A stretch of 64,000 bases of DNA, from the NCBI GenBank assembly GCA_009903825.1, contig WYEN01000115.1:1-64000 (forward strand), written 5' to 3'. This DNA comes from Desulfurococcales archaeon. GTDB taxonomy: Archaea; Thermoproteota; Thermoprotei_A; Sulfolobales; AG1. Below are positions 1 through 64,000 of this stretch, piece after piece. The notes beneath the pieces are model-generated. The model saw only the letters and a program-made list of their open reading frames with translations. It had not been told where the DNA came from and did no database searches. Position numbers and translations under genes: made by a program. Each line of letters opens with the position of its first letter. The stretch's first letter is position 1.

Positions 1-285
1 TATACATACGAGATTACAGTGTCTCAAGACGGTTTTGGAGTAACAAATGTAATGGCTGGAGACTATATATTAGAAGTCTATGGATCAGGATATAATAAAT
101 ATGAAAGCTTTATAAGAATTGTTGAAGACTCTACGAGAAGCATAACGTTATATCCATCAATATCTACGCTACTTCTAAGATTTACGCCATTGTTTATAGG
201 AATAGGTGTTATAGGAATAGTTATAGGTATCGCATGGTGGCTAAGAAGAATTATATTAAAGAGATTAGAAGAAGAAGTTATCTAA
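1..285 (+). CDS. C-terminal part of a membrane-anchored extracytoplasmic protein
   Basis: The reading frame is open from the first base, so the true start lies outside the window. The visible 94 residues begin with a beta-rich stretch with a G-x-Y-x-L-E-V pattern, of the kind seen in carboxypeptidase-regulatory or PEGA-like surface domains. A hydrophobic segment of about 20 residues (roughly 60-80) and a basic Arg/Lys-rich tail follow. This suggests an exported domain anchored at the membrane by its C-terminus. The gene ends 8 bp from the convergent valS stop. The function of the missing part is unknown. Confidence 0.6.
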   Translation, partial: YTYEITVSQDGFGVTNVMAGDYILEVYGSGYNKYESFIRIVEDSTRSITLYPSISTLLLRFTPLFIGIGVIGIVIGIAWWLRRIILKRLEEEVI

Positions 286-293
286 GAAAGATC

Positions 294-2747
294 TTATCTC
301 TCGATATAGATCATGTTTTCAAAAACATCATATTCTTCAGGATTATCGGGTCTTCCAATGATCAAATGATTTATTTTATGAAGATCTATGAGCTCCTCCT
401 TAAACTTCTCAACAAGTGGATTATCAATATAAATTTTCTTTTTAATTGCTTGTGAGAATCTCATTTCACGACTCTTTTTATATCTCCATATAACACTATT
501 GATCTTTATAGCAAGCTCTATAAGTCTTCTATCTCCCTTCTCATATTCGTCAGACGGCTCAGGAAATCTCTCTAAATGTATACTTTTTTTATAAAGTCTT
601 CTCCATATATAATCAGTCACAAAAGGCATTATAGGCGCTAACATTCTTAATACTGTGGATAATACTATGTGAAGAGTATACCATGCAGCTTTTTGCTCAT
701 TCTCTGAATATCTTCCGTCATTATTATATGCTCTCTGTTTAACAAGCTCAAGATAGTTACTGGCATAAATATCCCATGTGAACTCATATATTGCATGTAT
801 AGCTTCGAAAACATCCATATCATCCATACTTCTCCTTACTTTTTTGATAAGCTCATTCAACTCTGCAAGTATAGATCTGTCTATATCTCTGAGAGAGATC
901 TCTTCTTTCGAAGGCGGTTTGAATGTTGAGACGAATCTTGCTATATTATATAACTTAGTTATGAAGAGAGAGCCTGTTTTAAGAATTGACTCATTAAATC
1001 TATAGTCGTATCCTAGTTTTGCGGCGGCCGCCGCCCAAAATCTGAAGGCGTCTGCGCCATATCTCTCTAGATAAGGCTCTGGATCTATAATGTTTCCTTT
1101 GCTTTTATGCATAGCCTCTCCTCTCTCATCAAGTCCCATACCACTGATCCTTACATAACGAAATGCTGGTCTTCCTGTGAGCTGATAAAATCTTAAGATA
1201 GAGTAATAAAGCCATGTTCTTATTATTTCATATCCCTGAGGTCTGAGAATATTTGATGAGGCTTTCTCAAAAAACCTTTGATCTTTAAGCCATTTAGAGA
1301 CGTATAAAGATGATATGCTAGAGTCAAACCATGTATCAAACACTCTCGTCTCTCCTATGATCTTGTCTTTTTCAGCTCCACATTTAGGACATCTATCTAC
1401 TGGAGGAGGATCCTTCCAAGGTCTATAATATTTGCCGGGCTCTGGAAGAATATATTCTCCACATATACTACATCTCCACAAAGGTATTTCTGTTGCATAA
1501 TATCTTGATCTAGAGATCGGCCAATCCATCTTAAGATTCATAATCCATTCTATAAGCCTCTTCTTATGCATCTCAGGATAGAACTTCATCTCATCAATTA
1601 TCTTCAAAAGATCTTCTTTAAAATCTAGTTGTTTTAAGAAGAATTCTTTAGAATGGATGATCTCTATGGGCGTTTTACATCTCCAGCAGACAGGTATTTC
1701 TCTCTCATCAAGATCCTCCTCTTTTATTAAAAGACCTTTTTCTCTCAACAGCTTCACTATTTTGTCTCTCGCATCGCATATCGTAAGACCTTTCAAAGGA
1801 CCTGCAAGCTCATTCATATATCCATCTTTTGTTATTATAAGTCTCGGCCTGAGACCTAACTCTCTGACAACTCTGACATCTCTAAGATCTCCATATGTAG
1901 ATATCATCATAAGGCCTGTTCCGAAGGAAGGATCTACGTCTTCTAACTCTATGATCGGGACTTCATATTCATAGATAGGAACGATAGCTTTATGACCTGC
2001 CAAACCTTTATATCTAGGATCTCTCGGATTATATGCTATGGCAACCATCGCTCCTATAAGCTCAGGTCTTGTGGTTGCGATAATCTCTATGCCATGGCTA
2101 GGGATCTCGATCTTCACATAATATAGTTTGGTTTTTCTCTTTACATATTCGAGCTCTGCTTCTGCCAGAGCTGTTCTACAACGAGGACACCAATAAACTG
2201 GTCTCTCCGCCTCATAGATCAGTCCTTTACGCCATAGGATCAGAAATGTCGTCTGTGTAAGAGCTCTATAGCTAGAACTATCTGTCCCGTCTCGCCAGTA
2301 TTCAAAGGAGCATCCTAGTCTACGCCATATATTAACTAATTCAGTCTCGATCTTGTCTAACTCTTCTTTACACATCTGGATAAATTTTTCTCTACCCTCA
2401 GGAGTTCTCGAGATCTCGTGAGGATTAATATTTCTCAGTCTCTCGACCTGAACTTCTACAGGAAGACCGTTTCTATCAGCATACCACGGAACTATCACTC
2501 TATAACCTTTCATTCTGAAATATCTTGCTATCATATCAATTTGAGCATAATGTGCGGCACCTCCCACATGCCATCTACCAGATGGATAAGGCGGCGGAGT
2601 ATCTATTATTAATATGTTATCAGGGTCGCCATATTTCTCAGGATCATACAAACCTTCTTTCTCCCAGATCTCTAATAGATCCTTCTCTCTAGAAATGTTC
2701 CATCTAGTCTCCTCAAATCCTCTTGTAGTCTCTCTCTCATCATTCAA
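294..2747 (-). CDS. valS: Valyl-tRNA synthetase
   Basis: Class I aminoacyl-tRNA synthetase that charges tRNA-Val and hydrolyses mischarged Thr-tRNA. Residues 52-62 (PPYPSGRWHVG) are the HIGH-type ATP site, and HKSKGN at about 546-551 is the KMSKS loop. The inserted editing domain (about 190-330) contains ATTRPELIG. Zinc-knuckle cysteines are visible (CPRC, CWRC, CSIC, CPKC), and an anticodon-binding helical domain occupies about 600-790. The 817 residues fit the archaeal form, which lacks the bacterial C-terminal coiled coil. It is transcribed divergently from dnaG. Confidence 0.96.
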   Translation of the reverse strand: MNDERETTRGFEETRWNISREKDLLEIWEKEGLYDPEKYGDPDNILIIDTPPPYPSGRWHVGGAAHYAQIDMIARYFRMKGYRVIVPWYADRNGLPVEVQVERLRNINPHEISRTPEGREKFIQMCKEELDKIETELVNIWRRLGCSFEYWRDGTDSSSYRALTQTTFLILWRKGLIYEAERPVYWCPRCRTALAEAELEYVKRKTKLYYVKIEIPSHGIEIIATTRPELIGAMVAIAYNPRDPRYKGLAGHKAIVPIYEYEVPIIELEDVDPSFGTGLMMISTYGDLRDVRVVRELGLRPRLIITKDGYMNELAGPLKGLTICDARDKIVKLLREKGLLIKEEDLDEREIPVCWRCKTPIEIIHSKEFFLKQLDFKEDLLKIIDEMKFYPEMHKKRLIEWIMNLKMDWPISRSRYYATEIPLWRCSICGEYILPEPGKYYRPWKDPPPVDRCPKCGAEKDKIIGETRVFDTWFDSSISSLYVSKWLKDQRFFEKASSNILRPQGYEIIRTWLYYSILRFYQLTGRPAFRYVRISGMGLDERGEAMHKSKGNIIDPEPYLERYGADAFRFWAAAAAKLGYDYRFNESILKTGSLFITKLYNIARFVSTFKPPSKEEISLRDIDRSILAELNELIKKVRRSMDDMDVFEAIHAIYEFTWDIYASNYLELVKQRAYNNDGRYSENEQKAAWYTLHIVLSTVLRMLAPIMPFVTDYIWRRLYKKSIHLERFPEPSDEYEKGDRRLIELAIKINSVIWRYKKSREMRFSQAIKKKIYIDNPLVEKFKEELIDLHKINHLIIGRPDNPEEYDVFENMIYIER

Positions 2748-2890
2748 TTATGATACCACAACATATTTTCTCCTACAACATATTAAATATCGTTCATTCA
2801 AATGATCTATTGGATAAGCTTCTTGAGGTTTCTTTAAGAATTAAGCTTAAGATTTTCTAACACTAATCTTAGTAGGAGGATGACTATAAT

Positions 2891-4297
2891 ATGAAGTATA
2901 TAGTTAAAGCAAAGATCGAAGTGGAAGGATCTGTGGATAAGCCCGATATTATTGGAGCAATTTTTGGACAGACAGAAGGTTTATTCGGCTCAGAATTTGA
3001 TCTTAGAGAGCTACAAGAGAAAGGAAGGATCGGGAGAATATATGTTGAGATAAAAAATGTTGGGAATAAGACCGTTGGAGAAGTAATCATACCATCAAAT
3101 CTTGATAAAAATGAGACTGCTCTTCTCGCCGCAATGATTGAGACTGTAGACAGAGTAGGTCCTTATAGTGCTAAGATACATGTGACAGAACTTATAGATC
3201 TTAGGTTAGAGAAGATCAGAAGAATTGTTGAAAGAGCCAAGGAATTTATGAGTAGATGGAGCAGAGAGAAGACGCCAGATCTTAAGGAGATACTTAATGA
3301 GATAAGTAGTGTGACAAAAATAGCCTCAATAACCACTTACGGCCCAGAGAGATTGCCTGCAGGTCCTGAAGTTACAACAAGTGATACTATAATAGTTGTG
3401 GAAGGTCGTGCAGACGTCATAAATCTTCTCAGAGCAGGTTATAAAAATGCGATAGCGATCGAAGGTGCTCAAGGGAGAGTTCCTGAGAGTCTTATTAAAC
3501 TTGCTCAGAAAAAGACTGTTATAGCATTTGTAGATGGAGACAGAGCAGGCGACATGATTCTTAAGACTTTGATAGAGTCTATGAAAGTTGATTATGTAGC
3601 AAAAGCTCCGCCTGGAAGAGAGGTTGAGGAGCTAAGTATAAAAGAGATTGAGAAGGCTCTTAAAAACATGATTCCTTTATCAGAGTATCTTAAACAGTTA
3701 GAGAAGAAGAGAGAGGCTAAGCCTGTGGAAGCAGCGCCTCTAGCTCAGCCACGGATTCAACAGGAGGAGAGACTATTAGAACAGGCAATCAATATCCAAA
3801 CACAAGCCGTCTCTCCAAGTGAGACCATCAAAGTTGAGACACAGCCCATAGAATCAGTCTCTCAGACGGTTTCAGAAAAAATAGAGACAGAAAAGATCTC
3901 TGGAGAGACAGAGGTTAAGGAAACCGAGAGACCTGCTGAAATATCTGCAGAGGTCGAGAGATCTATAGAGAGAATTCAAATACCTTCTACAGTCGTTGAA
4001 GATATAAAAAGTCTTACAGGTACTTTGACATGTATAATATATGATCAGGGGTGGAATGTGCTTTCAAAGATTAGTGTAAGAGATCTCTATGAGTTTCTCG
4101 AGAAAAATAGTGGCGACACAAATATATATGCAATTGTTTTAGATGGAATAGTGACTCAACGTCTAGTAGAATCAGCTAGGAGAAGAGGCGTTAAAATTCT
4201 CATAGGTTACAGAATAGGATCTCAGGTCTCGACAACTAATGAAGAGATCATGATATATACTTTCGATGAAGTCCTTAAGAAATTCTCTTCTCAGTAA
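2891..4297 (+). CDS. dnaG: DnaG-type primase (Toprim protein)
   Basis: Archaeal DnaG homologue, a Toprim protein known both as a primase and as a subunit of the RNA-degrading exosome. The Toprim domain starts near residue 165 (VVEGRADVINLLRAG), with the metal-binding AFVDGDRAGD near 215-224. An acidic, low-complexity linker (about 270-370) leads to a C-terminal domain; the total of 468 aa is somewhat longer than the usual 400 or so because of this linker. A TAGGAGGATG ribosome site lies upstream of the ATG at 2891. The 3' end overlaps polB by 23 bp, tail to tail. Confidence 0.93.
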   Translation: MKYIVKAKIEVEGSVDKPDIIGAIFGQTEGLFGSEFDLRELQEKGRIGRIYVEIKNVGNKTVGEVIIPSNLDKNETALLAAMIETVDRVGPYSAKIHVTELIDLRLEKIRRIVERAKEFMSRWSREKTPDLKEILNEISSVTKIASITTYGPERLPAGPEVTTSDTIIVVEGRADVINLLRAGYKNAIAIEGAQGRVPESLIKLAQKKTVIAFVDGDRAGDMILKTLIESMKVDYVAKAPPGREVEELSIKEIEKALKNMIPLSEYLKQLEKKREAKPVEAAPLAQPRIQQEERLLEQAINIQTQAVSPSETIKVETQPIESVSQTVSEKIETEKISGETEVKETERPAEISAEVERSIERIQIPSTVVEDIKSLTGTLTCIIYDQGWNVLSKISVRDLYEFLEKNSGDTNIYAIVLDGIVTQRLVESARRRGVKILIGYRIGSQVSTTNEEIMIYTFDEVLKKFSSQ

Positions 4298-6689
4298 ACT
4301 CAAACAGACTTTTTACACCTTTAGATCCTCTTAAAGTCTTCTCAGAGATCCCAAAATAACTTAATATACGCATTGCTGCAGGAATAATCTGATGTTCAAT
4401 ATAATATTCTGTATCTATATCATTAATAGTTGCATACATATATGGCATGGCTCGATCGCTTATTTTTCCAGAGCCTTTTATTATTACATAACCTATTTTA
4501 TCTCCAATAGCTACTCTGCCTCCTTTAGCTAACAGGATCTTTGCAGCTCTCACATGTGGAGCCTGTGCCTCATATTCCTCAAGTCTTTTTGTAATAGTCT
4601 TCCATATAATAATTTTCTCATATGAAATCTTACGCTCCTCCAGCTCTCGAATAACTCTTCTGACATAATCAATAGCTTTATCTACACTACCTGTTCTGAG
4701 AATTATCTCAGCAACATTCTCTTGAACCTCTTTCGCAAGATCTGTCCAGTCGCCTCTCACGGCTTCAAATCCTACTATGTCAATGTTGCCATCTACGGTT
4801 AAGCCGACGTATCTCTTTTTAGCCTCAGTGAAATAAACTCTTCTATAGATCTTGTCAATTTTGATCTCGAGCTCAAGTTTCTCTTCGATCTCTTTAATAA
4901 ACTCGTTAATCTTCTTTTCATCGTAATATAAGAATAAAGAGTCTGTGTCTCCATAAATTATCTTCAGTCCTAACTTCTCTGCGATCTCTATGGCTTTTGT
5001 GATGATCATTCTTCCTAAAGCTGTGACAGCTTCTGCGCCTTGTTTATAATACCATCTCGCGCCTATCCAGCCCATATATCCATATGCGGCGTTTGCTAGT
5101 ATCTTGACGCCTCTCTGTCTCTCATCAAGAACTTTATACTCGACACTATTTGGAGAATATTTCTTCATCTCTTCGCGAATGCTTTTTCGCAACTTCAGAA
5201 GCGTCTCTAAAACTTTCTTGTAAAAGCCAGGAGGATCTTTCCTAAATCTATAATTAGTTCCAGGGATCTCGTAACATTCTATTACATCACATTCTGAAGG
5301 ATCTGAGACAAAAGTGTCTGGACCAATGTTATATTTTATCATTATATTAGGATACATAGAAGAGAAATCTAGTACAGCAATATTCTCATGAATACCTGGC
5401 TTAGGCTCTAAAACTATTGCACCTTTATAAGGCTCGTAAGGTCTCTCTTCTCTATTCGGCACCAACTCATTATATTTATAAGCTTCTCTAATAAGATACC
5501 ATTCTAATCTGTTTCCTACAGATGCCGCCCCAACCTGATCTAGTGGTAGTCCTGTTAAAGCTGATAACTGAATGGCGTATGGAAGAATCTTTTCAGCAAT
5601 TCCATACGTAGAGATCACATCATCTCTAGAATATTTAAGAAGAATCTTTCTTCTCTCAGGATCATCCCAATATTTATATATATCATACCATTCAATATTA
5701 GTTCTCTCGCTTCTCTTCATCACACCGAAGAATTCTGCCACATAATCAAGACTTTTTATCTTGATCTCTGATATTTCTTCTGCAAAATGATATAAATCCA
5801 CATGAAGTCTTCCCGATATAGATATGTGTCCGTAGGCACTTTGTCTAGGTTCGCTATTTTTTCTTCTACTTATGTCTAAAACAATCCTGTTTCTCTTAGC
5901 ACGCTCAATTAAGTATGGAAGATCAAATAATGAAGTGTTGTATCCAACCAATACATCAGGATCATATTTTATTATATAATCTACAAACTTTTGTATAACA
6001 TCTCTGTCATTATGATCCTCAGCAACAAATTGATAGATCTCTCCTTTATCATTCATGACGGCAATTATAATCACAGGATCTATATCAGCTCTAGGAGATC
6101 CTCTTGGATTATATACTTCAATATCAAAAGCCACTACCCTAAGTGGTGGAGGAACACTACTCACATTTCTATTTATAATATCGATCAGCTCATACTCGCC
6201 ATCTACTCTATAAACGCCTGATGAGGAGACCTCTCTCAACCTAAGAACATGCCACGTGCTGGGGGCAAGATCTTTATCTATAGAATATCTCATAGCAAAT
6301 CTTATGTCAGCTTCTAGAACCTCTTTGACAAAGGGAAGATCCTTGATCTTTTCTCTATACTCTCTCACAGCCTCAGGTATGACTGTCTTAACCATATAAG
6401 CCTTAACTTCTCTTCCAAATAATTTTTTTGATACAGGTGAAACCTCGGTTATAGGAGATCTGGGGCTGCTGATCTTTTTTATAGATGATATGATCTCTTT
6501 CTCAGAAACATCTGCGTCTTCATATGGTAAAAAATAGAAATATGGTCTAAAACTATGATCTTTGATAAGAATCCTCCTGCCTTCTCTATCGATCCCCCAT
6601 ATAAGAATCACAGGAGAATTTCCTACTACCTCATAAGATATGTCTAAGATGAATACCTCAAGATCAAGTGTTTTCTTATCTTCACTCAT
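4275..6689 (-). CDS. polB: Family B DNA polymerase
   Basis: Replicative or repair DNA polymerase with proofreading exonuclease. Exo I (AFDIEVYNP, about 187), Exo II (YNTSLFDLPYL, about 247) and Exo III (YSRDDVISTYG, about 355) carry the exonuclease acidic residues. Polymerase motifs A (DFSSMYPNIMIKYNI, about 440), B (KILANAAYGYMG, about 533) and C (YGDTDSLF, about 578) are all intact. The length of 804 aa is normal for a crenarchaeal PolB. The C-terminus contains SLFEF, a possible weak PCNA-interacting peptide. Which crenarchaeal paralogue (B1, B2 or B3) this is cannot be decided without a tree. Confidence 0.95.
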   Translation of the reverse strand: MSEDKKTLDLEVFILDISYEVVGNSPVILIWGIDREGRRILIKDHSFRPYFYFLPYEDADVSEKEIISSIKKISSPRSPITEVSPVSKKLFGREVKAYMVKTVIPEAVREYREKIKDLPFVKEVLEADIRFAMRYSIDKDLAPSTWHVLRLREVSSSGVYRVDGEYELIDIINRNVSSVPPPLRVVAFDIEVYNPRGSPRADIDPVIIIAVMNDKGEIYQFVAEDHNDRDVIQKFVDYIIKYDPDVLVGYNTSLFDLPYLIERAKRNRIVLDISRRKNSEPRQSAYGHISISGRLHVDLYHFAEEISEIKIKSLDYVAEFFGVMKRSERTNIEWYDIYKYWDDPERRKILLKYSRDDVISTYGIAEKILPYAIQLSALTGLPLDQVGAASVGNRLEWYLIREAYKYNELVPNREERPYEPYKGAIVLEPKPGIHENIAVLDFSSMYPNIMIKYNIGPDTFVSDPSECDVIECYEIPGTNYRFRKDPPGFYKKVLETLLKLRKSIREEMKKYSPNSVEYKVLDERQRGVKILANAAYGYMGWIGARWYYKQGAEAVTALGRMIITKAIEIAEKLGLKIIYGDTDSLFLYYDEKKINEFIKEIEEKLELEIKIDKIYRRVYFTEAKKRYVGLTVDGNIDIVGFEAVRGDWTDLAKEVQENVAEIILRTGSVDKAIDYVRRVIRELEERKISYEKIIIWKTITKRLEEYEAQAPHVRAAKILLAKGGRVAIGDKIGYVIIKGSGKISDRAMPYMYATINDIDTEYYIEHQIIPAAMRILSYFGISEKTLRGSKGVKSLFEFTEKRIS

Positions 6690-6782
6690 AGAAATGTTAT
6701 GCCCTCAGATAACTAATATATTTTCGAAAGATATATATTACTTCTTCTAGAATATCGGTTAACTTATTTTAATTTATTTTTG

Positions 6783-6938
6783 TCAATAATTTCTCTTTTC
6801 GCATCTATTCTTTAATTCGTCAACGCACCTCTCAACACACTTATTAAAATCTTCTTTAGAGAGACTCTTTTCAGAACATGTCTCTCTACAGATCCTTTTT
6901 ATGTGCGAACATATGTATTCATCTATTTCTTCAGTCAA
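6783..6938 (-). CDS. Six-cysteine microprotein with twin CX3C motifs
   Basis: Short frame of 51 aa with a TTG start in the gap upstream of polB. It has six cysteines at residues 10, 17, 21, 34, 38 and 46: C-x6-C-x3-C-x12-C-x3-C-x7-C. The two CX3C pairs sit on stretches with high helical propensity, so a helical hairpin clamped by disulfides or a metal is plausible. The sequence is charged and soluble, without a signal peptide, and the ribosome site is weak. I recognise no family. The symmetric cysteine pattern is the main reason to think it is a real gene. Confidence 0.5.
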   Translation of the reverse strand: MTEEIDEYICSHIKRICRETCSEKSLSKEDFNKCVERCVDELKNRCEKRNY

Positions 6939-7049
6939 TTTCGTTCTCTTAATAATTATTTTTTAATCAAATTTAATTAAAAACATGATATTGAAGAGAT
7001 CATTATTAACATCTTCAGAAAATAAAAGATTTTTATAACTAGAAATAGA

Positions 7050-8159
7050 TTATGTAGCTATCTTCTTTATTCGACTATAATAAATTCTTCCGATCATCTC
7101 AAGAATGGCTGAGCCTATGATGATTATTATTAGTCCTATGAGACTTTTCTCAATCAATCTGCTCTGGATTATATATGTCATCATAACATCAGATGTAGGA
7201 TTAGGAGGTATCTGTGTGAGTATCACACCTATGTCTCTAAGGATCAATGATAGATAAATGATTGCTAAAATGGTCATCAAATACTTCCATACTCTAAAAG
7301 ATCTTTTTATAATTCTGTTCACAGCCTCACCTATAAAAGGTAGTGAAAGTCCTAATGCATAGATCCATGATGTAGATGATAAGGCTAGTCCTATTACATA
7401 GTACCAAGAGCCTTTGACTGGAGCCTCCGAAGATATTATAGCATATGTTAACATTATTGCTATACCTAATACAAATATGCCGCCTACATACGAGAACATT
7501 CTCGCAGGATTTCTCCGCCACGAGTTTATTAAAAGATCTTCTAAATAAAATCCTCTATATATCATTATGATGGCTAATATCAAGATCGATACTAATACGC
7601 CCTGAACCAGGAGATTGGCGAGTGCTAATATTGAGAACACAAGTAATATAATACCCGGGTAGCCTATAAGGATCTTGGATAACCTAGGCTCTTCTAATAT
7701 CTTTCTAAAGTATCTCCATAACAATATATATGTTGCCTCAACACTTCTAGCTTGCTCAACGACGACTCTCTCAATATATTCTACAGGTATCATAGATTGG
7801 ATCAGTGGATACACCTTCTCATCTTCGCCGCCATCTGAAACTATGATCGCTGAGCTATAACTCTTATCTTTCAAAATTTCTTTCAACTGATTCTTTATAT
7901 TTTGAAAAGCCTCAAGACCTCCTGACTCGCTTCCAGCAATAATTACTATATCAGGTTCGTAGCCCTTCATCTTAAGATCATTGTATATCTTAAGTGCTGC
8001 AAAAATTGAGTTAAGATCAGAGTCCTGAGGTCTGGCAAGACCGAATCTTTGGGCTGTCTCAAGAACCTTTTCGTAACCTTTGATCGGGGTTTTAAATCCT
8101 ATTCTTCCAATATCGTTATCATAATCTATTATTATTACTAACGTCTTCTCTTGAGGCAT
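7050..8159 (-). CDS. DUF373 family membrane protein
   Basis: Archaeal DUF373 protein of unknown function. The N-terminal soluble domain of about 140 residues has an acidic first strand (IIIDYDNDIGR) and IIAGSESGG near residue 80, giving the look of a Rossmann or Toprim-like fold. Six or so membrane helices follow to the C-terminus. The ATG at 8159 is preferred over the one at 8168 because GGAGAAG sits directly before it. The start lies inside the end of the upstream coiled-coil gene (about 41 bp overlap), so the two are probably co-translated. Confidence 0.85.
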   Translation of the reverse strand: MPQEKTLVIIIDYDNDIGRIGFKTPIKGYEKVLETAQRFGLARPQDSDLNSIFAALKIYNDLKMKGYEPDIVIIAGSESGGLEAFQNIKNQLKEILKDKSYSSAIIVSDGGEDEKVYPLIQSMIPVEYIERVVVEQARSVEATYILLWRYFRKILEEPRLSKILIGYPGIILLVFSILALANLLVQGVLVSILILAIIMIYRGFYLEDLLINSWRRNPARMFSYVGGIFVLGIAIMLTYAIISSEAPVKGSWYYVIGLALSSTSWIYALGLSLPFIGEAVNRIIKRSFRVWKYLMTILAIIYLSLILRDIGVILTQIPPNPTSDVMMTYIIQSRLIEKSLIGLIIIIIGSAILEMIGRIYYSRIKKIAT

Positions 8160-9042
8160 CTTCTCCATATAATGCGATCAACTCCTCGTATGAGAGTTTC
8201 TCTCCTTTATTTAATTTTTCTTCAGCTCTCTTTTTAATTCTTTCGAGAACCTCTTTCTCTCTGGTCTTGGTCTTCTCCTCTCTTATTCTCTTAATCTTCT
8301 GAGAGACTTCTGATATCTTATTTCTCAGATCATCTTTCTCTTTATTAAGTTCATTTAACATGTTTTGTTTCTCAGTTATTTTGTCATCTATCTCATTGAT
8401 CAGACTGCTTAATCTATTAATATTATTTCTTAAGATGTTCTCTTCTTTACTAATCTCAGATAAAGCTTTATTTATCTCTTCAATGCCTTTCTGTATTTCT
8501 GATAACTCTATTTTTATGCTCATGACCTCTGCCTTGATCTCGTTTAACTCATTTCTAACCTTTCTTGCTCTAATGATCCTATTTAAAGTATCTTCAAGTT
8601 TTGCTATCTCCTTGATGACTCTATTCTCCTCCTCCGGATCTACTTGACCTGTCATAATCTTCCACTCCAGCTTATCTATCTTCTCCTTGATCATATTAAG
8701 AGATATTTTATCTAACTCTCTTAGCTCAGGTATAGAAGATCTCATCTCTATAAGTCTTGATATAAGCACCTTAAATTTTTCTCTCAGCTCTCTTTTTCTA
8801 TTTTTAAGTTCTTTAAGTCTCTCAACTAGCTGTCTCTTAGTCTCAGAGATCTTTCTAAGATCCTCTCTCGTTTTTTTGATTTCATTAACATATGATGATC
8901 TTTCTGATCTTATCTTCTTAAGATCTTCGATAATCTTTTGTCTTCTCTCTTCAACTGACCTGAGCTGATCATAATATTCAGACCTGAGTTTCATAAGATT
9001 TTCTTCATCACTTACTTCTAAAACATCTTTTGTATTTCTCAA
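8119..9042 (-). CDS. Long coiled-coil protein
   Basis: Almost the whole of this protein of about 307 aa is predicted coiled coil: long runs of E, K, R, I and L with heptad spacing, for example around residues 30-120 and 160-280. It resembles the archaeal SMC-like coiled-coil proteins of unknown function, but has no ATPase motifs. The TTG at 9042 is chosen because GGTG lies 8 nt upstream; a GTG at 9063 is the longer alternative. Its end overlaps the DUF373 gene, which suggests a shared role. Confidence 0.75.
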   Translation of the reverse strand: MRNTKDVLEVSDEENLMKLRSEYYDQLRSVEERRQKIIEDLKKIRSERSSYVNEIKKTREDLRKISETKRQLVERLKELKNRKRELREKFKVLISRLIEMRSSIPELRELDKISLNMIKEKIDKLEWKIMTGQVDPEEENRVIKEIAKLEDTLNRIIRARKVRNELNEIKAEVMSIKIELSEIQKGIEEINKALSEISKEENILRNNINRLSSLINEIDDKITEKQNMLNELNKEKDDLRNKISEVSQKIKRIREEKTKTREKEVLERIKKRAEEKLNKGEKLSYEELIALYGEDASREDVSNNNRL

Positions 9043-9080
9043 TAAAACTACACCGCTCTCCACTACTCATTTTAGTCTTC

Positions 9081-9743
9081 TTAATAATAAGTTTTTGTAT
9101 GTTCATAATTGTTTTTATCTGACAAAATACTGATGTTTCTAGCTATATTATAAAACTCGTTTAATTCTTCAGGAGAGAGCTCTTTAACCACTCCCTCATC
9201 TATATCAAGCATATAAAGTTTATGTAAATAAGCTTTTGTCAAATATTCATAATCTATTGGAGGATTCTTATAATATTTATCTACAAGACTCTTCAAGTCT
9301 CTTAAGATCATGGGGTCTCTGTCATGAGGTCTTTGAAGAAGAATTTTAGGAATAGGAGGAATATAATATGTGGGAAATGCCAAGATAAAGACGTCAGCAT
9401 AAAAACTGTATCTAGCTATTTTACTAGCTAATCTAGCTCTTAGATAAGAGTTAGGCTCAGAAGCATATTCTGCTGGGACAAAACCAGTCTCTATCTCAAC
9501 AACTACCTTAGCCTCTTTATATCCCACTACATCAGCTATCAACAGATCATCTATTTTAACTTCAATATCAACATTTTCATAACCTTGATCAAAAAGATGT
9601 TTAGCTACTAAAAGCTCCATGATAGAATGATTTAGAGAGACAGCTCTAATCTTATTCAGCTCAACTAATTTCTCAGCTAACATAACAAGGTTCTTATAGA
9701 ATATGTCATCTGACTTCACTATTCTATTAATATAAGAGATCAA
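9081..9743 (-). CDS. Conserved protein, possible PD-(D/E)XK-like fold
   Basis: Protein of about 220 aa, not assigned to a family with certainty. Residues 43 (E), 71 (D), 83 (E) and 85 (E) form an E...D...E-x-E pattern in a beta-hairpin context (IADVVGYKEAKVVVEIETG). This resembles the core of PD-(D/E)XK nucleases, although the usual lysine is absent. The start is uncertain: the TTG at 9743 has no good ribosome site, whereas a GGAGG lies about 60 nt further upstream in front of codons that are not standard starts. It sits upstream of the coiled-coil and DUF373 genes. Confidence 0.6.
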   Translation of the reverse strand: MISYINRIVKSDDIFYKNLVMLAEKLVELNKIRAVSLNHSIMELLVAKHLFDQGYENVDIEVKIDDLLIADVVGYKEAKVVVEIETGFVPAEYASEPNSYLRARLASKIARYSFYADVFILAFPTYYIPPIPKILLQRPHDRDPMILRDLKSLVDKYYKNPPIDYEYLTKAYLHKLYMLDIDEGVVKELSPEELNEFYNIARNISILSDKNNYEHTKTYY

Positions 9744-9923
9744 TGATGTGTATATGTCTTCAGTATCTATCCTCTGTACCCTCCATAAAAAATTTCAGAT
9801 GAAACAAAATATTCTACAGGTATTTCAAGTCGCCTCAGTATCGATAGTCTCTATATATTTGAACTTTTTAAAACTTCTTAATTATATTAAGTGATCTCTC
9901 CTTTATCTATATATCTGTCGTAT

Positions 9924-10445
9924 TTAATAAGAAGAAGATTTTTTATTCAGATCTATTGTTATGATCTGTTCTGTCTCAGATATTTTATAGCCATTTCCCC
10001 TGGCAACGCCGGCTATCATTTCAGCAATAATTCTTCTAAAATCATTTGTCTTCATAACTACGAGATCGCTACTTCTTTTAATTAGTATTCCAGCTGACTC
10101 TCCAAGTTTCTCTATGAAAGGTTGTGCGTCTATTAACATTTCATGAAATGTTCTTCCGATCTTTTCACCATATTCTCTGACTCTTACATAATCTTCTTTG
10201 CTGAAATCTTTGTTTATAAGAAGATCTTGTGGGAAAAGAATAAATCTGAAAGAAGATAGTATATATTCATATCTGGCATCATCTAGTATTTTAGGGGCAA
10301 AAAGTCCTGACTCCTCTAATAGAATAGCACTATTTAATAATCTTCTAATATACTCTGCCACAGACATTCCTCGATTTTTAGATATAATTTTTATCTTCTC
10401 AACAATTTCTCTGTCAATCCCAAGAGTCTTTCTAGCTCTGACCAT
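9924..10445 (-). CDS. Ribbon-helix-helix domain protein
   Basis: Residues 1-48 have the profile of a ribbon-helix-helix DNA-binding domain: a short basic strand (RARKTLGIDREI) followed by two helices including KNRGMSVAEYIRRLLN. The remaining 125 residues are an unassigned helical domain. It is likely a transcription regulator. The ATG overlaps the end of the upstream 200-aa gene by 14 bp, and GTGATC upstream acts as ribosome site, so the pair forms an operon. Confidence 0.7.
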   Translation of the reverse strand: MVRARKTLGIDREIVEKIKIISKNRGMSVAEYIRRLLNSAILLEESGLFAPKILDDARYEYILSSFRFILFPQDLLINKDFSKEDYVRVREYGEKIGRTFHEMLIDAQPFIEKLGESAGILIKRSSDLVVMKTNDFRRIIAEMIAGVARGNGYKISETEQIITIDLNKKSSSY

Positions 10446-11034
10446 ATCTGATCACTGTAACAACTATTCCTTTCTCGATATCTCTCGATATTATTGTAGC
10501 ATCAAATGCTTTTGAGACTCCCTCAATAATTGCTTCTATGAGAAGACCTGTTCTTTCATCTTGTTCAGGAGATGAGATCACTATCTTATATAGATCCTTC
10601 TCGTTTTGTAATGGGATCACATCAATCTTCATGTTTGACAGCCAGATCTTTAGTATGTCAATCATGTTTTCTAAAGACCCTCCTCTCTTAACCTTCACTA
10701 GAAGACCTAGCCATGAAGATGATCTTTTCAGCTCCTCTCTCAGCTCCTCAAGATCTTCATCACTCATCTTCTCAATAAGCTTATTAATAAAATTTTGAGG
10801 AAGTATGATCCCTCCGATCTTCCTAAGATCTTCTAATAGATCGAAATTATATATTATGTTGATCAAATGAGGATTTGTGCGAGAGACTTCAGCAAATGAT
10901 ATGAGGATCTTCTCAACTAATTCTCTAAAAGGAATGCCTATTCTGCTGGAGAACTCCATAAGCTCTTTGACAACATTCTCTGAGATAGGTACTAGCCTCT
11001 TGCTCTGAGATGACATATTAAGATCCCATTTCAT
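10432..11034 (-). CDS. Conserved hypothetical protein, partner of the ribbon-helix-helix gene
   Basis: Protein of 200 aa, mostly helical (for example SDEDLEELREELKRSS) with a C-terminal alpha/beta part ending VVTVIRYGQ. I do not recognise the family. An internal ATG at codon 7 (MSSQSKR) is an alternative start. It overlaps the ribbon-helix-helix gene by 14 bp, and the two C-terminal halves share length and a similar helical character, so they may be related or interacting proteins. Confidence 0.6.
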   Translation of the reverse strand: MKWDLNMSSQSKRLVPISENVVKELMEFSSRIGIPFRELVEKILISFAEVSRTNPHLINIIYNFDLLEDLRKIGGIILPQNFINKLIEKMSDEDLEELREELKRSSSWLGLLVKVKRGGSLENMIDILKIWLSNMKIDVIPLQNEKDLYKIVISSPEQDERTGLLIEAIIEGVSKAFDATIISRDIEKGIVVTVIRYGQS

Positions 11035-11164
11035 AAGTATGTGTCACAGATATTATTTTTATTGTACATGTGACTACAAAAGTATAAAATATTAAACATC
11101 TAAGCATACTCAAAGCTTAAAAACTAAAAAATATGCCTAGAAAATATTTTTATCGGTGATTTTA

Positions 11165-12871
11165 TTGAGTTATGTTTTTAGACCTATTCAAAGACTTATT
11201 GAAAAAGGTTTCTATGATCCTGCTACCAGGACTGTGAGAGCAATAAAAACCAAAGAGATGTTTACAGACTCTAGAGACTGGCAGATCGAAGGAGCTCTTC
11301 GAATGCTTTTTCATGTGTTAGATCCTGATGTTGCTAAAGATCCTAAGAACTTGATTGTTTATGGAGGCACTGGAAAAGCTTGTAGAAATTGGGAGGCTTT
11401 TGAGGCTATAGTAGATACTCTGCTTACAATGAGAAGTGACGAGACTCTTGTTATTCAAAGTGGCAAACCTGTGGCTGTTTTTGAGACTCACAGGCTTGCG
11501 CCAAGAATTATAATGGCTAATGCATTGATCGTTCCTAAATGGGCTGACTGGGATTATTTCAGAGAGCTGGAGACACGCGGACTTACAATGTTTGGTCAGA
11601 TGACTGCTGGCTGTTGGGCTTATATAGGTACTCAAGGAATTCTTCAGGGCACTTACGAGACTTTTGCATTTGCTGCTGAGAAACATTTCGGAGGAAGTTT
11701 AGAAGGAAAACTAGTGCTTACCGCAGGTCTTGGAGAGATGGGCGGTGCCCAGCCTTTAGCTGTTAAAATGAATGGTGGGGTCGCTATTGTTGTTGAAGTT
11801 GATAAAAAAATGATTGAGAGAAGAATCAGATTTGGCTATCTTGATACATGGACAGATAGTCTTGACAGAGCTCTTGATCTTGCTCATAGATATTTAGAGA
11901 GAGGAGAAGGCTATTCAATAGGTTTACTAGGAAATGCCTCAGACATTTATTGGCAATTATATAAAGAAGGCTTCAAGCCCGACGTGGTCACTGATCAGAC
12001 GCCTGCCCACGATCCTTTGAGCTATATTCCATCAGGACTATCAGTTGAAGAGGCTGAGATCTTGAGAAATAAAGATCCTGAGAAGTATAAGAAGATGAGT
12101 ATGGAGAGCATGAGAAGACAAGTGGAGGCTATGGTAGGTTTTATGAGAAGAGGTTCTGTAGTATTTGAGTATGGTAATAATATAAGAAGAATGGCTTACG
12201 AGGCCGGGTATTCTGAGGCTTTTTCATTTCCAGGATTTGTTCAGGCATATATAAGACCTATGTTTGAAGAGGGTAGAGGACCTTTTAGATGGGCGTCTCT
12301 CACAGGAGATCCTAAAGATATAGAGATTTTAGATGATGAGGTCATTGAAATGTTTAGACATAATAAAAGACTTGTTAGATGGATTGAGAATGCCAGAAGA
12401 TTTGTTAAATTCCAGGGTCTGCCGTCTAGAGTTGTGTGGCTGGGGTATGGAGAGAGAGCTGCTTTCGGATTAAAAATAAATGAGCTTGTTAGAAGAGGCG
12501 TCATAGGACCTATATGGATAGGAAGAGATCATTTGGACTCAGGATCTGTGGCATCACCGTATAGAGAGACAGAAGGAATGAAAGACGGCTCGGATGCCAT
12601 AGCTGACTGGCCTGTGTTAAATGCTTTATTAAACGCCTCTGCAGGAGCTACATGGGTATGTGTTCATCATGGTGGTGGCGTAGGAATAGGCTATAGCATT
12701 CATGCAGGTCTCGGTCTTGTTCTTGATGGGACTCCAGAGAGCGATTTCAGAGCTAAACATGTTTTAACAACTGATCCTGGGATCGGCGTTATTAGACATG
12801 CAGATGCAGGCTACGAAACCTCTATCAGGATTGTCAAAGAGAAGAATATAAAGGCTCCTATGATAAAATAA
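11165..12871 (+). CDS. hutU: Urocanate hydratase (urocanase)
   Basis: Second step of histidine degradation: urocanate plus water gives imidazolonepropionate, using tightly bound NAD+ as electrophile. Motifs visible are [15 protein letters not shown] near residue 145, the NAD-binding [12 protein letters not shown] near 188-199, and [19 protein letters not shown] near 495-513, which carries the urocanase signature. The size of 568 aa is normal. The TTG at 11165 is preferred over the in-frame GTG at 11156 because GGTGAT, a perfect anti-SD match, ends 4 nt before it. A TATA-like GCTTAAAAAC lies at about 11115-11124. hutI follows after 17 bp. Confidence 0.96.
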
Positions 12872-12888
12872 GCTTCTGAGGTTATTTT

Positions 12889-14130
12889 TTGAGTATTAAG
12901 ACAGATCTTATCATATATAATTTGTCAGAGATCGTATCGTTGCCACAGGTGGTCAGAGGATTTGCTAAAGAAAAAGATCTTGGCATTATATATGATGGTT
13001 TTATAGCTATAAAAGATGGAAAAATTTTTTACGTGGGAGAGAGAAAAGATCTTTACAAATTTGATGCTTCTCTAAAAATTGATGCAGAAAATTCTATAGC
13101 AATACCAGGCCTAATAGATCCTCATACACATCTGATTTATGCAGGTGCTAGAGAAGACGAGTATGAAATGATTTTATCTGGAGCTGAATACAATGAGATC
13201 TTGTCTAGAGGCGGCGGTATAACAAGAACTATGAGAGAGACTTCTAAAACATCTCTAGATATGTTAGTTAAAGAGACTGTAAAAAGAATCTATGAGTTCG
13301 TGAAAAGTGGTGTGACCACGATAGAGATAAAGACGGGCTATGGTATAGATATTGATAGCGAGCTTAAGCTCGTCAGAGCGCTTGAGATAGTTAGAAGAGA
13401 TGTTGAGATAGATGTGATTCCTACATTACTTGCTCATGTAATACCTCCTGGATTTGAGAGAAAGGAGTTTATAGATAGATTCGTCTCGACGCTTATTCCA
13501 GAGGCTGTTAAAAAAGATTTTCTTTTTATAGATGTATTCTGCGACTCAGGAGCTTTTAATGTTGATGAAAGCAGAAAAATATTATCGAATGGGGTTTCAG
13601 CAGGTTTGAAAGCTAGGATTCATGCTGATGAGCTTGCTTATATTAAATGTAGCGACTTAGGTCTCGAGATAGGCTCCGTATCTATAGATCATCTGAATAA
13701 CACTCCTAGAGAGGTTTTAGAAAAAATTGCTAAAAGTGACATAGTAGCGATATTATCTCCAACAACCTCGATATATATCGCAAAAAAGATGCCTGATGTA
13801 TATACCCTACTAAGAAATAATGGCATAATTGCATTAACAACAGATCATTCTCCTGCGCTGATGAATCTTGATATGATAGAGACCATGAATCTTGCTTCAA
13901 TATATTTCTCTCTACCGCCTGCAAACATTATTGCAGCAACAACTGTCAATGCCGCTTATAGTCTGAGAACTGAGAAGATCGGTTCTATCAAAGAGGGTTT
14001 TCAAGCAGATCTTGTTATATTAAATGTAAAAAGTTACAGATATATAGGTTATTTAAGAAAGAGAGATCTAATTAAATATGTGATTAAAAGAGGCAGAATA
14101 TTATATAGATCATCTAACCAGAAGTTATGA
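12889..14130 (+). CDS. hutI: Imidazolonepropionase
   Basis: Third step of histidine degradation, hydrolysing imidazolonepropionate to formiminoglutamate. It is an amidohydrolase: DPHTHLIYAG near residue 77 supplies two metal-binding histidines, HADELAY (about 244) and SIDHLNNT (about 265) supply the middle histidines, and LTTDHSPAL (about 320) the aspartate. GGGITRTMRET near 106 is the substrate loop. The length of 413 aa is typical. It has a TTG start with GAGGT about 8 nt upstream and lies 17 bp after hutU, so the two form an operon. It overlaps the convergent hutG by 17 bp. Confidence 0.95.
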   Translation: MSIKTDLIIYNLSEIVSLPQVVRGFAKEKDLGIIYDGFIAIKDGKIFYVGERKDLYKFDASLKIDAENSIAIPGLIDPHTHLIYAGAREDEYEMILSGAEYNEILSRGGGITRTMRETSKTSLDMLVKETVKRIYEFVKSGVTTIEIKTGYGIDIDSELKLVRALEIVRRDVEIDVIPTLLAHVIPPGFERKEFIDRFVSTLIPEAVKKDFLFIDVFCDSGAFNVDESRKILSNGVSAGLKARIHADELAYIKCSDLGLEIGSVSIDHLNNTPREVLEKIAKSDIVAILSPTTSIYIAKKMPDVYTLLRNNGIIALTTDHSPALMNLDMIETMNLASIYFSLPPANIIAATTVNAAYSLRTEKIGSIKEGFQADLVILNVKSYRYIGYLRKRDLIKYVIKRGRILYRSSNQKL

Positions 14131-15055
14131 AATATTTTATTAAATCTAACGTTATCAATGCCATGTTTCGTATACATAAGTCGCCAAGATCTTTTTTAGG
14201 CACTATCTCTACGATGTCTGCACCTAAAATTCTCACCCCCTGGATCGATATGATGTTTCTCAACATCTCTCTAAGCTCTCTAAGAAATAAGCCGTCTGGA
14301 GATATAGAATTCACCCCTGGGCACTGAGAAGGGTCTAACACGTCGGCGTCAATAGATATATATATATTATTAGACTTGAGATATCTCATTATCTCATTAT
14401 GTATCTCATGAAAAGTCTTTTTCACATGATCTATATCTATTAGCTTGACCCCTCTCTCTTTCGCATAATCGATCATGTACATAGGATTAGAATGCTCTCT
14501 ATATCCTATTACTATAGGATTCACACGTCTCTCAAACTCTTCAATAACTTCTCTCAAATAAGTGCCTGAAGACTTTCCCTCAGATAATTTTCTCATATCC
14601 AGATGAGCATCAAATATCAAAAGATCTATTTCATCATGTTTTTTAAGAATATTTTTTACAACAATTTTTGTTAAAGAATGATCTCCTCCTAATACTATGA
14701 ATCTTTTGCATATGTTTTGTGTGATATCTAATGCTTCTTCAAATCTTCTCTCGCTTATAAAAGGGTCTCCTGGAGCAATCTTTACATCTCCTAAATCACA
14801 TATATTAATATTTTTGTCTAGACTTATTATATTATACTCGTACAAGTATTTTCTTAATATAGAGGGAGCGTATCTAGCTCCGGGATCGCCTGCAGTATTC
14901 CAATCCCACGGATATCCTATTATGCAGATATTATTTTCAGAAACACATTTCGACACGTCTTTTATGACAAAGTTTTTGAATCTAAGATCATTAGGATCTC
15001 TTATTAATAAAGATCCAGGCTCTGTAAATAACTCTTCTACACGTCTTAAGTAAAT
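14114..15055 (-). CDS. hutG: Formimidoylglutamase (ureohydrolase family)
   Basis: Ureohydrolase with both manganese motifs: LGGDHSLTK, FDAHLDMR and SIDADVLDP. With hutH, hutU and hutI beside it, the substrate is most likely formiminoglutamate, giving glutamate and formamide; agmatinase or arginase activity is less likely. Starting at the first standard codon (GTG at 14956) would remove about 33 conserved-looking N-terminal residues (EPGSLLIRDPNDLRF and following). The frame is open back to 15055, where ATT stands 4 nt after GGTGAT, the same geometry as hutU; no ATG, GTG or TTG occurs in between. I therefore place the start at ATT, giving 313 aa. Confidence 0.85.
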   Translation of the reverse strand: MYLRRVEELFTEPGSLLIRDPNDLRFKNFVIKDVSKCVSENNICIIGYPWDWNTAGDPGARYAPSILRKYLYEYNIISLDKNINICDLGDVKIAPGDPFISERRFEEALDITQNICKRFIVLGGDHSLTKIVVKNILKKHDEIDLLIFDAHLDMRKLSEGKSSGTYLREVIEEFERRVNPIVIGYREHSNPMYMIDYAKERGVKLIDIDHVKKTFHEIHNEIMRYLKSNNIYISIDADVLDPSQCPGVNSISPDGLFLRELREMLRNIISIQGVRILGADIVEIVPKKDLGDLCIRNMALITLDLIKYFITSG

Positions 15056-15131
15056 CTATATCACCATAAAAATACTCCTTAGATGAAATATTTATTACGC
15101 AACATATGTTAGACTTGGTGGTTGATAACTT

Positions 15132-16649
15132 TTGAGTCCTAGAATCGATTTGTCAAAAGACCTTTCATATAGAGATGTCTATAGATATTCGGTTAACGAG
15201 AAAGTTAGCTTCTATATAGATGATAAAAAAATTAATGAGTTAAGAGAGATTAGAGAAAAATTTCTTAGATATATAGAGAGCGGAGGCGTATGCTACGGTG
15301 TCAGCACAGGTTTAGGAGCTCAGCTGACAAAAAAAGTGTCGTCGCCAGAACAATATTATCACATCAAGATCTTGATGCAACATGCAGCTGGAGTGGGAGA
15401 TTTTCTTCCAAGAGAGGTTGTTAGAGGAGCCATGATCATATTAGCTAGACAGTTAAGTCTGGGATACTCAGCTGTTGATCCTTATGTAATAGAGCTTCTT
15501 GTAGAGATGTTAAATAAAAATATAATCCCTCTAGTTCCTAGATATGGCTCCCTAGGTGCAAGCGGCGATCTTGCGCCAATGTCATACATAGGTTTATCAT
15601 TATATGGCAAAGGTCTGGTTGAAGATGAAAACGGTAGAAGAGGTTATGCAGAAGAGATTATGCGTGAACATGGTATAGAACCTTTGAGGCCTAAACCTAA
15701 AGATTTTTTAAGCATCATCAATAACACTGCTATGAGCGCCTCAGTAGCTTCTCACGCAACTTATAAAGCAGATAAACTTCTAATATCACTTATCATAACA
15801 TCTTCTATATCCATAGAGGCCATGGCAACTCCTAAACAACATTTCTCTCAGAAGATTACAGGTCTCAAAAGATATGAGAGTCTCAAGATAATATCTAGGA
15901 TCTTAAATATGATTCTTGAGGACTCTTCTGTTGAGAATAAAGATATTATACAAGACAGATATAGTTTTAGAACGATCCCTCAAATATTGGGAAGCTTCTA
16001 TGAAGGTCTTATCCATGTCAGAGACCTGGTTGATAGAGAGATTAATTCGTCTAGTGACAATCCAGTTTTTGTTGATGAAGAATGTGTTAGTGGAGGAAAC
16101 TTCTACGGAATATATATAGCTAATGCTATGGATTATCTTGCTCATTTAGTTGTTCAACCATTGATACAGGTTGATAGAAGAGTATTTACAATATTAGATC
16201 CTAATTTAAATAGAGGTCTTCCACCATTTTTAACAGAGAAAGAAGATGTAGGCTTGATGATTGCTCAGTATACTATCTCATCGCTTCTTAATAGAATATC
16301 TCTCCTGGTCTATCCTTCTACAATTTTTACTACTCCAACGTCTGCCTCTCAAGAAGATCATGTCAGCAACTCTTATAACGCCGCTTTAAAGTCTCTAGAG
16401 ATCATGGATCTAGCAATGGACATCGCGGCTATCGAATATTTAGTCTCTAGCTACGCTCTATCAAAGAGACCGTGGTTTGATAAGACAAGTTCTATGGTGA
16501 AAAGATTTGTTAAAGAACTCGAGCCTGTTTTTAATAAAATGTTTGAAGAAAAGACTTTAGGTGAATTATTCGCAATATCTAAAAAAATATTAGATGGATT
16601 ATCTGATGAATTATTGAAATTGCTTGAGAAGAAAAAAGATCTTTTGTAA
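15132..16649 (+). CDS. hutH: Histidine ammonia-lyase
   Basis: First step of histidine degradation: elimination of ammonia from histidine to give urocanate. The MIO prosthetic group forms from the Ala-Ser-Gly in YGSLGASGDLAPMSYIG (about residue 137-153). The N-terminal GVSTGLGAQ loop and SSDNPVF near 315 are family motifs. The 505 aa match the usual length. The TTG start is preceded by GGTGGTTGAT. The gap to the divergent hutG holds AATAAATATTT, an AT-rich element at 15084-15097 that could serve as TATA box in both directions. Confidence 0.96.
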   Translation: MSPRIDLSKDLSYRDVYRYSVNEKVSFYIDDKKINELREIREKFLRYIESGGVCYGVSTGLGAQLTKKVSSPEQYYHIKILMQHAAGVGDFLPREVVRGAMIILARQLSLGYSAVDPYVIELLVEMLNKNIIPLVPRYGSLGASGDLAPMSYIGLSLYGKGLVEDENGRRGYAEEIMREHGIEPLRPKPKDFLSIINNTAMSASVASHATYKADKLLISLIITSSISIEAMATPKQHFSQKITGLKRYESLKIISRILNMILEDSSVENKDIIQDRYSFRTIPQILGSFYEGLIHVRDLVDREINSSSDNPVFVDEECVSGGNFYGIYIANAMDYLAHLVVQPLIQVDRRVFTILDPNLNRGLPPFLTEKEDVGLMIAQYTISSLLNRISLLVYPSTIFTTPTSASQEDHVSNSYNAALKSLEIMDLAMDIAAIEYLVSSYALSKRPWFDKTSSMVKRFVKELEPVFNKMFEEKTLGELFAISKKILDGLSDELLKLLEKKKDLL

Positions 16650-16664
16650 AAATTATGATGTTCT

Positions 16665-16961
16665 CTAGAAAGCTATTTTAAATTCTTGAAATTCTCCTTT
16701 ATAATCCTCCCATCTAACCTCTATATCCTCTACTACTGCACTGGGAGGACCTTCTCTCGAGACCTCGATTAAATACTCAAGATCTTTTTTAGGACCTTCT
16801 GCAACTATGAGCAATGATCCGTCCGGCTCGCTTTTTACAAAACCTGCTAAAGATCTTTTCTTCGCATGTTTATAGATCCAATATCTGAAGCCTACTCGCT
16901 GAACTATTCCTCTAACTCTAATTACAACTCTACCTAAATGTTTCTCAGAAGCCTCGGATAT
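16665..16961 (-). CDS. acyP: Acylphosphatase-like protein with Ser in place of catalytic Asn
   Basis: Small alpha/beta protein of about 98 aa of the acylphosphatase family: VRGIVQRVGFRYW carries the phosphate loop and catalytic Arg, and EGPPSAVVEDIEV is the conserved C-terminal part. In the segment GFVKSEPDGSL the residue normally Asn (as in G-x-x-K-N-x-P-D-G) is Ser. There is no ATG, GTG or TTG anywhere between the upstream in-frame stop and the conserved core. ATA at 16961 stands 7 nt after GGGTG and is the best start. Convergent with hutH. Confidence 0.8.
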   Translation of the reverse strand: MSEASEKHLGRVVIRVRGIVQRVGFRYWIYKHAKKRSLAGFVKSEPDGSLLIVAEGPKKDLEYLIEVSREGPPSAVVEDIEVRWEDYKGEFQEFKIAF

Positions 16962-17141
16962 GAAAATACACCCTTTTAAAATATTAACTGTACAGTCTTA
17001 TTAATATATATTATTCTAACATGTTTCGTGCCTAGTGTTATAGGAGAGAGCTTAGACCAAGATCATTATGATACATGTTTTTAAAGGTCTAAAAATGTTG
17101 AAAAATATTTTCTTATAAATATTCTGTATATTGAGAGAAGA

Positions 17142-17507
17142 ATGTATGAAGAGTATAAACAAGTGATAGTCGTCAGATCTGACCTTAAGATGAGTAAAGG
17201 TAAGCTAGCTGTTCAAGTCGCTCACGCCTCTGTAGATGCTGTTCTTAAGGCTATTAATGATAAAGAGTGGAGTACATGGGTGAATAAATGGGTTGAGCAA
17301 GGTATGAAGAAGATCGTTGTAAGAGTAGAAAACGAGGAGAGACTTCTTGACATATATAATAAATGCGTCTCTAATAAACTTCCCTGTTCCATAATAAGAG
17401 ATGCTGGAAAAACTGAGCTTCCTCCAGGCACTTTAACGGCCGTAGGAATAGGTCCTGCACCATCAGATTTGATAGATATGATCTCTGGAGATCTTCCTCT
17501 TCTATAG
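17142..17507 (+). CDS. pth2: Peptidyl-tRNA hydrolase, archaeal/eukaryotic type
   Basis: Recycles peptidyl-tRNA dropped by ribosomes. The 121-aa protein has the Pth2 pattern: VVRSDLKMSKGKLAVQVAHAS at the N-terminus, with the catalytic His in QVAHAS and Lys in MSKGK, then RDAGKTELPPGTLTAVGIGPAP near the end. The frame is full length. An AT-rich element (CTTATAAATATTC, about 17114-17126) lies close upstream, so the transcript may be nearly leaderless. truD follows after 24 bp. Confidence 0.95.
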   Translation: MYEEYKQVIVVRSDLKMSKGKLAVQVAHASVDAVLKAINDKEWSTWVNKWVEQGMKKIVVRVENEERLLDIYNKCVSNKLPCSIIRDAGKTELPPGTLTAVGIGPAPSDLIDMISGDLPLL

Positions 17508-17531
17508 ATTTCTAGAGGTGTAAAGATTTTT

Positions 17532-18761
17532 ATGAGATGTCTCGATACCAGTCTTGACATTGATAAAAAGATCGGTTTATACTGTTATATGACTTCGGAA
17601 AATCTTTATTTAGAACCTTTGGAAAAGCTTAGTCATGAGAATTTTGTGGTATTAGAATATTTAAAACATCTAGGGTTAGCTTCTCAAAATTATCAGCCAA
17701 ATTATATGATGTTCTCAAGCGTCTATGACAAGCTGTATCTTTATATATTACATAAAAAAGATCTAGACTCTTTGACAGCTGTAAAACTTATGAAAAAATT
17801 ATTTAATTCAGAGAAGATTTATTACTTAGGTTTAAAAGATAGATCAGCAGATACGTATCAATTTATAGGTGTCTACAAACCCAGGAACTTCTCTGTGTAT
17901 CTTAAGAAAGATAATATCGAGACATATTTCGTCGGCATATATCCCAAGAAGCTGTTCTCTAAAAAGATCTTGTTAGGAAACTGTTTTATCATCACTATTC
18001 CAAAGCTTACATCTGAAGAAGATAGATTCAGAGAGATCATAGAGATTATTAAGAAAATAGGTTATTTACCTAATTATTATTCTTATCAAAGATTTGGTGT
18101 TCGTAGAAATATCACACATCTTTTAGGAAGATACATCATTGAAGATCGTATTGATGAGCTTGTCAACATGATGATTTGTTATCCTCATGAATCTTGTGAT
18201 ATATGTGAGAAATGTAAAAAGAGATATGTGAAAAAAAGCTGGTCATGGATCGAGAGAATAATTTGTGAAAATTTATGTATCAAAAAATCAAGCAATATAA
18301 TAGAACTATTTAAGGGTGTCCCGAGAAGCATCATAAGATTCTATATCTCGGCGTTTTTCTCATACCTATTCAATCTATATGTCTCTAAAAGATGGATTAA
18401 ATATGGTCTTGTTGTAGAGAATCTAGATGATGAAAAACTAGGTTCTACATATATAGGATCTAAGAAACTACCTTATTTAATGATAAATGTTCTTAAAGAC
18501 GGTATTAAAATATATAGTGGTATAAAAGATCTTTTTGAAATGATTGTTCAACAAAATCTAGAAGTGTCTTATAAAGATCTTTATATGAACATCAAGAGAT
18601 ACACAGGTCTTAAGAGATTTGTTTTAAAAAGATTCATTATATCGCCTGTTGAAAATATTAGAATAGATAGAGACAAACTATATTTTTGTCTAGATAAAGG
18701 CGGTTATGCGACTAATCTTTTCAGAGAGATCTTTAAGAAGAACATAGTTAAGTTATTATGA
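17532..18761 (+). CDS. truD: tRNA pseudouridine synthase TruD
   Basis: Archaeal TruD/Pus7 family enzyme that makes pseudouridine 13 in tRNA. YYLGLKDRSADTYQF near residue 97-111 contains the catalytic Asp, and YYSYQRFGVRR near 180 is the second family motif. An unusual cysteine cluster C-x5-C-x2-C-x2-C lies at about 217-229, between the catalytic motifs and the TRUD insertion domain, and looks like a metal knuckle. The ATG is preceded by GAGGTG. The gene forms an operon with pth2 and converges with the NusA-like gene, 12 bp apart. Confidence 0.9.
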   Translation: MRCLDTSLDIDKKIGLYCYMTSENLYLEPLEKLSHENFVVLEYLKHLGLASQNYQPNYMMFSSVYDKLYLYILHKKDLDSLTAVKLMKKLFNSEKIYYLGLKDRSADTYQFIGVYKPRNFSVYLKKDNIETYFVGIYPKKLFSKKILLGNCFIITIPKLTSEEDRFREIIEIIKKIGYLPNYYSYQRFGVRRNITHLLGRYIIEDRIDELVNMMICYPHESCDICEKCKKRYVKKSWSWIERIICENLCIKKSSNIIELFKGVPRSIIRFYISAFFSYLFNLYVSKRWIKYGLVVENLDDEKLGSTYIGSKKLPYLMINVLKDGIKIYSGIKDLFEMIVQQNLEVSYKDLYMNIKRYTGLKRFVLKRFIISPVENIRIDRDKLYFCLDKGGYATNLFREIFKKNIVKLL

Positions 18762-18773
18762 TCATTATATAAT

Positions 18774-19295
18774 TTACTCTATTCTTATCTTCACATTCTC
18801 TCCGCTTACCGCCTCAATAAACTTCTCTATACTATCGGTAGACAATGGCATATACCTAAGATCTGTTCTTGGTATCCTTATGATATATTGATGAGATCCG
18901 TCTGGCAGCCATATTATGTTTACTCCTAAAACTCTTGCTGGAAAAATAAGTTGAGATACTAAAGATTTTATATCTTTTTTAGATGCTACAGATATAATTC
19001 TTATTTTCATATCTAGTTTCTCACCTAACGCTTTAGCCAGCCTCTGTAAAATTCTCTGATCTTGTTTCGAGACGAATTCTCCTAATATTAACAGCGCGTC
19101 TCCATATTTATAAGCTTTTATATATGTGAAATCATTTAAAAACTGTCTAAACTCAGGATCATTCTCTTCAAGCTCTATCAAATTTTTCATCACGTTAATC
19201 TCAAAGTCTGAGACAGCTCCTGACTCAACAAGTCTTCTACATCTAGGGCAGAGCACGCCGGTCCTCACACAGATATAATCAAGCGGAATTTTCAC
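18774..19295 (-). CDS. NusA-like KH-domain RNA-binding protein
   Basis: Archaeal NusA-like protein of 173 aa with a short N-terminal cysteine element (C9, and C-P-R-C at 16-19) followed by two KH-like folds; FPARVLGVNIIWLPDG near 131-146 fits a KH GxxG region in degenerate form. Known relatives are thought to bind RNA in transcription elongation or termination. GTG start with GAGGG upstream. It converges with truD. The next gene upstream on the same strand, a glycosyltransferase, is probably unrelated in function. Confidence 0.75.
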   Translation of the reverse strand: MKIPLDYICVRTGVLCPRCRRLVESGAVSDFEINVMKNLIELEENDPEFRQFLNDFTYIKAYKYGDALLILGEFVSKQDQRILQRLAKALGEKLDMKIRIISVASKKDIKSLVSQLIFPARVLGVNIIWLPDGSHQYIIRIPRTDLRYMPLSTDSIEKFIEAVSGENVKIRIE

Positions 19296-19381
19296 TTATA
19301 CTTCCCTCTCATAGATAAACATGGTTTTATCAATTTAGATTATGATGAGAGACTTATATATATAATAAATTGATCTTTCGA

Positions 19382-20431
19382 TTATTTAGACTTTATGTAT
19401 TTTAGCACATAATATGTTGTGAAGATAGAATGAAGAACTAGACCTATATATCCTAGAAAACCTGTAAATACGCTAGATCTCTCTATGTTGCCTAATGATC
19501 TTAGGTATAAAAAAATGCTTGTTAGAACAACAGTCGTTAGATAAAAGATTATTGGAATTATATTTAGAGTGAGTATGTAAAGAGAGATCATGAGGACATT
19601 ATATATAAGAAAACTTAGCCAATATATGAAGTCAGGAGGAATCTTTAGACCTATTATTCTTGAGCACTCCACTACTCCTCTAACTCTAGACCTTTGCCAT
19701 CTGATTATCTCTTTAAATGTTTGAGGCATTGATACCAACACTATAGACTCTTTCTCATGAAGATACACTATTTTTTCTCGAAAATTCTTATAGATAAAAT
19801 ATGAGAATATAAAATCTTCACTTCTTATACATGGCGGATATATAAATAGTTTGTATATATCAGTTTCTACGGCCTTATTATTACCAGGAGCATGTCTATC
19901 TCCAACTCCTCTCGGAAATATCTGATGATATATATGATACCAGAAGAAGATTCTTGACCAAATACTATCTATTTTAACAATAGATCTTCCTGATATTATG
20001 ATGTATTTATCTCTTGAGATCTTCTCTCTCTCGTGGCAATATCTTCTTATGATGTTCTTTATATAGTCTTTATCATAGACGTTCTCAGAATCTCCCCATA
20101 TAATAATTTTATAATTTTTTTCTCTAAGAAGCTTCACAGCCTCTATTCTAGCAGGGCCTGTCCCACCCTTGATCTTTTGTTCAATGAATCTGATACAGTT
20201 TATCTTTTTAGCGAAATCTTCGGCAATTTTTTTAGAATCATCTATGCTGCCACCGTCGAATATATATATATCATAACATTCGCATACAGGACAGGATTGT
20301 TTTGTTAGGCTTTCAAGAGTCTTTCTGAGGCCATCGGCATTATCTTTATTAAGTATGACGATAGCAACAGGTTTATATATACATTGTCTATACTGCTCGG
20401 CATGATAAGCATCTTCATCAGAGGAAGACAA
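19382..20431 (-). CDS. Membrane-bound family 2 glycosyltransferase
   Basis: GT-A fold glycosyltransferase: VAIVILNKDNADGLRKTLES at residues 22-41 is the nucleotide-sugar entry, YIFDGGSIDDS near 54-64 follows, and WGDSENVYD near 110 holds the D-x-(D/E) metal site. QRSRVRGVV near 215 matches the QxxRW-like region of processive or membrane GT2 enzymes. Three or four membrane helices fill the last 100 residues. The sugar and acceptor are unknown; a lipid carrier at the cytoplasmic face is likely. TTG start after GGATGATC. Confidence 0.85.
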   Translation of the reverse strand: MSSSDEDAYHAEQYRQCIYKPVAIVILNKDNADGLRKTLESLTKQSCPVCECYDIYIFDGGSIDDSKKIAEDFAKKINCIRFIEQKIKGGTGPARIEAVKLLREKNYKIIIWGDSENVYDKDYIKNIIRRYCHEREKISRDKYIIISGRSIVKIDSIWSRIFFWYHIYHQIFPRGVGDRHAPGNNKAVETDIYKLFIYPPCIRSEDFIFSYFIYKNFREKIVYLHEKESIVLVSMPQTFKEIIRWQRSRVRGVVECSRIIGLKIPPDFIYWLSFLIYNVLMISLYILTLNIIPIIFYLTTVVLTSIFLYLRSLGNIERSSVFTGFLGYIGLVLHSIFTTYYVLKYIKSK

Positions 20432-20523
20432 GCATGATCATCCTGAGAACTTATTTATCTTTCACTAAAATTGTTTTAAAAACGTTATTAAGATTTTTAG
20501 AAGATTATAATTAGGTGTGGAAT

Positions 20524-20922
20524 ATGAGTGTTACATTTGCTGAATTAGGAGATCTAAAAGAGGGTAGTTTTGTAGTTATAGACGGCGAACCTTGTCGAGT
20601 AGTAGAGATATCTAAGGCTAAGACTGGAAAACATGGTTCTGCTAAGGCACATGTTGTAGCTATCTCATTGTTCACTGGTGCAAGGAAAACTATGGTTGCT
20701 CCTGTTGACACAAGAGTTGAGGTGCCTATAATAGATAAGAGAATCGGTCAGATAATTGCTTTGACAGGATCTACTGTTCAGATAATGGATTCAGAGACTT
20801 ATGAGACTTTTGAGTTATCTCTTCCAACAGATCAAGAGCTTGTCAAAAGGTTAAGCCCTGGTAAAGAAGTTGAATATTGGGTTGTGATGGGAAGAAGAAT
20901 TATTATGAATGTAAGAGGCTGA
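20524..20922 (+). CDS. Translation factor aIF5A
   Basis: Archaeal IF5A, which helps ribosomes make difficult peptide bonds and is modified to hypusine or deoxyhypusine. The modification loop KTGKHGSAK places the target lysine at residue 36. The N-terminal SH3-like barrel and C-terminal OB fold give 132 aa, the normal size. The ATG at 20524 is chosen over an in-frame GTG at 20515 because that GTG is part of the AGGTGTGG ribosome site. srp54 follows after 28 bp. Confidence 0.95.
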
Positions 20923-20950
20923 ACACTATTTAATCTTAAAAGGTTTTTTT

Positions 20951-22300
20951 ATGAAAGGTCTTGAGACACTTAAAGATCTTGTATCAAAGTTTTTGAAAGG
21001 CTCTGATGTATATGAAAAAGCTGTAGACAATTTTATAAAAGATCTGCAGAAAACTTTGATCTCTGCTGATGTTAATGTGAAGATAGTATATGAGCTGACT
21101 AGAAAAATCAGAGAAGAGGCCTTATCTTCTAATCCTCCTCCAGGTTTTACTAGAAGAGACTGGTTTATAAAGATAGTTTATGATAATCTGGTGAGAATTT
21201 TTGGCGGAGATGTCTCTCCTCAGATAACGCCGTCGAAGCAACCGTATGTGATTATGATGATAGGTGTTCAGGGATCTGGGAAGACCACCACATGTGCTAA
21301 GTTAGCCTTGTATTATAAGAAGCTTGGTTACAGACCTTGTATGGTTGCTGCTGACACATATAGACCTGGAGCATATGAACAGCTTAGACAATTAGGCGAC
21401 AAGATAAATGTTCCTGTATACAAAGGCGATTCCTCAGATCCTGTGAAAATAGCTGTAGACGGCGTCAGAGAGGCTGTTAAAGATGGTTGCAACATAATTA
21501 TTATAGATACAGCAGGTAGACATGGATATGGTGAGGAGAAGGCATTGTTAGACGAGATGAAAGCTATAGCTGAGGCTGTTTCTCCCGATGAAATAATATT
21601 TGTTCTTGACGCAACAATTGGTCAGAAAGCTTATGAACTTGCCAAAAGATTTCATGAGGCAACCCCCATAGGCTCTATAATCGTCACAAAATTAGATGGA
21701 TCTGCAAGAGGTGGAGGAGCTTTATCAGCTGTTGTAGCAACAGGAGCAAAAATAAAATTTATTGGAGTAGGAGAGAATGTAGATGAAATAGAAGTTTTTA
21801 ACCCAAGAAGATTTGTGGGAAGGCTGCTTGGCTTAGGAGATATCGAAGGTCTTCTTGAGAAGTTTAGAGCTTTAGAGGAGAGCGAGAAGCTGGAGAAGAG
21901 AATGAGAAAAGCTCTTGCAAAAGGAGAGATAACGTTGCCAGATCTATACCTCCAGATCAAGAGTATTTTGAGAATGGGTCCTTTAGCCAAGATTCTTCAG
22001 ATGATACCAGGTCTCGCAAATCTGCCTTTGAGAGAAGATAATATGAAAATTAGTGAGAAAACAATGAGAAAATGGCTTCACATAATTGAGTCTATGACGG
22101 AGGAGGAGCTTAAAAATCCAGGGATAATCGACAGATCTAGAATGCGTAGAATCGCCATAGGATCAGGAACAAACATAGAGGACGTCAAACAACTGTTGTT
22201 ATATTATCAAAATATGAATAGACTTATGAGAGACCTGAAGAGAAAAAGATTATCGCTACCAATAAAAGATCTTAAAGATCTTGAGGGTTTAGAGGAGTAG
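20951..22300 (+). CDS. srp54: Signal recognition particle 54 kDa protein
   Basis: GTPase that binds signal peptides and SRP RNA and delivers ribosomes to FtsY. The N-domain helices (1-90) are followed by the G domain with P-loop GVQGSGKTT (about 105), DTYRPGAYEQL (about 138), DTAGRHGYGEE (about 192) and TKLDGSARGGG (about 248). The methionine-rich M domain (about 300-430) contains RIAIGSG for RNA binding. 449 aa, typical. ATG start. Confidence 0.97.
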   Translation: MKGLETLKDLVSKFLKGSDVYEKAVDNFIKDLQKTLISADVNVKIVYELTRKIREEALSSNPPPGFTRRDWFIKIVYDNLVRIFGGDVSPQITPSKQPYVIMMIGVQGSGKTTTCAKLALYYKKLGYRPCMVAADTYRPGAYEQLRQLGDKINVPVYKGDSSDPVKIAVDGVREAVKDGCNIIIIDTAGRHGYGEEKALLDEMKAIAEAVSPDEIIFVLDATIGQKAYELAKRFHEATPIGSIIVTKLDGSARGGGALSAVVATGAKIKFIGVGENVDEIEVFNPRRFVGRLLGLGDIEGLLEKFRALEESEKLEKRMRKALAKGEITLPDLYLQIKSILRMGPLAKILQMIPGLANLPLREDNMKISEKTMRKWLHIIESMTEEELKNPGIIDRSRMRRIAIGSGTNIEDVKQLLLYYQNMNRLMRDLKRKRLSLPIKDLKDLEGLEE

Positions 22301-22362
22301 CATCCTCTCTCTTATAGATAAAAATTATTTATCGCCTATAGTAACTTGTTTCGGTGTACATC

Positions 22363-23313
22363 TTGAGTCTAGGACATGTCGAGAGATTTAAGAGTGAGAG
22401 ACCTATCATAATTGTTCATGGAGGAGCTGGAGCATGGGATGTTGATGAAGATACACGGAGAAGAATAACAGATTTTATAGAGAAACTGCTGGTAGAATCA
22501 TATGAACTTCTGATGAAAGGGTCTGAGGCCGTAGATGTGGTAGAATACGCTGTATCAAAACTTGAGGATTCAGGGATTTTTAATGCAGGATACGGAAGCT
22601 CTCTCAATATAAAGGGCGTTGCCGAAATGGACGCCGGCATAATGATAGGATCTGTTATGAAGGCGGGAGCCGTTGCTATGAGTAGATATGTGAAAAATCC
22701 AATTAAGCTGGCGAGAATTGTTATGGAGAAGACAGACCATGTTTTAATAGGAGGCGAAGGTGCTGATGAGCTAGCGAAATTGTTTGGCTTAGAGAAGAGA
22801 GAGATTAACGAGAGCATTAATAGAAGATATAAAGACGCTTTAAATAAGAAGATCTTGCCTCCTTATTATAGAAAGAACCTTGAGATCATAGATAGAGTTA
22901 TTTCTCTCGGAGATACTGTGGGAGCTGTAGCATTAGATATCTACGGCACATTAGCTTCTGCAACAAGTACTGGGGGGATATGGTTTAAACTTCCTGGTAG
23001 AATAGGAGACTCTCCAATTCCTGGCGCAGGTTTTTATGCCGATAGAAATGTGGCTTGTTCAGCTACAGGAGTTGGAGAGACTATAATGACTATCTCACTA
23101 TGCAGATCTATAGCTTTGAGCTATAGATATCTCAATGATCTTTATAAGGCTACTGTAGAGAGTTTTAGAGAATTAGAAGAATTGTTTGGAGGAAATACTG
23201 CTGGAGCTATAATATTATCATCTTTAGGAGAGATCATCATGTATTATAATACGAAAGGGATGGCCAGAGGATTTATAAGTAGCAGTCTTTCAAAACCTTA
23301 TGTAAATATTTGA
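22363..23313 (+). CDS. Isoaspartyl peptidase / L-asparaginase (Ntn hydrolase)
   Basis: Plant-type asparaginase family, an N-terminal nucleophile hydrolase that cleaves itself. The start VHGGAGAWDV and the segment FNAGYGSSLN are characteristic; the self-cleavage Thr is in GDTVGAVALD (about residue 185), followed by ATSTGG. It probably removes isoaspartyl residues or hydrolyses asparagine. The TTG at 22363 is preferred because an in-frame GTG at 22354 is part of the CGGTG ribosome site. The protein is about 316 aa, normal length. Confidence 0.93.
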   Translation: MSLGHVERFKSERPIIIVHGGAGAWDVDEDTRRRITDFIEKLLVESYELLMKGSEAVDVVEYAVSKLEDSGIFNAGYGSSLNIKGVAEMDAGIMIGSVMKAGAVAMSRYVKNPIKLARIVMEKTDHVLIGGEGADELAKLFGLEKREINESINRRYKDALNKKILPPYYRKNLEIIDRVISLGDTVGAVALDIYGTLASATSTGGIWFKLPGRIGDSPIPGAGFYADRNVACSATGVGETIMTISLCRSIALSYRYLNDLYKATVESFRELEELFGGNTAGAIILSSLGEIIMYYNTKGMARGFISSSLSKPYVNI

Positions 23314-23325
23314 ATCATTAGATCC

Positions 23326-25134
23326 TTAGAAAGGTATATAAAGAATTATTAGAATGATCTGAGATAATAAAGATGTTAAGATCAGTATTAAAGAATGTTT
23401 AAGTCCTTCACCTATGCTCAGCTCAGCTATTTTACCTGCCACTAACCCCATTATCCACGAATTTATATTAATGCCTATACTTAGCAATGCGACAAAGCTA
23501 TATACAGCAGCAGGATCTATTTTAACAGTAGATCCTTGGCCAAGTATTGTTGGCGTCTGAAGTATCATTGTCAAGAAGATTATGGAAGATATAGATAGAA
23601 GAATCGCCGCTATATAAGGCATCATGACATATGTTCTCAGAGAGATCCTTAATCTGCTCTCCATCTCGGCCAACGCTCTTGCATATTTCGCAAGCGAGTA
23701 AAGAACCTCAGGACTTCCACCGCCCACTTTAATAGAGTCTATCAAAAATCTGAACATTACTCTGGCAAACCAGTTTCTTAGTTCTCTGACTCCTCTTTTA
23801 ACAGCCGCCTCTATATCGATTCCTAGACTTACTGCAACTCCTATTCTTCTAACAACTTTTGACAGAGGTCCGTAATCTCTCTTCATAGTCTGTATAATAG
23901 ATCTCTCTGGCGAAAGACCTGTTTTTCTCGCCTCGCTCACGTCCTCTAGAAAAGACGCTATTTTTTGATTGATTCCTCTGAAAGTCCTGGTCTCTTTTCT
24001 GTAATGATACCATATAAATCCTGAGAAAAATATGAAAGGAGTGTTTATGCTTATTAAAAGACCTATTGTAGTGTATTTATCTATAACTCCAGCTATGAAT
24101 CTATATCCGCCAGAGAATACTAACGTTAATACGCCTAATACGACTGAAATTAATAGTCCAGGAAAGATCATGTCAACAGTTTTTCTGAGAAAAACTTTCT
24201 GCCTAGGCTGAGAATAATGTGCCACTATGATTGTCATTATAGACATTATCGGGAGAATCAAGTATATATATAATCCTATGAAGAAATTGCTTAAGCCTCC
24301 CTGAGCTCCTATGATACTTAATCCTCCTGCAGATATGAATAAAACAAATAATGATAAAGTTGTCACAACAGACAGTATCATATAGATCTCTATTATAAGA
24401 CCCATTCTCTCGATCAATGATTTTATCTTTTCACTCATTTTTGCGAACATCTCATCAGCTTTAGACTCTAAATATCTGACTAAGTCTCCACCGATTCTTA
24501 ACATAGTCGTGTATCCCATAATAAGATCTTTAAAATCTTCTGAGGGCGTCTCCTCTGCAACCGTCTCGAGAGCTAAAACAGGATCTTTGCCGAATACTCT
24601 TATTTCTCTCAGAAAATGTCTAGCTTCTCTTCTCATTCCATAAAATAGAGGCATCTCTGCAAATCTTTCAAATACTTTTACGAGAGATATGTTTCCTCTG
24701 GCCATGAAAGACGCGTATGACACAAAGAATGGAAGCTCTGAGTCTACAGAATTTCTTCTTGAAGATCTCATTGATAAAGGATATAATAGTGAGAGCGCTA
24801 AAACAGTTGCTGGCGTGAATATGCCTATAAGCATCATTATGATTTGTATGATAAGTAAGCCTTGGAAGAATAAGATTGACGACACAATTACTGTGATCCC
24901 GATCATCGTTGAAAGGATCAATAGAAGAGATACTCTAGCAGCATATATATGAGGATGAATGTTAAGACCTGCCTCTCTGATCACACGATCAAGATCAAAA
25001 GTTCTTCTGATCCTATCTGCTAATGACGAGAATAATAGGAGAGAGATGAAATCTATCATCATAAGAGGAGGTAGTGAAGTTTTATGTTGCTTCTCTTTCT
25101 TTCTTAATCTAAGGCTTAAGAGATTTCTTCTCAA
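23326..25134 (-). CDS. Type IV pilus / archaellum platform membrane protein (PilC/ArlJ/TadC-like)
   Basis: Polytopic inner-membrane platform of an archaeal type IV filament machine. It has two repeats of the T2SSF kind (around residues 130-260 and 400-520) separated and flanked by groups of membrane helices; about 602 aa, as in archaeal TadC/ArlJ-like proteins. TTG start. It lies 16 bp downstream of the matching ATPase gene. No pilin or prepilin peptidase gene is present here, so the filament type (adhesion pilus, UV-type pilus or archaellum) is not decided by context. Confidence 0.85.
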   Translation of the reverse strand: MRRNLLSLRLRKKEKQHKTSLPPLMMIDFISLLLFSSLADRIRRTFDLDRVIREAGLNIHPHIYAARVSLLLILSTMIGITVIVSSILFFQGLLIIQIIMMLIGIFTPATVLALSLLYPLSMRSSRRNSVDSELPFFVSYASFMARGNISLVKVFERFAEMPLFYGMRREARHFLREIRVFGKDPVLALETVAEETPSEDFKDLIMGYTTMLRIGGDLVRYLESKADEMFAKMSEKIKSLIERMGLIIEIYMILSVVTTLSLFVLFISAGGLSIIGAQGGLSNFFIGLYIYLILPIMSIMTIIVAHYSQPRQKVFLRKTVDMIFPGLLISVVLGVLTLVFSGGYRFIAGVIDKYTTIGLLISINTPFIFFSGFIWYHYRKETRTFRGINQKIASFLEDVSEARKTGLSPERSIIQTMKRDYGPLSKVVRRIGVAVSLGIDIEAAVKRGVRELRNWFARVMFRFLIDSIKVGGGSPEVLYSLAKYARALAEMESRLRISLRTYVMMPYIAAILLSISSIIFLTMILQTPTILGQGSTVKIDPAAVYSFVALLSIGININSWIMGLVAGKIAELSIGEGLKHSLILILTSLLSQIILIILYIPF

Positions 25135-25150
25135 CTATCTACGCCTCTTA

Positions 25151-26842
25151 TCAGAGGATATTTTTAATCTCTTCAGTATCTATTCCTATGATCTCAAGAT
25201 CTCTCTTAACTATTGAGATAAGCATCTCTTTATGCACATGATACATAGATATGTATCTAGCGATCTCTCTATAGTTTCTTACGCCTTTTTTAGAAAGCCA
25301 GTACATTATTAATGTTCTCTCATTTATCTCTCTAATGAGATCGTCGTAGGATCTCTCTTCTAATTGAGAGAATCTTTTTATTAAAATACTTTTATCAAGT
25401 TCTGTTACAAACATGTCTTTAGAAGGACTCCACCAAGAGACTTTTATAAACTCTCCTGTCTTATCCAGCTCCCACACATCTGTTACTCTTCTAACAATTC
25501 GTAGTTTATCTCCTTCTCTCACAGATACTCTTTTTATGGCGAGGACATTGTTTATCAGAGGAATATATGACTCAGGTATGTTCATAGGAGGACTTTTTAA
25601 TCTCTTGATCATTGAGTCTATGTCTTCCGCATGTATTGTTGTTACGCCTCCATGTCCTGTTGCTATAGCCTGGAAAAGAACGTAAGCCTCTTCACCTCTT
25701 ATCTCTCCCACCGCTATTATGTCAGGTCTATATCTTAATGATACTCTAATCAGATCGTATAATGAGACTTCTCCAGCCTTACTCTCTCCAGCAGCGTAAC
25801 TAGGTCTTGATACTAGCTGAACCCAGTTTTCTATTGGCAATCTAAGTTCTGGGGTATCTTCAATTGTGACAACTTTATAAGTAGGTTTGACAAGATTTAA
25901 TATGCTGTTTATGAGAGTTGTTTTTCCAGCACCTGTGACTCCGAGAACCATTATAGGGCTTTTTCTATCAATAAGAAACCATAAATAGCCTGCTAATAAA
26001 GGCGATATAGTCTTGAAGTTTATAAGATCTACTATCGTTATAGGGTCCTCTCTAAACTTTCTTATAGTAAATGTGGAGCCGTGTGTAGAGACTTCTTTCA
26101 TAAATGTTGCGGCTACTCTATGACCCTCTGGCAGCATTGCATCGAGAATAGGATATGCAACAGATATATGTTTACCTGCTTTGTGAGCCAGCTTAAGAAC
26201 AAATCTGTCTAAATCTTCATGTGATCTGAACCATATATTTGTGGGTATAGACTCATATTTTCTATGCCACACATAAATGGGATATCCTACGCCATTACAT
26301 GATATATCTTCTATATAAGGATCTTTCATCAAAGGATCTAAAACGTCATAGCCTAATATATCTCTCTCAACATAATAAAGAATTTTAGACCAGCTGACTG
26401 TAGGAGTTGAGCCAAGTCTTAATCTGAAAAGATCTATGGCTTGTCTCGCTTTTCTAGTAATATAATCAATAGGATCTGTCTCTGGAGTTATTTCTCCAGC
26501 AGACCACATGATGTAATTAATGATTCTTATAAAGATCTTTTTCTCAAGCTCTTGAAGAGGAACCTCATCTACTACATATACTATCTCTCCCGTGATTTCA
26601 TCCTCGACTATGAGAGTATGCGCCCACGGATCGTTTATGGGATATCTATCTAAAACCTTGCCTCTAACGCCTCTTCTAGCTATATTTATAAACTCATACT
26701 CATATGCCGAGACAGATAGAAACTCTCTTTTTAATCTCTTATCTTCAATGATGCTTTTATCAACATCTAGATCGTAACTATCTTGCCTCTTTATCTTCAG
26801 CCCCTTTGTTCGGAAAATTTTATTAAACACTTTTTGTATCAT
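25151..26842 (-). CDS. Type II/IV secretion-type ATPase (PilB/ArlI-like)
   Basis: Hexameric ATPase that powers pilus assembly through the platform protein encoded downstream. Walker A GVTGAGKTTLIN is at about 297-308, the Asp box follows as TIEDTPELRLP, Walker B is AVGEIRGEEA, and the His box is GHGGVTTIHAE. The N-terminal domain extends over 250 residues, giving 563 aa, typical for archaeal GspE-like proteins. ATG start. The tRNA-Asn gene lies upstream on the same strand. Confidence 0.9.
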   Translation of the reverse strand: MIQKVFNKIFRTKGLKIKRQDSYDLDVDKSIIEDKRLKREFLSVSAYEYEFINIARRGVRGKVLDRYPINDPWAHTLIVEDEITGEIVYVVDEVPLQELEKKIFIRIINYIMWSAGEITPETDPIDYITRKARQAIDLFRLRLGSTPTVSWSKILYYVERDILGYDVLDPLMKDPYIEDISCNGVGYPIYVWHRKYESIPTNIWFRSHEDLDRFVLKLAHKAGKHISVAYPILDAMLPEGHRVAATFMKEVSTHGSTFTIRKFREDPITIVDLINFKTISPLLAGYLWFLIDRKSPIMVLGVTGAGKTTLINSILNLVKPTYKVVTIEDTPELRLPIENWVQLVSRPSYAAGESKAGEVSLYDLIRVSLRYRPDIIAVGEIRGEEAYVLFQAIATGHGGVTTIHAEDIDSMIKRLKSPPMNIPESYIPLINNVLAIKRVSVREGDKLRIVRRVTDVWELDKTGEFIKVSWWSPSKDMFVTELDKSILIKRFSQLEERSYDDLIREINERTLIMYWLSKKGVRNYREIARYISMYHVHKEMLISIVKRDLEIIGIDTEEIKNIL

Positions 26843-26933
26843 GAATCTTCTCTATATATTAATAATGTTTCAAAGATAATATGTTTAAGATTAGAATGTT
26901 CTATACTCATCACAAAATTATTATAAATAAATA

Positions 26934-27009
26934 TGGCGCCGGAGGGAGGATTCGAACCTCCGACCACCGGGTTAACAGCCCGGCGCTCTACCAGCTGAGC
27001 TACTCCGGC
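26934..27009 (-). tRNA. tRNA-Asn (GTT), CCA encoded
   Basis: Full cloverleaf on the minus strand: acceptor GCCGGAG pairs with CTCCGGC, the D arm is GCTCAGCTGGTAGAGC, the anticodon loop CTGTTAA gives GTT, and the T arm is GGAGGTTCGAATCCTCC. The discriminator is G and a CCA end is encoded at 26936-26934. No intron. A TATA-like TTATAAGTG is centred near 27036, 27 bp upstream of the 5' end. Confidence 0.97.
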
Positions 27010-27156
27010 ACCAATATTTTTATAATAAATTAACACTTATAATTTTTTCTTCATAGATCGTTTGTTGCGAACCAGATGTATATCACAAAGATATTTAAAA
27101 TAGGATCTTAATAGTAAAGTTATTAACCTCTTTATACAGGAACATTATAATGTTGA

Positions 27157-28755
<1,599 letters not shown>

Positions 28756-28820
28756 AGTAGATTGAGAAATTGAGAGCTAATGATTTAATCTATTTTTCAT
28801 AAACATTATCTAGGGAGATA

Positions 28821-29486
28821 TTGAACGAAACAATGATTCAGTTGGCACTTGATACACATGATCTAGAGTTTGCAAAAAAAGTTGCCTTCTATGCCGCTGA
28901 AAGTGGTTTTGATATTATTGAAGTTGGCACACCAATGATCAAGAGATATGGAGCGGGAGTCGTTGCAGATATTAAAAGGCTGATCTCTGGAAGAGCCAAA
29001 GTACTGGCCGACCTTAAGATCTTAGATGCTTCTTCATTAGAAATAGAGAGTGCTGTGTTAAATGGTGCTGAGATTGTGACTGTGATGGGTCTTGCTTATG
29101 ATGAGACTTTGAGAGAGGCTTTAGAAAACGCGAGATCTTATAATATAGAGATCTGGGCTGATCTTATGTATATAGATGATCCATATGAAAGATCTCGTAG
29201 ATTAATCGATTTAGGATTTGACACAGTAATTCTTCACATTGGAGTTGATGTACAGAAGAGAAGAAGAGTCTCAGCAGATATGTTAGAGAAGGAGGTTGAG
29301 AAAATATCATCCGAAGGTCTTCGAGTGGCAGTTGCAGGAGGTCTCGATCCTTATAAGGCGCTTAAAGTAGTAGAGAGAGGAGCCTCGATAATAATTATGG
29401 GAGGCTGGATTATTAGAAGTGATAAATGGCAAGAGAGGATTGCCGAGGCTTTTAACGTTTTAAAGAGAGGATCTAAATGGAGATAA
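28821..29486 (+). CDS. 3-hexulose-6-phosphate synthase family protein
   Basis: Beta/alpha barrel of the OMP decarboxylase superfamily, HPS branch: LALDTHDLEFAKKVA at the start, DIIEVGTPMIKRYG near 34-47, ADLKILDA near 69 and VAGGLDPYKA near 174. In archaea HPS usually makes pentose phosphates by the reverse ribulose monophosphate route. No partner PHI (isomerase) gene is adjacent. TTG start after GGGAGATA; an ATG four codons later is possible. It overlaps the next gene by 10 bp. Confidence 0.85.
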   Translation: MNETMIQLALDTHDLEFAKKVAFYAAESGFDIIEVGTPMIKRYGAGVVADIKRLISGRAKVLADLKILDASSLEIESAVLNGAEIVTVMGLAYDETLREALENARSYNIEIWADLMYIDDPYERSRRLIDLGFDTVILHIGVDVQKRRRVSADMLEKEVEKISSEGLRVAVAGGLDPYKALKVVERGASIIIMGGWIIRSDKWQERIAEAFNVLKRGSKWR

Positions 29487-30139
29487 ATAGATCTCTTAGA
29501 GATATATGTAGAAAAATCTCTGAATATGTCTCTGAGATCTATATCATGAAATGTCTGAAACATGTTGATATAGATATACCCAGATTAGACAGTTTATGTC
29601 GTGGAGAATATAATGAGAATGACTTTATCAAAAGATCTTTAGATGAGATATTAAAGATCTTGAGAGATACATATGATCTATGTACTCAGGCTCGTAAAGA
29701 ATTTGGAGAAACTTTTTTAGATATAGAACAGTGGAGAAATTATGAGCATATTTATTTAAATATAAATAAAGTTAACGAGAGGATATATGTGATCTCTGAG
29801 AGTTTTAAGAAGAGCAGTAGAATCTTTAGACGATTATATTATCTTTTGACAATTTTCTCAATAACGATCCTGATCTTGCTGTTTATTCCTTATATAGGCA
29901 TAGATGTTTTTTATCTTTTTAGTCTTGTTATCTACATATTTGTTCTTCTGATCCCTATTATATTCGTTGATAAGAGGATCACATTATCACTTTTTCTATT
30001 AGGCATATTAATGTTGCCTGGCGTCCAGATCTTTTATATGATACATTCAGATTCTATTCTTCTCGCCTCATACACGTCTATAATAATCACCTCATTATAT
30101 CTCTCATATATAAGTATGGTTAGTAGAAAAAGTAGTTAA
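29477..30139 (+). CDS. Hypothetical membrane protein
   Basis: Protein of 220 aa, family not recognised. Residues 1-115 are soluble, helical and charged, with three cysteines near the N-terminus. Residues 118-215 form four hydrophobic segments, the last ending in a short basic tail. The ATG lies within the end of the hexulose-phosphate synthase gene (10 bp overlap), so translation is probably coupled. It may tether or regulate a partner at the membrane, but nothing in the sequence shows what. Confidence 0.6.
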   Translation: MEINRSLRDICRKISEYVSEIYIMKCLKHVDIDIPRLDSLCRGEYNENDFIKRSLDEILKILRDTYDLCTQARKEFGETFLDIEQWRNYEHIYLNINKVNERIYVISESFKKSSRIFRRLYYLLTIFSITILILLFIPYIGIDVFYLFSLVIYIFVLLIPIIFVDKRITLSLFLLGILMLPGVQIFYMIHSDSILLASYTSIIITSLYLSYISMVSRKSS

Positions 30140-30182
30140 CTTTATTAGATATCTTACAAATGTTTTTGATGGTGTCTTCTTT

Positions 30183-32033
30183 TTGAAAGGCTGGTCTGGA
30201 AGATTCTTATATCTAGATGTAGGTAGGAGAGAGCATAAGATCGTATCTATAGATCATGATACTTTGATCAATTTTATTGGAGGAAGAGGTCTGGCCATAA
30301 AACTTCTATGGGATCTGAACCCTGTTGGAGTAGATCCTTTTTCTCCAGATAATCATCTGATATTTGCTGTAGGACCATTAACTGCATATCCTCTTCCAAG
30401 CTCTGGAAAAATGGTTGTAGCTTCTAAATCTCCTCTTACATATGGTTATGGAGATGGCAACATAGGAACTAAAGCGGCTGTGGAGCTTAGAAAATTAGGC
30501 TATGATGCCATAGTGATCAGAGGAAGATCTGATAGACCCCTCGTGATCTATGTCTCTTGTGAAGAGATACAATACTTAGATGCAGAGGATCTTTGGGGAA
30601 AAACTTCTCATGAGACTGAAGAAAAACTTTTGAAATTATATGGTAAAAATGTTGGAATACTATCCATAGGGCCTGCGGGAGAGAATCTGGTTAGATTTGC
30701 CACAGTTGTGAGCGAATTTGGAAGATCTGGTGGCAGACCTGGCATGGGTGCTGTAATGGGTTCTAAAAAGATCAAGGCTTTAGTATTGAAAGGATGTAAG
30801 GATCCTGAGCCTTTTGACAGAAAGGAGCTTATGAACGTGGGGATGGAGGCTTATAATGCTGTCAAAAATTCCCATGGATATTCTTTCTGGATGAGACAGG
30901 GAACTAATGCTACTATAGAATGGTCTCAGATAAACTCTGTCCTGCCCACTTATAATTTCAGAGAAGGCGTCTTTGATTTCTATGCTGGAATAGATGGATA
31001 TATGTTAGAGAGCATGAGGATCTCTCAGAAAGGCTGTCCTCTATGCAACATGCCATGTGGTCATATAGTTAGATATGTCACTGATATTGCTGAAGGCAGA
31101 GCCGAGCTTGATTATGAGAATATAGCTATGTTAGGCTCTAATCTAGGGATTGCTCCTCTAAATAGAGTTTCTAGACTTAATTATCTTGCTGACGCATATG
31201 GCTTAGATACTATCTCTCTAGGAAATGTTCTAGGTTTCACTATGGAGGCTTCTGAGAAGAAGCTGATTGATTATAAAATTGAGTGGGGAGATTATAAAGA
31301 AGCGATCAGATTAATAGAAGACATAACATATAGAAGAGGGATCGGGGATCTTCTCTCACATGGAGTTAGATATGTCTCAGAGAAAATAGGTGGCGAAGCC
31401 AAAGATTTTGCAATGCATGTTAAAGGTCTAGAGATATCAGCATATAATTGTCATACTGCCGAGGCTATGGCTCTGGCATATGGGACATCACCTATAGGTG
31501 CACATCATAAAGATGCTTTCGCCATTACAATAGATGTGAGAGAAGGCAGACTGACTTATCAGCCTGAGAAAGTTGAGAAAGTAATTTGGATGCAAAATAT
31601 TAGAGGAGGAATGTTTGAAAGCATAACAACATGTAGATTTCCATGGGTAGAGCTCAATATAGATCTTAATTATTACCCGAGACTTCTTAAAGCTGCAACA
31701 GGAGTAGACTATACTTGGGATAAGATCTATGAGATTGCTAATAGGATCTATACTCTTATAAGAAGTTTCTGGATAAGAGAATATATTGTCAATGGTTATA
31801 AATGGTCTATAGAGATCGATATGCCTCCAGCAAGATGGTTTAAAGAGCCTATGAAGAAAGGTCCTTTCGCAGGGGCTAAATTAGATGTTAATCGTTTTAT
31901 TGATATGCTTAGATACTATTATAAACTCAGAGGATGGGATGAAAATGGTGTGCCTAAGAGAGAGACTCTTAGAAGACTTGGCCTAATGTTTGTTGAGAAA
32001 GATCTTGAGAAAATAGGAGTTAGATTAAGCTAA
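30183..32033 (+). CDS. Aldehyde:ferredoxin oxidoreductase family enzyme (tungstopterin)
   Basis: Tungsten (or molybdenum) bis-pterin enzyme that oxidises aldehydes to acids with ferredoxin. The N-terminal domain shows FIGGRGLAIKLLWDL and GPLTAYPLPSSGKM. The [4Fe-4S] ligands are C-x2-C-x3-C at about 284-291 (GCPLCNMPCG) with a fourth Cys near 482 (TTCRFPW). 616 aa, normal for the family. TTG start, GGTG 8 nt upstream. The moaC gene further along supports pterin cofactor synthesis in this organism. The substrate is not predictable. Confidence 0.93.
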   Translation: MKGWSGRFLYLDVGRREHKIVSIDHDTLINFIGGRGLAIKLLWDLNPVGVDPFSPDNHLIFAVGPLTAYPLPSSGKMVVASKSPLTYGYGDGNIGTKAAVELRKLGYDAIVIRGRSDRPLVIYVSCEEIQYLDAEDLWGKTSHETEEKLLKLYGKNVGILSIGPAGENLVRFATVVSEFGRSGGRPGMGAVMGSKKIKALVLKGCKDPEPFDRKELMNVGMEAYNAVKNSHGYSFWMRQGTNATIEWSQINSVLPTYNFREGVFDFYAGIDGYMLESMRISQKGCPLCNMPCGHIVRYVTDIAEGRAELDYENIAMLGSNLGIAPLNRVSRLNYLADAYGLDTISLGNVLGFTMEASEKKLIDYKIEWGDYKEAIRLIEDITYRRGIGDLLSHGVRYVSEKIGGEAKDFAMHVKGLEISAYNCHTAEAMALAYGTSPIGAHHKDAFAITIDVREGRLTYQPEKVEKVIWMQNIRGGMFESITTCRFPWVELNIDLNYYPRLLKAATGVDYTWDKIYEIANRIYTLIRSFWIREYIVNGYKWSIEIDMPPARWFKEPMKKGPFAGAKLDVNRFIDMLRYYYKLRGWDENGVPKRETLRRLGLMFVEKDLEKIGVRLS

Positions 32034-32036
32034 TAA

Positions 32037-32451
32037 TAAGTTTTTATCAGCTCTCTTCTAAGTATATATGATATCAGCAGTGAAGAAGTTAATGATATGA
32101 TCAGGATTAAAGCAGTTATAGCGTTTATCTGTGGAGATATACCTCCTCTTCCTGTCATAGACTATATAAATATCGGCCACATATATGGAATAACAAATAT
32201 GCTGAGATCTATTTCTTCAGGATATTTATTTTTAATGACTCAAGAATCTATTTATCTATGTTTTTAATATTTGTTCTTCAATCTCTTGTCCAGCAATCCT
32301 ATCAGCAGCTTTATTAACATTCGCTCTATCATTTGATGATCTTGTGAAGACATTATTTACCACAGGACCCGGCTTTAAAACTTGGGCTATTTTGGCCTTC
32401 ATATTTATTTATTCATATTTATTTATAATACTTGTATTTATTGATGTATGA
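32037..32451 (+). pseudogene. Remnant of a polyamine-type ABC transporter permease (PotC-like)
   Basis: The last 50 codons or so, ending at the TGA at 32449-32451, read ILSAALLTFALSFDDLV and then LFTTGPGFKTWAIL, the conserved EAA-loop and C-terminal region of PotC-type permeases. Upstream to about 32040 the frame is broken by stops and shifts, and only scattered hydrophobic stretches remain. It precedes a truncated substrate-binding protein gene, so this is a decayed spermidine/putrescine-type transporter locus. No intact frame covers the region. Confidence 0.6.
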
Positions 32452-32458
32452 GATCTCT

Positions 32459-32475
32459 TAAAAAATTTATAAGCT
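32459..32475 (+). promoter_or_regulatory. TATA-box promoter of the structured RNA
   Basis: AAAATTTATAAGC is centred near 32469, which is 26-27 bp upstream of the first GC-rich base (32496) of the structured RNA. This is the canonical archaeal TATA-to-start distance, in an otherwise AT-rich stretch. Confidence 0.5.
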
Positions 32476-32495
32476 TCTGAATCTTTATATTCATT

Positions 32496-32676
32496 GGTGA
32501 CCCTGGGTCTCCAAGATCCGTAGGGCTGTGAAGTCTCTGGCGACAGAGACTGAGTTTCTGCGGTGAGGGGGCTCGGGGAGACCGTTGAGAAGTAGATGGC
32601 GGAGAGCCTGAGGCCAATAAATATGAAGAGCAATGAACCGTCATCTACCGAGAAACGGTACTACGGGAGTAGTATA
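32496..32676 (+). ncRNA. Unidentified structured RNA with a kink-turn
   Basis: GC-rich island in AT-rich surroundings that folds well. Helix A is GGTCTCC (32506-32512) with GGAGACC (32577-32583). Inside it, CCGTAG (32518-32523) pairs with CTGCGG (32558-32563), leading to a canonical kink-turn: 3-nt bulge 32527-32529, GA at 32530-32531 opposite GA at 32552-32553, then an 8-bp stem closed by a GCGA loop. A second helix pairs 32592-32602 with 32638-32648 (11 bp, one G-U), and a hairpin TACTAC-GGGA-GTAGTA lies at 32659-32674. It binds L7Ae by inference only. I see no H/ACA box, no RNase P conserved regions and no SRP helix 8 motif. Confidence 0.6.
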
Positions 32677-32689
32677 TAATAAGTCAAAA

Positions 32690-33328
32690 ATTGGTGTGGT
32701 GGATAGTTTAAGAAAACTTTTTGATCTAGATTTTCTTCAGAGATATAGCAAAAGAATTTTTATAATAGATGATCCTATTACTGCAACTATGATCGGACTT
32801 ATATATCTAGGCAGAGATTTCACAGATCCTAGGAGCTATACTGTAGAAAGTTTATCAGAAGTGTATGAGTTCTTTAGAAAAATTGTCCCTCATATAGTTT
32901 TTCTTACAACTGATCAGCTGATTCAGGAGTTGATTAGAGAGAGTGTTTATGCAGGTGTTGCATGGAGTGGAGATGCTCTTCAGGCCGTGGTACAGAATGA
33001 GAATCTAGAGTATAATGTGCCGATAGAGGGAGGAGATCTTTGGATAGATATGTGGAGTATAGCTTCGAATGCTAAAAATATTGATCTAGGGTATACATGG
33101 ATAGATTTCACATTAGATCCTTGGGTTGCGGCTTTGAACACTACAAGCATATGGTACGCAAATCCTGTTCCATTGTCTAACGAATATATCCCAGAGAAGA
33201 TCCTTAATAATCCAGCTGTTTATCCTGATGAAGACACTAGAAAAAGATTAAAACTTTTCAGACCATTAACAGAAGAGGAGAGTAGAAGAATATCAGAGAT
33301 TATATGGTCTCGTGTGGCTGGAGTTTAA
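32690..33328 (+). pseudogene. Truncated polyamine ABC transporter substrate-binding protein (PotD-like)
   Basis: The C-terminal two thirds of a PotD-type periplasmic binding protein: DDPITATMIGLIYLG, GVAWSGDALQAV, VPIEGGDLWIDMWSIASNA and DPWVAALNTTSIWYANPVP are in the normal order. The N-terminal lobe start, signal peptide and lipobox are missing, and homology begins abruptly just after the structured RNA. The frame stays open as far as 32633, but there is no convincing start, so the product would be neither exported nor complete. Confidence 0.75.
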
Positions 33329-33400
33329 AATCTAAATAAACCATGGATCTTGCTTTCTATAATTTTTAAGTTTTCCTATAAAAATGTTCTTGGTGTATAA

Positions 33401-33673
33401 ATGACGTCTCAAAGCATCAAGCCTGAGAGTCCTATGAAGATTTTGAGAATAGCTTTGTCAAAGACTGTCATGGTTAAATTGAAGGATGGTACAGAGCTCG
33501 TGGGTCTAATGGACTCTGTAGACTCTACTATGAACGTAGTGTTGAGAGAAGCTGTACAGATAGATGAGAATGAGAGACTTGTTGCAAAATATGGCAAGAT
33601 ATTGATAAGAGGCTCACAGATCCTTTATATAGCCACTAATTATGGAGAGACTAAAGTACTTAATTTAAGATAG
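33401..33673 (+). CDS. Sm-like archaeal protein (Lsm)
   Basis: Lsm/SmAP ring protein that binds U-rich RNA. Sm1 is LKDGTELVGLMDSVDSTMNVVL (about 26-47, given here in part) and Sm2 is KILIRGSQILYIA near the end. 90 aa with a slightly extended N-terminus. ATG start, with GGTG 5 nt upstream. It is followed after 10 bp by rio2 and then the DUF460 gene on the same strand, so the three probably form an RNA-related operon. Confidence 0.93.
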   Translation: MTSQSIKPESPMKILRIALSKTVMVKLKDGTELVGLMDSVDSTMNVVLREAVQIDENERLVAKYGKILIRGSQILYIATNYGETKVLNLR

Positions 33674-33683
33674 GAGAGAATCT

Positions 33684-34583
33684 GTGCTTCACAAGATCTT
33701 TGGCAAGCTCTCTAAAGAGGATTTTATTGTATTAAATGTAGTAGCAAGATATCTTGATTCATATGAGTATGTGCCTCTTAGAATATTAAGTGATCATATA
33801 GATCTTTCTAGAAAAACTTTAAATGAAAGTCTTAAAAGATTAGTCTCATTACATCTGTTAACAACAGATCCTCAGAATCTTCTTGGTTATAAAATGACTT
33901 TCACCGGTCTCAATGTGCTATCTCTCAAAAGACTTGCTGATCGAGGAATAGTAAAAATGTTAGGCCCTATGATCGGAGTTGGTAAAGAGAGCGTAGTGTA
34001 TTTAGCCAAAGATCATATGAATAGATCATTAGCAATCAAATTCTATAGAATAGGATTTAAAAGTTTTAAAAATTTCTCTAAAAAAAGATCTTATGATGTG
34101 AAAAGTGGTGGAAACATATGGTTGTTAAGAAGCATATTTTCTGCTGAGAGAGAATATGAGATATTTAACAAGCTGAATAATATAAACGCGTCTGTGCCTA
34201 GAGTGTTTGGAAGAGAGCTGAACGCGATTGTAATGGAATATATAGAGGGAGTTCTCTTATATAAGTTAAAAGTTGCTAAAGATCCTTATAAAATTCTTAG
34301 AGACATCTTAGAGACTGTGAGAAAAGCATATGTAGAGCTAGGAGTAGTACACTCTGATCTTAGTCAGTATAATGTGCTGGTTAATATATCAGAGGAGAGT
34401 GAGAGAGCATATGTGTTTGACTGGCCTCAGTGGGTTTATTTTTATGAGCCTTCTGCAGAAAATCTTCTTATCAGAGATCTTAATATATTGATCAGGTTTT
34501 TTAGAAATAGATTTGGTATAAAAGATATTAGTGTTGATAAAGTCTATAAATATGTGACTGGCGAGGCAGAAGATTTTGTGTAG
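33684..34583 (+). CDS. rio2: Rio2 atypical protein kinase/ATPase
   Basis: Ribosome maturation kinase acting on the small subunit. The N-terminal winged helix (1-85) is typical of Rio2. The nucleotide loop is IGVGKESVVYLA near 96-107, the catalytic loop VHSDLSQYNVLV near 220-231, and the metal-binding Asp lies in FDWPQW near 246. 299 aa. GTG start with GGAGAG upstream. It overlaps the DUF460 gene by 8 bp. Confidence 0.94.
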   Translation: MLHKIFGKLSKEDFIVLNVVARYLDSYEYVPLRILSDHIDLSRKTLNESLKRLVSLHLLTTDPQNLLGYKMTFTGLNVLSLKRLADRGIVKMLGPMIGVGKESVVYLAKDHMNRSLAIKFYRIGFKSFKNFSKKRSYDVKSGGNIWLLRSIFSAEREYEIFNKLNNINASVPRVFGRELNAIVMEYIEGVLLYKLKVAKDPYKILRDILETVRKAYVELGVVHSDLSQYNVLVNISEESERAYVFDWPQWVYFYEPSAENLLIRDLNILIRFFRNRFGIKDISVDKVYKYVTGEAEDFV

Positions 34584-36591
34584 TGAAAAAATTGATGATA
34601 TGATTGTTGCAGGAATAGATCTTTATCGAGGAAGTGTTCTGTCTCGAGAAGGTGCTTACTACTCGATCTCTATAGTGTCTAAAGATAAAATTATTTATGA
34701 GGCTCAGGATCTGTCTCTACCTAAGGTCTTGAGATTGTTACATGAGTACAAACCTCGTTATCTTGTTGTTGATAATTTATATGAGCTTGCTCCCGACAGA
34801 AAAGGTCTCCACAAGATCTTTTCTTTACTACCTTCTTCTACAGAGATCTTATTAGCAACATATGATCCTGTAGAGGGATATAAAGATCTAAGAGAGGTGG
34901 CATATAAATATGGTTTATATGATCTTAAGAAAAAGCCTGATTCACTTACTACAGCGAGGATATTAGCACAGCTAGGTCTTCGAGGTGTCGGATTCAAAAT
35001 AAGAGTGTGGGAGGAGAAAGTTAAGATATTGATTTCGAGGAATAAATCTAGTAGAGCTGGCGGAAGTTCTGAAGATAGATACAAAAGATCTTCTAGAGCA
35101 TATGTTTTAAGAATAACTAAAAAGATCAAAGATGCATTAGATAGAGCAGGTTTTACATATGAAATGACTTTAAGAAGATCTAGTGGAGGAATAGATAGGG
35201 CTGTTTTTATAGTTAATGCTTCACGAAATGATCTATTAGGGATCGTGAGGCCTATGAAAGGTAGATATGTGAGAGTCTCTCTGAAACCTGTGATAAGATC
35301 CATTATCAACATACCTCAAGAGACAATAATGATTTCAAAACCTATTATAGTTGGTATTGATCCTGGGATGAATTATGGTATTGCTATAATGGATTTTGAA
35401 GGCAGGATCTTATTAACAGAGACTGTCTTTGGAGGAGATTTAAGTGTCATAATTAATAAGATAACCAGATACGGCTCTCCTGTTATAATAGCCACAGATA
35501 AAAGACCTGTGCCAGATAGCGTTAAAAAAATAGCGTCTATATTTGGTGCAAAAATTTTTGAGCCTGATCATATTTCTACGGATATCGAAAAAGAGGAGCT
35601 GGTTAGATCATCTGGTTATAATGTTGGCTCTATTCATGAAAGAGATGCGCTATATGCTGTTTTACTTTTCTATAGAAGATATCTTCCTAAATTCTCTCAG
35701 ATTGATAAAATTGTTAGAGAACTGGGGCTTAACATAGATTCTGTAAAAATAAAAGCTGATGTCGCAAGAGGTGTAGACATAGCATCTGCTATTGAAAAGA
35801 TCTTTAGTGAAGCATTATATGAAGAAGATCATAAGATTAACTTAGGTATACGAGATTTTCTTAGAGAATTTATTTCAGAAGAAAATAGATTAAGAAAATT
35901 AGAAGAGGAGTTTAATAAGGTAGTTCAAGAAAATAAACAGCTGAAAGAAAAAATCAATGAGCTGTTGAAAAAATTACATAATCTTCAGATGGATATTGAG
36001 ATATTTAAAAAAGAGACTAAAAGCGAAGTTCTTAGAGAAAGAGAGATCTCTCTGTTGCATGAGAGAATAAGAGTTTATCAAGATCTGCTGAAAAATCTCG
36101 AGGATCAAGTGATTGAACTTAAGAACACGATCTATATGTACAAAGATCTTTTTAAACGGGTCGCAAAAGGAGAATATATATTTATTCCTGTGATCAATGA
36201 ACTTGTCGATGCACAGGATCTTTTGAAAAAAGCTTTGCATATGTCTGACGAGAACTTATATATCGTGATGTCAAGATCTTCTGTAGATGATATGATTGTT
36301 AAAAAACTTCTTTCTAGATATCTCAACAGAAAAATCATTATAATCTCAGAGAAAGATTGCCTTAGAAGATGTTTTGGCGATGAATTGGAGCATATATGTT
36401 GTGTTGATATTAATATGTTCACAGATGAGGCTATTGATCTTGATGAGTGGATTATTGTTAAAAAAGATTTTTTGGAGAGACTAATTGCTTGGTATAGAGA
36501 GAGCGTTAAGTCTCTTCCTAAGAGACTGATAAAGTCTGAAGAAGATCTTTTGAGAATTTTAGAGGAATATCGTTTATCAAAAAATAAATGA
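34576..36591 (+). CDS. DUF460 protein, predicted RNase H-fold nuclease with coiled coil
   Basis: Archaeal DUF460 family. An N-terminal RNase H-like domain (about 8-150) and a second one starting at about 256 (IIVGIDPGMNYGIAIMD) are followed by a long coiled coil (about 425-520) and a C-terminal alpha/beta part. The aspartates of GIDPG and HERDALYAV are likely metal ligands. The biochemical role is unknown; the family is predicted to act on RNA or DNA. TTG start overlapping rio2 by 8 bp, so it is translationally coupled to a ribosome maturation factor. Total 671 aa. Confidence 0.88.
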   Translation: MCSEKIDDMIVAGIDLYRGSVLSREGAYYSISIVSKDKIIYEAQDLSLPKVLRLLHEYKPRYLVVDNLYELAPDRKGLHKIFSLLPSSTEILLATYDPVEGYKDLREVAYKYGLYDLKKKPDSLTTARILAQLGLRGVGFKIRVWEEKVKILISRNKSSRAGGSSEDRYKRSSRAYVLRITKKIKDALDRAGFTYEMTLRRSSGGIDRAVFIVNASRNDLLGIVRPMKGRYVRVSLKPVIRSIINIPQETIMISKPIIVGIDPGMNYGIAIMDFEGRILLTETVFGGDLSVIINKITRYGSPVIIATDKRPVPDSVKKIASIFGAKIFEPDHISTDIEKEELVRSSGYNVGSIHERDALYAVLLFYRRYLPKFSQIDKIVRELGLNIDSVKIKADVARGVDIASAIEKIFSEALYEEDHKINLGIRDFLREFISEENRLRKLEEEFNKVVQENKQLKEKINELLKKLHNLQMDIEIFKKETKSEVLREREISLLHERIRVYQDLLKNLEDQVIELKNTIYMYKDLFKRVAKGEYIFIPVINELVDAQDLLKKALHMSDENLYIVMSRSSVDDMIVKKLLSRYLNRKIIIISEKDCLRRCFGDELEHICCVDINMFTDEAIDLDEWIIVKKDFLERLIAWYRESVKSLPKRLIKSEEDLLRILEEYRLSKNK

Positions 36592-36613
36592 CTTTGGCAA
36601 ATTCTTTTTATTT

Positions 36614-37846
36614 TTAAAATAGAGTTAGTTTTCCTTCAACAAATAGATCTGTTAATCTCGTTATGTTTGCGAGCTCCTCATCCACTATAGATCTTATCTC
36701 TGACTTTATATTATCTGATAAATGATATCCCTGCTCAGGCACTACTTTGACTCCAGCCATCAAAGGTTGATCTATAGGTCTTCCTATCTGACTTAATAAT
36801 TCTACATATACTTCTCTAATGCCTTTCACCTCATTATAAATCTTCTCAGCGATCATGAATGCCAATACGTTATATATCTTTCCTACATGTGATACAGGGT
36901 TTTTACCTGCAGTAGCCTCAAGACTCATAAATCTCATAGGTGTTATAAGTCCGTTGGCTCTGTTTCCTCTTCCTGTCATTCCATCATCTCCATGTTCAGC
37001 TGATGTTCCCGTGACTGTTAGATATACTATTCCTTTCTCGGGTATGTCTGCTGTGTTTAGATACACCTCTATCTCATCAAACTCGACATTTTTAACTAGA
37101 TAATCTGTTATTCTATCCTTCACTTCTTCCTTGATCGATAGATAGTGCTGAAGATCTGGTATTAGATGCGAGATCATAGAGCTGGCTACTGTGATCTTTG
37201 CTTTATTCCCTATTCTGAGACCCATGACTTTGACGTCCTCGCCTATCTCTGGATATCTGTTTTTGAATTCTCTTGAGTTTATATATCTCTCTGTCATTAA
37301 TACTGCTCTTTCTAATCTGCTCATAGGAGCATATCCTGAGCCAAAGCTTGTGTCGTTTGCAAGAGGTGTCTTCTCGATCCCCGTCTCGAAGAGCCCCCTA
37401 AGATCTCTGCTTCCTTGACCGATCTTGTAGTCAATTATTACATGTTTATCTGGGTCTAGAAATCTGAAGTTTCTCTTGATCCATTCTCTCACGGCTTCTA
37501 TGATGAGAGTTCCAATAGGGATCCTCTCAGGCTCTGAAGATCCTGATGTATAGACAGTTGTTGTTGCTCTGCCAGATATGAGAATGTATATAGGCTGTAT
37601 AACCTCTCCACCGCCGAATCTAGGGCTAGACTGGCCTCCTACGACGAGGGTCTTATCAAGATTATGATGAAGAATTACTCCATATCTCTTTTTATAATAT
37701 TTTGACAATGCTATGCTAGAGGCTTCAGAAGCCGCGTCAGCAATGTAATCCGGGTGTCCAAGACCTTTTCTCTCTACAAGCTCTATATAATGAGTCTCAA
37801 CAGGCTGAACGTTAATTTCCTCAACAACAATATTTCTCTCAGGCAT
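36614..37846 (-). CDS. mat: S-adenosylmethionine synthetase, archaeal type
   Basis: Archaeal methionine adenosyltransferase, only distantly related to bacterial MetK. Motifs seen include [20 protein letters not shown] near the N-terminus, [13 protein letters not shown] near 70-82, and [20 protein letters not shown] near 275-294. 410 aa, normal. ATG start with GAGGG upstream. It converges with the DUF460 gene, with stop codons 22 bp apart. Confidence 0.97.
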
Positions 37847-37898
37847 TTTAAACCCTCAACTATGGTTATTCAATAATCATATTTAAGACTTACAACTG

Positions 37899-37930
37899 AA
37901 AGCCTCGCCTTTTAGGGCGGAGAGAAGGTC
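37899..37930 (+). mobile_element. IS200/IS605-like end remnant (candidate)
   Basis: AAGCCTCGCCTTTTAGGGCG and the following GGAG form a short imperfect hairpin very like the right-end palindromes of archaeal IS200/IS605 elements. No TnpA or TnpB frame is present nearby. A related palindrome in inverted orientation lies at 38425-38445. This could be a relic or a coincidental hairpin. Confidence 0.35.
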
Positions 37931-38050
37931 AGAAAGAAAAAATAGAGTTAATTAATAAAAAAGATCAGACGGGGTTCTAAAGAGAAATCATCTCTCATAG
38001 GATAGAGCGGTCATCATCAATAATAAAATTTGATAACAACCTAATATATG

Positions 38051-38125
38051 GGGCCCGTAGCCTAGTCAGGATAAGGCGCCGGCCTTCGGAGCCGGAGATC
38101 CCGGGTTCAAATCCCGGCGGGCCCG
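38051..38125 (+). tRNA. tRNA-Arg (TCG)
   Basis: Cloverleaf with acceptor GGGCCCG/CGGGCCC, D arm GCCTAGTCAGGATAAGGC, anticodon loop CTTCGGA giving anticodon TCG, and T arm around GGGTTCAAATCCC. The discriminator is G; CCA is not encoded and no intron is seen. An AT-rich TATA-like ATAATAAAATTTG near 38020-38032 fits the expected promoter distance. Confidence 0.96.
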
Positions 38126-38549
38126 TCTTCAGATGAATCCTGCCCGTCTCGTTTTATACTAGGTTTTAATGATTCACACTCCAACTTTTAATTCTATAGA
38201 AGATCATCTTTTCTATAGCGGAGTCTCAGGCGTTAGTTCTCTGAAGAGGAATTAATGATTCCATCTCAATAATTATCAGTCTGAAGATAATGCTTTGAGT
38301 CCCGGGGTGTCAGAGCGCACTGACGAGGTGCCCATTCAGGAATCGATCCATGGCCCTCAAAACAATATGTTTTATTACTGTTGTAGATATCTACTTAGAA
38401 AGTTTTAAAACGCAAACATTGACTACCTCACCTGAAAGGCGAGGTTCGCCCTGTTATCATAATACTTAAAAGGCTATAAGGATCGTATATTTGAGACATG
38501 AAATGATTTTTTGGATCTTTTATTTAAATATTAAATATTTAGTAATCAA
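38126..38549. other. Gene-poor intergenic region with foldable patches
   Basis: No protein gene of convincing quality. CTATAGAA (38197-38204) pairs with TTCTATAG (38212-38219) to form a perfect 8-bp hairpin. At about 38308-38340 a GC-rich patch includes GTCAG-AGCGCA-CTGAC, a small hairpin, within GGGGTG...GTGCCC. The palindrome at 38425-38445 is listed separately. A small RNA is possible, but I cannot assign C/D or H/ACA boxes. Confidence 0.3.
38425..38445 (-). mobile_element. Second IS200/IS605-like end palindrome (candidate)
   Basis: ACCTCACC-TGAAA-GGCGAGGT is an 8-bp stem with one A-C mismatch. Read on the minus strand (ACCTCGCCTTTCAGGTGAGG) it resembles the sequence at 37899-37930. The two may be end remnants of the same element family, but they enclose a functional-looking tRNA-Arg rather than a transposase gene. 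Confidence 0.3.
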
Positions 38550-39317
38550 TCATTTATATAATTTTCTCAGGGTAGGTGGTGAGAGCAGCTCGAGACTTGC
38601 TGAATTCTCTTCTTTTCTTAAGATTCCTGCGAAGACTGATTGTGATGCTGGCACAGCTACATTTATAATATGAGAGAAGCCTAGTTTAGTATATAGCTCT
38701 TTGGATCCGTGAGAATGTCCATGTATCACTAGGTCAGGTCTTGTCTCTGTTATAACCTTCTCATATCCTCTGTGCCCCATATATTTTAATATGTTCTCAG
38801 GCTCTCCTCTAGCCGTAATGAATGTAGGCGTGTAGTGAAGAAGAAATATTAGAAGGTCGCATGAGGATCTTAGTTTCATCAGATTCTCTCTTGCTATATA
38901 GATCCTTTTTTCATATATTTCTTTTAAATATGGCATATTTTTTTGTTGCCATGTAGTTAGTTTTTCAAGAGATCCTCTTGAGCCGTATATGCATACTCTG
39001 GATCCATTGATCATTGATTGCCAAAAGGAGTCGTCTAGCCATATCACATCTTTATATCTTGTTTTAAAAAGATCTTGTTTATCGACATGTTCCTCGTTTC
39101 CATAGATAGATATTATAGGGGTTTCATCGCCATATTTTTTTCTGAGAAAAAATCTTATGTTCTCATACCCCTCTATATCACCTTGTTCTACTATGTCTCC
39201 AGCTAGAAGAATAATATCTGGTCTGAAACTTAGAAGAGAATTTATTGATGCTACTATTAAGGGAAAATATCTGGGCATGTGAACATCTGAGAAAGCTATA
39301 AATCTTATGAAAGACAT
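38550..39317 (-). CDS. Calcineurin-like metallophosphoesterase
   Basis: Metal-dependent phosphoesterase of about 255 aa. The ordered motifs are FSDVHMPRY (D-x-H) at about 8, LLAGDIVEQG (GD) near 40, YGNEEHVD near 74 (GNEE in place of GNHD) and VIHGHSHGS (GHxH) near 211. Substrate unknown. The ATG at 39317 is preferred over a GTG at 39323 because that GTG lies just after the GGTG ribosome site. It is transcribed divergently from the zinc-ribbon gene. Confidence 0.88.
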   Translation of the reverse strand: MSFIRFIAFSDVHMPRYFPLIVASINSLLSFRPDIILLAGDIVEQGDIEGYENIRFFLRKKYGDETPIISIYGNEEHVDKQDLFKTRYKDVIWLDDSFWQSMINGSRVCIYGSRGSLEKLTTWQQKNMPYLKEIYEKRIYIARENLMKLRSSCDLLIFLLHYTPTFITARGEPENILKYMGHRGYEKVITETRPDLVIHGHSHGSKELYTKLGFSHIINVAVPASQSVFAGILRKEENSASLELLSPPTLRKLYK

Positions 39318-39389
39318 AGACACACCAATTAAAAATATTGAAACAGCTTATAAGTTGATAAAATATTATAATTCGGAGGGCTGAAAAAC

Positions 39390-39611
39390 ATGCCTATGAT
39401 GATGCTTGGGACAAATACAAGAGGACACAAAGGATGGGTCACTTTGAGATGTAGCATATGTAATAAGAAGATGATTGTCGGAGAGGAGCAAATATATATA
39501 TGTCCTAAATGTAGCGTAGGGGCCAGAAAAACAGCTTTCTGTAGAGCTTGTGCAAGGATCACACACTACAGATGTCCTTATTGTGGCACAGAACTTCAGC
39601 TTTATCCATAA
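39390..39611 (+). CDS. Small zinc-ribbon protein
   Basis: 73-aa protein with four C-x2-C pairs: CSIC, CPKC, CRAC and CPYC, enough for two zinc ribbons back to back. The N-terminus is basic and Gly-rich. Similar small conserved proteins are found in crenarchaea; they probably bind RNA or protein, but the function is not known. ATG start, with GGAGG about 10 nt upstream. A NUDIX gene follows after 25 bp on the same strand. Confidence 0.8.
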   Translation: MPMMMLGTNTRGHKGWVTLRCSICNKKMIVGEEQIYICPKCSVGARKTAFCRACARITHYRCPYCGTELQLYP

Positions 39612-39636
39612 AATGTTCTTATAAAAGATCGGGAGC

Positions 39637-40191
39637 ATGATATCTGATATAAAATTAGAGAACGTGCTACTTAAATTATATAGACTTGTTGATGAGAGAA
39701 ATTGTTATGAAAAAGCTTTTGACGCCGCTGTAGCAGTTTTATATGATGTTTTGAAAGACAGAGTTCTTTTGATTGAGAGAGTCGAGAATCCTCTTGATCC
39801 TTGGTCAGGCCACATAGCTTTTCCGGGAGGAAGAAGAGAGAATAAGGATCTTAATAGCTATATGACTAGCATAAGAGAGCTTTATGAAGAGATTAATATA
39901 AAGAATCTAAAGATCATACATTTAGGGCCTATGAAGACTTATGTAAGTAGAGGTGTTGTTAAAGTGATCCCGCATATATATCTTGTGAAAGAGGCTGGAG
40001 AGATAATGTGGAATAAAGACGAGATTAAAAAAGCTGAATGGGTGTTATTGAGAGAATTGAGAGAGATTGTTTGTCCTCAGAATTATACGCCTCGTTGTTT
40101 TTCGACTCAGAGGTTTAGTAAGATTATATGGGGGCTTACCGGAAGAATATTAGGAGATATCTTAGATATATTATCAGATGATGAGGCATGA
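39637..40191 (+). CDS. NUDIX hydrolase, coenzyme A diphosphatase-like
   Basis: NUDIX box in the variant found in CoA and related diphosphatases: AFPGGRRENKD...IRELYEEINI, with the metal-binding E-x2-E-E in RELYEE at about residue 88-93. It follows a region (ERVENPLDPWSGHIAFPGG) that matches the CoAse upstream signature only loosely. 184 aa. It could hydrolyse CoA, a dinucleoside polyphosphate or another nucleoside diphosphate derivative. ATG start after GATCGGGAG. Confidence 0.85.
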   Translation: MISDIKLENVLLKLYRLVDERNCYEKAFDAAVAVLYDVLKDRVLLIERVENPLDPWSGHIAFPGGRRENKDLNSYMTSIRELYEEINIKNLKIIHLGPMKTYVSRGVVKVIPHIYLVKEAGEIMWNKDEIKKAEWVLLRELREIVCPQNYTPRCFSTQRFSKIIWGLTGRILGDILDILSDDEA

Positions 40192-40225
40192 GCGTTTTGA
40201 TTAGATGATGTGAAAGCTCCTCTGA

Positions 40226-40672
40226 TCATATCTCTCTCTTTATCTTCTGCTCAACTTTTATAAACTCTATTAATGTCTCTGGATAATTGCCGGTAGGATC
40301 TTTCTCATACTTTTTTATCATATCCCATATAGTTATTAAAGCTGTCGCAACAGAGACTAAGGCCTCTATCTCTACGCCTGTCTTATAGACTGAAGACACT
40401 TTACTCCTAACCTCTACATAATCCTCTCCGAAATTAAATTCCAGAGACACGTGAGTAAGTGGTATCGGATGCGTTAAAGGGATTAGATCAGAAGTTTTTT
40501 TAGCAGCTAATATGCCGGCAATTCTAGCAGTCTCTATGACGTTTCCTTTCTCAATTTCATTATTCAAGATCTTTCTTATAGTCTCTTTTCTAAGCCTTAT
40601 CCTGCCTGTGGCAACAGCTTCTCTATATACGTCAGGCTTTTCAGATACATCGATCATGACCATACGTCTCAT
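40226..40672 (-). CDS. moaC: Cyclic pyranopterin monophosphate synthase
   Basis: Second half of the first step of molybdopterin synthesis. The family features are MIDVSEKP at the start, ARIAGILAAKKTSDLIPLTH (about 67-86) and the C-terminal VEIEALVSVATALITIWDM. 148 aa, normal. The pterin cofactor would supply the aldehyde oxidoreductase encoded at 30.2-32 kb. The start codon overlaps the stop of the upstream HTH gene by 4 bp. Confidence 0.94.
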   Translation of the reverse strand: MRRMVMIDVSEKPDVYREAVATGRIRLRKETIRKILNNEIEKGNVIETARIAGILAAKKTSDLIPLTHPIPLTHVSLEFNFGEDYVEVRSKVSSVYKTGVEIEALVSVATALITIWDMIKKYEKDPTGNYPETLIEFIKVEQKIKREI

Positions 40673-40953
40673 TCCTCTCTCTCACTGTCAATTAATTCTT
40701 TTAAAATTCTAAGCCTAGGATCAGTCCATACAGGTGTGAAATATCTTGTTCTTCCCAGCCTGATCTCTTCAACGATTCCTACGCTGATCATTTCTTCGAG
40801 ATATTTTTTGACTAAAGAATATGAAAGATCTAATTCTCTGGATATCTTATTTATGTTTCCTCCTCCATTGATTAATAGATATTTTAATACTCTATATCTC
40901 CCAGGTGAGCTTAATACTCTTTCTATAAAGTCTTTCTTGATATTTGACGTCAT
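40669..40953 (-). CDS. Winged-helix transcription regulator
   Basis: 94-aa winged-helix protein: RVLKYLLINGGGNINKISRE, then LSYSLVKKYLEEMISVGIVEE (recognition helix, given in part), and a wing RLGRTRYFTP. It resembles archaeal ArsR-like or MarR-like single-domain regulators without metal-binding cysteines. ATG start with GAGGGG upstream. The 4-bp overlap with moaC suggests joint expression, possibly autoregulation of a pterin-related operon, which is inference. Confidence 0.82.
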   Translation of the reverse strand: MTSNIKKDFIERVLSSPGRYRVLKYLLINGGGNINKISRELDLSYSLVKKYLEEMISVGIVEEIRLGRTRYFTPVWTDPRLRILKELIDSEREE

Positions 40954-40964
40954 AATACCCCTCT

Positions 40965-42206
40965 TTATTCTTCGGAAACTATCTTATTAATTAACTCATC
41001 TACTCTTTTCTTAAGAGACTCAAGCGGGGCCGCACCTATACCTATCATAGTGGTTCTTCCTCTTCTCCCCTTTCCGCTCGGTCTGGTCTCTATGATGCCC
41101 ATTCTCTTCATATTCATTATGTACTCATATATTTGTGTATGTCTTCTAGGCTCTTTCGAGTATGCAGATGTTATTCTTCTATACTCATTCTCTGCTTCTC
41201 CTATCGATATGTAGGGGGCTCCTGTTTTTGACAATACTTCTATAATTGCTTTTAATAGAAGAAGCTCGTGTATTGTGAGATTCTGTAGAGCCTCTGAGAT
41301 AACTATCACGTCTGGGGTCACAAGAGCTCTAGCTTTTCTCACATGATCTATTTTAACCACTGGAGAATTCTCTTGATCAGCCGCCTCTCCTGCTAGTAGC
41401 AACGTCTCGATAGAGGCTCTAGCATTTCCGCTCCCCCCATGATCATGTCCTTCGAGATCTGCTATATAAGAGATCACTTCATCAGAGACTGTTCCTTTGT
41501 GAAATGCCTCGTCTCTTCTCTCTGTAAGAATATCTTTTAGTTCAGAAGATTTGTAGGGGCTGAACTTTACAATGTTTCTTACTACATAACCGTATGTTGC
41601 TGAGTCAAGTCTGTTTACTATATAGTAGTCTCTGGAGATAAGTATATAATTGATCCTTTTGCTCCAGTTCGGAAACTCGTCATAAAGTCTCAGAAGAAAA
41701 TACACGTTTTCAGATCCTGATGTTTCTATGAAGTAATCAAATTCGTCGAGCGCCACAATCAAATATATATTGAATTTATCTAGATACTCGTGTAAGAATT
41801 GTGTGAGTTCTCTTGGTGAGAATCCTCTTAAAGGTATTGGCGCATTTAATACTCTTATTATCTCTGTTACAACCTCATATAAAGTTCTGTTTCTATGACA
41901 ATTTATATGAACATATCTGAGGTCTATTCCTCTTCTGAGAGCAAATTCTCGAAATTCTCTTCCGAATACTCTCGTAGTCACTGTCTTGCCAGTTCCTACG
42001 CCGCCTACTGCAAGAACTTTGATGCTTGAGCTGCCTGGGGAAGTTATGATCTGTTTGAAGTATTCTGCTAATTGTTTGATCTGATTCTCTCTATGAGGAA
42101 GTGAGGGAGGTATGTATTCTGGATATAAAACTTCTTTTCTTTTAAAAACGCTTACTCTAGAGATTGTCTCTTCAATTAACTTCTTAGGATCCATTGTATG
42201 CTCCAT
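40965..42206 (-). CDS. cdc6: Orc1/Cdc6 origin-binding ATPase
   Basis: Replication initiator that recognises the origin and loads MCM. Walker A VGGVGTGKT is at about 67-75, Walker B IVALDEFDYF near 148-157, and sensor 1 YILISRDYY near 188. A C-terminal winged helix (about 320-410) includes PSGKGRRGRTTMIG. 413 aa, normal. Archaeal origins often lie beside cdc6, and 180 bp of AT-rich sequence lies upstream, but I see no convincing array of origin recognition boxes there. Confidence 0.93.
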   Translation of the reverse strand: MEHTMDPKKLIEETISRVSVFKRKEVLYPEYIPPSLPHRENQIKQLAEYFKQIITSPGSSSIKVLAVGGVGTGKTVTTRVFGREFREFALRRGIDLRYVHINCHRNRTLYEVVTEIIRVLNAPIPLRGFSPRELTQFLHEYLDKFNIYLIVALDEFDYFIETSGSENVYFLLRLYDEFPNWSKRINYILISRDYYIVNRLDSATYGYVVRNIVKFSPYKSSELKDILTERRDEAFHKGTVSDEVISYIADLEGHDHGGSGNARASIETLLLAGEAADQENSPVVKIDHVRKARALVTPDVIVISEALQNLTIHELLLLKAIIEVLSKTGAPYISIGEAENEYRRITSAYSKEPRRHTQIYEYIMNMKRMGIIETRPSGKGRRGRTTMIGIGAAPLESLKKRVDELINKIVSEE

Positions 42207-42386
42207 TTAAAAATGTTTTTAGATAAATAAAAGTAACAGGTGTCCGAAACTATTTTATTTATAATTTTATGATAGAGCCAGTCTATTTCATATTGTTTTT
42301 TAAGATATAAACTGAACAGACATTTCAGCCGTCTTATAGACAATTAATTTTTGATCTTAGATGTATCTAAGGCCTTCAAATTTTGT
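42207..42386. other. AT-rich intergenic region upstream of cdc6
   Basis: 180 bp without a gene, holding A/T runs and two short imperfect repeats (CTGAAC...TTTCAG near 42311-42328). AACAGGTGTCCGAAAC near 42236-42251 has a loose likeness to a mini origin-recognition box. This is a possible origin on position alone; the motif evidence is weak. Confidence 0.25.
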
Positions 42387-42926
42387 TTAAAAAGATCTTT
42401 TTAAACGATCTTCTTTAGGTTTGATTATTGAGATCAGAAACATGTTATCTATATTCTCTAACTTGATTATAAGATCAGGTTTTTTAAAGTCTATGATGCC
42501 GAGATTTTTTTCATATAATCTTCTTCCTATTAAAGTCTCTAATCTATGACAGCTGTCTATAAAATCTCCTCTTTTTATACAGTCTACATAAAATTTTGCT
42601 CCTCTATATTTGATAAACATGTCCTCTATTACATCTGTTAATCTTAGGATTTCATCCTGATTTTTTAATATGATACATTTGTCAGCTACCACGAATCTTG
42701 CTAATGCTGAGGGTCTCATCTTTTTCATAAGATTTTTTAATGATTCTTTGTCTAATATTGTGTATATTAATATGACGTCTCTGAATCTTGTCTCTAAAAC
42801 TTCTGCCTCTGGATCGTATGGAAATATTATATCTTTAAGTTCTTTAACCGCTCTTTTGGCTTTTCCAGTATATGATGTTGCTATTGCTGATGGACATATT
42901 CTTTCTTCTTTTATCTTCTCCACCAT
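42387..42926 (-). CDS. THUMP-like domain protein
   Basis: 179-aa protein whose C-terminal half (about 90-170) looks like a THUMP RNA-binding fold, including DLIIKLENIDNMFLISIIKP near the end. Such proteins often partner tRNA-modifying enzymes (for example the Tan1 family). The N-terminal half resembles the ferredoxin-like fold that precedes THUMP. No catalytic motif is present, so it is likely an accessory RNA-binding protein. The ATG overlaps the end of rfcL by 16 bp. Confidence 0.7.
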   Translation of the reverse strand: MVEKIKEERICPSAIATSYTGKAKRAVKELKDIIFPYDPEAEVLETRFRDVILIYTILDKESLKNLMKKMRPSALARFVVADKCIILKNQDEILRLTDVIEDMFIKYRGAKFYVDCIKRGDFIDSCHRLETLIGRRLYEKNLGIIDFKKPDLIIKLENIDNMFLISIIKPKEDRLKRSF

Positions 42927-44329
42927 TTATCAAGGCCTGTCTGTCCACTGATCTTCTCTTCTTTCTTAACTTCTTTTTTAGTCTTCTTCTCCTTCTCTAT
43001 CTTCTCTTCTCTCTTCTCGTGCTCTCTCTCTTTCTCATGAGATATTTTTTGTATAAATGTCTGATACTCTTTTATTTTTCTAAGGATCTCACTGCTTTTT
43101 TCTCCAGCAAGAATTTTGATCATATGATCTGTGAGACCGTAGCTTAAAGCCATTTTTGCCGCGAGATCTGTGTTATGTTGAAATATGATTCTTAGAAACG
43201 GTATCACATCCGTTTTTGCTCGTAGTCTTGATATATGCTCTCTTGCTCCTATTATAGATGCTATTGAGTTGAGTATTTCTCTGGTCTCTTTCGTCTTGCT
43301 AAGTTCTCTGATCCTTTCTGGAAAGCTATATTTTACCCATCTCCATTTGTCTTTCTCATTATTTTTTATGGCAAATGCTATGCCAGGTCCCATGAGGTCT
43401 ATTGCGTATGATAGCAGGTCCCAGTCTCCTGTTCTTATGATCCTTGACGTGTATATTGTTGCTTTCGCCAGGTTCTCATATGCTCTCCATAGATCCTCTG
43501 GATCTTGTATTTGATTAGGAAGGTTCTCGTTAAGCCATTCTAGTAGCATATCTCTGTCTAAGCTTGTGTTTGTGATCGCGTTTTTTGCTTGCCAAGCGTA
43601 TTTTGAGCCGAATATATTTCTTAGCGTCTCAAACGGATCCAGCTCTCTATCTCTTCGTCTTAAGATCGTCTTTGTAAGATCAAGATCTACTTTTCCGAAT
43701 CCTTCTGCGACTGCCTGTAGATCATTTATTGCAGATCTCAGATCTCCTGAGGATAGATTATATATATATTCTAATGCATCTTCTTTACATATTATGTTTT
43801 CTGCGACACATATTCTTCTAAGGATCTCTAGTATCTCTCTTTTCCCAAGTTTTTTAAGGCCTATCATGAGCACGTTTTCTCTCAGACTTCTCAACTGATT
43901 AGCCCATGGATCGTTTGCCGTCATTATTATTGGAAACTTCGTCTCCTCTATTAATCTTAAGATAGCGTCTATTGCTCCTGCATCTATCTTCTCATATATC
44001 CCATCTACCTCGTCCATTAGAATGATCTTTTTTCTGCCGTCCAGACTTAGTTTGTCTGATGATTTTATTGCCACACGATCTATATCTCTGCTTCTTCTAA
44101 AGTCGCTTGCATTCATCTCGATCAGTTCATAACCAAATTCTCTGGCTAGACATTCTACCAATGTTGTCTTGCCTATGCCTGGGGGGCCGTATAATAATGC
44201 TGCCTTCTTCTCTGTGTTCGGGAATCTCTTGAGCCAATCTATTAATATGTTTTTAGCCTCTTCTTGATTTACGTATTCATTTAATTTTTTTGGTCTGTAT
44301 TTGATTATCCATGGAAGTTTAGTGTTTAC
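42911..44329 (-). CDS. rfcL: Replication factor C large subunit
   Basis: Clamp-loader large subunit that opens PCNA. The full frame begins VNTKLPWIIKYRPKKLNEYV and includes Walker A GPPGIGKTT (about 48-56) and DEVDG (Walker B, about 108). A charged linker leads to QTGLDKWWRR at the C-terminus, a clear PCNA-interacting box. The first ATG in frame (44161) would cut off Walker A, and no ATG, GTG or TTG lies upstream. GTA at 44329, 7 nt after GGAGGGGTG, is the best start; it lies within the last codons of rfcS. 472 aa. Confidence 0.92.
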   Translation of the reverse strand, partial: VNTKLPWIIKYRPKKLNEYVNQEEAKNILIDWLKRFPNTEKKAALLYGPPGIGKTTLVECLAREFGYELIEMNASDFRRSRDIDRVAIKSSDKLSLDGRKKIILMDEVDGIYEKIDAGAIDAILRLIEETKFPIIMTANDPWANQLRSLRENVLMIGLKKLGKREILEILRRICVAENIICKEDALEYIYNLSSGDLRSAINDLQAVAEGFGKVDLDLTKTILRRRDRELDPFETLRNIFGSKYAWQAKNAITNTSLDRDMLLEWLNENLPNQIQDPEDLWRAYENLAKATIYTSRIIRTGDWDLLSYAIDLMGPGIAFAIKNNEKDKWRWVKYSFPERIRELSKTKETREILNSIASIIGAREHISRLRAKTDVIPFLRIIFQHNTDLAAKMALSYGLTDHMIKILAGEKSSEILRKIKEYQTFIQKISHEKEREHEKREEKIEKEKKTKKEVKKEEKISGQTGLDKWWRR

Positions 44330-45320
44330 GGCTTGACACCCCTCCTATTTTGTTTCCTAGAAGAACTAGTTTTGCTAAGAGAGCGTTCAGCTGGATCTCT
44401 TCGTCAGCTCCTTCAGCGAGCCTGAAGTTTATCTCTCCTATGTAGTCTGCTATTGTGACCTTAATGTCCTCTGGTATAGAGAGGTCGCTGGAGAATATCT
44501 CTCTATGCATTTGTTTCACTACGTCTAGTCCTGAGAGCCCGTATTCAATCATTAGTTTTCTTAGTTTATTTCTTGCTTCCACGAATTTTCCTGAGAATGC
44601 CAGCTGTATCATTTCTCTGATCTCTTTTGGATGTGCCAACCCTACCACTTTATATACTGTCTCAACATCTACTTTTCCTAATGCTGCTGATGCTTGTAAT
44701 ATATTGATCGCTTTTCTCATGTCTCCTTCTGAGATCTCGTATATCACTTCTAAAGCTTCTTCGTCGTATTCTACATTTTCTTTATCAGCTATATATCTTA
44801 GTCTCTCGACCACATCTTCTTTAGATAATGGCATGAATCTGAATACTGCGCATCGGCTTTGGATAGGCTCTATAATTTTCGAGGGAAAGTTTGCTAATAG
44901 TATGAATCTTGTTGTCTCAACATACATCTCCATAAGTCTTCTCAGAGCTTGTTGCGCGTCTGCAGTCATATTGTCAGCTTCGTCTAATATGACTATTTTA
45001 AATGGTACTCCCGGCGGTACTGCTGTTCTTGAGAATTCTTTGATTTTTGTTCTTATCACATCAATTCCTCTCTCGTCTGATGCATTTGTCTCGAGGACGT
45101 ATCGTGTATAATTATCTCCGTATAAGTCTCTTGCAAGAGCTAATGCTACTGTTGTTTTTCCCACTCCTGGAGGGCCCGCGAAAAGTAGGTGTGGCATATT
45201 TTTTTCTTCAACAAATTTCATGAGTCTTGCAATGATCTCTCTCTGATTAACAACTTCTTTGAGAGATCTAGGTCTATACTTCTCTGTCCAAAGGATCTGA
45301 GATAATATCTCTGAACTCAT
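44319..45320 (-). CDS. rfcS: Replication factor C small subunit
   Basis: AAA+ small subunit of the clamp loader, four copies per complex. WTEKYRPRSLKEVVNQ at the start, Walker A AGPPGVGKTTVALALARDL (about 48-66), Walker B ILDEADNMT (about 108) and the SRC motif IQSRCAVFRF (about 150) are all present. About 333 aa. The ATG at 45320 (MSSEILSQ) is preferred over a TTG four codons upstream. Its last 11 bases overlap the proposed rfcL start. Confidence 0.96.
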   Translation of the reverse strand: MSSEILSQILWTEKYRPRSLKEVVNQREIIARLMKFVEEKNMPHLLFAGPPGVGKTTVALALARDLYGDNYTRYVLETNASDERGIDVIRTKIKEFSRTAVPPGVPFKIVILDEADNMTADAQQALRRLMEMYVETTRFILLANFPSKIIEPIQSRCAVFRFMPLSKEDVVERLRYIADKENVEYDEEALEVIYEISEGDMRKAINILQASAALGKVDVETVYKVVGLAHPKEIREMIQLAFSGKFVEARNKLRKLMIEYGLSGLDVVKQMHREIFSSDLSIPEDIKVTIADYIGEINFRLAEGADEEIQLNALLAKLVLLGNKIGGVSSRKH

Positions 45321-45377
45321 CGTTGTGCCCAAACAATTATTTAGTCGAAAACATTAAAAAATCTGAGCATCTCTTAA

Positions 45378-45434
45378 CCCCTCATCGCTACAATGGCTCT
45401 TCACTGATCAGCCCGCCCGTCGTGGTCATCGGGG
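45378..45434 (-). ncRNA. Dual-guide C/D box sRNA targeting 16S rRNA
   Basis: On the minus strand a 57-nt RNA with a terminal stem CCCC/GGGG, C box GATGA (45430-45426), D' box CTGA (45411-45408), C'-like GTGAAGA, and a degenerate D box ATGA (45385-45382). The D' guide ACGACGGGCGG matches 16S CCGCCCGTCG over 10 bp and places the fifth position upstream of D' on the residue equal to E. coli C1402. The D guide GCCATTGTAGC matches 16S GCTACAATGGC over 11 bp. A TATA-like TTTTATAATAG is centred 26 bp upstream. Confidence 0.7.
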
Positions 45435-45454
45435 TCAATAATATATTTAGTTTT

Positions 45455-45467
45455 CTATTATAAAAAT
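45455..45467 (-). promoter_or_regulatory. TATA box of the C/D sRNA
   Basis: TTTTATAATAG on the minus strand is centred near 45460, 26 bp before the CCCC start of the sRNA at 45434. On the plus strand the same AT-rich element could also act for the zinc-ribbon microprotein gene. Confidence 0.45.
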
Positions 45468-45482
45468 TTTTCTGTGAATAAT

Positions 45483-45632
45483 TTGCCCGGTTGGAGATTG
45501 AGATGTAAAACCTGTGGGACAGAATGGATACTTAAAGTAAGCTATAGAATCAACGATTTCAAAACTATTTATCATTACTGCAGAACATGTAGAAAAAATA
45601 CTTTCCATGAAATCATAGAAAGAATAAAATAA
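45483..45632 (+). CDS. Zinc-ribbon microprotein
   Basis: 49-aa frame with TTG start: two C-x2-C pairs (CKTC at 8-11 and CRTC at 33-36) separated by 21 residues of beta-hairpin-like sequence, and a basic pattern overall. It fits a single zinc ribbon that could bind nucleic acid. No family recognised. Weak ribosome site (GTGA). It runs against the rRNA operon and ends 26 bp from the 23S processing stem, so its 3' part overlaps the likely rRNA terminator. Confidence 0.6.
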   Translation: MPGWRLRCKTCGTEWILKVSYRINDFKTIYHYCRTCRKNTFHEIIERIK

Positions 45633-45650
45633 AAAGAGTTTGAAAAAAGA
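45621..45650 (-). terminator. T-rich terminator after 23S rRNA
   Basis: Read on the minus strand, this stretch holds TCTTTTTTC and CTCTTTTTATTTTATTC shortly after the 23S trailer stem. Crenarchaeal terminators are typically such T-rich runs. It overlaps the end of the plus-strand zinc-ribbon gene. Confidence 0.45.
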
Positions 45651-45657
45651 TCATTAA

Positions 45658-45698
45658 GAGCACCGCATGCCCAGTTAACACCCAGACCAGCCTCGCCT
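45658..45698 (-). other. 23S rRNA processing stem, 3' arm
   Basis: GAGCACCGCATGCCCAG and CCAGACCAGCCTCGCC (plus strand) are the inverted complement of the 5' arm at 50710-50749, interrupted by unequal internal segments that form a bulge-helix-bulge motif. This is the usual archaeal endonuclease (EndA) cleavage signal that frees pre-23S rRNA. Confidence 0.8.
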
Positions 45699-46049
45699 GT
45701 CCGCAGCAATAGCCGCGGACAGTGCTCCCAGGAGGAGCCCACAGCCTCGGGCGATTGGGAGCGGCAGGCTCGTCCCTCGGAAAACCCTCGGGACATACAC
45801 CCCCGCCCCATCAACCCCGTCTTCTACGGGAGCCCTCGCCCGCCGGAGAAAACTCCGGCGAGACGGCCGCCTCTTTTCGGGGTGGGGTTCCCGCTTAGAT
45901 GCTTTCAGCGGTTACCCCTTACGGCGTGGCTGCCCGGCATACACCCAGTCGAATGACCGGTAGACTAGAGGCCGCGGCGACCCGTTCCTTTCGTACTAGG
46001 GTCACCTTCCCCTCAGGCGGCCCGCACCCCCCGTGGGTAGAGTCCGACC

Positions 46050-46253
46050 TTTTGAGGAGGGGGGCTAGGCTATAGATATAAGCTATTATAGACATAATCT
46101 TGACCCCCTCTCCCGCCCTCAAGAGCTTTATGCCCCCTTCGGAGCGGATCATAGGTTCCTCTCATTTATTCGAGTTTACATCTGCCATCTGAGGGCGGTG
46201 AGGAGGATAAGCAAATGTCTTATATTAAGGATAATAAAGCCTAGCCCGTCCCT
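46050..46253 (-). other. 23S rRNA intron H (peptidyl transferase region, 204 nt)
   Basis: Interrupts GTGAGACAG|GGTCGGACTC of domain V. Its ends pair: AGGGACGGGCTAGGC with GCCTAGCCCCCCT. An internal stem CCGCCCTCA/TGAGGGCGG divides it. No open frame of note. This exon boundary sits only 14 nt from intron G. Confidence 0.85.
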
Positions 46254-46267
46254 CTGTCTCACGACGG

Positions 46268-46405
<138 letters not shown>

Positions 46406-47002
46406 GGCAGCCCCACCCTTGGGGGCTGCTGCACCCCCAGGATGGGAAGAGCCGACATCGATGTAGCAATCCGCGGGGTCGATGGGGACTCTCGCCCGCG
46501 ACGACCCTGTTATCCTTGGGGTAACTTTTCTGTCATGCCCAGCCCCCTCCGAGGGGGGCATGAGCGTTCGCTAGGCCGCGGTTTCCCGGCCAGGCCCCTT
46601 GTGTTCAAGGGCCTGGTCAGGCCGGCTTTTGCCCTTGCACTCTACGGCGGAGTTCTGACCCGCCTGAGCCGGCCTTTGGGCGCCCGTGTTATCTTTTCGC
46701 GGGCGTGCCGCCCCAGCCGAACCGCCCACCTGACACTGTCCCCCGGTTTCCCGGGGTTAGGCCTCCAGACCCCGGTAGGCAGTGTTTCATTGGCGGCTCA
46801 GCAACTCCCGAAAGAGCTGCCTCACAGCCTCCTGCCTACGCTACGTACCGAGGTCCAGAGGCCAATGCCAGGCTGCGGTAAAGCTCCACAAGGTCTTCTC
46901 TCCCTACGGGGGGATGCCAGCCTGTGCACTGGCTCCGTGGGCTTCACGGGGTCCCGGGCTGGGACAGTGGGGCCCTCGTTGATCCATTCATGCGCGCCGG
47001 AA

Positions 47003-48101
47003 CTCTCGGGGGGCGACGCGTGGGGGTCTAGTAAAGATCGCAGAGAGCTTCATTGTGCGTTCCTTATTGCTATTTCCTAAGCACTTCATTGCCTCCTCGA
47101 TTAGTTTCTGGCATAATTCTAACCTATAGTCACTAGATAACATAGTCCTCTCCCCCGTTTTCCCCGCCAGGCGAACCTCGGCGAGTTTACCCCAACCAAG
47201 GAGCACGGGGGAGACCTCTCCTTGGCTGGGGCCCTGCGTAGGGGTAGACCTCTCCATACGGATCACCTACCGAAAGACGTGGAGGACTGTGGTCCTCCAC
47301 GGGAACTAAAGATTTTGAGGCAGAGCCTTGGTAACCGTCCTTACGGACGACACCCAAGGTTGTCCCCTACTTCCCTGAGTCCCAAACCACTGCCTCTCCC
47401 AGCAAAGAGATACGGCCAAAAAATGAAAACCAGGAGAAAATGACACAGGCAAACGCGGCTGGACGATTAGGGTGCTTAATTATTGGGCGTCCCCACTTAT
47501 TTTAGTCATCGGCTTTAAAGTTTTCAACCCCATATATTATATTGAAGAACTGGTGCCGGTATTTATTGGAGATTTCCAAGACATAGACCCCGTGGCGCTT
47601 ATCGTCGAGATATACGCTGAACTTCTCTATGCCAAATTCTTTCAGCCAGCTACCTAACAGCTCAAGTAGCTGTTTGTTTTTATTCCACATTCTGACTCGC
47701 CTCCCGCTTTTTTCGCCTTCAGCCATGTAGAAGCCGGCTATGAATAGCCGCTTCTCCCTCTCAGTAAACTCAGGCAGTCTTGCTAAGAGCGAGGTGAAGT
47801 GCTCATATAATCTCTTGCTAGAGACTCTTACTTCCACCCTAGTACTGCCGGTGAGGATACGTACCTTAGAGGCTACATTAAGCAGGCTACAGAGACTTTC
47901 AAACAACGGCACTAAACACCGCATCGCTATAGATAAGTCTTTCTGAGTTACGACCACGCGGTATTCCGTCCGGTCTCCGCTATAGTTGAGCTTGTAGAGC
48001 CCTCCGTCGCCAATTATCCACCCGAGCAAATAAGCAGAACCGGTTAATAACCACATCAACACAGCAGGGGTTGATTTTAAACCTTCTCCCACGCAACCGC
48101 C
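47003..48101 (-). mobile_element. 23S rRNA intron F with I-DmoI-like homing endonuclease (1,099 nt)
   Basis: Inserted between GCCTTGCCGGGTAAG and TTCCGGCGCG, which together form the known I-DmoI target of Desulfurococcus mobilis. Intron ends pair (GCGTGGG with CCCACGC and flanking bases). It contains the endonuclease gene at 47502-48056 and, unlike the compact D. mobilis intron, about 450 nt of GC-rich, well-folded sequence 3' of it (CGTGGAGGAC-CACA-GTCCTCCACG among several hairpins). A 42-codon-plus frame from an ATG near 47142 (MLSSDYRLELCQKL) has a good ribosome site but no recognisable family. Confidence 0.9.
47502..48056 (-). CDS. LAGLIDADG homing endonuclease, I-DmoI family
   Basis: Intron-encoded DNA endonuclease of 184 aa with two LAGLIDADG helices: YLLGWIIGDGGLYKL near residue 10 and GFYMAEGEK near 113, keeping the catalytic Asp and Glu. 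Segments such as TEYRVVVTQK, RVSSKRLYEHF and MWNKNK match I-DmoI closely. It should cut intron-less 23S genes at the insertion site and spread the intron. The ATG at 48056 gives a length like I-DmoI (188 aa); frames open further upstream run into the exon and are unlikely starts. Confidence 0.9.
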   Translation of the reverse strand: MWLLTGSAYLLGWIIGDGGLYKLNYSGDRTEYRVVVTQKDLSIAMRCLVPLFESLCSLLNVASKVRILTGSTRVEVRVSSKRLYEHFTSLLARLPEFTEREKRLFIAGFYMAEGEKSGRRVRMWNKNKQLLELLGSWLKEFGIEKFSVYLDDKRHGVYVLEISNKYRHQFFNIIYGVENFKADD

Positions 48102-48127
48102 CTTACCCGGCAAGGCATTTGGCTACC

Positions 48128-48167
48128 TTTCTCTCGAGAGCCCCCCAATAATTTAAAGGGGCTCTCG
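48128..48167 (-). other. 23S rRNA intron E (40 nt)
   Basis: Interrupts CTCTTAA|GGTAGCC in the helix 69-71 region, a well-known intron hot spot. CGAGAGCCCC pairs with GGGGGCTCTCG around a short AT loop. It lies only 26 nt upstream of intron F. Confidence 0.88.
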
Positions 48168-48268
48168 TTAAGAGGGTCAGAGTTACCCCCGGCCTTCAGC
48201 GGCGCTTCGCCGGGTTGTACCCCGGTTTCACGAACCGCCAGTGGCCAGGATTCACCCCCCGTACAAAC

Positions 48269-48500
48269 CCTTTCCCGAGATGGGTGGGGTTCGGATCTAT
48301 GGTTAATGTAAAGCGAAGTATAAGTATAGGATAAGTATAGGCTATATTAGTTGTTGATATTTAGAAGATATCGTTTTGGACTTTGTGAGGGGTGGCGAAT
48401 TCACCTCCATTACCTATCGACTGTCTAAAAATCTAATCAAAAACCTAATTAAATACTAAGGTTTATATTATTAATCTATATTAATCATACCCCGACCCAT
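48269..48500 (-). other. 23S rRNA intron D (232 nt)
   Basis: Interrupts CCCGAAAGG|GTTTGTACGG. Ends pair as ATGGGTCGGGGT with ACCCCACCCAT. The interior is AT-rich with repeated CTATACTTAT-like units and a hairpin GAGGTGAATTCGCCACCCCTC in part. No endonuclease frame. The junction is ambiguous by 2 nt because of repeated G. Confidence 0.82.
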
Positions 48501-48640
48501 CCTTTCGGGCTTGCGGGGAGCTATGTTTTTATTAAACAGTCAGGACCCCCTGGTCACTGCGACCTGCGGTCCCTAGGGTATGCCTAAGGACCGCAGGCAC
48601 CCCTTCTTCCGAAGGTACGGGGCCAATTTGCCGAGTTCCC

Positions 48641-48696
48641 TTACGGGGGAGGGAAGCAGACGAGATATGATTTATCTAGCTATGCCTACTTCCCTC
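48641..48696 (-). other. 23S rRNA intron C (56 nt)
   Basis: Interrupts GGGCTAG|GGGAACTCGGCAAA. GAGGGAAGTAG pairs with CTGCTTCCCTC. Too short to encode anything. Confidence 0.87.
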
Positions 48697-49293
48697 CTAG
48701 CCCGGGTTAGCCCCCACACGCCTTGGGCTCCTCACCCAGGAGCACCTGTGTCGGTTCTCGGTACGGGCGCGGGGGATCGTTCCCTATCCCCTTTTCATGG
48801 GCCCCGGGACTCGGCCGAAGCCCCCATACGGGGGCCCATTCCCACTTTCGCCCGTTTCCCGCCATTACGGCACTCCACGGGCTTATGTGGTTAGCCGAGG
48901 CGACAGCCTCGGTCGGCCTATCCCGAGGCGTCAGGGATAGGGCTTGCGTTGCCGCACCTACCCCCGCGGCACAGGAATATTAACCTGTTTCCCTTTCGGC
49001 GGCACCGAGTTACGGGCCGCCTTAGGACCGGCTAACCCTCGGCTGACGACCATTGCCGAGGAACCCTGGTCCTTCCGGCGGAGGGGATTCTCACCCCTCT
49101 TTGCTGTTACTACCGCCGGGATCCGCAACTCTGGCGGGTCCACCGGATCTCACGACCCGGCTTCTGCCCCGCCAGAGCGCCCGCCTACCGGATCACGGCT
49201 CCATCGGAGCCGTGCCCCGGGGTCTCGGCGGCCGGCTTAGCCCCGACCAATTTTCGGGGCCCCGAACCTCGGCGGGTGAGCTGTTACGCACTC

Positions 49294-49335
49294 CCTCTCC
49301 GGTGAGACTCTCCAATTAAATTGGAGAGTCTCACC
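49294..49335 (-). other. 23S rRNA intron B (42 nt, GTPase centre)
   Basis: Interrupts CCTCTAAA|GAGTGCGTAACAG at the GTPase-associated centre. GGTGAGACTCTCC pairs perfectly with GGAGAGTCTCACC, and the trailing GGAGAGG can pair with the exon CCTCT, giving a bulge-helix-bulge. Confidence 0.88.
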
Positions 49336-50038
49336 TTTAGAGGATGGCTGCTGTTAGGCCCACCTCCCCGCTGTCTAAGGCTCGGGACGCCCTTTGGTTG
49401 GCACTAAGCCGGCACTTAGGGGCCTTAACCCCGGTCTGGGTTGTTCCCCTCTCGGCCCCCAGGCTTACCCCGGGGAGCCCCACTCCCGCCTTCTCAGGCG
49501 GCCACGGGTTCGGAGTTGGACTGGAGAGGCTGGAGGTTTCCCTCCATACCTCTCCAATCCGTAGCTCTACCCCGTAGCCCGCCTCCGGCGGGGCTGCGCT
49601 GAGACGCACTTCGGCGGGAACCAGCTATCACCGGGCTAGATTGGTCTTTTGCCCCTAGACGGGGGTCATGGGAGCGAATTGCACGTCAGCACCCTTTCGG
49701 GCCTCCACCGGGGTTTCCCCCGGCTTCACCCTGCCCCCGCCTAGATCGCCCGGTTTCTGGTCTCACGGCAGTGACTCCGGGCCCTTGCAGACCCCGCCCC
49801 TCGCAGAGGGTTAAAACCCTCTGCTGCGGGCAAGTCGGTTTCCCTACGGCTTCGGGGATGATCCCCTTAGCCTCGCCACTGCCGTGAACTCCCCGGCCCG
49901 TGTTTCAAGACGGAAGGCGCGACCCCGGTCCTCTGCCTCGTACTCCCCGGTCGCCCGGGTTTCCTTCGGCAGACTCATACCTTAAGGGCCGCGCCATGAG
50001 TCGCCGCACGGTTTCAGGCTCTTTTCACACCCCCTTCC

Positions 50039-50088
<50 letters not shown>

Positions 50089-50193
50089 GGACGTATTTAG
50101 CCTTGGAGGTCGGAGACCCCCAACTTCCCACGGCAAAACCAAGCCGTGGTACTCTACCCCGTAGCGCAGGCCCCCGTGGTTTCGCCTACGGGG

Positions 50194-50298
50194 TTTGACC
50201 TGGGGGACACGGCAATTAAAGTATGAATTGAATTGCTATATTTACTGTCTGTATGACATCAAATCAAAGTTTTAATAAACTTGCCGCGTCACCCCAGT
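50194..50298 (-). other. 23S rRNA intron A (domain I, 105 nt)
   Basis: Interrupts GGTGATAG|CCCCGTAGGCG in domain I. CTGGGG and GCGGCAA at the 5' end pair with TTGCCGTG and CCCCAG at the 3' end; the loop is AT-rich. No frame. Confidence 0.87.
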
Positions 50299-50709
50299 CT
50301 ATCACCCTCTACGGCGGGCCTTTCCAGGCCACTTCGGCTACCACGGGTCGGCCTGCTGGGGCTCGAGGCCCCAGCTACGGGGTCGATAACCCCACATCCC
50401 CACCGGCTCATCGCCGGCGGGTTTGGTCTGGGCTATCCCCCTTTCGGTCGCCCCTACTCAGGGGATCTCATTTTGATTTCTCTTCCTCCCCCTACTAAGA
50501 TGTTTCCGTTCGGGGGGTTCCCACCCGAGGTCTGAGTAAATCCCAGACCTCGGGCACCACGGGTTTATCCCGTGGTAGGAGTTCCCATTCGGGGATCCCG
50601 GGTTCGACGGCTGCCTGCGCCTCCCCCGGGCATATCGCCGCTTGCCGCGCCCTTCTTCGGCGCCCGAGCCGAGCCATCCACCGTGCGGCTTAATGCCGTG
50701 AGCCTCCTG

Positions 50710-50749
50710 GGCGAGGCTGGTCTGGTATACGCCTGGGCATGCGGTGCTC
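50710..50749 (-). other. 23S rRNA processing stem, 5' arm
   Basis: Complementary to 45658-45698. GGCGAGGCTGGTCTGG and CTGGGCATGCGGTGCTC (plus strand) pair with the 3' arm, leaving the unequal segment TATACGC against GTTAACACC as the bulge-helix-bulge. Confidence 0.8.
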
Positions 50750-50871
50750 ATGGGAGCATGTATAATTTAGAGCTCCTCACACCATTCGATCTAGGAGCGT
50801 ATGCTCCTAGATCTCATGTAGGCAGACATCCTCGGCAGATTATACATATCTGCCCAGCCCAGCAATTGGAA
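50750..50871 (-). other. 16S-23S spacer without tRNA
   Basis: The spacer contains no tRNA gene, as is common in crenarchaea. It has a perfect 10-bp hairpin ATCTAGGAGC-GTAT-GCTCCTAGAT (50788-50811) and the 3' arm of the 16S processing stem. Confidence 0.8.
50823..50860 (-). other. 16S rRNA processing stem, 3' arm
   Basis: CAGACATCCTCGGCAGAT and ATCTGCCCAGCCC (plus strand) are the exact inverted complement of the leader arm at 53893-53930. The central bases differ (TATACAT against ACATATA when compared), forming the bulge-helix-bulge cleavage site. Confidence 0.85.
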
Positions 50872-50872
50872 T

Positions 50873-50934
<62 letters not shown>

Positions 50935-50996
50935 GAGGCTGGGTTCGACCCGCCCTCCTCGGCATCCCGAGGAAAACAGGCCTCACCCAGCCCCCG

Positions 50997-51028
<32 letters not shown>

Positions 51029-51061
51029 GGTAGGGACGTATTCACCGCGCGATGTTGACGC

Positions 51062-51117
<56 letters not shown>

Positions 51118-51202
51118 ACGGCGGGGTTTCAGGGATTGCCTCCCCCTTTCGGGTTCGGAACCCGCTGTCCCCGCCATTGTAGCCCGCGTGCAGCCCGGGG
51201 GT

Positions 51203-51299
51203 CTCCCGGCCGAGCCTCAGGCGGATCCATTAGAATATCATATGAATCAACCTACTTTTATACAAACATCATAAGAACATCCGCCTGAGGGCCACGGCT
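51203..51299 (-). other. 16S rRNA intron 9 (site 1213, 97 nt)
   Basis: Interrupts GCCCCGAA|ACCCCCGGGCTG at the position equal to about E. coli 1213. CCTCAGGCGGAT pairs with ATCCGCCTGAGG around an AT-rich loop, and GGCC-rich bases beyond it extend the core. The exon before it is only 8 nt. Confidence 0.88.
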
Positions 51300-51307
51300 T
51301 TCGGGGC

Positions 51308-51338
51308 TTCAGCGGAGCCCTCAACACGAGAGGCTCCT
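51308..51338 (-). other. 16S rRNA intron 8 (site 1205, 31 nt)
   Basis: Interrupts GGTCAGCAT|GCCCCGAA at about E. coli 1205. GGAGCCTC pairs with GAGGGCTCC, leaving almost no loop. At 31 nt it is at or below the smallest archaeal rRNA introns I know of. Confidence 0.82.
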
Positions 51339-51495
51339 ATGCTGACCTGCCGTGGCCCCCTCCTTCCTCCGCCTTAAACGGCGGCAGTCCCCCTAGTGTG
51401 CCCCAGGGCCGGAGCCCTGGGTAGCAACTAGGGGCGGGGATCTCGCTCGTTGCCGGACTTAACCGGAGACCTCACGGCACGAGCTGGCGACGGCC

Positions 51496-52143
51496 TTATG
51501 CGAGGGCTTCCCTGCCAAATAAATCTGAAAATCTAATAGTCTTACATGCCAAGTTTGATATAAAATTTATGTATCTGGTACAACATATTTCGGATATATA
51601 TTCTCTTGCTTTCTTATAATATTTTATCTTCGGGTCTGTTCCTATTATGTTTCTAATTAATCTGGCATCTATTAATGCTTCATTTATATTTGAATATGCT
51701 ATACGAAGTCTTATCTTATTAAAATCTATAGATCCATCGCCATCTGTTCTACCTGCCAAATAACTTAAGGCATTGTCAGTTATATAGTTTAACAAGTCTC
51801 TAGCGACATTATTAATTAATCTTTTTAAAGATCTTGAATTAACGTATACTATATAATGCACACCCAGCAATTTTTTGTTGCAATAAAATTTTATATTCTC
51901 TGGCGGTATTAATTTCAATAACTGATGACCCACCAGATCTGTTGAACAGTGTTTATATAAATCGTCGCTACATGCTACGTAAACCTTTAGCTTAACTCTC
52001 TCCGGCGGATAATACTGAAGTAACCATCTTGTAAATCGTAGAATAAGCCTTTCGTCAGTATTCGAGAGACCTACACTACTACCCCACCAATATCTATCAG
52101 CTAACCACAGACCTAATAAATATGGATCTATCCTCTCCTTCAT
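51496..52143 (-). CDS. LAGLIDADG homing endonuclease in 16S intron
   Basis: 215-aa monomeric LAGLIDADG protein: first helix YLLGLWLADRYWW at about 8-20 and second YLAGRTDGDGSIDF at about 128-141, both keeping the acidic catalytic residue. It should cut the intron-less 16S site near position 1068. Its last codons form the 3' stem of the intron, and the stop TAA is the last three bases of the intron, so coding and splicing signals overlap fully there. AT-rich codon use like that of chromosomal genes, unlike the rRNA exons. Confidence 0.88.
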   Translation of the reverse strand: MKERIDPYLLGLWLADRYWWGSSVGLSNTDERLILRFTRWLLQYYPPERVKLKVYVACSDDLYKHCSTDLVGHQLLKLIPPENIKFYCNKKLLGVHYIVYVNSRSLKRLINNVARDLLNYITDNALSYLAGRTDGDGSIDFNKIRLRIAYSNINEALIDARLIRNIIGTDPKIKYYKKAREYISEICCTRYINFISNLACKTIRFSDLFGREALA

Positions 52144-52204
52144 CTCTAAAACACCTAAAACATTAAAATGATAATGATCATAAAACGTGCAGGGAGAGCC
52201 CTCT
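51496..52204 (-). mobile_element. 16S rRNA intron 7 with homing endonuclease (site 1068, 709 nt)
   Basis: Interrupts GAGGAGGTGCAT|GGCCGTCGCC at about E. coli 1068, a known archaeal intron site. GAGGGCTCTCCCTG near the 5' end pairs with CAGGGAAGCCCTC near the 3' end. Most of the interior is the LAGLIDADG gene at 51496-52143. Confidence 0.93.
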
Positions 52205-52335
52205 ATGCACCTCCTCTCAGCGCGTCAGGCAAGGTCGTCAGCCTGGCCATCATCCTGCTGTCGCCCCCGGTAAGATTCCCGGCGTTGACTCCAATTGAGC
52301 CGCAGGCTCCACCCCTTGTGGTACCCCCCCGCCAA

Positions 52336-52516
52336 TTCAGGGGGAAGTGGGAGCTGGGCGGACAGATAAAGAGAATAAAGACAAAAAACAAGTCTAATTA
52401 TCATCATTTCATCTCGCAAGATCCCTGCTAGGTATACTAATTCCTCGTTTATATCACAACATCTTAGAAGCCTAAAAGAGCTATTTAAGTTTATGCGCCC
52501 AGCTCCCAACCTCCCT
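52336..52516 (-). other. 16S rRNA intron 6 (site 919, 181 nt) with endonuclease fossil
   Basis: Interrupts AAACTTAAAGGAA|TTGGCGG at about E. coli 919, inside the common 926R primer site. GGGAGGTTGGGAGCTGGGCG pairs with CGCCCAGCTCCCACTTCCCC (one or two unpaired bases). The interior is AT-rich; a frame through it reads INEELVYLAGILRDE, which resembles the first LAGLIDADG helix of rRNA-intron endonucleases, so this may be an eroded endonuclease intron. Confidence 0.87.
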
Positions 52517-52636
52517 TTCCTTTAAGTTTCAGCCTTGCGGCCGTACTCCCCAGGCGGCGGGCTTAACGGCTTCCCTGCGGCACTGGGCGGGCTCTAAGCC
52601 CGCCCAACACCTAGCCCGCATCGTTTACAGCCGGGA

Positions 52637-52685
52637 CTCTCCGGGGCCCTGCCGTAGATCTATTTAATAGATCTACGGCAGACAC
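52637..52685 (-). other. 16S rRNA intron 5 (site 803, 49 nt)
   Basis: Interrupts ATACCCGGGTAG|TCCCGGCTG at about E. coli 803, inside the 806R primer site. TGCCGTAGATCTAT pairs perfectly with ATAGATCTACGGCA around a TAA loop. Confidence 0.9.
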
Positions 52686-52716
<31 letters not shown>

Positions 52717-52766
52717 CGGCTTTCGGCCCTCACCGTCAGGCGCGTTCCAGCGGGGCGCCTTCGCCA

Positions 52767-52819
52767 TTCACCCCGTGTGCATCAGATTCATAGACTAAAC
52801 ATTATTGGACGCACACGGT
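52767..52819 (-). other. 16S rRNA intron 4 (site 722, 53 nt)
   Basis: Interrupts ACCACCAG|TGGCGAAGGCG at about E. coli 722. CCGTGTGC pairs with GCACACGG around an AT-rich loop. Confidence 0.9.
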
Positions 52820-52854
52820 CTGGTGGTCCTCCCGGGATTATCGGATTTCGCCCC

Positions 52855-52970
52855 TTGGGGTGGGAGGCGGATCAAGTATATGACTACGTAATCTTAATCT
52901 AATTTTTTACCTAATTTAAATGAATAATGAATACCTTATTAAGAACATTATGAATAATCCGCTCTCCCAT
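52855..52970 (-). other. 16S rRNA intron 3 (site about 687, 116 nt)
   Basis: Interrupts TCCCGGGGTA|GGGGCGAAATCC at about E. coli 687/688. GGGAGAGCGGAT pairs with ATCCGCCTCCC; the loop is AT-rich with tandem TTATTCAT-like repeats. Confidence 0.88.
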
Positions 52971-53109
52971 TACCCCGGGAGTACCCCCCGCCTCTCCCGC
53001 CCTCTAGCCCCGCAGTATCTCCGCCAGTCCCCGGGTTGAGCCCGGGTCTTTAGGCGGAGACTTGCGGGGCCGGCTACGGCCGCTTTAGGCCCAATAAACG
53101 TCCCGACCA

Positions 53110-53210
53110 TACGCGCCGAGGGTCTGGAACATATGAGATGAATATGATAATCCTATGAATGATAGTCTAGGCTGAGCCTAAGTAGTATCTTAAGATCCAG
53201 AGCCCTCGGT
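53110..53210 (-). other. 16S rRNA intron 2 (site 548, 101 nt)
   Basis: Interrupts GCCCCGCGAG|TGGTCGGGACG at about E. coli 548. CCGAGGGCTCTGG pairs with CCAGACCCTCGG, and GCGCG near the 3' end can pair with the exon CGCG, giving the bulge-helix-bulge. Confidence 0.9.
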
Positions 53211-53247
<37 letters not shown>

Positions 53248-53337
53248 ACTTGCCCCCCGCTTATTCCCCCGCCTTTTTAGAGCGGGGAAAAGCCCCTCTT
53301 CGGGGCACTCGGGGTAACCCCGTCACGGTTTCCCGCA

Positions 53338-53498
53338 TTCCGCTAGAGGGCCCGGTATAATGATGAAACAAGCATCACAATAAAATTTAATTTTTGTTAA
53401 AGATTTGGTTATTTCTATGATCTCTTATCTATCTACCATTAATGGCTGGTATAGAGATCGACCTCTAAGATTTTTATAGATCATACCGGGCCCTCTAT
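53338..53498 (-). other. 16S rRNA intron 1 (site 374, 161 nt)
   Basis: Interrupts ACTCCGCAA|TGCGGGAAACC at about E. coli 374. TAGAGGGCCCGGTAT pairs perfectly with ATACCGGGCCCTCTA, and GCGGA near the 3' end pairs with exon TCCGC. The loop is AT-rich and has no long frame. Confidence 0.9.
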
Positions 53499-53507
53499 TT
53501 GCGGAGT

Positions 53508-53551
<44 letters not shown>

Positions 53552-53558
53552 GGCCCAT

Positions 53559-53597
<39 letters not shown>

Positions 53598-53892
53598 CTT
53601 GGCGGGCCGTTACCCCGCCAACTACCATGATGGGCCACGGCCCCATCCTCGGGCGCCTGTGCCACCATCTCGGCACAGGCCTTTCGACGATGACCCATTC
53701 CAGGAGTCATCGTCTATCGGGGATCAACTCCAGTTTCCCGGAGTTGTCCCCGTCCCGAGGGTAGGTTAGCCGTGTGTTACTCAGCCGTCCGCCACTCCCC
53801 CGTCGGGGGCGTTCGACTCCCATGGCTTAGCCTTACCCCGATAGCGGTCGGGTCCGCCAGGATCAAGCGGAGTCACGGCCGCACAGGCCGTG

Positions 53893-53930
53893 GGGCTGGG
53901 CAGATTATATGTATCTGCCGAGGATGTCTG
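53893..53930 (-). other. 16S rRNA processing stem, 5' arm (leader)
   Basis: GGGCTGGGCAGAT and ATCTGCCGAGGATGTCTG (plus strand) pair with the arm at 50823-50860 to form a 31-bp helix with a bulge-helix-bulge in the middle. Confidence 0.85.
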
Positions 53931-54092
53931 CGTCAGACCTGGAGTTCCCGAGACTAGAGATATGTCTCGGGGGATCCAGGCCTCCATATATTATTGTGAG
54001 AGATCATTATCCCCGCGGCTGGAGGCCACCTCCTCATCCTGAGGGTTTAACCCTCTGTCGGGGTGAGCCGCCGCCGGGAGCCGCGGGTGCCA
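53931..54092 (-). other. External transcribed leader of the rRNA operon
   Basis: Leader upstream of the 16S processing stem with GC-rich hairpins such as CCCGAGAC/GTCTCGGG (about 53948-53972) and GGCCTCC/GGAGGCC (about 53979-54029). No frame of interest. It would be removed from the mature rRNA. Confidence 0.7.
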
Positions 54093-54124
54093 TTATAATT
54101 ATAGTCTTACAAAGCTTATAATAT
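54091..54124 (-). promoter_or_regulatory. rRNA operon promoter
   Basis: On the minus strand TATTATAAGC (54123-54114) is a TATA box with purine-rich bases before it; the expected start 26 bp downstream falls at the G near 54091, where the GC-rich leader begins. Just upstream lies the end of the complex I operon on the same strand. Confidence 0.55.
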
Positions 54125-54146
54125 TCACTCTTAGATCAAAAGCAGA

Positions 54147-55631
54147 TCATGTTAAGATCCTTATGTAGACAAGTATTAAAGGAATTAACAATCCTATTAT
54201 CATAATCAATATAGATGCTATATACGGGTAATATATATCAGAAGACAAGGAACCGCCAGATCTCTCCAGCTCTTTCTCTAAAGAACTTTTGCTACTCTCA
54301 AAATAAGATGCTCTCATAATATTTAGATAATAAAATACAGAGACGACACTAGCCAAAACCCCTAAAATAGCAAGCCATGGAATGCCTCCGAGATAAAGCC
54401 TTGGATCATTATATGTGGCTGATAAAAATAGAAGAAGCTTACCCCAGAAACCTGGTAGAGGAGGCACGCCAATAAGATTAGCAAGATGAATTATGATACT
54501 AAACTTCATCTGCCAAGGCTTTTCAATATCTCTCAGAGAAGAAAGATCTGACGAGCCTGAGACTCTTCTGACATAACCAAGCATAGAAAAGAGACTCGCC
54601 TTAGAGATACTGTATCCAAGAGCATGAACAACAACTCCGCCAAGAGCAATATAAAAGATCTTTTGAAAACCAGATGTTCCTGGAGAAGCAACCAAAGAAA
54701 TTATTGAGACACCAATCAATATATACCCTATTTGAGCAATAGAGCTGTAGGCAAGAATCCTCTGAACATCTCTCTGAGTAAGAGGAGTGAAGCTACCGAT
54801 AAACATGCTGAGAACAGACAAAAAGATCATTATATAGAACACAGGAGAATAACCTGAGTATAAAGAGACTATTCTAACCAGAAGAGCTATAAGACCGATC
54901 TTGATGAAGCCAGATACAGCAGCAATAGCATATGGAGAAGCTCTTCCATACACATCAGGAAGCCAGAAATGAAGAGGAGCAGAACCAAGCTTAAAACCTA
55001 TAGCAACAAAAAACATTGAGAGACCTAGAACAAGAGCTGTATTAAGCATATGAAGATCAGTGGTATAAAAAGATCTAGAGGCTACAGAAGTAGACACTAT
55101 GATGCCTAAACCAAACAATAGAAGTTGAGAAGCCAGAACTCCTACAATTATATATCTTGCAGAAGCATCTAGAGAATAACGATCTTTCATCAAAGCAATT
55201 ATAGAATAAGAAGACAACGAGAGAAGAGCCCACGAGACAATTATAGAAAGAGGATCAAGAGCATGAGCAATCAACACAGAACCTAACACGCCCAAAAGAG
55301 AAACAGCAACGACAATCTCAAACATCTCAAGATCAACAGGATAAGCTGATACAACAAAAAATGCGCTTAACAAAACTGATAACAAGATCAAAAGACTCAC
55401 AACATCAGGAGAGACAAAATAACTATAAGACTGAGAAATAACATAACTATGACTCACATAGAAAACAACAAAAAGATATATAAGAAGAATCAGAAGAATA
55501 GCCTGAGCAAATCTTTTCATATAAACTCTCGGAACATCCAAGATTTTAGAGACCACGCTGACTATAGAAGAAGCAATTAATATAGACGTCGTGAGAGAAA
55601 GAAACAGATCAGCAAATAAGACCAGGCTCAC
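54147..55631 (-). CDS. nuoN: Complex I antiporter-like subunit N
   Basis: Membrane proton-translocating subunit with about 14 transmembrane helices and 494 aa. The conserved segment APLHFWLPDVYGRASPYAIAA (given in part) with the following KIG marks the NuoN/ND2 branch; the central lysine in the discontinuous helices is retained (GFKLGSAPLHFW). GTG start with GGTGAT 4 nt upstream. Last gene of the ten visible in the operon, one base after nuoL. Confidence 0.9.
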   Translation of the reverse strand: MSLVLFADLFLSLTTSILIASSIVSVVSKILDVPRVYMKRFAQAILLILLIYLFVVFYVSHSYVISQSYSYFVSPDVVSLLILLSVLLSAFFVVSAYPVDLEMFEIVVAVSLLGVLGSVLIAHALDPLSIIVSWALLSLSSYSIIALMKDRYSLDASARYIIVGVLASQLLLFGLGIIVSTSVASRSFYTTDLHMLNTALVLGLSMFFVAIGFKLGSAPLHFWLPDVYGRASPYAIAAVSGFIKIGLIALLVRIVSLYSGYSPVFYIMIFLSVLSMFIGSFTPLTQRDVQRILAYSSIAQIGYILIGVSIISLVASPGTSGFQKIFYIALGGVVVHALGYSISKASLFSMLGYVRRVSGSSDLSSLRDIEKPWQMKFSIIIHLANLIGVPPLPGFWGKLLLFLSATYNDPRLYLGGIPWLAILGVLASVVSVFYYLNIMRASYFESSKSSLEKELERSGGSLSSDIYYPYIASILIMIIGLLIPLILVYIRILT

Positions 55632-57686
55632 TCAGATCACCCCCATGCCGATGAGAAACATAATTAGAAAACCTATGATAAGAGCGATCAAATATATGTT
55701 GATGAAGCCTACCTGAATACTTCTGAAACCTCTGCTCACTACAGATGCGAACCTGGTCAGAATAGAATGATAAAAGTTGTCAATAACAAGATGCTCAAAA
55801 TATCTTCCTAAAGTCTTATACAATTCTGTGAAGCTGTCTACAAAAACTATATAATATATCGAGTTGATAAACCATCGATCATATAAAAATCTGTGGAGAA
55901 ACTCAAGAGAAGGAGCCTTAGATAATATGACTGGATAAATCTCTTTCTTAGAAAACTGATATATATATATTGATGAAAAGGCTGAGACCAATGCGATCAC
56001 TATCGACATATACATCACCATAGGATCCATATGAATCTCATGAATAGTCTCAATTGGGAGAGCAGCTAATACTATCTCAGCAAAATCATTTATATAAAAC
56101 CACCATACGAAGCCTATGACAAGAGAAGACAGCGCCAGAATAAGATATGGAATATACATCACAGGACTAGCCTCATGAGCCTCATGAACATGAGAAGACT
56201 CTTTGGAAGACATAAAGAGATAACCAACAGCTCTGAGAGAATAAAAGCCTGTTAAAAATGCTGTGAAAAGAAGAAGAACGTAAATCAAAGAGAGACCTGC
56301 AATACCTGCGGTCTCAACAACAAGATCTTTAGACCAGAAGCCTGCTAAAGGAGGGACGGCGGCAAGAGATAAAGCAGCTAGATAAGCAGAGAAGACAGTT
56401 ATTCTCATAAAAGATGCGAGACCTTTCATATCATTAATATATCTGCTGTGAACAACATGAATAAGAGCTCCTGCAGTTAAAAACAACGCAGCCTTAAACA
56501 CAGCATGACTAAGCAGATGAGAGAAGCCAGCCACAATACCTAGGCCAGGCTCAGCGATCAAACCAGATGATGCTACAGCAACAAACATATAACCAATCTG
56601 AGAAGCTGTTGAGAAAGCCCATATAAGCTTAAGCTCTCTACTAACCACAGCCATTGTGGCCATTAGAAAAGCTGTAAAACCGCCTAAAACAGCTATTATG
56701 ATAAAATACTCTCTAGTCTGAGACACCGCTAAAGAACCTGCCAGAGAAGATATGGAGATGAATATTGGAGAAAATCTCAACATGAAGTATACTCCCGCCT
56801 TGACCATAGTGGCAGCATGAATTAATGCAGAAACACTTGCAGGACCTGTCATAGCAGTCACAAGCCACTCGTGAAGAGGAAACTGAGCACTTTTGGCAAG
56901 AGCACCCAAAGTGGTGATAAAGAGAAACAGAGTTAACACCCCTGAGGAGGCTAGTTCTCTGAAGAAAGATGCTAAAGAAGAGCTTAAATATAGATCAGGT
57001 ATATAAGAAGTGCCTCCGAAAAAGATCATAGATCCAACGCCTATCAAAAGACCTATGTCAGCAGCGCCAGTCATGACAATAGCTCTCACACCAGAATGAC
57101 TTGGAGAGAAAAACATTGATTTTCCAAAAGCCTTTCGATCTTTATCGCCGACAAAAGTGATCTCATCATCATCTCTATACCAATGGCCAATAAGAGCATA
57201 AGAAGCTAATGAAGTGCCCTCCCAACCAATTATAAATAAAAGAAGATCTGATGACAAAACCAGTAGAAGCATAGAGCCTACGAAGAAAGTGAAAAACAGC
57301 CAGAACCTGTGCTCCCCATAGTCGCCCTCCATATACTTGAGACTATAGATCGATATTAAAAGAGAGACCCATGCAACCATCAAAGCCATGATAGCTGAGA
57401 GACCATCAACATAACTCCCGACCCTGAAGACAAGCTGAGGAGTATTAGCAAGAGGCATGTCAATTACAAACCATTCTCTTTGTGGAGAAACAATGATCTT
57501 TGAGGGATCATGAATTATCATTAGAAGAGAAGGTATAGTTAGAAGAGCACTTACAAAAATTGATGAGACGCCTATGAAACCTGAGAACCTTTTATTAAAA
57601 ACCCCCACCAAACCAGCCAGAGCCGCACCTATGAAAGGAATGATCCATATAAGATCTATCCACCAGACTATTTCCACAGAGCTCAA
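55632..57686 (-). CDS. nuoL: Complex I antiporter-like subunit L
   Basis: Largest antiporter-like subunit, 684 aa, with about 15 membrane helices and a long C-terminal part that includes the lateral amphipathic helix expected of NuoL. QFPLHEWLVTAMTGPASVSA and LIHAATMVKAGVYF are diagnostic; GWEGTSLASYALIG near 155 and HLLSHAVFKAALFLTAGA near 385 are also conserved. TTG start with GAGGTGATC 5 nt upstream; 6 bp after nuoM. Confidence 0.94.
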   Translation of the reverse strand: MSSVEIVWWIDLIWIIPFIGAALAGLVGVFNKRFSGFIGVSSIFVSALLTIPSLLMIIHDPSKIIVSPQREWFVIDMPLANTPQLVFRVGSYVDGLSAIMALMVAWVSLLISIYSLKYMEGDYGEHRFWLFFTFFVGSMLLLVLSSDLLLFIIGWEGTSLASYALIGHWYRDDDEITFVGDKDRKAFGKSMFFSPSHSGVRAIVMTGAADIGLLIGVGSMIFFGGTSYIPDLYLSSSLASFFRELASSGVLTLFLFITTLGALAKSAQFPLHEWLVTAMTGPASVSALIHAATMVKAGVYFMLRFSPIFISISSLAGSLAVSQTREYFIIIAVLGGFTAFLMATMAVVSRELKLIWAFSTASQIGYMFVAVASSGLIAEPGLGIVAGFSHLLSHAVFKAALFLTAGALIHVVHSRYINDMKGLASFMRITVFSAYLAALSLAAVPPLAGFWSKDLVVETAGIAGLSLIYVLLLFTAFLTGFYSLRAVGYLFMSSKESSHVHEAHEASPVMYIPYLILALSSLVIGFVWWFYINDFAEIVLAALPIETIHEIHMDPMVMYMSIVIALVSAFSSIYIYQFSKKEIYPVILSKAPSLEFLHRFLYDRWFINSIYYIVFVDSFTELYKTLGRYFEHLVIDNFYHSILTRFASVVSRGFRSIQVGFINIYLIALIIGFLIMFLIGMGVI

Positions 57687-57692
57687 ACATGA

Positions 57693-59216
57693 TCACCTCA
57701 TCATTAAAATAATCTTCATAAAATCAGAGGAATAATGAGCCTGATTAATTAAATAGCCTGCGAGAATTAGAAAGATTATGGAGAATATTGCGAGAACAAA
57801 AGTTGATAACGAAGCCATAGAAGGAGCCTCAGAAACCTCGATATCTGATCTTCTTAAGCCGAAGAATATTCTTCTCATAGTATGAAAGCTATATACAAGA
57901 GTTAATCCGAAACCTATGAAAGCTGTCAAGATCAATATAGCCATCAAATATATATTAGAGAAACCTGTGATGACATAACTTGCAAACCCTACCACGATAA
58001 GAAACTTGCTTATTATCCCCACAGTAGGAGGAAGCCCAGATATTGAGAGAAAACCTAATAATGCAGAACCTGCAGTCTTATTCATAGAAGAGGCTAAGCC
58101 TCCCATCTTATTGATATCTCTTAATTCATTACCAGATATTATTATGTTTCCTGCAGTCATAAAGAGAGAAGCTTTTCCGAGAGCATGAGTAAGATAATGA
58201 AGAACAGCTCCTAGAACACCTGCTGGGGTCAGGGTTGCTAGACCAAGAAGTATATAGCCCATCTGCGAGATGCTACTATACGCGAGAAATCTCTTATAAT
58301 CACTCTGATAAAGAGCTACTAAACCTCCATATATCATAGTGATCAATGCCCACACAATGATCATGTTCTGCATGAGATAAAAGATCTGTGGAAATAAAGT
58401 GACCAAGATCCTAAGCATGCCCAAGGCGGCTAAACCAATAAGATTAGGACTTAAAAGAGCTGAGACAGGAGTAGGAGCCTCAGCATGTGCGTAAGGAAGC
58501 CATATATGAAAGCCAAAGCCAGGCAGCTTAATCATTAAGCCGAGAAAAATCAATATGAAGACGATCACTTGAAGACCCAGTGGAGCCAGGACTTCATAAC
58601 CACGACCAGTCATATAATAAGGCTTGTAAGGAACAATAAAATCAAAACTGCCAGCATTAAGACCATATATGAATGATCCTATTAAAAATAATAGAGCACC
58701 AACATGAGTCCATATGAAATACATGATGCCTATCCTGATCCTGTCGCCATAACCGTATAAAGCTAGAAGAATAAAAGATGTTATAAGAGAGATCTCTAGA
58801 AATATATAAAACTCAATCATATTAGAAGACAGAGCCACTCCAAGCATGGAAACCGAGAATAAGCCGTAATTAACATAATAAGATCTCCAAGATCCTCCTC
58901 CGAGCTCATGAAATCTATGCTCCATATAAGGAAGAGAATATAAAGCCACGATAGAAGAGACTAAAGCAATACCAAGGAGAAATGGCGCATTAAAACCGTC
59001 ATAGATAAGACCGAAATATCCTATAGAAGATACATATCCATATAAAACCTCGAAATATAAAGTGGAGTATGTGAAAAGCATGTACATGTATACAACAAAA
59101 CTATATAATAAAGATCCCGTTAATAAATATGCGAAGAATTTTTTATTCTCTTCAGGAGATATAGATATGATCAATATAGCTATGAGAGGGATCAAAAGTG
59201 TAGACAGCAAGATCAT
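57693..59216 (-). CDS. nuoM: Complex I antiporter-like subunit M
   Basis: 507-aa antiporter-like subunit with 14 membrane helices. FLEISLITSFILLALYGYG near 135 has the glutamate of helix 5, IKLPGFGFHIWLPYAHAEAP (about 225-244) and TPVSALLS follow; these fit NuoM/MrpD. ATG start with GGAGGAG upstream; it overlaps nuoK by 4 bp. The order K-M-L-N differs from the bacterial K-L-M-N. Confidence 0.9.
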   Translation of the reverse strand: MILLSTLLIPLIAILIISISPEENKKFFAYLLTGSLLYSFVVYMYMLFTYSTLYFEVLYGYVSSIGYFGLIYDGFNAPFLLGIALVSSIVALYSLPYMEHRFHELGGGSWRSYYVNYGLFSVSMLGVALSSNMIEFYIFLEISLITSFILLALYGYGDRIRIGIMYFIWTHVGALLFLIGSFIYGLNAGSFDFIVPYKPYYMTGRGYEVLAPLGLQVIVFILIFLGLMIKLPGFGFHIWLPYAHAEAPTPVSALLSPNLIGLAALGMLRILVTLFPQIFYLMQNMIIVWALITMIYGGLVALYQSDYKRFLAYSSISQMGYILLGLATLTPAGVLGAVLHYLTHALGKASLFMTAGNIIISGNELRDINKMGGLASSMNKTAGSALLGFLSISGLPPTVGIISKFLIVVGFASYVITGFSNIYLMAILILTAFIGFGLTLVYSFHTMRRIFFGLRRSDIEVSEAPSMASLSTFVLAIFSIIFLILAGYLINQAHYSSDFMKIILMMR

Positions 59217-59551
59217 TTTTTCTCCTCCTCATACCTCAGATCTTTTATCACAACCTCCTCAGTATCAATTCTTTTCAAAACTTTAAATCTGATTAAAGCA
59301 AGAAGAATAGAGAATGAAACGACGATCTCTCCCACAGCCAGTAATATAGCCATCAGAACCAGAGAGCTTATAAAGACTACTGCGTCAGAGAAGATGCTTG
59401 AGACTGAGACCACATAAGAGAGGACGTAAAGAACAAAGGCGTTGAACATCACCTCAGCTGATATAAGGATCCTAGCCATGTTTTTAGAAGATAACAAGCC
59501 GTAGACAGATATGCCGAATAATATAGAGCCTATCAACATGAGGATATTCAT
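59213..59551 (-). CDS. nuoK: Complex I subunit K
   Basis: 112 aa with three membrane helices. The glutamates of helix 2 ([12 protein letters not shown]) and helix 3 ([16 protein letters not shown]) needed for proton transfer are present; the charged C-terminal tail is short. ATG start with GGAGGG upstream. It overlaps both neighbours by 4 bp. Confidence 0.92.
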
Positions 59552-60036
59552 CTTCTAACCCTCCTCCAAGCGACTATAGATATTGAAGAGACCAAAGCAA
59601 GAACAACTACTGTGACAAATATTATAAGCAGAAACTGATATTGTCCCAAGATCTCTGATATTAAAACATAATCAGGTCTTGGAAGAGAGATGATCCTTGT
59701 CTCAGAGACATAAGCTATATAGGCCAGAGGCAGAGATACTAAGATGGCGAGTATCAAAGCAGGGATCTTGATAGTTTTCACTTCTCTCTCAAACTCTTCT
59801 CTGATAAGAGACACAGTCATTATTATGAAAAGAACGCCGGCTCCTACATATACGAGTATATGGATCACTCCAATAGTTGGGAGGCCTAGAACGCCTATTT
59901 GAGAAGCTATTAAAAGACCTAAAATAGAGAGATAAACAGCTGAGTATACAAGACTCCTAGATAATAATATCATGAGAGCAGTCGCTATAGAAAGAATTCC
60001 TAGAATGATCATTATGAGCTCATATGATGACATCAT
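59548..60036 (-). CDS. nuoJ: Complex I subunit J
   Basis: 162 aa, five membrane helices. [20 protein letters not shown] near 56-75 is the NuoJ helix 3 with the pi-bulge region Y-x-G-A-x-x-x-L-F-x-x-M that couples the quinone site to proton channels. ATG start (two in tandem). It lies 4 bp after nuoI and overlaps nuoK by 4 bp. Confidence 0.92.
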
Positions 60037-60040
60037 AAGA

Positions 60041-60610
60041 TCATCCCACAGGCTCGTATCTCAGACCTCTATACTCATCAATAACGACTTTATATCTTTT
60101 ACCAATCTTTCTCATAGGCACATAATCCTCAGGTCTCTTGGTGAACTCCTCTAAAGTAGTTAACATATCTTCAAATCTTGTGAAAACCGCATCATGATAT
60201 TTTGTCGTCTCAAAAGCCTCTACAGGACATATATCTACACAGAAGTAGCAGAATATACATCTGCCCCAATTGATCACTGGAACCTTCTTTTTATCTTTCA
60301 ACACAAGTCTTATAGCATCAGCAGGACAAACCACGTCACAAAGAGAACAACCTACGCACTTATTATCATCAACTCTGAACATGCCTCTATAACCCTCGGG
60401 ATATTCAACAGCTTTATAAGGATAGTCTATGGTGAGTCTCATAGGCTTGACAACGTATTTAAACCCTGTGAGAAGAGCATCAACATTTCTCTGAACAACT
60501 GCTCCAGGCTTTGGAAGACTAACTTTTAAAACTTTGGTTTTATCAAAACCTTTCTCGATCAACTCTTTAATCTCGGGATCCATCTCCTCCTCAACAATTC
60601 TCAGGCTCAT
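60041..60610 (-). CDS. nuoI: Complex I subunit I, two [4Fe-4S] clusters
   Basis: 189 aa. Two ferredoxin motifs, [12 protein letters not shown] near 85-96 and [12 protein letters not shown] near 118-129, ligate the N6a and N6b-type clusters that pass electrons toward the quinone site. The N-terminus is extended and basic. ATG start with a perfect GGAGGTGATC upstream. Confidence 0.95.
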
Positions 60611-60614
60611 AAGA

Positions 60615-61643
60615 TCACCTCCATATGATGAGACGAATAATTAGAGACCATGCCACAGCCGCCCCAGAAAGGATCAGAATTAAAGACCAGCCTAATCTCA
60701 CAGCCTGATCAATTCTATATCTAGGATAGACGGATCTTAGGAAGACAGCTATTAACATTAAGATAGAGGCTTTTATAAGAAGAATTATGTTTCCTAGTAT
60801 ATAATCAAAAACAATGTTTCCAGTGGAAGATATAGGCAGCCAGCCTCCTAAAAACACTATAGAGAAGAGAAGCGTGTATACATAAAGCTTTATATATCCT
60901 ATCCCCATAGCAACACCATACATGAGACCGCTATACTCTGTATACGGCCCCATGACAAGCTCAGACTCTGCTTCAGAAATCTCAAAAGGAAATCTTCCAG
61001 TGATTCTCAGAATAGCAATATACGCGACCAATGCTGCAAAAGGATTGAGAAGAACGCCTAAGAAAGCCTTCGACTGAGCCTCCACAATTTTGTAAAGATC
61101 CAGAGTTCCATATATGAAAGCTGTTGAAAGTATAGATATTATGAAAGGAATCTCATAAGATATCATGAGAAAAGCCTCTCTCAAAGATCCTATGAAAGCA
61201 AACTTGTTATCAGAAGCAACGCCCGTAACTATAACAAATATAGGAGCTAACGAAATAACCGCCAGAATAAGAAGAAGATTAGGCTCTACATATATAGGCG
61301 GCGCAATACCTGGAGCTGTGGGCATGAAAGCTATAGGTATAACAGCGAATAGAAGAGCCAGGGCGGGAGCCATCAAATAAGCTATCTTATCAACATTTTC
61401 AGGCACAATAAATTCTTGCAACGAATATCTTATCAGATCAGCAACAAGCTGAAGAGCTCCGCCAATTCTTCTCGACACATGAAGAGGACCATATCTAAGC
61501 TGTACAAGACCAGCAATCTTTCTCTCAGCCCAGATGATGAGTATGACCAACACTAGAATAGCTCCAAAGCCAGGAAGAATAAAAATATGTAGAAAATCAT
61601 ATATAAGTCTTCCAGGGATCTCTAGAGGACCTATGTATACCAT
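60615..61643 (-). CDS. nuoH: Complex I subunit H
   Basis: 342 aa with eight or nine membrane helices. ERKIAGLVQLRYGPLHVS near 40-57 and RFPFEISEAESELVMGPYTE (about 217-236) are the conserved quinone-chamber loops, including the glutamates of the E-channel. The ATG shares its A with the stop of nuoD (TAATG), so translation is coupled. Confidence 0.95.
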   Translation of the reverse strand: MVYIGPLEIPGRLIYDFLHIFILPGFGAILVLVILIIWAERKIAGLVQLRYGPLHVSRRIGGALQLVADLIRYSLQEFIVPENVDKIAYLMAPALALLFAVIPIAFMPTAPGIAPPIYVEPNLLLILAVISLAPIFVIVTGVASDNKFAFIGSLREAFLMISYEIPFIISILSTAFIYGTLDLYKIVEAQSKAFLGVLLNPFAALVAYIAILRITGRFPFEISEAESELVMGPYTEYSGLMYGVAMGIGYIKLYVYTLLFSIVFLGGWLPISSTGNIVFDYILGNIILLIKASILMLIAVFLRSVYPRYRIDQAVRLGWSLILILSGAAVAWSLIIRLIIWR

Positions 61644-62893
61644 TATCTATCAGCCTCGGGAGGAAAATAATCTATAGATCCATATATCGCAGGTATGTCA
61701 GCAAGTCTGTGACCAGGGATCAGATACTTAAAGAGAATAACATTTCTAAAGGAAGGCGTGACAAATCTAAACCTGTAAGGATTAGTAGATCCATCGCTGA
61801 TTATATGAAAGAGAGCCTCTCCACGTCCCGCCTCAACTCTCGCCATGGCCTCTCCCTTTGGAGGCTTTAAAGTTGCCAGAAGACTTGGAAACTTGACTCT
61901 TCTGGTCTCAGCATAGATCTTCTTCATCAAAGGATTAAACAGCCTAGATATCTGAGGCGATATGATGTCTCCATCAGGGATCTTCTTAATAGCCTGTCTA
62001 ATAATACTAATACTCTGTTCAATCTCTTTAAATCTCACCAGACCTCTGGCATAGGCATCTCCCTCCTCAGCAACAGGTATCATAAAATCAATCTCGTCAT
62101 AAGCCTCATAAGGCTCTGCCATACGAACATCATAATCAACTCCCGAAGCCCTAAGATTAGGTCCTGTGATACCTAGTCTTCTCGCCATGACAGGCTTTAG
62201 AACCCCTATGTCTCTAAGTCTACGCTCGACAACAGGATTATTAAGAAAGAGTTTCTCCCAATCTTTTAATCTTCTCTCAATATATCTAAGACCTTTCTCA
62301 ACCTGATCTGGAAAGTTCTGAGGCATATCTCTTCTGACGCCTCCAGGGATCACATATGCATACGTTATTCTGGCTCCTGTCAACATAGTGGCAAGCTCGA
62401 TCATGACCTCTCTATCTCCAAAAGCCCACATAAAGCCCGTGGAGTGACCCAGGAAAATAGCTAAGATCCCTATGCCATAAAAGTGGCTCGCGATTCTAGT
62501 TATCTCAGCTAGTATAGTTCTCAGATACTTAGCTCTAGGAGGAGCCTCTATCCCCATCAACTTCTCCACAGCATTTACATAGCCTATAGTCATAGGAGTA
62601 GTATCAAGAAGACTTGGTCTCTCAACAAGAGGAATAGTCTTTATATAGGCTCTATTCTCACTAAGTTTCTCAATAGTTCTATGAACAAAACCAATGTCAG
62701 GATCACATCTGACCACAATATCTCCATCAACCCATGCAAGAATCCTCATATGACCAGAGCCTGGATGAGCAGGACCTATCTGAAGCTCTATTAACCTCTC
62801 TCCCTCCTCTCTCACGCCAGTCTCTCTAATCATAAAAAGCTCTTGAGAAAGATTAGATAAAAAATCATTTGAAGAGCCTCTGTCTACTTCCAC
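61643..62893 (-). CDS. nuoD: Complex I subunit D
   Basis: 416-aa quinone-site subunit derived from the [NiFe] hydrogenase large subunit. QIGPAHPGSGHMRI (residues 52-65) contains the conserved quinone-binding His, and DIGFVHRTIEKLSE near 77-90 and the C-terminal DIPAIYGSIDYFPPEADR are typical. The nickel-binding C-x2-C pairs are absent, so this is a respiratory complex and not a hydrogenase. It overlaps nuoC by 10 bp. Confidence 0.95.
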   Translation of the reverse strand: MEVDRGSSNDFLSNLSQELFMIRETGVREEGERLIELQIGPAHPGSGHMRILAWVDGDIVVRCDPDIGFVHRTIEKLSENRAYIKTIPLVERPSLLDTTPMTIGYVNAVEKLMGIEAPPRAKYLRTILAEITRIASHFYGIGILAIFLGHSTGFMWAFGDREVMIELATMLTGARITYAYVIPGGVRRDMPQNFPDQVEKGLRYIERRLKDWEKLFLNNPVVERRLRDIGVLKPVMARRLGITGPNLRASGVDYDVRMAEPYEAYDEIDFMIPVAEEGDAYARGLVRFKEIEQSISIIRQAIKKIPDGDIISPQISRLFNPLMKKIYAETRRVKFPSLLATLKPPKGEAMARVEAGRGEALFHIISDGSTNPYRFRFVTPSFRNVILFKYLIPGHRLADIPAIYGSIDYFPPEADR

Positions 62894-63426
62894 GGACCCT
62901 CGACCTCTCCAGGTCTTCTAGTCTTTATCATAAAATCTTTTCTCATAGGCCACATACCCTCGAAATCTTCTGGGAGAAGAAGTCTCCTAAGATCTGGATG
63001 ACCCTCAAAATATATTCCAAACATCTCCCAAGCCTCTCTCTCTTGAAACTCTGCGCTAGGCCACACATCTGTGAGAGAACATGTCTTCGGGGATGATCTG
63101 TCTAGAAAAGATTTTATTATAACAGTATATTTTCTAAGTGTTCTAAGATAAGATCCTGCGTGTATCAAAAGCTCGATCTTATTTTCAGAAGGATAGTCAA
63201 CTCCTGTGACTGATTTGACATGATCTATACCTAGTTTTGATAATCTCTCAGCAAGCTCATGAAGCTTCTCATTCGAGATCTCAATATAGATAGCTCTTCC
63301 ATATTTGTCGACACTGATCTTAGGATTAAGATCTTTTGTTCTCTCATTTAATATCTCTAAGAATCTCTTTAGATCAGGATCTTCCTTTTTCATCTGAGTA
63401 CTTTGAGGAGAAGTCTGAGAAGACAT
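62884..63426 (-). CDS. nuoC: Complex I subunit C
   Basis: 180 aa. The C-terminal WPSAEFQEREAWEMFGIYFEGHPDLRRLLLPEDFEG region (W-x-x-A-x-x-x-E-R-E-x-x-D/E-M-F-G) is the NuoC signature; it forms part of the peripheral arm with NuoD. Separate from nuoD here, not fused. ATG start; nuoB ends 14 bp upstream. Confidence 0.94.
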   Translation of the reverse strand: MSSQTSPQSTQMKKEDPDLKRFLEILNERTKDLNPKISVDKYGRAIYIEISNEKLHELAERLSKLGIDHVKSVTGVDYPSENKIELLIHAGSYLRTLRKYTVIIKSFLDRSSPKTCSLTDVWPSAEFQEREAWEMFGIYFEGHPDLRRLLLPEDFEGMWPMRKDFMIKTRRPGEVEGPWK

Positions 63427-63440
63427 TCATACCGTCCTCA

Positions 63441-63983
63441 TCATTTCTCAACATATTTTCTCAAGATCTCAATGTCTTCTCTCTTTATCCCAACTTTTCT
63501 AATTTTATCTTGAAGAGCTAATATAGCTGAGGCAAGAGCCTCAGGTCTAGGAGGACACCCAGGTATATACACGTCCACAGGCATTACCTCGTTAGCCCTC
63601 ACAATATTAAAACTGTTCCAGAAGAGACCTCCATCAATAGCGCAGGCTCCCATAGCAATCACAAACTTTGGATCAGCCATCTGCTCCCATGTTATTCTAG
63701 CTACTCTAGCCATTTTTCTGGTTAAAGTACCCTCAATAATGATCAGATTAGTCTGACGAGGCGAGACGAAAGGAAGAGATCCATATCTCTCAAGATCATA
63801 TCTAGGAGAATATCCGCCTGCAAGCTCAACTCCACAACAGCTGGTCATCAAATGAACAGGCCAGAGAGAATATGCCACAGCCCAGTCTATCAAATCTCTA
63901 ATAGGTTTCTTCTCAACAAGAGATCTCACCAGTCTTCTGATAAAGATGTTTATGTCTCCCACAAAGACTACTCCTCTCTCCAT
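63441..63983 (-). CDS. nuoB: Complex I subunit B, N2 cluster
   Basis: 180 aa. The tandem cysteines in MTSCCGVELAG (about 48-49), the Cys in AMGACAIDGG (about 113) and the one in PGCPPRPEAL (about 144) ligate the terminal cluster N2 that reduces the quinone. First operon gene in the window; nuoA, if present, would lie beyond the right edge. ATG start. No nuoE, F or G is seen. Confidence 0.95.
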   Translation of the reverse strand: MERGVVFVGDINIFIRRLVRSLVEKKPIRDLIDWAVAYSLWPVHLMTSCCGVELAGGYSPRYDLERYGSLPFVSPRQTNLIIIEGTLTRKMARVARITWEQMADPKFVIAMGACAIDGGLFWNSFNIVRANEVMPVDVYIPGCPPRPEALASAILALQDKIRKVGIKREDIEILRKYVEK

Positions 63984-64000
63984 AGATCTATATCACCTGC

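What the first reader, a model, noticed from the sequence alone, without database searches (positions are those of the whole stretch)
32459..32676. Unidentified structured RNA with a textbook kink-turn and its own promoter
A GC-rich island of about 180 nt has a TATA box at the right distance, a 7-bp outer helix, an inner stem with a canonical kink-turn (3-nt bulge plus tandem G-A pairs), an 11-bp second helix and a GNRA-like capped hairpin. It is not a tRNA, 5S, C/D guide, SRP RNA or RNase P RNA by any motif I can see. An L7Ae-binding RNA of a new or highly diverged type is possible, including an unusual H/ACA guide or a reduced RNase P RNA.
Basis: partly seen in the sequence, partly recalled or inferred. 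Interest (0 to 1): 0.78.

Follow-up and report, generated by a model that had tools for sequence, protein, structure and literature searches.

The report
Stand-alone guide RNA of TnpB-like nuclease
This is not a new housekeeping RNA but one of at least 13 scattered copies of a small jumping element in a heat-loving archaeon; each copy carries the guide-RNA gene of a TnpB/Cas12-like DNA-cutting enzyme and usually lacks the enzyme gene, which in complete copies lies next to the RNA gene pointing the other way.

Summary
The structured RNA is real. It has a conserved TATA box, five helices and strong covariation (34 of 42 pairs with compensatory changes in 40 diverse members). It matches no Rfam family. 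It is not single-copy: the genome holds at least 13 copies, each inside a short mobile element with sharp ends (GG|GCTGTTTC…GAGAAACGG|). In the one full-length copy (1,343 bp) the RNA gene lies head-to-head with a ~365-aa protein with a RuvC D-E-D triad, no CxxC zinc finger, and a predicted fold whose best PDB matches are Cas12f/Cas12k. The same divergent pair recurs in 45 loci across Thermoproteota, with a few outside. The window copy is an internal deletion that keeps only the left end with the last codons of the protein, the promoter, the RNA and the right end. Sister species have the uninterrupted target sites. IS607 transposons in carrier genomes share the termini. Best reading: an IS607-type guide RNA (reRNA/omegaRNA) whose guide is the flanking DNA, probably acting in trans with the single protein. 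The kink-turn arm is real in close relatives but absent from more than half of the diverse set. RNase P and H/ACA are not supported. Cleavage, guide use and mobilisation are inferred.

The parts
32384..32385 (+). GG dinucleotide at the left junction, belonging to the insertion site (IS607-type crossover dinucleotide; part of the putative TAM)
   Evidence: 27 of 30 distinct copies have G at -2 and 27 of 30 at -1; position -3 is never C; sister-species uninterrupted sites
32386..32437 (+). Left end (LE) of the element, GCTATTTTGGCCTTCATATTTATT..., with a subterminal inverted repeat (32392-32409) matching 32616-32633 near the right end
   Evidence: conserved block upstream of RNA in most copies; equals the DNA after the protein stop codon in the full-length copy L039; inverted repeat
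32438..32455 (-). Remnant of the last codons of the deleted TnpB-like gene (reads ...LIHQ*, cf. ...LRNQ* in the full-length copy)
   Evidence: comparison with L039 3' end of the protein gene
32466..32474 (+). TATA box TTTATAAGC of the RNA promoter
   Evidence: conserved TTATAA at this position in most copies with and without the protein gene
32494..32658 (+). Guide-RNA scaffold (start inferred from the TATA box), ending exactly at the right end of the element
   Evidence: 26-copy alignment A2; covariation; covariance model R1 hits in 58 of 214 genomes of the order
32501..32512 (+). P1 5' strand (pairs with 32567-32578)
32567..32578 (+). P1 3' strand
32518..32525 (+). P2 5' strand (pairs with 32556-32563); C-stem of the kink-turn
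32556..32563 (+). P2 3' strand
32527..32553 (+). Kink-turn arm: 3-nt bulge 32527-32529, tandem G-A 32530-32531 with 32552-32553, P3 stem 32532-32538/32545-32551, conserved loop GGCGAC
   Evidence: motif in essentially all 26 close copies; P3 has both-side changes in 6 of 7 pairs; arm missing in 22 of 40 diverse members
32581..32586 (+). P4 5' strand ACCGUU (pairs with 32654-32659 AACGGU)
32592..32602 (+). P5 5' strand (pairs with 32638-32648); all 11 pairs show compensatory changes in the diverse set
32616..32633 (+). AATAAATATGAAGAGCAA in the P5 loop, complementary to the LE repeat: possible recombinase-binding subterminal repeat
32638..32648 (+). P5 3' strand
32650..32658 (+). Right end (RE) GAGAAACGG; sequence similarity between copies stops here
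   Evidence: same or one-base-different terminus in IS607 elements L096, L105 and L107
32659..32679 (+). Putative guide: flanking host DNA, the interrupted coding sequence of a solute-binding-protein-like gene
   Evidence: unrelated between copies; aligns to the uninterrupted gene of sister species G001; guide role inferred by analogy with IS607 reRNA
32177..32385 (-). Left half of the interrupted host gene, inverted relative to the sister species

Best explanation
The feature is a non-autonomous (MITE-like) IS607-type element, 32386-32658, carrying only the guide-RNA gene of a divergent TnpB-like RNA-guided nuclease. SHOWN: the RNA is a conserved, covarying structure in a multi-copy mobile element with fixed ends. 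In full-length copies it is encoded head-to-head with a ~365-aa RuvC protein predicted to share the Cas12f/TnpB fold. The window copy arose by internal deletion of that protein gene. INFERRED: transcription from the TATA box runs through the right end into host DNA, so the RNA's 3' tail is a guide matching the empty insertion site. The single intact protein (contig C30) binds the RNAs of its own and, in trans, the protein-less copies. The complex cuts unoccupied sites next to a DGG motif, so that repair restores the element; the CGG at the element's own right end would not be read as the motif. Movement is by an IS607 serine recombinase acting in trans at GG dinucleotides.
For: Full-length copy with divergent protein. 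Covariance hits fall antisense and 37-128 nt upstream of the protein in 45 loci, against 4 hits elsewhere at E < 0.005. Covariation 0.577 against 0.187 shuffled and at most 0.129 for slid controls (this alignment is fitted to the model, but the MAFFT alignment agrees). AF2 model pLDDT 87; the 28 best PDB matches are all Cas12f or Cas12k chains. Catalytic D 14/14, E 14/14, D 13/14; no CxxC. Profile match to TnpBs of IS607 elements in these genomes, probability 92%, E 6e-7. Precise ends with GG. Uninterrupted sites in sister genomes. IS607 TnpA+TnpB elements in carrier genomes end in GA[CG]AAACGG|, one also starts GG|GCTGTTTTG, and one has a significant RNA-model match at the expected place. No T5 run inside the scaffold, so no obvious terminator before the guide.
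Against: No expression or cleavage data. Every annotated family model is below its curated cut-off for the protein, and hmmsearch against PDB sequences finds nothing, so assignment leans on predicted fold, catalytic residues and the weak profile match. No IS607 recombinase with matching ends was found in the window's own genome (its IS607 locus L104 lacks the termini). Some genomes have the RNA without the protein (e.g. G001, G002, G057). The DGG rule rests on 0 of 30 C at -3 (P about 0.005, post hoc).
Confidence: 0.9

Rival explanations
1. A pure MITE: the protein-less copies are passive passengers, and their RNA folds well only because they descend recently from full-length copies; the RNA of the window copy does nothing. 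(This rivals only the trans-action part of the best explanation, not the identity of the RNA.)
For: Only one intact protein gene for at least 13 RNAs in the genome; mixed P3 variants between related copies suggest recombination between lineages; degenerate copies exist (L043).
Against: Promoter and full structure are intact in most protein-less copies, with compensatory rather than random differences. That shows selection on the family, not on this copy.
Confidence: 0.3
2. A host housekeeping or L7Ae RNP RNA (H/ACA guide, reduced RNase P, other kink-turn RNA).
For: A kink-turn with the right geometry is conserved in the close copies; the RNA has its own promoter.
Against: Multi-copy with mobile-element ends; ordinary RNase P RNA present; no Rfam match; kink-turn arm absent in 22 of 40 members; gene partner is a RuvC nuclease.
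Confidence: 0.03
3. The RNA directs the transposition reaction itself (bridge-RNA-like) rather than nuclease cleavage.
For: The RNA is confined to a mobile element, and its P5 loop carries a subterminal repeat matching the left end.
Against: The partner protein is a RuvC nuclease of Cas12f fold, not an IS110-type DEDD recombinase; the variable part is the external 3' flank, not internal loops; the subterminal repeat is explained as a recombinase site.
Confidence: 0.04

Closest known systems
IS607-family TnpB with reRNA (ISXfa1, PMC10711439; RAGATH-18 IS607 TnpBs, PMC11061315)
   Same: RuvC D-E-D nuclease of Cas12f-like fold; reRNA scaffold ends at the transposon right end, where the known reRNAs continue into flank; GG crossover dinucleotide; known TAMs are GGG or AG-rich; termini shared with IS607 elements in these archaea
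   Different: RNA gene is upstream and divergent with its own TATA promoter, not downstream of and co-directional with tnpB; protein lacks the CxxC zinc finger; elements lack tnpA; most copies lack the protein gene
IS200/IS605 TnpB with omegaRNA, including archaeal ones (PMC12558985, PMC10640517)
   Same: transposon-encoded compact RuvC nuclease and right-end RNA with a flank-derived guide
   Different: GG dinucleotide ends instead of Y1-transposase target motifs; RNA does not overlap the protein gene's 3' end; own promoter
IscB/HEARO omegaRNA (from memory: stand-alone RNA copies known)
   Same: dispersed guide-RNA loci; RNA gene on the 5' side of the nuclease gene
   Different: no HNH domain seen, RNA divergent rather than co-directional, putative guide at the 3' end; no HEARO Rfam match
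Cas12f (type V-F CRISPR)
   Same: closest solved folds
   Different: no repeat array in the two full-length loci examined; protein about 365 aa without zinc finger; transposon ends

Membership tests
IS607-type TnpB/reRNA (OMEGA) | RuvC nuclease of TnpB/Cas12 fold with D-E-D triad | tested here: met
   profile match to TnpBs of IS607 elements
IS607-type TnpB/reRNA (OMEGA) | C-terminal zinc finger (CxxC...CxxC) | tested here: not met
   no CxxC in any of 14 proteins
IS607-type TnpB/reRNA (OMEGA) | reRNA scaffold ends at the right end and flank follows | tested here: met
   the RNA 3' end itself not measured
IS607-type TnpB/reRNA (OMEGA) | reRNA downstream of and co-directional with tnpB | tested here: not met
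   divergent in 45 loci
IS607-type TnpB/reRNA (OMEGA) | insertion at matching GG dinucleotides | tested here: met
   literature rule from PMC10711439
IS607-type TnpB/reRNA (OMEGA) | serine recombinase tnpA in the element | tested here: not met
   none in the 1.3-kb elements; IS607 TnpA with shared termini elsewhere in G036, G049 and G028
IS607-type TnpB/reRNA (OMEGA) | RNA-guided DNA cleavage next to a TAM | not testable with these tools
   DGG inferred from left flanks only
RNase P RNA | match to archaeal RNase P model; sole copy in the genome | tested here: not met
   real RNase P RNA at G000:C15
H/ACA or C/D guide RNA | Rfam match | tested here: not met
   only chance-level C/D scores (12-13 bits against cut-offs 36-42)
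L7Ae-bound kink-turn RNA | conserved kink-turn | tested here: inconclusive
   present in the close copies, absent in 22 of 40 diverse members; binding not testable
Cas12f CRISPR system | adjacent CRISPR array | tested here: not met
   no repeat array in L039 or L109

The most novel reading that the evidence does not exclude
A natural multiplex RNA-guided nuclease: one zinc-finger-less TnpB-like protein is served in trans by a dozen dispersed guide-RNA-only elements with their own promoters, and in one lineage the guide RNA carries a kink-turn that recruits the host protein L7Ae into the nuclease complex.
Probability: 0.25. Interest if true: 0.85.

Novelty: new variant of a known kind. Interest (0 to 1): 0.62.

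Why it matters
It supplies an RNA family (absent from Rfam 15) and a poorly modelled branch of TnpB-like nucleases in hyperthermophiles. The RNA is a separate divergent gene rather than the 3' end of the nuclease mRNA, which separates guide from protein naturally and makes trans action directly testable. The nuclease is very small, lacks the zinc finger and comes from heat-loving archaea. The kink-turn arm, present in some lineages and absent in others, makes a possible tie between mobile guide RNAs and the host protein L7Ae testable.

Tried and rejected
RNase P, SRP, H/ACA and C/D RNA: Rfam at gathering and permissive thresholds gave nothing. A pseudoknot GGCUC/GAGCC was considered and dropped because it is not conserved in alignment A2. 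Kink-turn in the P4/P5 joint rejected (symmetric GAGA/GAGA). Canonical downstream RNA suspected for G003 (L077/L185), but its sister-clade relatives have weak divergent hits, so it is not claimed. hmmsearch of the protein profile against PDB sequences found nothing; fold comparison was needed. The L045 site was too rearranged for a clean empty site. Papers searched for a divergent or upstream guide RNA of TnpB gave none in the held library; three key papers (Science abj6856, PNAS 2308224120, Nature s41586-023-06597-1) are not held, so novelty of the arrangement is not proven.

Full report
OBSERVATION. The region is a GC-rich island in an AT-rich archaeal genome, folds far better than shuffles (z = -5.8) and has no Rfam match. 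The joint between the two 3' helices, which could also be mistaken for a kink-turn, is a symmetric GAGA/GAGA internal loop.

IT IS A DISPERSED REPEAT. A DNA search gave about a dozen further copies in the same genome, most at 79-91% identity, and similar sets in genomes of other families of the order. Alignment with flanks shows that the similarity is wider than the RNA: it begins about 80-110 bp upstream with GCTGTTTC and ends with GAGAAACGG, and beyond both ends copies are unrelated. In 27 of 30 distinct copies the base at each of the two positions before the left end is G, and the right end itself ends in GG. Window element: 32386-32658.

FULL-LENGTH COPY. One copy in the genome (contig C30, locus L039) is 1,343 bp. 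Between the left end and the RNA promoter it carries a 368-aa gene pointing away from the RNA. The left end in the short copies equals the DNA just after that gene's stop codon, and the window still contains a trace of its last codons (32438-32455). The window element is therefore an internal-deletion derivative. Full-length relatives of 1,313-1,346 bp occur in G016, G036 and L110.

THE PROTEIN. Fourteen homologues (A1) keep D214, E278 and D351 (14/14, 14/14, 13/14) and have no CxxC. The AlphaFold2 model (pLDDT 87) has as its 28 best PDB matches Cas12f and Cas12k chains. Sequence models of TnpB match only weakly and below cut-off. Profile comparison with TnpBs from IS607 elements of the same genomes, most of which bear a zinc finger, gives probability 92%, E 6e-7.

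THE PAIR IS CONSERVED. Of 80 public loci encoding the protein (Desulfurococcales, Ignisphaera, Caldivirga, Vulcanisaeta, Pyrodictiaceae, Acidilobaceae, one Archaeoglobaceae and one Thermococcus MAG), 45 have an RNA-model hit on the opposite strand 37-128 nt upstream of the protein match; only 4 hits at E < 0.005 lie elsewhere. The 40-sequence alignment has both-side changes in 34 of 42 pairs and a covariation score of 0.577 against 0.187 for shuffles and at most 0.129 for slid controls. That alignment is fitted to the model; the independent MAFFT alignment of 26 copies gives the same picture (16 pairs, 0.287 against 0.204 shuffled and at most 0.100 slid). The kink-turn arm is present in close relatives but missing in 22 of 40 members.

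MOBILITY. The window insertion lies in a gene whose homologue in the sister species G001 is uninterrupted, at CCATATATGTGG|; the left gene half is still present, inverted, at 32177-32385. Two further insertions align across the junction to uninterrupted sites in G141 and G027. IS607 elements with a serine recombinase and a TnpB in G036, G049 and G028 end in GACAAACGG| or GAGAAACGG|; the G036 element starts GG|GCTGTTTTG; the G028 element has a significant RNA-model match overlapping the 3' end of tnpB. IS607 elements recombine at GG dinucleotides, and the ISXfa1 reRNA extends beyond the right end (PMC10711439). A subterminal inverted repeat links 32392-32409 and 32616-32633.

MECHANISM. Inferred from the above and from published IS607 TnpBs: the RNA is read from its own promoter through the right end (no T5 run inside the scaffold), so the host flank becomes the guide. 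The protein uses it to find and cut the empty version of that site, favouring restoration of the element. The left flank never has C at -3 (0 of 30, P about 0.005), while the right end almost always reads CGG, so a DGG motif would spare the element's own right junction. This last point is post hoc. With one intact protein gene and at least 13 RNAs, trans use is likely but untested.

NOVELTY. It works like, and shares ends and RNA features with, IS607-type TnpB/reRNA systems, but two usual features are not met: the RNA is not downstream and co-directional, and the zinc finger is missing. It is filed as a new variant. The held literature has no description of it, but several key papers are not held.

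Noticed in passing
window 45735-50705 and 50873-53873 (- strand): The LSU and SSU rRNA genes span 4,971 and 3,001 bp, far longer than the 2,987- and 1,478-position models they match end to end: several large introns or insertions are likely.
   Followed up: no
window 32177-32385: The left half of the interrupted host gene is inverted relative to sister species G001, with GG or CC at both breakpoints; possibly a recombinase-made inversion or an assembly error.
   Followed up: partly
L045:2087-2235: Another dispersed repeat of about 150 bp next to the element in G036, with roughly ten copies in G027.
   Followed up: no
L104 (G000:C25:8000-13000), 2218-4090: The window's own genome has an IS607 element (serine recombinase plus zinc-finger TnpB) whose visible ends do not match those of the guide-RNA elements.
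   Followed up: partly
L007/L185 (G003:C186): An RNA copy lies downstream of and on the same strand as a ~30%-identical TnpB-like gene, unlike the other paired loci.
   Followed up: partly
G029: A genome with two full-length proteins and several short C-terminal remnants but no RNA-model hit in the order-wide scan: probably a diverged RNA subfamily.
   Followed up: no
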